DNA of 32,163 nucleotides. It comes from Nitrospirales bacterium (GTDB taxonomy: Bacteria; Nitrospirota; Nitrospiria; Nitrospirales; UBA8639). The stretch lies in the NCBI GenBank assembly GCA_021604005.1, contig BQIV01000047.1:1-32163 (forward strand), read 5' to 3'. Shown piece after piece: positions 1 through 32,163 of the stretch (positions are counted from its first letter, which is position 1; each line of letters opens with the position of its first letter). The notes below the pieces were generated by a model that searched no databases, was not told the DNA's origin, and saw only the letters and a list, made by a program, of their open reading frames with translations. A program made the translations under genes and the position numbers.

Positions 1-74
1 CCTTTAGCACACGTAAGACCAGGGGCGGCTCGTCGTTTCGCGGTCCATCGTTCAATCGGTTCGTCCTGTCCCAT
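1..74 (-). pseudogene. 5' end of a transposase-associated gene, frameshifted, truncated by the window edge
   Basis: Reading leftwards from an ATG at 74, with a GGAGG Shine-Dalgarno 6 nt upstream (81-85), the translation starts MGQDEPIERWTAKRRAA. From memory this matches the start of small DUF1153/OrfA-like proteins carried by insertion sequences, which continue ALVL-x-ILKGE. Here the frame instead goes on as PGLTCAK. Dropping one base from the run of four G on the plus strand (22-25) restores ALVLRVLKG, so a +1 frameshift in the homopolymer has broken the gene. Only about 24 codons are visible. A sequencing error in the homopolymer is the main alternative. Confidence 0.6.
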
Positions 75-142
75 CGATTCCCTCCTTTAAGCAGTGGGTT
101 CTGTCTTAAAGGTGGTCTCACTTTCAAGGGGAGCAGTATACA
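1..142 (-). mobile_element. Terminal part of an insertion sequence (one end only)
   Basis: The frameshifted OrfA-like start at 74 is preceded by about 68 bp of leader. This ends at a plausible IS terminus, which on the minus strand begins TGTATACTGCTCCCC at position 142. The rest of the element, including its other end and any direct repeat, lies outside the window. The exact boundary and the IS family are inferred from remembered similarity, not shown by a paired repeat. Confidence 0.4.
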
Positions 143-231
143 TGTAGATCAGATTCGCAGCTGAAAATTGACTGATAGGTAGATATATTGAGAAAAGGCC
201 TGTATCCAGCGCAATGGTTGTCAATTCGGGT

Positions 232-582
232 TCAAGGAGTTCTTTTCGGGTATCGCATGGTCCAAGCTAAAGTCAGTAATGCCAGTAACAATACGACAGG
301 AACAGGAAAGGCTCCCATTTCTCCGGCGCGAAGATGAGTGACGGAGGCTCCGATCATTGTCAGACTCAAGAGAAGAACGCCATATAATCTTCCTGCCGGA
401 ACGAATAGCCCAATCCCGCCGAGTACTTCAATCGTTCCCGTAACATAGACAAACCATAGGGGATAGCCCCAATGAGCAAATTCTTCTGCATGGGCCGTCG
501 GGTCCCATAATTTTGAACCTCCGGCAAAAAGAAAAATGATTCCAAGCAGGATCCAAAGACTTGTTTGAATCAATTGTTTCAT
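232..582 (-). CDS. DoxX family membrane protein
   Basis: 116-residue integral membrane protein with four predicted helices: about 7-24, 45-62, 68-85 and 92-108. The first helix ends in the FAGGSKL segment typical of DoxX/DoxD-like proteins. These small inner-membrane proteins are linked to redox or thiol-stress complexes; the substrate is unknown. The start is the ATG at 582, preceded on the minus strand by AGGGGA at a suitable distance. No partner gene lies beside it: an IS remnant is downstream and a long non-coding stretch upstream, so it is probably monocistronic. The family is clear from helix pattern and length; the function in this organism is not. Confidence 0.75.
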   Translation of the reverse strand: MKQLIQTSLWILLGIIFLFAGGSKLWDPTAHAEEFAHWGYPLWFVYVTGTIEVLGGIGLFVPAGRLYGVLLLSLTMIGASVTHLRAGEMGAFPVPVVLLLALLTLAWTMRYPKRTP

Positions 583-1361
583 ATGTTCCCCTAGTCTGAT
601 TGAAAAGTTGAAACTCCTGCCTCCACTGTAGCCAGTTCTGTAATTGAAGTCTACTCAGTACATTTGAGGATTCATTCTTGTTCATAGTCATTGCGGTAGA
701 TGTGTGAGATAAGCATGGATTCATGCGAGCAAATACAAGAGATGAAAAAATCATTATTCTTTGAAAATGAGTGAAACGTTCCAGCTCCCCCAAAATCCGA
801 ACCTGTCTGCTAGAGCCGTTCCTATTATATTCGTGTGTGGAAGATGTGTGTTATAGCCGTCGCAGCACTTCCGAATACTTGCAGTGAGTCATCGCGCGGG
901 GTTCGTTGATCGACCTCAGCTGGAACGTATTTGGATTCGCTATGTGTGGACTGTGAGCTTGGCTGAACGTTATGGGGTTTTTCTATAGTTGTGTTCCACT
1001 TTTTTTGCATTAAAATATGCAGATGGTGCTAATATTGAACCTCAATTCTTGGTGGACTTTCCAGTCTTATCTGTCATATGCAAAGATGTCATGCAATCAC
1101 TCTGATAATCTTAAATCACAACATTCCTGAGAAATCACTATTTGAGACGGGTGTCTGGTGTTTCTTCGACGTGACGATCTCAATGTGTGTGATGATTGGG
1201 GTTGTGTATTGTGGGTGTTCCGCACCATCCGTCTCGTCTCTGCATTCGTGTTTTTTTAACGGGATCAGGCGTCGGACCATAGTATGATAGAACACGAAAG
1301 ATTTGAGTGGTATGCTTCGCTGTAGTCTGCCGCCTTTCATTAGTTGTTTCCCAAGTTTTTT
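583..1361. other. Long intergenic region, no convincing gene
   Basis: About 780 bp between the DoxX-like gene and the hybrid kinase. Short open frames on both strands (minus 825-1010 and 1116-1373, plus 1078-1287) have no recognisable domain, no good ribosome site and odd composition. A TTGTGT (989-994) and TAAAAT (1011-1016) pair with 16-bp spacing is a possible plus-strand promoter for the kinase, but it is unsupported otherwise. I see no RNA gene and no paired repeat here. The region may hold decayed sequence associated with the nearby IS end. Confidence 0.4.
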
Positions 1362-4109
1362 ATGATTGAACAAGTCCTAAATCCAGCGAATTACGTATTC
1401 AGTATTTATGCCTTCCCTACAATTTTGACCGTCGTTGTCGGGTCTGTGGTTGGATTGACCGTCCTCATTCGTGAACGAGGTTCGACCGTGAGCTGGTTGT
1501 TTGTGGGGATGGTTACGCCATTTTCACTCTGGTTCTTTGGTTTTACGTGGATGTATTGCGCACGTTTGGAATCGGTGGCGCTCTGGTGGGTCGAGTTCGC
1601 ATATATTGGAGTTCCCTGGATACCAGCGGCGATCTACCACTTCATGGTGGAAATTCTCAAACTCAAAGGACATTGGACAAAACTTGTCTGGTTTAATTGG
1701 TTGCTGTCTTTGGCGTTTTTTACAGCGACGTTGATGTCGGATGCCATGATTGCTGGACTCTACCAATATTGGTGGGGGTTTTACCCTAAATATGGATGGT
1801 TGGGCGTGCCGTTTATGATCTATGTTTCGGGCATGATGATTACCGGATTGGTGTACTTTCGATTTAAGTATACGCAACTGCATTTAGACCCTCAAAAACA
1901 AAGGGCTAAGTGGTTTTTGATTGGATTTGGCATTGCCTATTTTGCCTGTATTGATTTTCTTCCAAAGTTTGGAGTTGCGGTTTACCCTTTTGGGTATCTG
2001 CCGATTTTGACGTTTACCCTCACCTCCGCCATGACAATTTGGCGGTACCGACTGGTGGATTTGACTCCAGCATTCACGGCTGAACGGATTCTCGACACCA
2101 TGCGAGGTGCCGTCCTTGTGGTGGACCTGGAAGGCGTTATCCGGCTTACCAATCGAGCCACCTGTTCGTTGCTCGGATATCAAGAACGTGAATTACTCGG
2201 GAAAACGATTACGGTGATCTATCCGTCACCTCCCCTTTTTGAGTTGCAGGTACATGCATCCTCTGAGAACTGGACCATTCAAGATCAGGAAACCCATTGG
2301 GTAAGTAAAACCGGCAAGGCCACTTCAGTCAGTGTGTCGGCAGCCACCGTTGCCGATGTGACACGAGCGACCTTGGGGGTTGTCTACGTTGCCGACGATA
2401 TATCCGAACTGAAACGAACAGCTCAAGAATTGCGCCGGAGTAAAGAAATTTTGGAGACGCGTGTTCGGGAGCGAACGGTGGAATTGACGCGAGTGAACGA
2501 TGAGTTGCTTCGCGATACGGCGGAACGAAAAAAAGCCCAAGAATCTCTTCGGGAGAGCGAAGAGCGGTTCAGGCTCGCACTCAAAGCTGGTCGGATGGGT
2601 ACGTTCGATTACGACATTCATGCCAATGTCATTTTCCTGTCTCCCGAACTTGAAGTCATATTTGGTCTCACTCCGGGCACTTTTGCTGGCACATTTGAAT
2701 CATTTATGGAGTTTATTCACCCAGAGGATGTAGACGGTGTCCGTCGTACCATACAAGAGTCTATTGCCAAGGGAGGGTCTTCAGATTTCGAATTTCGTAT
2801 CAGGAAACAAAGCACACAGTATGAAGTTCGGATTGCCGGGCGTGGACAGGTGTTGACGGACGAACACCGTCAACCACGTCGTGTGACGGGTGTAGCCTTT
2901 GACGTCACCGATCGCCGTTGTGCGGAGGAAGCGCTTCGACAGAGTGAATTAAAGGTTCTGCAAATGCAAAAAATGGAGGCCATTGGAACATTGGCGGGAG
3001 GAATCGCTCACGACTTTAACAATATTCTTGGGTCAATATTTGGCTACACAGATTTAGCACTTCTTAAATTACCCGAGCATGCCGAGGAGCGGGCGTACTT
3101 AGAAAAAATTACCATGGCAGCCTGGCGAGCCAAGGAATTAGTTCAGCAAATTTTGGAATTTAGCCGACAGAAGGCTCCTGAACGGCAAGTCATTCGCCTT
3201 CATGTCGTCGTGAAAGAAACGCTTCAGTTGTTGCGGGCTACACTACCGAAAACCATTCAAATCCGTTCCTATCTCGCTACGGAGTTGGATACTATTTTGG
3301 CCAATACGACGCAGATGCACCAGGTATTGGTCAATCTCTGTACGAATGCCGAACATGCAATGAGAGAAAAAGGTGGGATTCTCGAAGTGAAGCTCGGTCC
3401 TATCGACATCACTGAAGAGTTTGCCGCATTGCATCCCACAATTCAGGCCGGCCCACATGTGGAGCTTAGTATACGCGATACGGGTCGTGGTATTCCCTCC
3501 AATGCCGTAAAGCGAATTTTTGAGCCGTTCTTTACGACAAAAGGAGTCGGTGAAGGAACGGGGATGGGCTTATCAGTCGTCCATGGGATCATTACGAGTT
3601 GTCAGGGCTCTATCCATGTCGAAAGTGACATGGGCCAAGGGACGGTATTTACCATGTATCTTCCGCGAGTTGAAAAATCCCTACCTGACGCCCCAGTGAA
3701 AAAATTTACTCGGCCTGGAAAAGGTCATGTGCTGTTGGTTGAAGATGAAGAGATTCTTGCCGAAGCGGTTCAAAAGCTTCTCATGCAATTAGGCTATGAT
3801 GTGGATATGCAGCAGGAAAGTCGGCAAGCGCTGAAGGTTTTTCAGGATGATCCTTCACGGTTTGATGTCGTGATTACAGATCAGACGATGCCACACTTTA
3901 CCGGGGAACAATTGGCGAGCCATCTCCTGGCTATTCGACCGGATTTGCCTATTATTCTCTGTACGGGGTTTAGTCACACGATTAATCACGAGAAAGCGAT
4001 GCAACTTGGGATTCGAGCGTTTCTGACAAAACCTGTTTTAATCCATGAATTGAGCGTTGTACTTGAAAAAGTTTTGAAAAAGGCACCTGAGCATACAACG
4101 TTTGAGTGA
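1362..4109 (+). CDS. Hybrid sensor histidine kinase: 7TM - PAS - PAS - HisKA - HATPase - receiver
   Basis: About 915 residues. The N-terminus (about 10-235) has seven hydrophobic segments in the arrangement of the 7TM sensor module of histidine kinases. It is followed by PAS (about 245-345), a coiled coil (about 346-398) and a second PAS with its C-terminal cap (about 400-525). HisKA carries the phospho-acceptor His550 in GGIAHDFNNIL. The ATPase domain has an N box (VNLCTNAEH), DTGRGIP and GTGMGLS. A C-terminal receiver has an acidic pocket (EDEE) and the phospho-acceptor Asp840 in VVITDQTMP. This is a membrane-bound hybrid kinase whose output is probably passed to a histidine phosphotransferase or regulator encoded elsewhere. 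The ATG at 1362 is chosen; a TTG at 1344 would add six residues, and neither has a strong ribosome site. The signal sensed is unknown. Confidence 0.9.
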   Translation: MIEQVLNPANYVFSIYAFPTILTVVVGSVVGLTVLIRERGSTVSWLFVGMVTPFSLWFFGFTWMYCARLESVALWWVEFAYIGVPWIPAAIYHFMVEILKLKGHWTKLVWFNWLLSLAFFTATLMSDAMIAGLYQYWWGFYPKYGWLGVPFMIYVSGMMITGLVYFRFKYTQLHLDPQKQRAKWFLIGFGIAYFACIDFLPKFGVAVYPFGYLPILTFTLTSAMTIWRYRLVDLTPAFTAERILDTMRGAVLVVDLEGVIRLTNRATCSLLGYQERELLGKTITVIYPSPPLFELQVHASSENWTIQDQETHWVSKTGKATSVSVSAATVADVTRATLGVVYVADDISELKRTAQELRRSKEILETRVRERTVELTRVNDELLRDTAERKKAQESLRESEERFRLALKAGRMGTFDYDIHANVIFLSPELEVIFGLTPGTFAGTFESFMEFIHPEDVDGVRRTIQESIAKGGSSDFEFRIRKQSTQYEVRIAGRGQVLTDEHRQPRRVTGVAFDVTDRRCAEEALRQSELKVLQMQKMEAIGTLAGGIAHDFNNILGSIFGYTDLALLKLPEHAEERAYLEKITMAAWRAKELVQQILEFSRQKAPERQVIRLHVVVKETLQLLRATLPKTIQIRSYLATELDTILANTTQMHQVLVNLCTNAEHAMREKGGILEVKLGPIDITEEFAALHPTIQAGPHVELSIRDTGRGIPSNAVKRIFEPFFTTKGVGEGTGMGLSVVHGIITSCQGSIHVESDMGQGTVFTMYLPRVEKSLPDAPVKKFTRPGKGHVLLVEDEEILAEAVQKLLMQLGYDVDMQQESRQALKVFQDDPSRFDVVITDQTMPHFTGEQLASHLLAIRPDLPIILCTGFSHTINHEKAMQLGIRAFLTKPVLIHELSVVLEKVLKKAPEHTTFE

Positions 4110-4145
4110 AGTCAGTGACAAGGATTATATGTCAGTCCCTCACGC

Positions 4146-4186
4146 AATCGAGCCGGACTTTAAAGAAAGCCCGGCTCGATTTTTTT
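4146..4186 (+). terminator. Intrinsic terminator of the hybrid kinase gene
   Basis: A perfect 11-bp inverted repeat (AATCGAGCCGG at 4146-4156 and CCGGCTCGATT at 4171-4181) with a 14-nt loop runs into a T tract through 4186. It lies 36 bp after the kinase stop and is polar for the plus strand. The convergent icd gene ends at 4217 and would read into the same stem, but without a following T run. Confidence 0.9.
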
Positions 4187-4216
4187 ACAGATGACGGTCA
4201 GTCTGACTATGTGAGG

Positions 4217-6454
4217 TTAACTCAAACTGGCCACTATTTTGTTGAGCGTAGCACTCGGACGCATCCCCGCCTTTACCTTGTCGGGGCAAGGATGATAATA
4301 GCCGCCGATATCGACAGGCTTGCCTTTACTGGCTTTCAGTTCATCAAGAATCGTATTGATATTGTTTTCAAGCTCTTTTGCGACCGGAGTAAACTTTTCT
4401 TTTAATTCTTGGTCGTCATTTTGTGCCGCCAGTTCTTGAGCCCAATACAGGGCTTCCCACACATGGGTGCCGGCGTTATCTAATTCTCCAAGCACCCGCC
4501 CTGGGGCTTTTCGGTTATCCATCAGCTTTCCCGTTGCGCGGTCAAGGGTGTCGGCGAGGACTTGAGCTTTTTTATTGTTCTTGTTTCGACTGAGATGGGA
4601 AAACGATTCGGCGAGAGCCAAAAATTCGCCGAGAGAATCCCAGCGGAGATGTCCTTCTTTCACGAATTGTTGTACATGTTTTGGAGCAGACCCACCGGCT
4701 CCAGTCTCAAACAGTCCCCCGCCATTAATAAGGGGAACAATGGACAGCATCTTGGCGCTGGTTCCTAATTCCAAAATCGGAAACAAGTCAGTGAGGTAAT
4801 CCCGAAGGACATTGCCGGTTGCTGCAATTGTGTCCTTCCCTTCTTTTGCGCGTTGTAAAGAATGCTTCATGGCATCCACCGGTGCCATGATTTGGATATC
4901 GAGTCCGGTCGTGTCATGATCTTTGAGATAGCGGTTGAGTTTCTCGATCAATTGTGCGTCATGCGCGCGATCTTTATTCAACCAGAAGACGACTGGCGTT
5001 GAAGAGGCTTTGGCCCGGTTGACGGCCAGCTTCACCCAGTCTTGAATCGGAATATCTTTGACGGTGCAGCTGCGGAAGATATCACCCGGTTCGACATCGA
5101 TTTCGTGCAGCACGTTGCCGGATCCGTCTATCAAACGGATCTTGCCATTCCCGGGGGCTTCGAACGTCTTGTCGTGTGATCCATATTCCTGAGCTTTTTG
5201 CGCCATCAGTCCGACATTGGGGACGCTACCCATGGTTGAGGGGTCGAATTCGCCATTCTCACGGCAGAAATCGACGACGGCTTGATAAATCCCGGCATAA
5301 CTCCGGTCGGGAATGATGGCTTTCATGTCATGTTCTTTTCCGTCGGGTCCCCACATTTTCCCGCCTACACGAAGAGCCGCAGCCATTGAGGCGTCGATGA
5401 TGATATCGCTCGGCACGTGAAGATTGGTGATGCCTTTGTCCGAATCCACCATGGCAAGAGGGGGGCCGTTTTTCTGCGCGGCCTGGAGGTCCGCCTTGAT
5501 TTCCTCTTGTTGAGCAGCCGGCAGGTTCCCGATTTTGGCATAGACGTCACCGATTCCATTGTTCGGGTTGACGCCCAGTTCATTGAAGACCTTTCCATGT
5601 TTCTTGAAAGCATCTTCATAATAGACGCTGACGCAATGGCCAAAGATGATCGGGTCGGAGACTTTCATCATCGTGGCTTTCATATGTAAAGAAAACAGTA
5701 CATCAGGGTCTTTTTTTGCGTCGGCGACTTGCTCCTTGAAGAACTGACGCAAGGCGCTCACGCTCATCTTCGTCGCATCCACCACATCGCCCTTGTCTAA
5801 ACTCACGCCCTCTTTAAGGACTTTGGTGCTGCCATCGGCTCCGGCAAATTCAATGCGTCCCTTGCCCGCCGTCTGATCGGTAATCGTGGCCGACTTTTCA
5901 TTGGCGAAGAAGTCCCCCCCCGACATGTGTGCAACGTGGGTTTTTGAATCTTTGGACCATTTCCCCATTTTATGCGGATTCTTTTGTGCGTATTGCTTCA
6001 CCGATGTGGAGGCGCGGCGATCGGAATTGCCTTGTCGCAGCACAGGGTTCACGGCACTCCCCTTGACCTTGTCAAACTTGGCTTTAATCGCCTTCTCCTC
6101 ATCGGTTTGAGGATCTTCAGGATAGTCGGGAATGGCATATCCCTGTTCTTGCAATTCTTTGACACATGCTTGGATTTGAGGAATCGAAGCACTAATGTTC
6201 GGAAGCTTAATAACGTTCGCATCGGGCGTTTCGACCATTTCACCAAGTAAGGCGAGATCATCGGGTTGTTGTTGTTCCGGCTTCAGTTTTTCAGGAAATT
6301 GGGAAATGATTCTTCCCGCCAAGGATATGTCTTTTGTGCCAACATTGACTCCGGCTGTACCGGCAAAGGCTTGGATAATCGGGAGGAATGATCCGCTGGC
6401 CAATTCCGGGGCTTCATCGACCTTTGTGTAAATGATATCGGGTTGTGCAGACAT
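4217..6454 (-). CDS. icd: Isocitrate dehydrogenase (NADP), monomeric type
   Basis: 745 residues, the usual size for the monomeric IDH-II family (about 740). Start [16 protein letters not shown], and segments such as [16 protein letters not shown] and [10 protein letters not shown] are characteristic. The enzyme interconverts isocitrate and 2-oxoglutarate plus CO2 with NADP(H) in the cytoplasm. In an rTCA organism it would run as a reductive carboxylase. The start is the ATG at 6454 with AAGGAG about 9 nt upstream. It stands alone on the minus strand, about 4.3 kb from the aclBA cluster and oriented away from it, so it has its own regulation. Family assignment is firm; direction of flux is inferred from the neighbouring ATP-citrate lyase. 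Confidence 0.95.
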
Positions 6455-6919
6455 AACGTGTGCTCCTTACAATGAGTTAGATGAGAGTTAGAGAGTTACT
6501 GGAAATACCCGTTCAACAAGACTGCAGAAACGATGATTTTAATTGCATTTTTATGCCGAGGCAATAAACCGAAGGGCCTAGTGTGAAGGAAGAGACTAAA
6601 GACCCAGGAAAGTGGTAAAGCAGCAGGCATTTCATTCCGTACACAGCAGGCACTTTTCTCAAAAGAAGAACAAAAAAGCATGTGAAATCATTTGCTTATG
6701 TATCTTAAGGCGATAGGTCTCGCTGGAAGTATAGCCTTGGAACATTCACTCAAAAAGTTTCGTTATTGTTACGCTGAAAGAAAGTGGCATGGATGTGTAT
6801 GACCTAAATGGTACCCCAATTCAGCACATTACGCTGAAGCCAGTTTCAGGTATTGCCGTCAATCCGGCTCGTTTATAGCCGAGTACCGTGCGGAGTTCGT
6901 GATATGTTTCAGTTGAAAC
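6455..6919. other. Intergenic region between icd and the two-component operon
   Basis: About 465 bp. It must hold the icd promoter, but I see no convincing -35/-10 pair. A 14-bp palindrome (GTTTCA/TGAAAC, 6906-6919) directly follows the kinase stop; it lacks a T tract and is a poor terminator. A 61-codon minus-strand frame (6496-6681) has no family features or ribosome site. Confidence 0.4.
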
Positions 6920-8281
6920 TTATTTGGGTTCGCTATCATTTATATGGGTCTGTTTCGTGGCTATTGGGAATTCCAATATAAACGTACTCCCTTTTCCGAG
7001 TTTGCTTGACACACGGACGTTTCCTCTATGAGCGACCATGATCTTCTTCACAAGACTCAGCCCCAATCCGTACCCCCCTGTCTCACGTGTTCGTGACGGG
7101 TCGACTCGGTAAAAGGGTTCAAAGATTTTGGCTTGGTCCTCTTGGGTAATTCCTTGTCCGAAGTCTTGAACGGAGACCGAGACGGTATTCGTCATCTTCT
7201 CAATACGCACGTTGATAGGGCCAAACTCGGAGCGAGAGAACTTTAAGGCATTTTCGAGTATATTTCTGAGGGCAACGCGTATACGCTGTTCGTCTAATGA
7301 CAAGCTGAACGTACTGGGTGCCGCGGTCAGTTCAACCCCAGGACCAATGCTTGTATAGTCATTGAGGACATCCTGCGCAAGAGCCACCAAGTCCGTCTCA
7401 ACGCGTGCGAGGTATCCGGCCTGGCTTTTCAGCCGTTCAGACTCCAATAGTTCTGTGACCATCATTTCCAGTTCATTTATTTCACGCTGAATGTTCTCTT
7501 TGACCTGGGTATTCCCGATAAATTCCACAGCAACTTTCATCCGGGTCAAGGGGGATCGAAGTTCATGACTGACATCGAGCAATAGCCGGTCACGCGATTG
7601 AATCATGTCACGCACCTGCATAGCCATTTCATTAAATGCGAGGCTCAAGTCCCCAAGTTCGTCCGATGACGTAACGGGAACGTGGTAGTCAAACTGTCCT
7701 TTCCCAAGCTCGTTCACTCCCTTCGTTAACCATTGGACTGGACGAATAAGTCGATGAACGGCGAAATAACTTCCAGCGATAACCATGGCAACAAGTCCCG
7801 CGAGAACCGCAAACGACCAAGCTGGCAGTTCGCCAAAGGGCCGATGCAGAAAGAACATCACATATTGCGTATCCGCTCGGTTGAGAATCACGAAAGGATG
7901 TCGACGAAATTGTCCGACTTGGGTCGTGGCGTTGGAAAACGTATGATCAACCCTCAGTGAGGAAATTGGAGGAAGTGTCGAATCGGTCGTCCAGGATTGT
8001 TGAGGCGAATGGACTCGGAACTGCAGGCCTAATTCCTTCGCCAGGGCATTTGCACGTTGCCGGTTAGGAGGGGTGCCGATCTCGTTCACTAATTGAACGG
8101 AATATTTAGTGAGATTTTTGAATAAGTCGGATTTGAAGGAATGATTGCGATCGATTGCGAGGAAAAAGAATCCGCGGATGACGATTACTAACACAAAGGC
8201 TGTTCCCAAAAAAATGAGGAATAATTTGATGAAGATTGAACGGCTTGGGGACAATTGGTATTTTTTGAATGACTGCGGCAT
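6920..8281 (-). CDS. Envelope-stress type sensor histidine kinase (CpxA/EnvZ-like)
   Basis: About 453 residues. First membrane helix about 15-38, a periplasmic domain of about 120 residues, then a second helix about 150-172. HAMP follows (IRPVQWLTKG through DELGDLSLAFNEM). HisKA has the phospho-acceptor His239 in DVSHELRSPLTRM. The ATPase domain has N (NILENALKFS), G1 (DFGQGI) and G2 (GYGLGLS) boxes. The ATG at 8281 lies 4 nt after the regulator stop, indicating translational coupling. A longer frame from 8377 would overlap the regulator by about 90 nt and is rejected. It is the third gene of a Spy/CpxP-like, regulator, kinase operon, so its probable role is sensing envelope or protein-folding stress and phosphorylating the adjacent regulator. 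Confidence 0.9.
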   Translation of the reverse strand: MPQSFKKYQLSPSRSIFIKLFLIFLGTAFVLVIVIRGFFFLAIDRNHSFKSDLFKNLTKYSVQLVNEIGTPPNRQRANALAKELGLQFRVHSPQQSWTTDSTLPPISSLRVDHTFSNATTQVGQFRRHPFVILNRADTQYVMFFLHRPFGELPAWSFAVLAGLVAMVIAGSYFAVHRLIRPVQWLTKGVNELGKGQFDYHVPVTSSDELGDLSLAFNEMAMQVRDMIQSRDRLLLDVSHELRSPLTRMKVAVEFIGNTQVKENIQREINELEMMVTELLESERLKSQAGYLARVETDLVALAQDVLNDYTSIGPGVELTAAPSTFSLSLDEQRIRVALRNILENALKFSRSEFGPINVRIEKMTNTVSVSVQDFGQGITQEDQAKIFEPFYRVDPSRTRETGGYGLGLSLVKKIMVAHRGNVRVSSKLGKGSTFILEFPIATKQTHINDSEPK

Positions 8282-8285
8282 GGGG

Positions 8286-8999
8286 TTATGTGGGATTGAC
8301 AGGTCGTGGTGTTGGTAAAAATTGATAGCCTGCCCCCCAAATGGTTTTAATGTAGTGTGGCTGTCTAGGGTCATCATGCAATTTTTGTCTTAGCCGGCTT
8401 ACTCCGACATCGACGGAGCGATTATACGCTTCCCAATCAATGCCTCGAATACGGTCAATCATTTCTTCCCGGGTCAGGACCGCGCCTGGATTTTTTAGAA
8501 ACAATGCGAGGATTTCGAATTCCATCGTCGTGAGGTTAAGAGGCTGGCTATCGAGGGAGGCAGTCCGTGTCCGTAGGTTTACCAGTAATGCGTCCGCTTT
8601 GAGTTGTTCGTGCTCAAAGGTTCCAACGGGAAGAGAGGTTCCTCGTCGCAACACCGTCTGAATTCGAGCCACCAACTCCCGTGGCTCAAAAGGTTTTGCC
8701 AGATAATCATCGGCCCCAAGTTCCAGGCCTGCGATACGATCCGGCAGGTCTCCGCGAGCCGTTAACATAATAATCGGGACCGAGCTTTCTTTTCGAATTT
8801 CTCGGCAAACTGCGAACCCGTCCTGCTCCGGCAACATCAGATCTAAAATGACCAAGTGGGGTGATTCTTTTCGCAGAAGACGCAGGCCTTCACGAGGATG
8901 CTCGACGGCCAAAACCGTCATTTGGAACTGGCCGAGGTAATCCCTCAATAGCTCGTTAAGCTTTTGGTCGTCGTCGATGATGAGAATGGTCGTCGGCAT
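8286..8999 (-). CDS. OmpR/CpxR-type response regulator
   Basis: 237 residues from the ATG at 8999 (MPTTILIIDDDQKL). The receiver has the acidic cluster Asp9-11, phospho-acceptor Asp53 in VILDLMLPEQDG, and a conserved Lys in DDYLAKPFEPREL. The winged-helix DNA-binding domain occupies about 130-233 (LTTMEFEIL through TIWGAGYQF). An in-frame ATG at 9035 would add 12 residues, but its GGAAGG ribosome site is buried in a hairpin at 9021-9048, so 8999 is preferred although it has no obvious Shine-Dalgarno. It is followed immediately by the cognate kinase. The operon's upstream region carries 10-bp-spaced repeats suited to such a regulator, suggesting autoregulation. Confidence 0.93.
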   Translation of the reverse strand: MPTTILIIDDDQKLNELLRDYLGQFQMTVLAVEHPREGLRLLRKESPHLVILDLMLPEQDGFAVCREIRKESSVPIIMLTARGDLPDRIAGLELGADDYLAKPFEPRELVARIQTVLRRGTSLPVGTFEHEQLKADALLVNLRTRTASLDSQPLNLTTMEFEILALFLKNPGAVLTREEMIDRIRGIDWEAYNRSVDVGVSRLRQKLHDDPRQPHYIKTIWGAGYQFLPTPRPVNPT

Positions 9000-9020
9000 A
9001 AAAAAATGAGCTGAAACATT

Positions 9021-9048
9021 GACGGGGAAGGACATTCCCTTCCCCGTC
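9021..9048 (-). promoter_or_regulatory. Perfect hairpin between the Spy-like gene and the response regulator
   Basis: An 11-bp perfect inverted repeat (GACGGGGAAGG at 9021-9031, CCTTCCCCGTC at 9038-9048) with a 6-nt loop lies in the 59-bp gap between the Spy-like stop and the regulator start. On the minus strand it is followed, after about 14 nt, by a run of seven T just before the regulator ATG. It may be a partial attenuator or a processing and stability element that leaves the first gene in excess over the regulator. Function is inferred. Confidence 0.6.
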
Positions 9049-9058
9049 TTTCCAGCGT

Positions 9059-9559
9059 TTAGGCTTCGTGTGTATTCCAACGCTCCATGCGATTTTTCCA
9101 TTTTTGAATGAATTCAGCCGCTTTGGATTTTTGTTCTGGGGTGAGCACGGCGTGAAATTCTGCAATCTTGGCTGTGACTTGAGGGGCAAACGTATTGACA
9201 AGGGCTTGATGCCGCTTCACGATTTGTTGAACTTGGTTCTGATCCAACGTGTCGCTCGTGACAAGACCGAGCGCCTCATCAAGAGTTTGCATCCGGACAT
9301 GAGCGAAGGCTTGCCGAGCTTCTTTCATGGTGCCGTGTACCTCTTGCAGCTTTTCTTTCTGGACATCTTCGAGATTCAAGATCTCTGCAATGATGTCGAC
9401 TCGATGCTGTCCATCGCGATGTTTCCCCCAATGAACGGGAGAAAAACTTCCCACATGAGATCCACACCAGTCAGATTGCCCCTTTGATGCACCAAACGCG
9501 AATGCGGCTCCAAGGACCACGACCCCAACCGTGCTGAGAATGAGAATTTGCTTTGTCAT
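9059..9559 (-). CDS. Spy/CpxP family periplasmic protein (LTxxQ motif)
   Basis: 166 residues. A signal peptide covers about 1-24 (QILILSTVGVVVLGAAFAFGA). A mostly helical, charged mature domain follows with LTPEQ at 139-143, the hallmark of Spy/CpxP/ZraP-type proteins. These act as ATP-independent chaperones or as feedback inhibitors of the sensor kinase in the periplasm. The start at 9559 has a very strong AGGAGG. It is first in the operon with the CpxR- and CpxA-like genes, the arrangement expected for a stress-induced inhibitor or chaperone. His- and Cys-containing stretches (WCGSH, HWGKHRDGQH) near the mature N-terminus could bind metal, which would make a metal-responsive ZraP-like role an alternative. 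Confidence 0.85.
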   Translation of the reverse strand: MTKQILILSTVGVVVLGAAFAFGASKGQSDWCGSHVGSFSPVHWGKHRDGQHRVDIIAEILNLEDVQKEKLQEVHGTMKEARQAFAHVRMQTLDEALGLVTSDTLDQNQVQQIVKRHQALVNTFAPQVTAKIAEFHAVLTPEQKSKAAEFIQKWKNRMERWNTHEA

Positions 9560-9634
9560 GTGACACCTCCTGTGAGTGATGAATAAATTGATCTTTCATC
9601 ATTCACAGTATCACTCAAAGATGTGGCAATCTTC

Positions 9635-9680
9635 TCACAATCGTAAAGCTTTGTAACGAATTGTAACAGGTAAATTGTGA
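9635..9680 (-). promoter_or_regulatory. CpxR-like operator: three GTAAM repeats at 10-bp spacing inside a TCACAAT palindrome
   Basis: On the plus strand GTAAA (9643-9647), GTAAC (9653-9657) and GTAAC (9663-9667) are each separated by exactly 5 bp. This matches the known CpxR box GTAAA-N5-GTAAA with one extra half-site. The array is bracketed by TCACAAT (9635-9641) and ATTGTGA (9674-9680), a 7-bp inverted repeat. It lies 76-121 bp upstream of the Spy-like start, a normal place for an activator site. This supports control of the operon by its own OmpR-family regulator. Confidence 0.65.
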
Positions 9681-9865
9681 TTAGAAGGGTGGGAGCTGGG
9701 TAACTACAAAGAATAGTAAGAATTAACCAGGGAAGTTCTATTACTCAAGAGTTCTACTCTCGCATGATCATGTAGAGAACACCTTTCCAAGCATTGTATG
9801 CGATCAACGCGAAGAACCAAATGCTATGCAATGAAAGAAACATCCACAATATTCCGGTTGGTAGA

Positions 9866-10090
9866 TTACCGTCCTGTTTTAGATGATCTCTGTAGCGCGT
9901 GTGGAATAGTTCTTTTAAAAAATAGTGTTCGCAGGCCTATGCAATAGACTCCTAGTGAAGGCAATATCCATTGTCGGATTGGATCAGGCAGTGAACTAGT
10001 CACTATAAGCAATAAAGCGAAAACGAATGAAGTAGCCCCAAATGAAAATATCCAGATCCCACGACGTTCTATAAAATCACTCAGCTTCAT
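9866..10090 (-). CDS. Small two-helix membrane protein, unknown
   Basis: 74 residues, start MKLSDFIERRG. Two hydrophobic segments (about 12-32 and 41-58) are joined by SSLPDPIRQW, with a basic tail (FFKRTIPHALQRSSKTGR). A weak purine-rich AAAGA precedes the ATG at 10090. No family is recognised. The helix pattern with positive charges flanking the membrane segments argues for a real protein, but the ribosome site is poor and no neighbour indicates a function. The 306 bp on its 3' side up to 9559 contain the Spy operon operator and nothing else I can recognise. Confidence 0.4.
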   Translation of the reverse strand: MKLSDFIERRGIWIFSFGATSFVFALLLIVTSSLPDPIRQWILPSLGVYCIGLRTLFFKRTIPHALQRSSKTGR

Positions 10091-10160
10091 GTTTTTCTTT
10101 CAAATGATTGTGCTAGATGGGTGCTAGAGAAATATATCAATGGCCTTCCTCATTTTTATC

Positions 10161-10463
10161 TTATACCTTTGATGCCCGACAGCCATCGAGAACGGCCTCT
10201 GATCTTGTTTCGTAACAACGTTCAGGCTTCGTCTTGAGGTAGTGGCGTTGTCCCTTTACATGATAGATGCAGCGTTCGCCAGAATAGGTCGTAAAGTTTC
10301 CTTTGATCGGATGGGTGAACGGACAGTCTTGATCTGTTAATGGTGGGACTCCAGAACGTGCTGGTTTTCCAGGATTCGCTGATTGCTGGGATGAAGAAGC
10401 TATTGTTACTAAACAGAACAATGTTAACAATAAAGCGAAAGTCAAAATCCGTATAGAAAACAA
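10161..10463 (-). CDS. Small secreted protein with a CPxxxxIKGN...IYHVKG motif
   Basis: About 100 residues. A signal peptide (about 1-23, RILTFALLLTLFCLVTIASS) is followed by a Pro/Ser-rich linker and a compact domain CPFTHPIKGNFTTYSGERCIYHVKGQRHY...CYETRSEAVLDGC. From memory this resembles the short C-terminal module found after thermonuclease or endonuclease domains (IKGN...G..IYH.PG...Y..T). Here it stands alone with four cysteines. The start is TTG at 10463 with GAGG about 7 nt upstream; no in-frame ATG fits. The role is unknown; it may be an envelope-located ligand-binding module. Confidence 0.6.
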   Translation of the reverse strand: MFSIRILTFALLLTLFCLVTIASSSQQSANPGKPARSGVPPLTDQDCPFTHPIKGNFTTYSGERCIYHVKGQRHYLKTKPERCYETRSEAVLDGCRASKV

Positions 10464-10780
10464 AGCGATGCCTCATTCTTGCCGTTATGACTTGTACCTT
10501 TTATTGTATCGAACGCACGCTTAGCTATATTGCTATTTCGAGATATCAAAGCCTCTGGTTAACATGCTAACAAATTGTTTTTTTTAATTTTTTTTTGCAA
10601 AAAACCAGCTATTTCTTTCTGGTGAGGTGAAGTTCTACGCCATCCTCTCAAACTAGGGCTTCAGGGTGCAAAATTGGGTCTTTTGATTGGTTGCGAAGAA
10701 GAAGCTATCTCCGTACAATCCACAATTCCACGCGATGTGGTTCACTCTAGACTTGTCTTTATTTAAGGTAGGGCAAAACT
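10464..10780. other. Intergenic region upstream of aclB
   Basis: 317 bp between divergent genes. It contains a very T-rich tract (about 10568-10598) ending in TTTTTTTTTGC followed by AAAAAA. A plausible sigma70 promoter for aclB lies downstream of it. No other gene or repeat is seen. The tract may bend DNA or insulate the two divergent units. Confidence 0.5.
10691..10719 (+). promoter_or_regulatory. Candidate sigma70 promoter of the rTCA cluster
   Basis: TTGCGA (10691-10696) and TACAAT (10714-10719) are separated by 17 bp. This would give a leader of about 55 nt before the aclB ATG at 10781, which is preceded by AAGGTAGGG. It is a good match by eye, with no experimental support. Confidence 0.45.
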
Positions 10781-11980
10781 ATGGCTAAAGTTCTTGAAGG
10801 CCCGGGAATGGGCCTCCTTCAAAAGTGGGGTTTGAAAACCCCAAATTATGTTGTGGTGAGTTCTGGTGATGAGTTTGACCAATTGGCCAACGCCAACGAC
10901 TGGCTAGCAAAAAGCAAGCTTGTGGTGAAGGCGCATGAAGCCTTGGGGTCACGGTTTAAACTTGGGCTGGTAAAGGTGGGGTTGGATCTTGCGCAGGCCA
11001 AGTCTGCCGTTCGTGACATGTTGGGAAAACAAGTTGAGTCGGTTACCATTAGAGAAGTGATCGTGTCTGAATCGATCGATCACAAAGAAGAGTATTATGT
11101 TTCAGCGAAATCCACGCGTGAGGGCGTGGAAATTATGGCCACAACGTATGGCGGCGTAGAAGTTGAGGCCAATTGGGAAAAGGTGAAACGTATTCTGGTA
11201 GGCATTGGAGAGTCTCCAACTGATTCAGAGCTTTTGGCTCTTTCGAAAGATGCGGGGTTTACGGGTGATACCGCCGCGAAAATGGCCGAGTTCCTGAAAA
11301 AACTCTACATCTGTTTTGATAATGAAGATGCGCAATATTTAGAAATTAATCCCGTTGTGAAAGATGGAAACGGCGATCTCGTCGCGCTGGATGCGGTGAC
11401 GCTTCTGGATGGTGATGCAAAGTTCCGTCACAAGGATTGGAACTTCCCGTTTGCCGCTGAATTTGGTCGGGCCTATACAAAAAATGAAGAAGAAGTCATG
11501 GCCGTTGATGCGAAGGTCAAAGGTTCCGTGAAGTTGATTGAAATTCCTGGCGGTAATATCGCGATGTTACCTGCGGGCGGTGGTGCAAGTGTTTATTATT
11601 CCGATGCTGTCGTAGCTCGAGGGGGAAAGCTCGCGAATTATGCGGAATATTCTGGCGATCCACCGGATTGGGCGGTTGAAGTCCTCACCGATAAAGTCTG
11701 TTCGTTGCCGAATCTTAAACACATTATTGTTGGAGGAGCGATTGCGAATTTCACTGATGTGAAAAAGACATTTGGTGGCATTATCAACGCCTTTCGCAAG
11801 GCGAAAGCCGAGGGCAAGCTAGACGGAGTGAAAATTTGGGTACGACGGGGCGGTCCGAACGAAAAACAAGGACTTGCATCCATGCGTTCCCTTCAAGATG
11901 AAGGGTTTGATATTCATGTATTTGATCGCACAACGCCGTTGACAGATATTGTCGATATGGCGATGGCGGCGAAATCATAA
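10781..11980 (+). CDS. aclB: ATP-citrate lyase, small (beta) subunit
   Basis: 399 residues, matching the Chlorobium AclB length (about 398). The ATP-grasp part (about 1-240) is SucC-like (VVKAHEALGSRFKLGLVKVG, YLEINPVV) and is followed by the citrate-binding part (about 245-399; PGGNIAMLPAGGGASVYYSD, GGAIANFTDV). With AclA it catalyses ATP- and CoA-dependent cleavage of citrate to acetyl-CoA and oxaloacetate, the diagnostic step of the rTCA cycle. The start is the ATG at 10781. It is first in the cluster, 31 bp ahead of aclA, with a candidate promoter upstream. Confidence 0.96.
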   Translation: MAKVLEGPGMGLLQKWGLKTPNYVVVSSGDEFDQLANANDWLAKSKLVVKAHEALGSRFKLGLVKVGLDLAQAKSAVRDMLGKQVESVTIREVIVSESIDHKEEYYVSAKSTREGVEIMATTYGGVEVEANWEKVKRILVGIGESPTDSELLALSKDAGFTGDTAAKMAEFLKKLYICFDNEDAQYLEINPVVKDGNGDLVALDAVTLLDGDAKFRHKDWNFPFAAEFGRAYTKNEEEVMAVDAKVKGSVKLIEIPGGNIAMLPAGGGASVYYSDAVVARGGKLANYAEYSGDPPDWAVEVLTDKVCSLPNLKHIIVGGAIANFTDVKKTFGGIINAFRKAKAEGKLDGVKIWVRRGGPNEKQGLASMRSLQDEGFDIHVFDRTTPLTDIVDMAMAAKS

Positions 11981-12011
11981 ATTTGAATTTTCGGCTTAGG
12001 AGACACTTTCG

Positions 12012-13838
12012 ATGAGTATTCTCGCAACCAAGGACACACATGTGGTTATTCAAGGCGGAGTCGCAGGCGTGAATGCGGCTCGTCGTATGGCCGAGTTCCG
12101 GTATATGAATAAGCAGCCGTTGAACGTTTCAGCATTTGTCTATCCGCCTGATGCGGGAAAGACCAATGAGGTTGTTTGCGGAACGGAGCTCGTCGCAATC
12201 CCAATTTACAAGTCAGTGGCTGAAGCAACCAAAAATCATCCGGAGATTAACACCAGTCTCGTCTATGTCGGGGCTGATCGCGCCTATGCCGCGGCGAAGG
12301 AAGCATTGGATGATGCCCATATACAAACCGTTTCGATGATTACCGAAGGGTTGCCTGAAAAGGATGCCAAATTACTCGGGAAGCATGCCCGTGGGTTAAA
12401 GAAAACGTTTAATGGCCCTTCCTCAATTGGAGTGGTTTCGGCCGGCGAATGTCGTTTGGGTGTGATTGGAGGAGCCTTCGATAATTTGGTGGCCTGTAAA
12501 CTCTATCGTCCCGGCTCATTTGGCGTCATTACCAAGTCTGGCGGTTTATCGAACGAAATTATTTGGATTTGTTCGCAATTTGCTGACGGTATTACGACCG
12601 CAATCGGCATTGGGGGTGACGCATACCCAGGAACGGACTATGTCAGTTACTTGGAAATGTTTGAAAATGATCCTCAGACGAAAGCGGTGGTAATTGTTGG
12701 CGAAATGGGAGGCGACTTAGAGGAGCGTGCCGCCGAGTGGTATGGCGCGAAGAAACGTCGTATTAAATTGCTTGCGGTGGTTTCGGGTTTCTGCCAAGAA
12801 AGTCTTCCAAAAGGCATGAAGTTCGGGCATGCTGGCGCAAAAGAAGGGTTAAAAGGAGAAGGGTCAGCTCGGGCGAAATCAGAAGCATTGAAAAAGGCCG
12901 GAGCGTTGGTCCCGGAAACCTTTGGCGCGTTAGGTCCAGCGATCAAGGCGACGCATCAAGAACTCTTGAAGAGTGGCGAAGTGAAAGCCATCCCTGATCT
13001 TGCTCCCGCGGATGTACCGCGGCTTCCCAAGACGGTTGCCGACGCCAAAAAAGACGGCGAAGTGCTTGTCGCTCCACTGATCAGATCCACGATCAGCGAT
13101 GATCGTGGCGACGAACCTCTCTATCAGGGCTATCCTGCCTCAGAGCTCATCAACAATGGTTATGATATTCCGCATGTTATCGGGTTGCTGTGGGACAATC
13201 GGTTGGTGACGAAGCAAGAAGCGGAAATTATCAAGCGGATTATCATGTTGTCAGCCGATCATGGACCCTGCGTGAGTGGCGCGTTGACGACCGTGATTGC
13301 CGCTTGTGCGGGCATTGGCCTTTCGCAGGCTGTTGCCGCGGGTATAATCATGATCGGGCCTCGTTTTGGTGGTGCGGTGACTGATGCTGGCAGATGGTTT
13401 AAGTATGCTATCGACAATAAGTTATCTGTTGATGACTTCTTGGGCTATATGAAGAAGAATGTTGGGCCGGTTCCTGGAATCGGTCATCGTGTGAAAAGTT
13501 TACGGAATCCTGATAAGCGAGTGAAAGAACTCGTTGGCTATGTGAAGAGCCTTGGAATCGAGACTCCACACTTGGACTTTGCGCTCGAAGTTGAAAAAAT
13601 CACCGCGACGAAAAAAGATAATTTGATTTTGAATGTCGACGGTACCATGGCAGCGGTGTTGGTTGACTTGAAATTCCCGGTTGATAGTTTGAATGGTTTC
13701 TTTATTCTGGCTCGAACGATTGGCATGATCGGTCATTGGACCGATCAAAAACGTCAAGGGAGCCGTTTGATTCGTTTGTTTGACTATTTGGTGAATTATG
13801 CGTCGCCAAAGCGTCGCGAAGTTCCACCTTTACAATAA
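12012..13838 (+). CDS. aclA: ATP-citrate lyase, large (alpha) subunit
   Basis: 608 residues, identical in length to Chlorobium AclA. The N-terminal half is SucD-like with the phosphorylated His273 in KFGHAGAKEG, the same residue number as in the green sulfur enzyme. The C-terminal part (about 360-608) is the citrate-synthase-like citryl-CoA lyase domain with SADHGPCVSGA, GIGHRVKS and the aspartate in LNVDGTMAAV. It works with AclB to produce acetyl-CoA and oxaloacetate. AGGAGA lies 10 nt before the ATG. The 75-bp gap to aconitase contains no terminator, so co-transcription is likely. Confidence 0.97.
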   Translation: MSILATKDTHVVIQGGVAGVNAARRMAEFRYMNKQPLNVSAFVYPPDAGKTNEVVCGTELVAIPIYKSVAEATKNHPEINTSLVYVGADRAYAAAKEALDDAHIQTVSMITEGLPEKDAKLLGKHARGLKKTFNGPSSIGVVSAGECRLGVIGGAFDNLVACKLYRPGSFGVITKSGGLSNEIIWICSQFADGITTAIGIGGDAYPGTDYVSYLEMFENDPQTKAVVIVGEMGGDLEERAAEWYGAKKRRIKLLAVVSGFCQESLPKGMKFGHAGAKEGLKGEGSARAKSEALKKAGALVPETFGALGPAIKATHQELLKSGEVKAIPDLAPADVPRLPKTVADAKKDGEVLVAPLIRSTISDDRGDEPLYQGYPASELINNGYDIPHVIGLLWDNRLVTKQEAEIIKRIIMLSADHGPCVSGALTTVIAACAGIGLSQAVAAGIIMIGPRFGGAVTDAGRWFKYAIDNKLSVDDFLGYMKKNVGPVPGIGHRVKSLRNPDKRVKELVGYVKSLGIETPHLDFALEVEKITATKKDNLILNVDGTMAAVLVDLKFPVDSLNGFFILARTIGMIGHWTDQKRQGSRLIRLFDYLVNYASPKRREVPPLQ

Positions 13839-13913
13839 CGCAATTTTTATTGTCCTCTGATTGCAAGGGTCGAAACAGACAGCTGGCAATCGGAAAGAGA
13901 CGGAGAGAATACC

Positions 13914-16160
13914 ATGTCCCTAGAACTCGTACAAAAACTGTATGCTTCAATGCCAAGCGTGGTGGAAAAAGCACGGAAGAAGTTTGGTCGTCCCCTCACG
14001 TTGGCTGAAAAAATTTTAGTTTCCCATGCGGATAATTTTGATTCACAAGTCTGGGATCGTGGGAAGGCCATGCTGGCGCTTCGTCCAGATCGAGTGGCTA
14101 TGCAGGATGCGACTGCGCAAATGGCGATGTTGCAGTTTATTCAAGCGGGAAAGAAGCAAGCCGCGGTACCCAGCACGATCCATTGCGATCACCTCATACG
14201 TGCCGAAATGGGATCTGAAAAAGATCTCATGATTGCCAATGATGAAAATCGAGAAGTCTATAACTTTCTTGCCTCTGCTGGAAAAAAATATGGCATTGGG
14301 TTTTGGAAGCCAGGAGCTGGGATCATCCATCAGGTTGTTCTTGAAAATTATGCGTTTCCGGGTGGACTGATCATTGGAACCGATTCTCATACGCCTAACG
14401 GGGGTGGATTAGGGATGCTTGCCATCGGTGTCGGTGGTGCAGATGCGGGCGAAGTCATGGCTGGCCTGCCTTGGGAAGTCTTGCATCCGAAATTGATAGG
14501 CGTGAAGCTGACTGGAAAACTGAACGGGTGGGCATCGCCGAAAGATGTCATTCTCTATATCTGCGGGAAGCTAACGGTGAAGGGCGGAACCAATAAGATT
14601 GTCGAATACTTTGGCCCTGGCGCAGAAACTATCAGTGCCACAGGAAAAGGCACGATTACGAATATGGGGGCTGAACTGGGCGCAACCACATCGGTTTTCC
14701 CATTTGATCAAAAAATGGTTGCCTATCTGAACATCACGGAACGGGAAGATATTGCAAAATTGGCTGAAGCCAATCGTGATCTGTTAGTGGCCGACACTGA
14801 AGTCTATGCGTCACCAGAAAAATACTATGACGAGATTGTGGAAATCGATCTGTCAACGCTTGAACCGCACGTCGTTGGTCCGCATTCGCCGGATTTGGCT
14901 AGGCCAATCTCCAAGTTGGCGGCAGAAGCCAAGGAAAAAGGGTATCCGGTTGAATTGAAGGCGACCTTGGTCGGTAGCTGTACGAATTCCTCGTACGAAG
15001 ACATTGGACGTGCCGCGCATATTGCTCAACAGGGCCTCAAGGCTGGCCTCAAAGCGACGACCGCATTTCTTGTGAGTCCTGGATCTGAACGAATTTATCA
15101 CACGATGAAGCGTGATGGCTTCATGAAAACCTTTGAGGATATGGGTGCAACGGTATTAGCTAATGCCTGTGGTCCGTGTATTGGCCAATGGAAGCGTGCG
15201 GACGGAGTCAAAGGAAAGGCCGACTCGATCGTAAGTACCTTTAACCGGAATTTCCCAGGTCGAAACGATGGCATTGCGGAAACGCTCTCGTTTTTGGCGA
15301 GCCCTGAAGTGGTAACGGCCTATGCATTTTCCGGTGATTTAGGCTTTGATCCTGTGAATCAGACGATTAAAACCGCTGATGGAAAAGAACTGAAGTTCGA
15401 TCCGCCGCAAGGCGAGGAATTGCCGGCTAATGGCTTTGCAAAGGGTGAAGAAGGTTTCGTGCCTCCGGCAGAGAATGGCGACGGGCTTGAAGTTGACCTC
15501 CCGCCCACAAGTGAACGGTTACAGCTCTTGCAACCATTTCCCAAATGGGATGGGAAGGACTTTGACAAACTTCCCCTTCTGTTAAAAACAAAAGGCAAGA
15601 CCACAACCGATCATATTTCTCCGGCTGGGCCTTGGCTGAAATTTCGTGGGCATCTCGACAAAATTAGCGATAACATGTTCCTGGGCGCTACGAATGCTTT
15701 TTCAACGGAGCCTGGAAAAGGTACCAATGTTCTCACTGGTGAATCAGGGCTGAACATTGCGCAAATTGCTCGTGACTATAAAGCAAAAGGCGTTGGGTCA
15801 TTTGTTGTCGGTGATGAAAACTACGGCGAAGGAAGCAGTCGAGAACATGCGGCTATGTCTCCTCGATTCTTGGGTGTGTTAGCTGTTTTGACGAAGAGCT
15901 TTGCACGGATCCATGAGACGAACTTGAAAAAACAAGGTGTGCTTCCGATGACATTCGCGAATCCGAGTGACTATGATCAAATTGAACAGGAAGACCGGTT
16001 CTCTGTTCACGGACTGAACAATCTGACTCCTGGACAACCCATCGATATCACGATTCACAAGAAAGATGGGAAAGAAGTGAACATTAAAGCCAACCACAGC
16101 ATGACTGAGCAGCAAATTGTCTGGTTTAGAGCTGGGTCGGCGTTGAACGCCTTAAATTAA
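13914..16160 (+). CDS. acn: Aconitate hydratase, mitochondrial-type
   Basis: 748 residues, close to the mitochondrial-type aconitase size. The three ligands of the [4Fe-4S] cluster are visible: Cys356 (GSCTNSS), Cys419 and Cys422 (NACGPCIGQW). The substrate region has GTDSHTPNGGGLG. The swivel domain contains GDENYGEGSSREHAA and the arginine in KSFARIHETN. It isomerises isocitrate and citrate; in the reductive direction it delivers citrate to AclBA. GGAGAG precedes the ATG at 13914. Its position directly after aclA fits a dedicated rTCA role. Confidence 0.96.
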   Translation: MSLELVQKLYASMPSVVEKARKKFGRPLTLAEKILVSHADNFDSQVWDRGKAMLALRPDRVAMQDATAQMAMLQFIQAGKKQAAVPSTIHCDHLIRAEMGSEKDLMIANDENREVYNFLASAGKKYGIGFWKPGAGIIHQVVLENYAFPGGLIIGTDSHTPNGGGLGMLAIGVGGADAGEVMAGLPWEVLHPKLIGVKLTGKLNGWASPKDVILYICGKLTVKGGTNKIVEYFGPGAETISATGKGTITNMGAELGATTSVFPFDQKMVAYLNITEREDIAKLAEANRDLLVADTEVYASPEKYYDEIVEIDLSTLEPHVVGPHSPDLARPISKLAAEAKEKGYPVELKATLVGSCTNSSYEDIGRAAHIAQQGLKAGLKATTAFLVSPGSERIYHTMKRDGFMKTFEDMGATVLANACGPCIGQWKRADGVKGKADSIVSTFNRNFPGRNDGIAETLSFLASPEVVTAYAFSGDLGFDPVNQTIKTADGKELKFDPPQGEELPANGFAKGEEGFVPPAENGDGLEVDLPPTSERLQLLQPFPKWDGKDFDKLPLLLKTKGKTTTDHISPAGPWLKFRGHLDKISDNMFLGATNAFSTEPGKGTNVLTGESGLNIAQIARDYKAKGVGSFVVGDENYGEGSSREHAAMSPRFLGVLAVLTKSFARIHETNLKKQGVLPMTFANPSDYDQIEQEDRFSVHGLNNLTPGQPIDITIHKKDGKEVNIKANHSMTEQQIVWFRAGSALNALN

Positions 16161-16179
16161 TTATTTCCTATTGATCATT

Positions 16180-16899
16180 ATGGCTGCTGAGACATTTGAT
16201 AAAGAACGTACGCTTGAGGGGGAAGACGGTCTTCAACCGCAAATGGTGAGGGTGGAGATTGAGGGAAAGCCCTTTCAAGTTCCAGCCGGTATTACGCTGA
16301 TCAAAGCCCTCTGGTATACCGGCCAGGAAGTGATTCGCGGTGTCGGGTGTCTTGGCGGGTTTTGCGGAGCCTGTGCGACGTACTATCGAACCAAAGATGA
16401 CCCGAAAGTCAAAACATGTTTAGCCTGTTCATTTGCAGTGGAAGACGGCATGTCATTTTCATTCATGCCGGCCTTCCCTGCGAGAAAAGCCACGTATGAT
16501 CTGACGGAACTCAAAGACCCTAAACAAGATCTTTTCACGTTGTATCCCGAAGCTCCTCTCTGCCGAAATTGCAATGCCTGTACGGAGGCCTGTCCGCAAT
16601 CTATTGATGTACGCGAAGGAGTTTGGAAGGCGGTCTTTGGTGACTTTCAGGCTGTCTCGGAAATGTTCATGGATTGTGTGATGTGTGGAATGTGTGCTCC
16701 TGTCTGCATAGCAGATATTGCGCCAAATCTTGTGGCCGTCTATGCCAGTCGTGCTCAAGGTGTGCATTTTACGGATAAGCCTGAAGGCTTAGATACACGA
16801 ATTCAGGCGATTGAAGAAGGTCGTTATCAAGCCGACTGGGCAAGAGTGCTCAAGATGTCTGATGAGGAATTGCAGCAAGCCTCGGCGAAGATTCCATAG
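16180..16899 (+). CDS. frdB: Fumarate reductase/succinate dehydrogenase iron-sulfur subunit
   Basis: 239 residues from the ATG at 16180; a TTG at 16171 would add three. The [2Fe-2S] ligands are Cys57, Cys62, Cys65 and Cys80 (GCLGGFCGAC...TCLAC). The ferredoxin-like part has Cys128/131/134/138 (CRNCNACTEACP) and Cys166/169/172/176 (CVMCGMCAPVC). The second motif has four cysteines where classical FrdB/SdhB have a [3Fe-4S] pattern lacking one, so two [4Fe-4S] clusters are expected. It passes electrons to the FrdA-like flavoprotein encoded next. The gene starts 19 bp after acn, without a clear ribosome site. No membrane-anchor gene is adjacent. Confidence 0.88.
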   Translation: MAAETFDKERTLEGEDGLQPQMVRVEIEGKPFQVPAGITLIKALWYTGQEVIRGVGCLGGFCGACATYYRTKDDPKVKTCLACSFAVEDGMSFSFMPAFPARKATYDLTELKDPKQDLFTLYPEAPLCRNCNACTEACPQSIDVREGVWKAVFGDFQAVSEMFMDCVMCGMCAPVCIADIAPNLVAVYASRAQGVHFTDKPEGLDTRIQAIEEGRYQADWARVLKMSDEELQQASAKIP

Positions 16900-16902
16900 C
16901 GA

Positions 16903-17000
16903 AAATCAAAATAAAAAGTGAAAAATTTAAAATGAAAAATATGAAAGTGAGCACAGGAACGTTATCTTCACTGTGCACCTTACATGTTGCACTTTTCATT
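16903..17000. repeat. AT-rich degenerate palindromic element between frdB and frdA
   Basis: The left arm contains AATGAAAAATATGAAAGTG then GAGCACAG. The right arm, read in reverse complement, gives AATGAAAAGTGCAACATG and AAGGTGCACAG. This imperfect inverted repeat is preceded by a run of A-rich near-repeats (AAAATCAAAATAAAAAGTG). It resembles the short dispersed AAAAATGAAAAGTG-type intergenic repeats seen in many bacterial genomes; that likeness is from memory. It may form a long weak stem in the mRNA. A 39-codon frame here (16932-17051) is most likely not a gene. Confidence 0.4.
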
Positions 17001-17131
17001 GGAACTCCAATTGTTCTTGCCTCGGTAACTCTAGAACACGGTCGTTGTTAGTTAGAAAGTCGCTGTTGCCATGTTCTGTTTGCCGTTTTTATTGGGCTAG
17101 TCGAAATACTACATTAATTAAAGGTACCCGA

Positions 17132-18712
17132 GTGGATCTTCCTACTCTCCATGACGTTGTCCATAAGTCTCGCGATAAGCGTCGAGCGCAATCCATTCCG
17201 AAGTTCACTCCCGCTGAACGCGATACGTTGATAAAAAAATATCATCCTGATCATCGTGAACAAGCCTATAGGCCGATTGCGTTTGGTCCGAATGCTGGTG
17301 ATCGGACTGTCAGAGAACTCGCGTCTATTTTAGAAGGTGAAAGCCCTATCCCAGCAGACCTGCCTCTCGTTCCGGATTATTCTGTTGATGTGCTTGTGGT
17401 CGGTGGCGGGGGGGCGGGTTGTGCTGCGGCTTTGCATGCCCATGAGGCAGGAGCCAATGTCCTGTTAGCCACCAAACTGCGACTTGTTGACTCTAACTCG
17501 GTGATGGCGCAGGGTGGGATGCAGATTGCTGTAGCTCCTGACGATTCTCCTGTTCAACATTTTCTTGACACGCTCAAGGGTGGTCATATGAAAAATGACC
17601 ATACGCTCTTGAAGGTGATGGTTGAAGAGGGGCCATCAATCGCCAAGTGGCTTTTGGGGTTAGGCGTCTTGTTTGACCGGGATGCTGATGGCAATCTGCA
17701 TGTCAAAAAAGGTGGCGGAAGTTCTAAGGAACGTCTCCTGACATGCTCGGACTATACGGGTCTGGAAATCATGCGAGTGCTGAAAGATGAAGTCCTCAAC
17801 CAAAAAATTCCGCTTCTAGAATTTGCCGCGGCGCTCGAGTTGCTCAGTGATCCGCAGGGAGCGTGCACTGGAGCAGTGTTACAGGATTTGGACAATAAAC
17901 GTCTTATTGTTGTCGCAGCGAAAACGGTCATTCTTGCAACGGGCGGAATTGGCCGGTTGCATATTCAAGGATTTCCGACAAGCAATCATTATGGCGCGAC
18001 GGGTGATGGGTTAGCGATGTCTTATAGAATGGGTGCTCCCTTAGTTCAGATTGATACCTTTCAATACCATCCTTCGGGAGGTGTGTATCCAGAACAATTA
18101 GTCGGAGCTTTAGTCACGGAAGGCATCCGGTCTGAGGGTGGGCATCTCGTGAACGCAAACGGTGAGCGGTTTGTCAATGAACTTGATACTCGCGATGTAG
18201 TCTCGTCGTCGATCATTCGTGAATGTGAGGAAGGACGTGGGGTCAAATCCGACTCTGGGAAAGTTGGCGTTTGGTTAGATACACCACTTCTTGACGTCGA
18301 GCATGGTGAAGGAACATTGGACAAGCATTTCCCCGCGATGGTTCGGCAATATGAGCGATACCAGGTGGATATTCGCAAAGATCCTGTGTTGATCTATCCA
18401 ACCCTTCATTATCAGAATGGTGGCGTGAAAATTGACGAAAATAGTGAAACGCCTGTGAAAAACCTGTTTGTTGCCGGCGAAGCCTCAGGTGGACTTCATG
18501 GGCGTAACCGATTGATGGGAAACTCTCTGTTAGATCTTATGGTCTTTGGGAAGCGTGCAGGCTTAACCGCGGCTGCACGTGCACAGTCAGATGCTCAAGG
18601 CCCATTAACGCTCGATCATCTGACACGATTTCGAGCCGAAGCCACAAAACATGGTGTGACGAATCAGGTCACATCTCCGATGGTGTTGCCAGCCTATACA
18701 CGAAAACCCTAA
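17132..18712 (+). CDS. frdA: Fumarate reductase/succinate dehydrogenase flavoprotein subunit, non-covalent FAD type
   Basis: 526 residues from a GTG at 17132 with AAAGGT upstream. The open frame extends 53 codons further, but that part is Cys/Ser-rich and unlike the family. The FAD-binding Rossmann motif is VLVVGGGGAGCAAALHAH. The substrate region has FQYHPSGGVYPEQLVGALVTEG, and HGRNRLMGNSLLDLMVFG is the capping and active-site arginine segment. The usual flavinylation motif SHTV is replaced by SNSV (Asn122), so FAD should be bound non-covalently, as in L-aspartate oxidase and soluble fumarate reductases. It reduces fumarate to succinate in the rTCA cycle, with the FrdB-like subunit. The electron donor is not evident. 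Confidence 0.88.
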   Translation: MDLPTLHDVVHKSRDKRRAQSIPKFTPAERDTLIKKYHPDHREQAYRPIAFGPNAGDRTVRELASILEGESPIPADLPLVPDYSVDVLVVGGGGAGCAAALHAHEAGANVLLATKLRLVDSNSVMAQGGMQIAVAPDDSPVQHFLDTLKGGHMKNDHTLLKVMVEEGPSIAKWLLGLGVLFDRDADGNLHVKKGGGSSKERLLTCSDYTGLEIMRVLKDEVLNQKIPLLEFAAALELLSDPQGACTGAVLQDLDNKRLIVVAAKTVILATGGIGRLHIQGFPTSNHYGATGDGLAMSYRMGAPLVQIDTFQYHPSGGVYPEQLVGALVTEGIRSEGGHLVNANGERFVNELDTRDVVSSSIIRECEEGRGVKSDSGKVGVWLDTPLLDVEHGEGTLDKHFPAMVRQYERYQVDIRKDPVLIYPTLHYQNGGVKIDENSETPVKNLFVAGEASGGLHGRNRLMGNSLLDLMVFGKRAGLTAAARAQSDAQGPLTLDHLTRFRAEATKHGVTNQVTSPMVLPAYTRKP

Positions 18713-18773
18713 TTCGGCGTTCAATGCGTCACGAGTGTATACGGCGTTCGTCTCATAGCAAAAAGGATCAGAC

Positions 18774-19958
18774 ATGAACATTCATGAATTTCAAGCGAAA
18801 CAACTCTTTGCCCAATACGGTGTGCCAGTGCCGAAGGGAAAGGAAATCAAGAATGCGCGCGCGGCAGAGAAGTGGGCTGCAGCCTTGGATACGCCTGTCT
18901 ATGTGGTCAAGGCGCAAATTCATGCCGGTGGACGTGGAAAAGCTGGGGGCGTCAAAATTACGAAGAATAAAGATGAAGTGCCAGGTCTCGCCACGGAATT
19001 GATCGGAAAAACCCTTGTGACGCATCAGACGGGTCCCAAAGGACGAAAGGTCAGACGGTTGCTCATCGAAGAAGGGGCGGGCATCGATAAAGAACTCTAT
19101 CTCAGCCTGCTGGTAGATCGTGACACCGGTCGTCCGACGTTTATTGCGAGTACCGAAGGGGGAATGGAAATCGAAGAGGTTGCCGAAAACACGCCGGAAA
19201 AAGTCTTGAAAGAAGCCATCGACCCCGCTGTCGGATTTCAAGCGCATAATGGAAGAAATTTAGCGTTTGGGCTTGGGTTACCCACACTCGAACCAGCGGT
19301 GGTTAAGCTGTTTTTTCAAATGTTGGAAAACCTCTACAGGTTATTCATGGAAAAAAATGCGGCGCTTGTGGAAATCAATCCCTTGGTGATTACTTCGGAT
19401 AAACAGCTGATTGCATTAGACGGCAAAGTGTCGTTTGACGATAACGCTTTATATAAACATCCGGGTATCCAAAAATTTAGAGACTTGCATGAAGAAGAAC
19501 CTATGGAAATTGAGGCCGGAAAACACAACCTCAATTATGTCAAGCTTGATGGAAATATTGGGTGCATGGTCAACGGAGCGGGGTTAGCCATGGCGACGAT
19601 GGATGTCATTAAGCTAGCGGGTTCGGAGCCTGCTAATTTTCTGGATGTCGGTGGCGGGGCCACGAAGGAAACGGTCGCGGCTGGTTTTCGAATTCTTTTA
19701 AAAGATAAAAAGGTCAAAGGTATTTTTATTAATATCTTTGGTGGAATTGTTCGGTGTGAACGAATTGCCCATGGTGTGATCGATGCGGCCAAAGAAGTCG
19801 GTATTAAATTGCCGGTTGTTGTGCGGCTGCAAGGGACGAATGCGGAAGAGGGCCGAAAGCTTCTTGCTGAGTCAGGGCTGAAAGTTGAAGTGGCTACCGA
19901 TCTCTGGGAAGCCGCTCAAAAAATCGTCGCATTGTGCAGCAAAAAGAAGAAAGCTTGA
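18774..19958 (+). CDS. sucC: Succinyl-CoA ligase (ADP-forming) beta subunit
   Basis: 394 residues, the normal SucC size. N-terminal ATP-grasp (MNIHEFQAKQLFAQYGVPVP, KAQIHAGGRGKAGGVK, VEINPLVI) and C-terminal ligase-CoA domain (GAGLAMATMDVIKLAG, GGGATKETV, NIFGGIVRCERIAHG). With SucD it forms succinyl-CoA from succinate, CoA and ATP in the rTCA direction. AAGGA precedes the ATG at 18774. In a typical cluster sucD follows at once; here 663 bp containing a toxin-antitoxin module intervene. Confidence 0.97.
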   Translation: MNIHEFQAKQLFAQYGVPVPKGKEIKNARAAEKWAAALDTPVYVVKAQIHAGGRGKAGGVKITKNKDEVPGLATELIGKTLVTHQTGPKGRKVRRLLIEEGAGIDKELYLSLLVDRDTGRPTFIASTEGGMEIEEVAENTPEKVLKEAIDPAVGFQAHNGRNLAFGLGLPTLEPAVVKLFFQMLENLYRLFMEKNAALVEINPLVITSDKQLIALDGKVSFDDNALYKHPGIQKFRDLHEEEPMEIEAGKHNLNYVKLDGNIGCMVNGAGLAMATMDVIKLAGSEPANFLDVGGGATKETVAAGFRILLKDKKVKGIFINIFGGIVRCERIAHGVIDAAKEVGIKLPVVVRLQGTNAEEGRKLLAESGLKVEVATDLWEAAQKIVALCSKKKKA

Positions 19959-19979
19959 AATTCAATCGAGTTGCCATTA

Positions 19980-20023
19980 TTGAAAGGTCCTACGAATGAG
20001 CATTCTGGTTGATAAGAACAAGA
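19980..20023 (+). repeat. Duplicated sucD initiation region, copy 1 (remnant)
   Basis: This 44-bp stretch includes a Shine-Dalgarno (GAAAGG), an ATG at 19996 and codons for MSILVDKNK. It matches 20606-20649 at 39 of 44 positions. Most differences fall in the untranslated part or at silent third positions. After the repeat the frame runs into unrelated sequence and stops at 20053-20055, leaving a 19-codon orphan frame that could still be translated. It marks the left boundary of the hicBA insertion. Confidence 0.85.
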
Positions 20024-20137
20024 AGGGGCTTGGGACAGAGGATGGTATGCGGTAGGGCTGATCATCAGGCATGTAGGGCAATTGGATTTTCTTGGTTGGG
20101 CTTGTAGGCAATATCACCAATGGTTGGAGGTCAACAG

Positions 20138-20335
20138 TTGAAATATAAAATCGTGATTAACCAATCAGAAGAAGGATATAGTGTTTCTTGTCCTGGCCTG
20201 CCAGGTTGTTGGTCACAAGGGGAAACGGAGGAAGAGGCCCTTGCGAACGTTCGCGAAGCGATTGAGGACTATCTGGCAGCTGTTTCGGAATCTGTGCAGG
20301 GGGAAAATGTCCGAGAGATTGAAGTTGGTGTGTAG
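20138..20335 (+). CDS. hicB: HicB-like antitoxin
   Basis: 65 residues from a TTG at 20138, seven nt after GGAGG. The sequence (MKYKIVINQSEEGYSVSCPGLPGCWSQG, then ETEEEALANVREAIEDYL) is the partial RNase-H-like HicB fold. No C-terminal DNA-binding domain is present, so it belongs to the short HicB class. An upstream ATG at 20120 would place the ribosome site inside the gene and is not used. It should bind and neutralise the adjacent HicA. It precedes hicA by 2 nt (stop TAG 20333-20335, GTG 20338). The pair sits between sucC and sucD and could be transcribed from the rTCA promoter. Confidence 0.88.
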   Translation: MKYKIVINQSEEGYSVSCPGLPGCWSQGETEEEALANVREAIEDYLAAVSESVQGENVREIEVGV

Positions 20336-20337
20336 TT

Positions 20338-20577
20338 GTGCCAAAGGTCCCTGGCGTCAATCATCGGAATGCAGTCCGAGCCTTGGAAAAAGCTGGGTTT
20401 CATATAGCTCGTGAAGGTCGAAAGCATGTTGTGATGTCCAATGGGATTCGTTTTCTTACAATTCCACGAAACAACCCAATTAATGCCTAGACATTAGGCG
20501 GAATAGTCAAGGATGCCGGTTTAAGTGTTGAAGAGTTTCGAAAACTTCTGCAACGTCACCATCAGCTAAGAGGTTAG
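20338..20577 (+). pseudogene. hicA: HicA-like mRNA interferase toxin with an internal amber codon
   Basis: From a GTG at 20338 the frame reads MPKVPGVNHRNAVRALEKAG, then IAREGRKHVVMSNGIRFLTIPRNNPINA, and stops at TAG (20488-20490) after 50 residues. In the same frame it continues TLGGIVKDAGLSVEEFRKLL to a second TAG at 20575-20577. Together these make a full-length 79-residue HicA, in which the stop replaces the Tyr or Phe usual at this site. The catalytic histidine (RKHVVM) remains, but the C-terminal helix is lost. The toxin is probably inactive or made only by readthrough, while the antitoxin is intact. Sequencing error is the alternative. Confidence 0.85.
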
Positions 20578-20605
20578 CTGGTGCTTCATAAAATGAGATT
20601 AAGAT

Positions 20606-20649
20606 TTGAAAGGTTCTACGAATGAGCATTTTGGTCGATAAAAACACGA
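20606..20649 (+). repeat. Duplicated sucD initiation region, copy 2 (in the intact sucD)
   Basis: This is the functional copy: GAAAGG ribosome site, ATG at 20622 and first codons MSILVDKNT of sucD. It is 39/44 identical to 19980-20023, 626 bp upstream. The two copies bracket the hicBA module. Confidence 0.85.
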
Positions 20650-21494
20650 GGGTGGTTGTCCAAGGGATAACTGGCAAGGAAGGGTCATTCCACGCAACAC
20701 AGTGTAAAGCCTACGGCACACAAGTCGTGGCCGGTGTGACGCCGGGAAAAGCCGGACAAGAGGTTGAAGGCATTCCGGTTTTTAATACCGTACGTGATGC
20801 TGTAAGAAAAACCGATGCCACGACCTCGTTGATTTTTGTGCCGCCTCCCTTTGCAGCAGACGCGATTTTAGAAGCTATAGAGGCTGGCGTGTGGCTGATT
20901 ATCTGTATTTCTGAGGGCATTCCTGTGAACGATATGGTGAAAGTCAAACGAGCGCTTGAAGGTCACGCCACCAGACTGATTGGTCCAAACTGTCCGGGAA
21001 TTATTACTGCAGATGAATGTAAAATCGGTATCATGCCCGGCTTCATTCACAAAAAAGGAAAAGTCGGAGTGATCTCACGTAGCGGCACACTGACATATGA
21101 AGCCGTTAATCAACTCACCAATCTTGGTCTTGGCGAGTCTACCTGCGTCGGAATCGGTGGAGATCCGATTATCGGAACGGGTTACATCGATCTCCTGCAC
21201 ATGTTTGAAGAAGATGACGAAACCGAGGCGGTGGTGATGATCGGTGAAATTGGCGGGGATGCCGAAGATAAGGCTGCGGCGTATATTAAGGAACATGTCA
21301 CCAAACCGGTCGTGAGTTTTATCGCCGGAATTACGGCTCCCCCAGGTCGCCGTATGGGCCATGCCGGGGCAATCATCACAGGCGGAAAAGGCACGGCCGC
21401 TGAAAAAATGGCAACCCTCGAAGCCGCTGGTGTGCATGTCGTCAAAAACCCAGCAGAGATTGGTCAAGCAGTAAAGACTGCATTGGGCGGATAA
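20622..21494 (+). CDS. sucD: Succinyl-CoA ligase (ADP-forming) alpha subunit
   Basis: 290 residues, normal size. The CoA-binding Rossmann domain starts [17 protein letters not shown]. The ligase domain contains the phosphorylated His247 in [21 protein letters not shown], equivalent to E. coli His246. With SucC it activates succinate to succinyl-CoA, the substrate for 2-oxoglutarate synthase in the reductive cycle. It is complete and has its own GAAAGG site despite the insertion upstream. It is the last gene of the plus-strand cluster and ends 8 bp from the convergent secreted-protein gene, with no strong terminator visible. Confidence 0.97.
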
Positions 21495-21502
21495 AAGGGT
21501 GG

Positions 21503-22873
21503 TTATTCAGAAAACAACGGAACCCACCGTCCGTCAAATCCTCCATTTTCAGCTTTATGCCAGCCTTCCGGTAACCATTCGCCAACTTCGTGTTCAGGCG
21601 AAGGTTTGCTTCTAAGATTGTCACTTCCTTCATGAGCAAAGTAGTCGTGTTGATTCCAAACTTCACCACGCGCTTCATATGCGTCCCGCGTCCACTTGCC
21701 TTTGTTTCCCCAGAAGTATGTTCCCCAAAACCAGTGTTTTCTTGGATATCCGGTTCGTTCCCCTTCTTCGCTGCCATCGAGTGAGCGCTGATAAAAATCC
21801 TGGAGACCAGCTGGAACCTTGATCGTTGTTCCAGTGATTGATGATTGAATGGGTTCGGCCAATTCAATGTGCACGGGTGTTCCCGTCCAATGGATGTTGG
21901 ACTCTGTGCCGTTGGCATGAATCCAATGGGTTGGGAAGACGTCAGCCAGGTCCTGAAGTTCATACGTGATTCGCTTGGTTTTTTTTGTCTTGATGACTTT
22001 GTCATCATCTTTTCCTGATGCCAGGTTGGCAGCATTTTCAGCCGTGATGTGTTGGGCGTTCCAGAAGGCTGTGGCATCCTTCGCGTCTCGATCGACGAAG
22101 ACGTAATGAAAAGGTTTGTCGTCGTGACCACTAATGTCGACTTTGGCTCGACCATTCAAGAATTCATCCAAGTCATCTTCAACAAACCGTAGTTCGCCTT
22201 TTCGTGGCCCGGTCGAACCACGCCACTTGGCTTGCCAAATAAACAGGTGTTTTCCGGCAAGCGATTGCGGGGTATTCATGTTCTCAAGGTAATGAAGGTC
22301 TGGATGTCCACCGAGCCGGCCGGTGTGCTTGGAGTGAGCGGTGAGCACATAATAGCCGATGGCTTCTCCCTGGCCAGGACCTGTATCCGTGACATGATTC
22401 AGGCGAATTTCAATGCGTTCCCAATCATGAATGTCTTCGTTTTTGCATATGACCTGTTCGAGTTTTTGGCAACCTTGCATCGCATGATAGACGTGATAGA
22501 GCAGAATCAAACTTTTTTGATCGTTCTGCATAAACTCAATGGCTGCAGTGTACAGAGTCGGCTGAATCTTCCAGTTCGCGTGACCCTTTCGATCGATAAA
22601 CTTGCGTTTTTCTTTCTCCCAGTTTTTTCGATTATTACTAAAATTCCCATCTTGATCAAAATTGAAGTTTGTGATCCAGTCATGACCGCGAGTCTTCCCT
22701 TTAATCTTGTTCTCATCGGCTCTTTTCAAGATGATTGGTGAGTAATAGTGAAGAAACGCCCTTCGCTGGTCATCGGATAAAATCCAGCTCGTATTCTGGT
22801 TGGAGAAGGCTGAATCTGCGAAGGTGAACATTCCCACTGTCAGTATACCAATGGCACACATTAAACGTTTCAA
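21503..22873 (-). CDS. Secreted protein of unknown function with YSPII and HDWE motifs
   Basis: About 456 residues from a TTG at 22873, preceded by GAAGGAG at ideal spacing. The frame continues 15 codons upstream without a ribosome site. A signal peptide covers about 1-24 (MCAIGILTVGMFTFADSAFS). The mature part begins with HYYSPIILKRADENK and DWITNFNFDQDGNFSNN, followed by YHVYHAM...CKNEDIHDWERIEIRLN (HDWE at 149-152, Cys135 and Cys143 nearby). The combination of a YxPII segment, an Asp-rich ITNFDFDGD-like stretch and a later HDWE is reminiscent of Vps62-like and NPP1-like secreted proteins, but I cannot assign a family. The C-terminal 120 residues are rich in Trp and His. It is convergent with sucD and monocistronic. 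Confidence 0.75.
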   Translation of the reverse strand: MKRLMCAIGILTVGMFTFADSAFSNQNTSWILSDDQRRAFLHYYSPIILKRADENKIKGKTRGHDWITNFNFDQDGNFSNNRKNWEKEKRKFIDRKGHANWKIQPTLYTAAIEFMQNDQKSLILLYHVYHAMQGCQKLEQVICKNEDIHDWERIEIRLNHVTDTGPGQGEAIGYYVLTAHSKHTGRLGGHPDLHYLENMNTPQSLAGKHLFIWQAKWRGSTGPRKGELRFVEDDLDEFLNGRAKVDISGHDDKPFHYVFVDRDAKDATAFWNAQHITAENAANLASGKDDDKVIKTKKTKRITYELQDLADVFPTHWIHANGTESNIHWTGTPVHIELAEPIQSSITGTTIKVPAGLQDFYQRSLDGSEEGERTGYPRKHWFWGTYFWGNKGKWTRDAYEARGEVWNQHDYFAHEGSDNLRSKPSPEHEVGEWLPEGWHKAENGGFDGRWVPLFSE

Positions 22874-23170
22874 GGTATGAGCTCCTTCTCTTACGGTGTG
22901 ACGTGATGGAGGTATCATGGTCAGTCGTATGGTACCGTTCTTGGATTGTTTGTCAATCTCATAGTTTGTGCGTTTACATGTATGGTGTTGTGTCTAGTTT
23001 GGGTTGTTTCGTGTGCGTTGTGAGGACTTGGCTCGAATACTGCTAGTCTAGGCTTGTGATCTACATGTTCTTGGGTGTTTGTGATCAGCACGACCAGGGG
23101 ATTGTAGGGTATGAAATTTTTTACGTAAGTATTTTATGGAATGACCGATAGAGAATAGTGTAAAGGTCTG

Positions 23171-23530
23171 ATGATGCACGTAATGGAACGATTACAAGAC
23201 GGTGTGTTGGTACTCATGATCGCTGGTCGTCTGAGTTTTTACTCGCGAAAAGTCTTTCAAGCCGTCATTAGAAATGCAGAAACGACACGTGTGCATCACA
23301 TTATTGTGAATATGCGTGATGTGACGGCGATGGATAGTTCGGCTCTGGGGTTTTTTGCGCTGGCACATCTGACCTTGGCGGAAAAGCATGTTGGGATAAG
23401 TCTCGTGGCGCCACCGACGCACATAAAAAAAATATTAGTCGATGCGAATTTTACTCAATTGATACCAATCTATGAAACGGAAACGCAAGTCTTAGCCGAG
23501 CGGGCGTTTATTCTAGGAAGTGCAACCTAA
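23171..23530 (+). CDS. STAS-domain protein (anti-sigma factor antagonist type)
   Basis: 119 residues, a single STAS domain. The strand-helix order is typical, with the conserved phosphorylation loop VTAMDSSALGFFALAH (DSSALG); the serines there are the usual targets of anti-sigma kinases. The ATG at 23171 follows AAAGG by 4 nt, and a second ATG at 23174 would give better spacing. Such proteins switch anti-sigma factors or act in stressosome-like relays in the cytoplasm. No kinase or phosphatase partner is adjacent, so the partner is unknown. The 252 bp upstream, shared with the divergent secreted-protein gene, show no clear promoter. Confidence 0.85.
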   Translation: MMHVMERLQDGVLVLMIAGRLSFYSRKVFQAVIRNAETTRVHHIIVNMRDVTAMDSSALGFFALAHLTLAEKHVGISLVAPPTHIKKILVDANFTQLIPIYETETQVLAERAFILGSAT

Positions 23531-23644
23531 CCCATCATTCTTTTCTTCGCATGACTCTCTCCGTACACCGCCTGTCCTTCCTTCCCGTGCGAGCGCAGAC
23601 GGACCATGTTGAGCGAACAGCGTAAGCTATATCCCTATCATATT

Positions 23645-23980
23645 CTTATGGGCACCTCTACAAACCGTCCCTTTCCGCGGTGGCGGCGTCAGCTGCGTGC
23701 TCACATCCTCATGTCTTGGCTCCCTACGATCACAATAGCAAGCGCTCGCTCCCCTCACACAATGGAGGGTTCATCCGTGTTGTAAGGGGCATCCCACTAT
23801 CGAAGCCAAGACTCAGGGCAGTGGCCTTGGGCACGGTGGGCCAGAGGGCAGACGGTACAGCCATCTTTCCGTTGTTGGGATGGATTCTCCTTTCCGCGAG
23901 AACGATCACAGGTGCCCAAGTTGCGTGCGCGGCTTCCTTGCACTCACGAAAAAATCCTGGTTTTTAGAGGTATCCTTATG
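23645..23980. mobile_element. MITE-like element: TIRs, CTTATG direct repeats, nested palindromes
   Basis: The left end GGCACCTCTACAAACC (23651-23666) is an inverted copy of the right end GGTTTTTAGAGGTATC (23959-23974), 13 of 16 matching. Both are flanked by the direct repeat CTTATG (23645-23650 and 23975-23980), as expected of a target-site duplication. The 308-bp interior encodes no transposase. It has a 9-bp inverted repeat (GTCTTGGCT 23713-23721, AGCCAAGAC 23804-23812) enclosing a weaker CCCCTCACA/TGTAAGGGG stem. The GGGCACCTCTA-type end recalls IS5-like insertion sequences, from memory. It is either non-autonomous or a deletion derivative. Confidence 0.7.
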
Positions 23981-24026
23981 CCACTTCCCGTCAATGTTTT
24001 GCTACAATAACCGGAGTGGCATTTTT
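23978..24026 (+). terminator. Terminator-like hairpin just upstream of aminopeptidase P
   Basis: ATGCCACT (23978-23985) and AGTGGCAT (24015-24022) form an 8-bp perfect stem, extendable inward by CCG/CGG, followed by a run of five T. The loop is long (29 nt). It begins inside the right direct repeat of the MITE-like element. Before that insertion it would have stood about 120 bp after the STAS stop, so it was probably that gene's terminator. Confidence 0.55.
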
Positions 24027-24062
24027 CTTCTCCAACGTCTGTGTCAGATATCAAGGGTTTCA

Positions 24063-25859
24063 ATGAACGAACGCTCTGCGTACGTCAGTCGACTGTCGGA
24101 TTTGCGCGATGAACTTTCCAGGAGAAACTTGTCTGGATTTATGATTCCGCATGCCGATGAATATCAGAATGAATATACCCCTGACTCTGCAGAGCGGTTG
24201 CGATGGGTGACTGGATTTAGCGGTTCTGCGGGGGTTGCGGTGGCGTGGCACGACTCTGCGGCGATTTTTGTCGATGGCCGGTATGTGTTGCAAGTGAAAA
24301 CTGAAGTGCATCCATCGTGTTTTGTCCCGTATCATACCGCCGACTTACCGGTTACGGACTGGTTATCATCTGTATTACAACCGGGGTCAAGGCTTGGGTA
24401 TGACCCGTGGTTGCATACATCCGATGATGTCGAGCGATTGCGAGTCATTTGTGAGCAGGCCAAGGCGGAACTTGTTGCCACAACTCCGAATCCGATAGAT
24501 GTCATTTGGACGGATCGTCCGGCTGTCCCACTGACTCCAATGATCCCTCATCCTTTAGTGTATGCAGGCAAAGATTCACAAGAAAAACGCGAAGAACTTG
24601 GAAGGAAACTCAAGGAAGATCGAGTTGGGGCTGCAGTGATCACTGCTCCGGATTCTCTGGCATGGTTGCTGAATATCCGTGGGGAGGACCTTGCGTATAC
24701 ACCGTTATCGTTGTGCATGGGAATAGTCTTTCAAGATGGGTCGGTGCGATTGTTTATCCCCCGACAAAAACTCACTCCTCAGACGCTTGAACATTTTGGG
24801 CCGTCTGTCTTCCCCTGTCCACCTGATACCTTCGAAGATGAATTGAAGAAATTAGGGCAACAAAACATGTGCGTATTGTGTGACCCGAAAAAAACCCCCT
24901 CGTGGATTGTCGATTGTCTTCGTCAGCAACACGTGATGATTCGCCACGGTGATGATCCGTGCGTACTCCCCAAAGCCTGTAAAAACCATGTAGAGGCGCA
25001 GGGCGCTCGAAACGCCCACGTACGGGATGGTGCCGCTCTGTGTCGATTCCTTGCCTGGCTGGATCGAGAAAGTGCTGGCGGTAAGGTGACGGAGTTGGAC
25101 GCTGCTAGCTATTTAGATGCGTGCCGGCAGAAAAATGATCTCTGGAAGGATATGAGCTTTCCCACGATTTCAGGGGCTGGAAAAAATGGGGCGATTATTC
25201 ATTACCGTTCGACTCCTGAGTCGAATGCTCGACTTGCTCCGGGTACATTGTATTTGGTGGATTCCGGGGCGCAGTATCTAGACGGAACCACTGATGTCAC
25301 CAGGACTGTCGCCATTGGCACACCGACTGCTGAACATCGTGATCGGTATACCCGTGTCTTAAAAGGGCATATCACCCTGGCCACTGTGCGTTTTCCGAAA
25401 GGGACGACCGGTTCGCAGCTTGATGTGCTGGCTCGAAGATCTCTGTGGGAAGTGGGTCTGGATTATGATCATGGCACTGGGCATGGAGTGGGAAGCTATC
25501 TCGGGGTTCATGAAGGTCCGCAACGAATATCAAAAGCGGGAGGATCGGTCGCGTTACACCCTGGAATGATCGTGTCGAACGAGCCGGGGTACTATAAGGC
25601 AGGAGCTTATGGAATTCGGTTAGAAAGTCTTGTCCTGGTGACCCCTTGTGCAAATATGACAGGCGCGGAACGAGAACTCTATGCGTTTGAAACACTGACG
25701 CTTGCTCCATTTGATCGAAGGCTCATAGAGCTGTCATTACTGAGCAAAGAAGACGTCACATGGATCAATGCCTATCATGCTCGCGTGTGTGATGTTGTGT
25801 GTCCGTTGGTGGATGATGAAACGGCCGGATGGTTACGAGATGCGACTCAACCTCTGTAA
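24063..25859 (+). CDS. pepP: Xaa-Pro aminopeptidase (aminopeptidase P, M24B), long three-domain form
   Basis: 598 residues from the ATG at 24063, with AAGGG 5 nt upstream. The open frame extends 61 codons earlier into the MITE-like element and is rejected. Two creatinase-like N-terminal domains (about 1-300; SRRNLSGFMIPHADEYQNEY, FVDGRYVLQ) precede the pita-bread M24 domain (about 310-535). Dinuclear metal ligands are Asp400 and Asp411 (DSGAQYLDGTTD), His474 (GTGHGVGSYLGVHEGP), Glu507 (NEPGYY) and Glu521 (IRLESL). A short C-terminal domain follows. It removes N-terminal residues before proline in cytoplasmic peptides. The size matches eukaryote-like APP1 rather than the 440-residue E. coli PepP. 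Confidence 0.93.
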   Translation: MNERSAYVSRLSDLRDELSRRNLSGFMIPHADEYQNEYTPDSAERLRWVTGFSGSAGVAVAWHDSAAIFVDGRYVLQVKTEVHPSCFVPYHTADLPVTDWLSSVLQPGSRLGYDPWLHTSDDVERLRVICEQAKAELVATTPNPIDVIWTDRPAVPLTPMIPHPLVYAGKDSQEKREELGRKLKEDRVGAAVITAPDSLAWLLNIRGEDLAYTPLSLCMGIVFQDGSVRLFIPRQKLTPQTLEHFGPSVFPCPPDTFEDELKKLGQQNMCVLCDPKKTPSWIVDCLRQQHVMIRHGDDPCVLPKACKNHVEAQGARNAHVRDGAALCRFLAWLDRESAGGKVTELDAASYLDACRQKNDLWKDMSFPTISGAGKNGAIIHYRSTPESNARLAPGTLYLVDSGAQYLDGTTDVTRTVAIGTPTAEHRDRYTRVLKGHITLATVRFPKGTTGSQLDVLARRSLWEVGLDYDHGTGHGVGSYLGVHEGPQRISKAGGSVALHPGMIVSNEPGYYKAGAYGIRLESLVLVTPCANMTGAERELYAFETLTLAPFDRRLIELSLLSKEDVTWINAYHARVCDVVCPLVDDETAGWLRDATQPL

Positions 25860-25910
25860 CTCTTGTTGAACGATACTGATGATTGGAGAAAGAACTGTGA
25901 GAGTGTTGAT

Positions 25911-26210
25911 ATGACGGATGGAGAAATTTCCGAGCAGATTCAAGGCCAATTAAACAATAATCCAGGCGTTGAGTCGGTAGTGGTGAAAGGACACTTGCTG
26001 CAACTCCACATTACCGACTCTCTCTATAATCGAGTAGCCAATGATCGTGAACGGGGGAGGAAGATTGTCTTGGCGCTCATGCAATCGATGAAACGGCTGA
26101 CCGAATCAGCAGATGTCACGGTCTGGGTGTTTTGTGGAAAAGAGAAAATGATTGAAGGAAAAGTCAAAGATTGGGGAGGGGATAACGTGAACTTTCTCTA
26201 TGACTTGTAG
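25911..26210 (+). CDS. Small conserved-looking soluble protein, unknown
   Basis: 99 residues from the ATG at 25911, with GAGAG upstream; an in-frame TTG at 25863 would add 16. The sequence starts MTDGEISEQIQGQLNNNPGVE and contains VVVKGHLLQLHITDSLYNRVANDRERGRKIV, then VTVWVFCGKEKMIEGKVKDW. The alternating strands and one amphipathic helix suggest a compact alpha/beta fold. No family is recognised. It follows pepP by 51 bp on the same strand and is probably co-transcribed. Function unknown. Confidence 0.65.
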   Translation: MTDGEISEQIQGQLNNNPGVESVVVKGHLLQLHITDSLYNRVANDRERGRKIVLALMQSMKRLTESADVTVWVFCGKEKMIEGKVKDWGGDNVNFLYDL

Positions 26211-26249
26211 TCGAGAGGGGGCGATCGGGATTCGTGCCGCTGTCATCCG

Positions 26250-26444
26250 TTACCGGCTCTCAAATCCTTCGGGGAGAGGGCCAAGCCCTGGCGGAAACCC
26301 AGGTTCCCAACTCGACAATCGCTTTCCACCTAATAATCCAAGTGCACAATGCCAATATCCATCCTTCGTTTTGGCAACTTGCCAGCGGGTCCCATCGCCG
26401 CTGAACCAAATCCAAACTCGAAGTGCTTGTGTTCGTTGACTCAT
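26250..26444 (-). CDS. Small Trp/Gly-rich protein, unknown
   Basis: 64 residues from an ATG at 26444 with GAGGA nine nt upstream; another ATG at 26453 sits too close to that site. The sequence (MSQRTQALRVWIWFSGDGTRWQVAKTKDGYWHCALGLL, then SSWEPGFPPGLGPLPEGFE) has six Trp and looks like a small beta-rich domain, not random translation. It is convergent with the pepP-linked unknown gene and divergent from the TraB-like gene. No family or function is recognised. Without it, 26211-26587 would be an empty gap. Confidence 0.45.
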   Translation of the reverse strand: MSQRTQALRVWIWFSGDGTRWQVAKTKDGYWHCALGLLGGKRLSSWEPGFPPGLGPLPEGFESR

Positions 26445-26587
26445 CCGTACCATTCCTCAGTATTCGAGTTGTATGCCGTAAATGTTCAAGTTTTTGTGAT
26501 ACCCATTCTACCATGAATGCATGCAATATTGCTCTTATTTCATTCTAGACTTGACAAGTTGCCGTTCTGATATGCAAAGGTGTGCGC

Positions 26588-27814
26588 ATGGATGTGCCAA
26601 TGAATGAACCTGTCGCTCAATCGCCTCGCACCCATGGGCTTCAGGGTGCGTATACTGATGATGTTCAGGTTGTCGCATTACCGGAAAAATCGATTATCCT
26701 GATTGGAACGGCGCACGTTTCGCAAGAGTCGGCCGATCTTGTTCGAACCGTCATAGAGCAAGAACAGCCTGATTGTGTATGTGTGGAATTAGATTCTAGA
26801 CGGTTTGAGGTCCTTGCGCAGCCCAAACGCTGGGAATCACTTGATCTGAAAGAAATTATTCGAAAAAATCAGCTCAGTACATTAATGGTCAATCTTGTAT
26901 TGGCATCGTATCAAAAGCGTCTAGGCGATCAATTGGGGGTGATGCCTGGTACTGAAATGTTAGAAGCGACCAAGGCCGCTGAACAACACCGCATACCTGT
27001 GGAGCTGTGTGACCGTGATGTGCGGATTACCATGCGACGCGCCTGGAGAACTACACCGTTTTGGCGAAAAAGTCTGTTGATGTCGTCGCTGTTATTTAGC
27101 GTCTTTGATACGACGCAAGTTTCGGAACAGGAGATTCGCGACCTCAAAAAACAGGATGCGCTCTCGGATATGATGGAGGAGTTGGGCAAGGAAGTTCCTA
27201 CCCTTAAAAAAGTGTTAATTGATGAGCGTGACCTCTATTTAGCTAAAAAAATACGGGATGCAAAAGGTGAGCGAATTGTGGCTGTGGTTGGTGCCGGTCA
27301 TATGCCTGGAATCCAACGTACATTGAAGGAACAGCAGCCGGTAAATCTTGAAGAGCTCGATGTCATCCCGCCGGTGTCAGGTGCGTGGAAATGGGTTGGA
27401 TGGAGCATTCCTGCGATTATTGTTGGATCGATCCTCTATATTGGTTTTCAAAAGGGTGCAATGGCTGCTGGTGAAAATGCGCTCTTTTGGGTGTTAGCCA
27501 ACGGAATTCCCAGTGCTCTTGGCGCTATTCTTGCTTTTGCCCACCCCTTGACGATCGCAACCGCGTTCGCATCAGCTCCCTTTACAAGTTTGACGCCGGT
27601 GATTGGCGTCGGCTACGTCACGGCGTTTGTTCAGGCTTATGTGCAACCTCCACTGGTCCGTGAGTTTCAAAGTGTGGCAGAAGACATTGCCATTCCCAAA
27701 CGATGGTGGCACAGCCGTCTGTTGCGAGTATTCTTAGCCTTTATTCTTCCGACAGTTGGCAGCATTATCGGCACCTATGTTGGAGGGGCCAAGATCGTGT
27801 CAAATCTCTTTTAA
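26588..27814 (+). CDS. TraB/PrgY-family membrane protein
   Basis: 408 residues from the ATG at 26588, seven nt after AAAGG; a GTG at 26582 is the alternative. The N-terminal domain (about 35-255) has the TraB family's conserved pieces: IGTAHVSQES, CVELDSRRFEVL and VVGAGHMPGI. These resemble the metal-dependent Tiki/TraB protease fold. The C-terminal 135 residues contain about four membrane helices (IPAIIVGSILYIGF, FWVLANGIPSALGAILAF, a third near GVGYVTAFVQAY and a last near FLAFILPTVGSIIG). Enterococcal homologues inhibit peptide pheromone signalling; the role in this organism is unknown. It appears monocistronic. Confidence 0.88.
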   Translation: MDVPMNEPVAQSPRTHGLQGAYTDDVQVVALPEKSIILIGTAHVSQESADLVRTVIEQEQPDCVCVELDSRRFEVLAQPKRWESLDLKEIIRKNQLSTLMVNLVLASYQKRLGDQLGVMPGTEMLEATKAAEQHRIPVELCDRDVRITMRRAWRTTPFWRKSLLMSSLLFSVFDTTQVSEQEIRDLKKQDALSDMMEELGKEVPTLKKVLIDERDLYLAKKIRDAKGERIVAVVGAGHMPGIQRTLKEQQPVNLEELDVIPPVSGAWKWVGWSIPAIIVGSILYIGFQKGAMAAGENALFWVLANGIPSALGAILAFAHPLTIATAFASAPFTSLTPVIGVGYVTAFVQAYVQPPLVREFQSVAEDIAIPKRWWHSRLLRVFLAFILPTVGSIIGTYVGGAKIVSNLF

Positions 27815-27889
27815 CGTGTATCGAACTATTTCAGGCGTTGAGGATTCAATCGCAGTCAACTCGAACCACGGGAGTTGCCGATAATCTCG

Positions 27890-28066
27890 TTATGAATCGG
27901 GGGGTGTGCGTTTCGAGGTATGTTGGAAGATACATTTTGGGCAGGTATAGTGAATAAAACGTCCTTCGCCAACAAGCCGCTTTCGCATCATGGTTTGACA
28001 CCATCGGCACTGGCGGTCTGGCAGGGCTGGAGCTACCTGATGCGAATTGGCGGATGCTGAACTCAT
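27890..28066 (-). CDS. Zinc-ribbon miniprotein
   Basis: 58 residues from an ATG at 28066. Two CxxC knuckles are visible, CRWC and CPKC, spaced about 20 residues apart with basic residues between (MMRKRLVGEGRFIHYT). This is the pattern of a single zinc ribbon. An upstream in-frame TTG (28102) would overlap the divergent gene's start. The Shine-Dalgarno is weak (GAGA). It is head-to-head with the SIMPL gene, only 35 bp between start codons. Function unknown; nucleic-acid or protein binding is typical of such ribbons. Confidence 0.5.
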   Translation of the reverse strand: MSSASANSHQVAPALPDRQCRWCQTMMRKRLVGEGRFIHYTCPKCIFQHTSKRTPPDS

Positions 28067-28101
28067 GTGCACATTCTCATGAACTTCCAAGAGGTTTGTC
28101 A

Positions 28102-28869
28102 ATGATTTATTCTCGACAAAGACCGTTTTTCTTGAGTGTTGTTCTCATTATCTTCTCTCTGTTAGGCATTGACCGAGTTCATAGTGCAGAAATAGACCAA
28201 GAGCCGCGAACCTTAACGGTTTCCGAAGAAGGGAATGTGCGGGTCACACCTGATAAAGCTGTAGTGACGCTCTCCGTTGAAACGGCGGGTGAGGTGCTAG
28301 AAGATGTGCAGGATGAAAATCGTGAGAACATGAAGCGCGTGCTGGATCGTTTGCAGAAGCTCGGTATCAAACCGGAACGCATGCAAACATCCTCTTTATC
28401 CATCACACCTCACTATCCCCCACGGTCTCGACAGCCATCTCGTCAGTCAACGAGGCCTTATATACCCAAAATCATTGGATATACCGTGACGAATACATTG
28501 ACTGTCGAAGTGTGGGACCTCGCAATTGTCGGGCGTGTTGTGGATAGTGCCTTGCAGGCGGGAGCCAATCGTTTTTCGCATATCACTTGGGGGCTACGGG
28601 ATAAACGTCCGTCGCAATTGGAAGCTCTAGAACGTGCGGCTCAAAAATCCCGTGCAAAAGCCCGTGTTTTGGCGCAGACCCTTCATGTTAAATTGATTCA
28701 GCTATTGGCCGTGACGGAGGGAGGGCCTTCTGCTCTGCCACGACGGGCCACCAGAGGGCGGGCGATGATGAGTATGGCGATGGAAGATGCTGGATCGACT
28801 CCTGTCTCGCCGGGGGAACTGACCGTTCGTGCGTCGGTGACCTTAGTCTATGAAATCAGTCAAGAGTAA
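28102..28869 (+). CDS. SIMPL-domain (DUF541) secreted protein
   Basis: 255 residues from the ATG at 28102, seven nt after AGAGG; the frame extends upstream without a ribosome site. A signal peptide covers about 1-29 (FFLSVVLIIFSLLGIDRVHSA). The mature part is a SIMPL/DUF541 domain: RTLTVSEEGNVRVTPDKAVVTLSVETAGE, then MQTSSLSITPHY and the VTNTLTVEVWDLAIVGRVVDSAL segment. Bacterial members are periplasmic or outer-membrane associated proteins linked to oxidative stress and oligomeric ring or channel formation. A proline/arginine-rich loop (about 111-125) interrupts the domain. Standalone gene. Confidence 0.88.
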   Translation: MIYSRQRPFFLSVVLIIFSLLGIDRVHSAEIDQEPRTLTVSEEGNVRVTPDKAVVTLSVETAGEVLEDVQDENRENMKRVLDRLQKLGIKPERMQTSSLSITPHYPPRSRQPSRQSTRPYIPKIIGYTVTNTLTVEVWDLAIVGRVVDSALQAGANRFSHITWGLRDKRPSQLEALERAAQKSRAKARVLAQTLHVKLIQLLAVTEGGPSALPRRATRGRAMMSMAMEDAGSTPVSPGELTVRASVTLVYEISQE

Positions 28870-29011
28870 GGAGCGGCATATTCGCATATCCAACGTTGAT
28901 GTTGGTTGTGTTACGCCATGTATCTCGAGCAAACGGCGGTGGTACATGTTGTCGGCTTCGTTTTATGTTTTATTCGTTTCTCGGTTCAATCACTAGGATG
29001 ACGAGGGTACG

Positions 29012-29896
29012 TTGAAAGGCAAGGTTCCCGCACTTGTGGTCTCTGGGTTTCTCGGGGCCGGAAAAACGACATTGGTTCGTGGTTTGTTACAAGAAGCGCA
29101 AGCTACTGGACAACGACTTGCCGTGGTGTCCAACGAATTTGGAGAGCTAGGTATCGATGAGGCGCTCTTGAGCAGTGAGAATCCCGGTGGGTATGTCGAG
29201 TTAGAGGGGGGATGTGTGTGTTGTCAATTGTCAAACGAACTCTTGACGACCCTTCAGGATCTGTATGAACGTGTGCAGCCAGACCGTGTCATTGTTGAGA
29301 CATCTGGCGTGGCGTTGCCTTTTGATACGCTCACGACATTTTGGCGAGAACCTGTAAGTGTGTGGGCTGGTGAGAGCTTGGCTGTCGTCGTGGTGAATGC
29401 CGAGCAAGTGGTCGAGGGGCGTGACTTGGAAGGCACATTTGAACAGCAAGTGTCTTCTGCCGATATTCTTGTCTTGAATAAAATAGATTTGATTGATCAC
29501 CGTGACATACCTCAATTAGAGGCGACGATTCATGAATTAGCGCCAGGTACTCCGATTGTGCAGAGCGTGAATGCAGGAGTGGATGCCGAAATCCTGTTTC
29601 CTCCCAATCCTCAAGATATCATGAAGCGGCGTGTTGATCCGCATGGGTGTGGTCCTGTAGGCCATGTGCATGAAAAATTTTCCAGTTCCGTCTTATCGAT
29701 TGATGAGGGAGTAGAAGAGAATGTTCTGAGAGAACGGTTTTCTGCATTAGCGGCATTGCGTGTGAAGGGAGTCGTGCGTACGGCATCGGGACTGCGTGTT
29801 GTGCAAGGCGTTGGGCTTCGAATTGATTTTGTCGATCCTCCTGCGACGCTCCCCCCTCATCTCATTGGTCAAATTGTGGTGATTCATCGAGCGTAA
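29012..29896 (+). CDS. COG0523/CobW-family GTPase (putative metallochaperone)
   Basis: 294 residues from a TTG at 29012, after GAGGG. The P-loop is SGFLGAGKTT (11-20), the metal-binding CxCC motif is GGCVCC (Cys68, Cys70, Cys71), and the base-recognition motif is NKID (156-159). A HGCGPVGHVH stretch (about 211-222) between the GTPase and the C-terminal domain adds likely metal ligands. COG0523 proteins deliver or help insert zinc, cobalt or other metals using GTP. The C-terminal CobW domain is short, about 70 residues. No cobalamin or zinc-uptake gene is adjacent, so the metal is unknown. Confidence 0.9.
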   Translation: MKGKVPALVVSGFLGAGKTTLVRGLLQEAQATGQRLAVVSNEFGELGIDEALLSSENPGGYVELEGGCVCCQLSNELLTTLQDLYERVQPDRVIVETSGVALPFDTLTTFWREPVSVWAGESLAVVVVNAEQVVEGRDLEGTFEQQVSSADILVLNKIDLIDHRDIPQLEATIHELAPGTPIVQSVNAGVDAEILFPPNPQDIMKRRVDPHGCGPVGHVHEKFSSSVLSIDEGVEENVLRERFSALAALRVKGVVRTASGLRVVQGVGLRIDFVDPPATLPPHLIGQIVVIHRA

Positions 29897-30041
29897 CAAT
29901 CACATTCTCTTTCTCGTCCAAGTTTCTCTGCATCCGGTTGCCAACTCTCGTTTAATAACAATTGTCATACATGGTCATGTCAGAGCACAGGTATGGCAAT
30001 GTGTCTTTACAAAACTTAAGCCATATTCTTTTCAGAGTATG

Positions 30042-30068
30042 CTTGCTGGGTGTTTAATATTGCTATAA
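30042..30068 (+). promoter_or_regulatory. Candidate extended -10 promoter of the metalloprotease gene
   Basis: A consensus TATAAT (30063-30068) is preceded directly by TGC, the TGn of an extended -10, with TTGCTG at 30042-30047. The 15-bp spacing is short, which the extended -10 may offset. The start codon is at 30139, giving a leader of about 65 nt. No other promoter-like sequence in 29897-30138 is as good. Confidence 0.5.
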
Positions 30069-30138
30069 TTCCTCAGTCATCCTATTATTTTATGAACCCC
30101 TGCCTAAAAATCTAAATCCACACGCGAGGGAGGTGCTC

Positions 30139-32163
30139 ATGAGGATCTTCGGATCTCGAACATTGCTCGTTCTTTGCCTATGGGGTCTGTGTGTCAATCC
30201 CATGGTATACGCACAAAATGAATTGTCGAAACCATCAAGGGAACAGGAAAAGTTCGAGATCCTCTATCATGAAGTGCTTCCGCCTTTGGCTCTGCAGAGT
30301 CAAAAAGATGATGGCGTTCGACAGGAGAGTGATACGTCGAGGTGGACATGGTCGTTTGAAAGCTTTGGTCGGTCGTTTACCCTGCTTCTCGAGTCGAATG
30401 ATCGCTTGATTGCCAAATTATCAACAGCGCAACGTCATACAGTGGATGATGCGCATCAACTGTATAAAGGGAAGATTGCTGGCATCGACGAATCGTGGGT
30501 GAGACTTACGCGGATCAAGGATGACTGGTATGGGATGATATGGGATGGCCATGAGGTGTATGTCATTGATCCAATGTCGGTCATTGAGCCGGCCCTGCCT
30601 GGTCCTTCCTTAGCACGCCCCTCCGCGCTTGGTATATATAGGTTGTCGGATACGAAGGAATTGGAATCGCAAACATGCGGAGTTGGTCATGGCGGCATGC
30701 ATGCCAATTCGATCAATGATTACAACGCACTTGTCCAAGAGTTGCAGGATCGAGTCACGGCCAATGCCGACGGAGCGAGTCTGAATCTTGATATGGCCGT
30801 TGTGGCAGACGTGGAGTTTTCCGCCATGCAGCGGAATGTCTACGGAACATCGACGAATGCGGCGGTCATTGCGCGCATCAATGTGGTGGATGGTATTTTT
30901 TCAGAGCAGGTTGGGGTTCAGATTAATCTTGTCGAAATTCAGGAGTTGACGAGTAACGGACCGTTAACGTCTACCGATCCTCGAACTCTCATTGATCAAT
31001 TCGGAACCTTCACCGCTTCACCGTCATTTACCCATCCTGGCGTAGCCCATCTCTTTACCGGGAGAAATTTAAACGGGAGTACCATCGGTATTGCGTACCT
31101 CAGTACGTTATGCAGTTCACGGTTCGGTGTCGGGGTCAATGAAGTAACCGGCGGGGGGACCGCCCGTGCGCTCGTGGTGGCCCATGAACTCGGACATAAT
31201 TTTGGAGCGCCTCACGATGCAGAGTCAGGGTCGGTTTGTGCGAGTACGGCTAATACGTTTCTGATGAACCCGATTATTAACGGCAGTGATCGATTCTCCC
31301 AATGCAGTGTGGCAGAAATGCAGCCGGAAATTAGCCGTGCGTCATGTATTTCCGTGATTAATTTCGATCAAAGTGATCTGAGTGTGGATGTACTTGGCAA
31401 TCCATTCGAGTCAGTGGTGGGCAATGCATTTTCCGTTGCTGTTCGAATTCATAATGATGGCCCTGCCAGGGCCGATGCGGTCACAGCGAATCTCACTTTC
31501 CCGTTGCAAGTGCAGGTGCAACGTGCCACGAGTAGTTCCGGGAGTTGTGCGATAGCTGGAGGCAGTCGGGTGAGTTGTGGTGTCGGAAATATCCCAAATG
31601 GAGAAAATCGAACCATGACACTCACTGTCCAAGGCCAGGCCGTTGGAACATTTGTCGGTCGTGTTGACGTTGACGCAAATAATGATCCTAATACGGCAAA
31701 CAATACTGATGTTGCGAATATTAAAATCGTAGCCGCCCCGTCCCCTCCACCACCGAATGGGGACGTGTTGATGAACTTTCAGCCCGCGGGTGCCAGTATT
31801 CCTGCCGGCTATCGGGCGGATACCGGCGCTCCCTATGCGGGTAGTCGCGGGTATGGTTGGTCGACTCGCGTGAATACGCGAGAACGTCGGGTGGTGAACG
31901 ATCAGCGGTTGGATACATTTATCCATTTTGATCAGAGTACCTCGGCGACGTGGAATTATGACCTGCCGAATGGGACGTATCGCGTGACGTTGGCAAGCGG
32001 GGACCCTAGCTATCCGCAAGGTCCGCATCACATTACCGTGGAAGGACAGACGGTGTTGAATCGAGTATCAACAGCACCCAAGGAGTTTAAGACGATCACC
32101 AATGTGTCGGTCACGGTGACGGATGGTACGTTGACGATCGTGTTACGCCGGGATGCCGGCAAT
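30139..32163 (+). CDS. Secreted reprolysin-like zinc metalloprotease, multidomain, cut by the window edge
   Basis: An open frame of 675 codons from the ATG at 30139 (GAGGGAGG upstream) runs off the right edge. The signal peptide is about 1-25 (LLVLCLWGLCVNPMVYA). The propeptide (about 26-175) ends near Cys180 in QTCGVGHGG, resembling the adamalysin cysteine switch. The catalytic domain (about 190-405) has HELGHNFGAPHD with zinc ligands His349, His353 and His359, Glu350 as catalytic base, and a downstream Met (FLMNPI) as the met-turn. A DUF11/CARDB-like domain follows (about 411-530), then a proline linker and a malectin-like domain (about 545-675). It is an exported metzincin with adhesive modules; the C-terminus, possibly with an anchor or sorting signal, is missing. 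Confidence 0.88.
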   Translation, partial: MRIFGSRTLLVLCLWGLCVNPMVYAQNELSKPSREQEKFEILYHEVLPPLALQSQKDDGVRQESDTSRWTWSFESFGRSFTLLLESNDRLIAKLSTAQRHTVDDAHQLYKGKIAGIDESWVRLTRIKDDWYGMIWDGHEVYVIDPMSVIEPALPGPSLARPSALGIYRLSDTKELESQTCGVGHGGMHANSINDYNALVQELQDRVTANADGASLNLDMAVVADVEFSAMQRNVYGTSTNAAVIARINVVDGIFSEQVGVQINLVEIQELTSNGPLTSTDPRTLIDQFGTFTASPSFTHPGVAHLFTGRNLNGSTIGIAYLSTLCSSRFGVGVNEVTGGGTARALVVAHELGHNFGAPHDAESGSVCASTANTFLMNPIINGSDRFSQCSVAEMQPEISRASCISVINFDQSDLSVDVLGNPFESVVGNAFSVAVRIHNDGPARADAVTANLTFPLQVQVQRATSSSGSCAIAGGSRVSCGVGNIPNGENRTMTLTVQGQAVGTFVGRVDVDANNDPNTANNTDVANIKIVAAPSPPPPNGDVLMNFQPAGASIPAGYRADTGAPYAGSRGYGWSTRVNTRERRVVNDQRLDTFIHFDQSTSATWNYDLPNGTYRVTLASGDPSYPQGPHHITVEGQTVLNRVSTAPKEFKTITNVSVTVTDGTLTIVLRRDAGN

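Follow-up and report, generated by a model that had tools for sequence, protein, structure and literature searches.

A gene-less IS5-linked MITE family in Nitrospirota and its likely transposase partners

In the window (the whole 32,163-nt stretch of Nitrospirales DNA analysed here), a gene for a STAS-domain protein and a gene for an M24 aminopeptidase are separated by a gene-less stretch, which raises the question of whether it is a mobile element, an RNA gene or a decayed remnant and, if mobile, what moves it. A preliminary description had proposed a MITE of about 330 bp, and length, ends, target duplication, further copies and empty sites all agree with this proposal: positions 23650–23975 are a MITE of 326 bp, which can be assigned with high confidence to the non-autonomous IS5-group miniature transposons. 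This is jumping DNA of a real but ordinary kind. What it adds is an IS5-linked MITE family in Nitrospirota, none being found there in the open papers searched, together with a tie to its likely transposase.

Limits, target duplication and empty sites

The limits of this long-form MITE (23650..23975, plus strand) are given by full-length copies elsewhere in the genome and by an alignment of nine copies. It begins with a 17-bp terminal inverted repeat, GGGCACCTCTACAAACC (23650..23666, plus strand; family consensus GGGCACCTCTAAAAACC), and ends with its counterpart at 23959..23975, which reads GGATACCTCTAAAAACC on the minus strand. The two repeats of the window copy agree at 14 of 17 positions, and in other copies the agreement rises to perfect; the imperfect repeats described earlier are therefore present, that description having merely begun at the second base, so that the element it saw is real but its exact ends were wrong by a base or two. 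Inside the repeats, and all on the plus strand, lie a left arm (23667..23712) common to a short form of about 141 bp, a central segment (23713..23905, limits approximate) that is found only in the long form and sits in the loop of the fold-back, and a right arm (23906..23958) that is mostly present in the short form too, the shared part starting near 23921. The central segment contains an internal stem formed by GTCTTGGCT (23713–23721) and AGCCAAGAC (23804–23812). No reading frame is conserved among the nine long copies, in keeping with the lack of coding capacity noted at the outset, and a coding role was dropped on this ground.

The element is flanked by two copies of TTAT, at 23646..23649 and 23976..23979, to which no strand is assigned and whose 4-bp length follows from a tally over the family and from the single-copy site in relatives. 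Among 117 distinct elements gathered from loci (107 MITEs and 10 IS-length elements), exactly four matching flank bases were found in 74 and five or more in none, the mean for a 4-bp match in shuffled flanks being 5.3 and the maximum 12 in 500 shuffles. The exact 4-bp duplication is seen in both classes, with 67/107 for the MITEs (shuffled mean 5.2) and 7/10 for the IS-length elements (shuffled mean 1.0). The CTTATG letters reported as direct repeats do flank the element, but the duplication is 4 bp (TTAT) and not 6: both junctions read C TTAT G, the outermost G (left) and C (right) are part of the element, and the target's outer C and G are the same letters as the final and initial bases of the element itself, so that the repeat seems to be 6 bp long. 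A 6-bp duplication is ruled out, since with the end bases counted as part of the element, matches of 5 or 6 bp are seen in no case. The favoured target is C-TTAA-G; among the duplications TTAA is common, and ATAA, TCAA and TAAA are about equally frequent. A YTAR-type 4-bp target duplication is typical of the IS5 subgroup of the IS5 family.

Empty sites in relatives, which the preliminary description had suggested looking for, were found. The element is absent between the STAS and aminopeptidase genes in four genomes of the same genus (G001, G002, G003 and G004), two of which, G003 and G004, can be aligned through the site without a break to the window minus the element and one duplication (window, TATTCTTATGCCAC; both relatives, AATTCCTGTGCCCA). 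For a second copy (L005), matches in G003 and G004 likewise skip the element, judging by the extent of the matches. About 25 bp downstream of the insertion is TGTTTTGCTACAAT, a run of 14 bases (window 23995–24008) that the window shares unchanged with G002, G003 and G004 and that looks like a putative extended -10 promoter element of the aminopeptidase gene.

Copies, distribution and folding

Further copies with the same ends are numerous. Eight full-length long copies and two partial copies are present in the assembly to which the window belongs (G000, 4.7 Mb in 92 contigs), together with about 25 short relatives (~141 bp) whose match to the long form is limited to its two outer arms. The seven other full-length copies are 87–91% identical to the window query; long copies differ from their consensus by 4.6–8.0%, the window copy being the most diverged. 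Within the genus, G003 carries a long copy with TTAA duplications and both G004 and G002 give partial long-form matches, while the short form extends to two further genera of the same family. A scan for GGGCACCTCTANAAACCGTC with one genome per species returned 90 stretches; among the 80 matches listed, nearly all lie in MAGs labelled Nitrospirae/Nitrospirales or Ca. Troglogloeales (an order of Nitrospirota) and in one labelled Nitrospinota, with single stretches labelled Halothiobacillus, Rugamonas and Akkermansiaceae. Two Nitrospirota orders (Nitrospirales and Ca. Troglogloeales) contain short relatives in the form of ~141–144-bp fold-backs. The Halothiobacillus MAG (L196) has a 143-bp copy very similar to the Troglogloeales form, which would reflect either horizontal transfer or mis-binning.

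The marked folding potential of the element bears on a different explanation, namely that it is a gene for a structured RNA, or an element acting as a regulatory RNA, which is repeated by chance and whose spread is secondary to its function. None of 100 shuffles folds as well as the minus strand of the window copy (z -3.25). The short form, a single long and imperfect palindrome, folds along its whole length (-67 and -78 kcal/mol for the consensus), and the long form consists of the same arms with about 185 bp more in the loop. Among 32 short copies, 10 fold-back pairs are changed on both sides against 4.4 in shuffles. When the two orders are aligned with each other, covariation is seen at 12 of 32 consensus pairs, and stretches of the core are common to both. 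These paired changes are a hint of maintenance and not a proof of it, because the shuffles ignore relatedness; moreover, transposon hairpins evened out by copying between arms can give rise to paired changes as well. However, any fold-back transposon folds end to end, the copies stand at different places with target duplications, and the element is missing at the same locus in four relatives, so that an RNA gene conserved in place, named beforehand as an outcome that would contradict a MITE, is excluded at the window locus. Rfam gave no match at gathering or relaxed thresholds, and a simple scan of the window element and its immediate surroundings revealed nothing resembling a promoter or terminator. 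An RNA gene is thus very unlikely. The internal stem, for which an RNA fold had been suggested, is there in the sequence but is not strictly kept across the nine copies, as its 5' arm varies in two of them; the 3' arm is AGCCAAGGC in most.

Partner IS5-family elements and proposed mobilisation

The preliminary description had also held that such an element implies a related transposase elsewhere in the genome, and had proposed a search for an IS with matching terminal repeats. Genomes of the same genus and the same family indeed contain IS5-family elements of about 1255 bp that encode a transposase of 337–367 aa and share the 17-bp ends and the 4-bp duplications, but the own assembly has yielded only a decayed fragment. 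In relatives, PF01609 matches and end matches coincide at one locus (G010:C105), and at another (G041:C212) two ends lie 1253 bp apart. Both loci hold complete elements, L111 (949–2204, 1256 bp, duplication TACA) and L112 (523–1775, 1253 bp, duplication ATTA), and a protein search led to further ones, including one in the window's genus (G003:C106). Intact 4-bp duplications and ends with at most three mismatches from the MITE consensus are found in L111, L112, L255–L258 and L260. The partner proteins are IS5-family DDE transposases: they match NF033581 with 256 and 286 bits (cut-off 140; 3e-76 and 3.6e-85), as well as the Pfam families DDE_Tnp_1 and DUF772.

The sequence common to MITE and IS is confined to the terminal 16–18 bp (about 25 bp at most, with gaps) and includes no sub-terminal sequence; the likeness being terminal only, the MITE is no simple internal deletion of any IS seen. 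An apparent deletion derivative of 758 bp, from an IS5-like element that bears these terminal repeats, does occur in an Akkermansiaceae MAG (L228), which suggests either that this end type reaches beyond Nitrospirota or that the contig is mis-binned. Its existence, the match of its left end to the MITE slightly past the terminal repeat and the IS-like ends in general would suit the idea that the window element is what degeneration and internal deletion have left of one IS5 element, and not part of a self-standing MITE family. Against this idea, the nine long copies are nearly constant in length (323–326 bp), dozens of short copies measure 139–146 bp, and the MITE interior is dissimilar to every IS recovered. 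Near-constant length and copy number together indicate that the element spread in its present form; a single-IS remnant is largely refuted by copy number and is very improbable.

For the self-standing MITE family, the likely mover is the transposase of the IS group with the same 17-bp ends, a reading based on the identity of the ends and the like duplication length. The DDE transposase of the ~1255-bp elements would recognise the matching MITE ends in trans, cut the element out or copy it, and join it to a C-TTAN-G-like site opened by a staggered cut, from which the 4-bp duplication would result. In the own genome, the only IS trace is a decayed 3' part of an IS5-family element (C24, about 62028–62465; L069, about 729–1165), which is 71% identical over 342 bp to the end of L259 and has one degenerate end of the same type beside it. 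Apart from this fragment, unpaired ends revealed no autonomous copy, and the 92 contigs yielded no complete IS bearing such ends, although one could lie in an assembly gap; other own-genome PF01609 proteins (C65, C40 and C32) have no such ends nearby. Because the decayed fragment is the only trace, the family looks orphaned in its own genome, within the limits of a draft assembly. As the most diverged of the long copies, in a genome with only a decayed IS fragment, the window copy is probably immobile now. With the partner IS lost and dozens of MITE copies remaining, this genome would offer a clean case of passengers outliving their drivers.

No description of this MITE family, and no occurrence of its end sequence, was found in the open papers searched, which likewise contained nothing relevant on MITEs in Nitrospira or Nitrospirota. 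The closest published analogue is MITEPsy1 of Pseudomonas. In Pseudomonas syringae, this gene-less element of 100 nt, described with ISPsy2 of the IS5 family, has 18-bp imperfect terminal repeats and a 4-bp duplication at CTAG or YTAA; its copies are well conserved and confined to one species complex, its transposition was shown in vivo, and its likely mover is an IS5-family transposase with nearly identical ends, the IS5 assignment carrying a question mark (PMC3189936). The two families share the lack of genes, the 4-bp duplication and a likely IS5-type mover, and the MITEPsy1 ends also hold a CTCTnAAAAA-like motif. In contrast to MITEPsy1, the Nitrospirota family comes in two sizes (326 and ~141 bp), spans two orders, uses a looser target and is known from sequence alone. 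Also close are the IS5-family elements with GGGCACCTCTAAAAAC ends from this genus and related ones (L111, L112 and L254–L261), which have the same 17-bp ends and 4-bp duplication as the MITE but differ in being about 1255 bp long, transposase-coding and unlike it in the interior. Another example of a short gene-less element whose terminal repeats are common to a co-resident IS is MITEAba12, found with ISAba12 in Acinetobacter, which has 113 bp and 9-bp duplications (PMC6382973).

Insertions at stop codons

Sixty-three MITEs have an intact duplication and sufficient flanking sequence; in 15 of them the duplication coincides with the stop codon of an ORF of 100 codons or more, for instance at L014 2101, L025 1507, L032 1499 and L211 7401; the window copy does not belong to them. 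At other places in these loci, the 4-mers in question lie on such a stop codon in 24 of 2024 cases (9 of 501 for non-coding ones), a share of 1–2%. The p-values for this excess are too optimistic, because the ORFs are uncurated and the copies related. An insertion of this kind should do no harm, since the stop is restored by the duplication; these counts do not tell target preference from selection as the source of the excess. If the excess holds, the rebuilding of a stop by a duplicated TTAA-like site would be a simple form of damage avoidance by a mobile element.

The ~141-bp fold-back may in addition be kept as a structure, and perhaps adopted as a 3'-end or RNA-level regulatory part, given the core sequence shared by homologous copies in two orders, their compensatory arm changes and the location of about a quarter of the insertions exactly in stop codons; this is an unlikely reading. 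Finally, the short form also exists in variants of about 180 bp (L119 1848–2029, L120 1745–1925 and L162), in which one arm contains an additional hairpin (GCCTTCGGCGCGCAC...GTGCG), inserted at an identical position in each.
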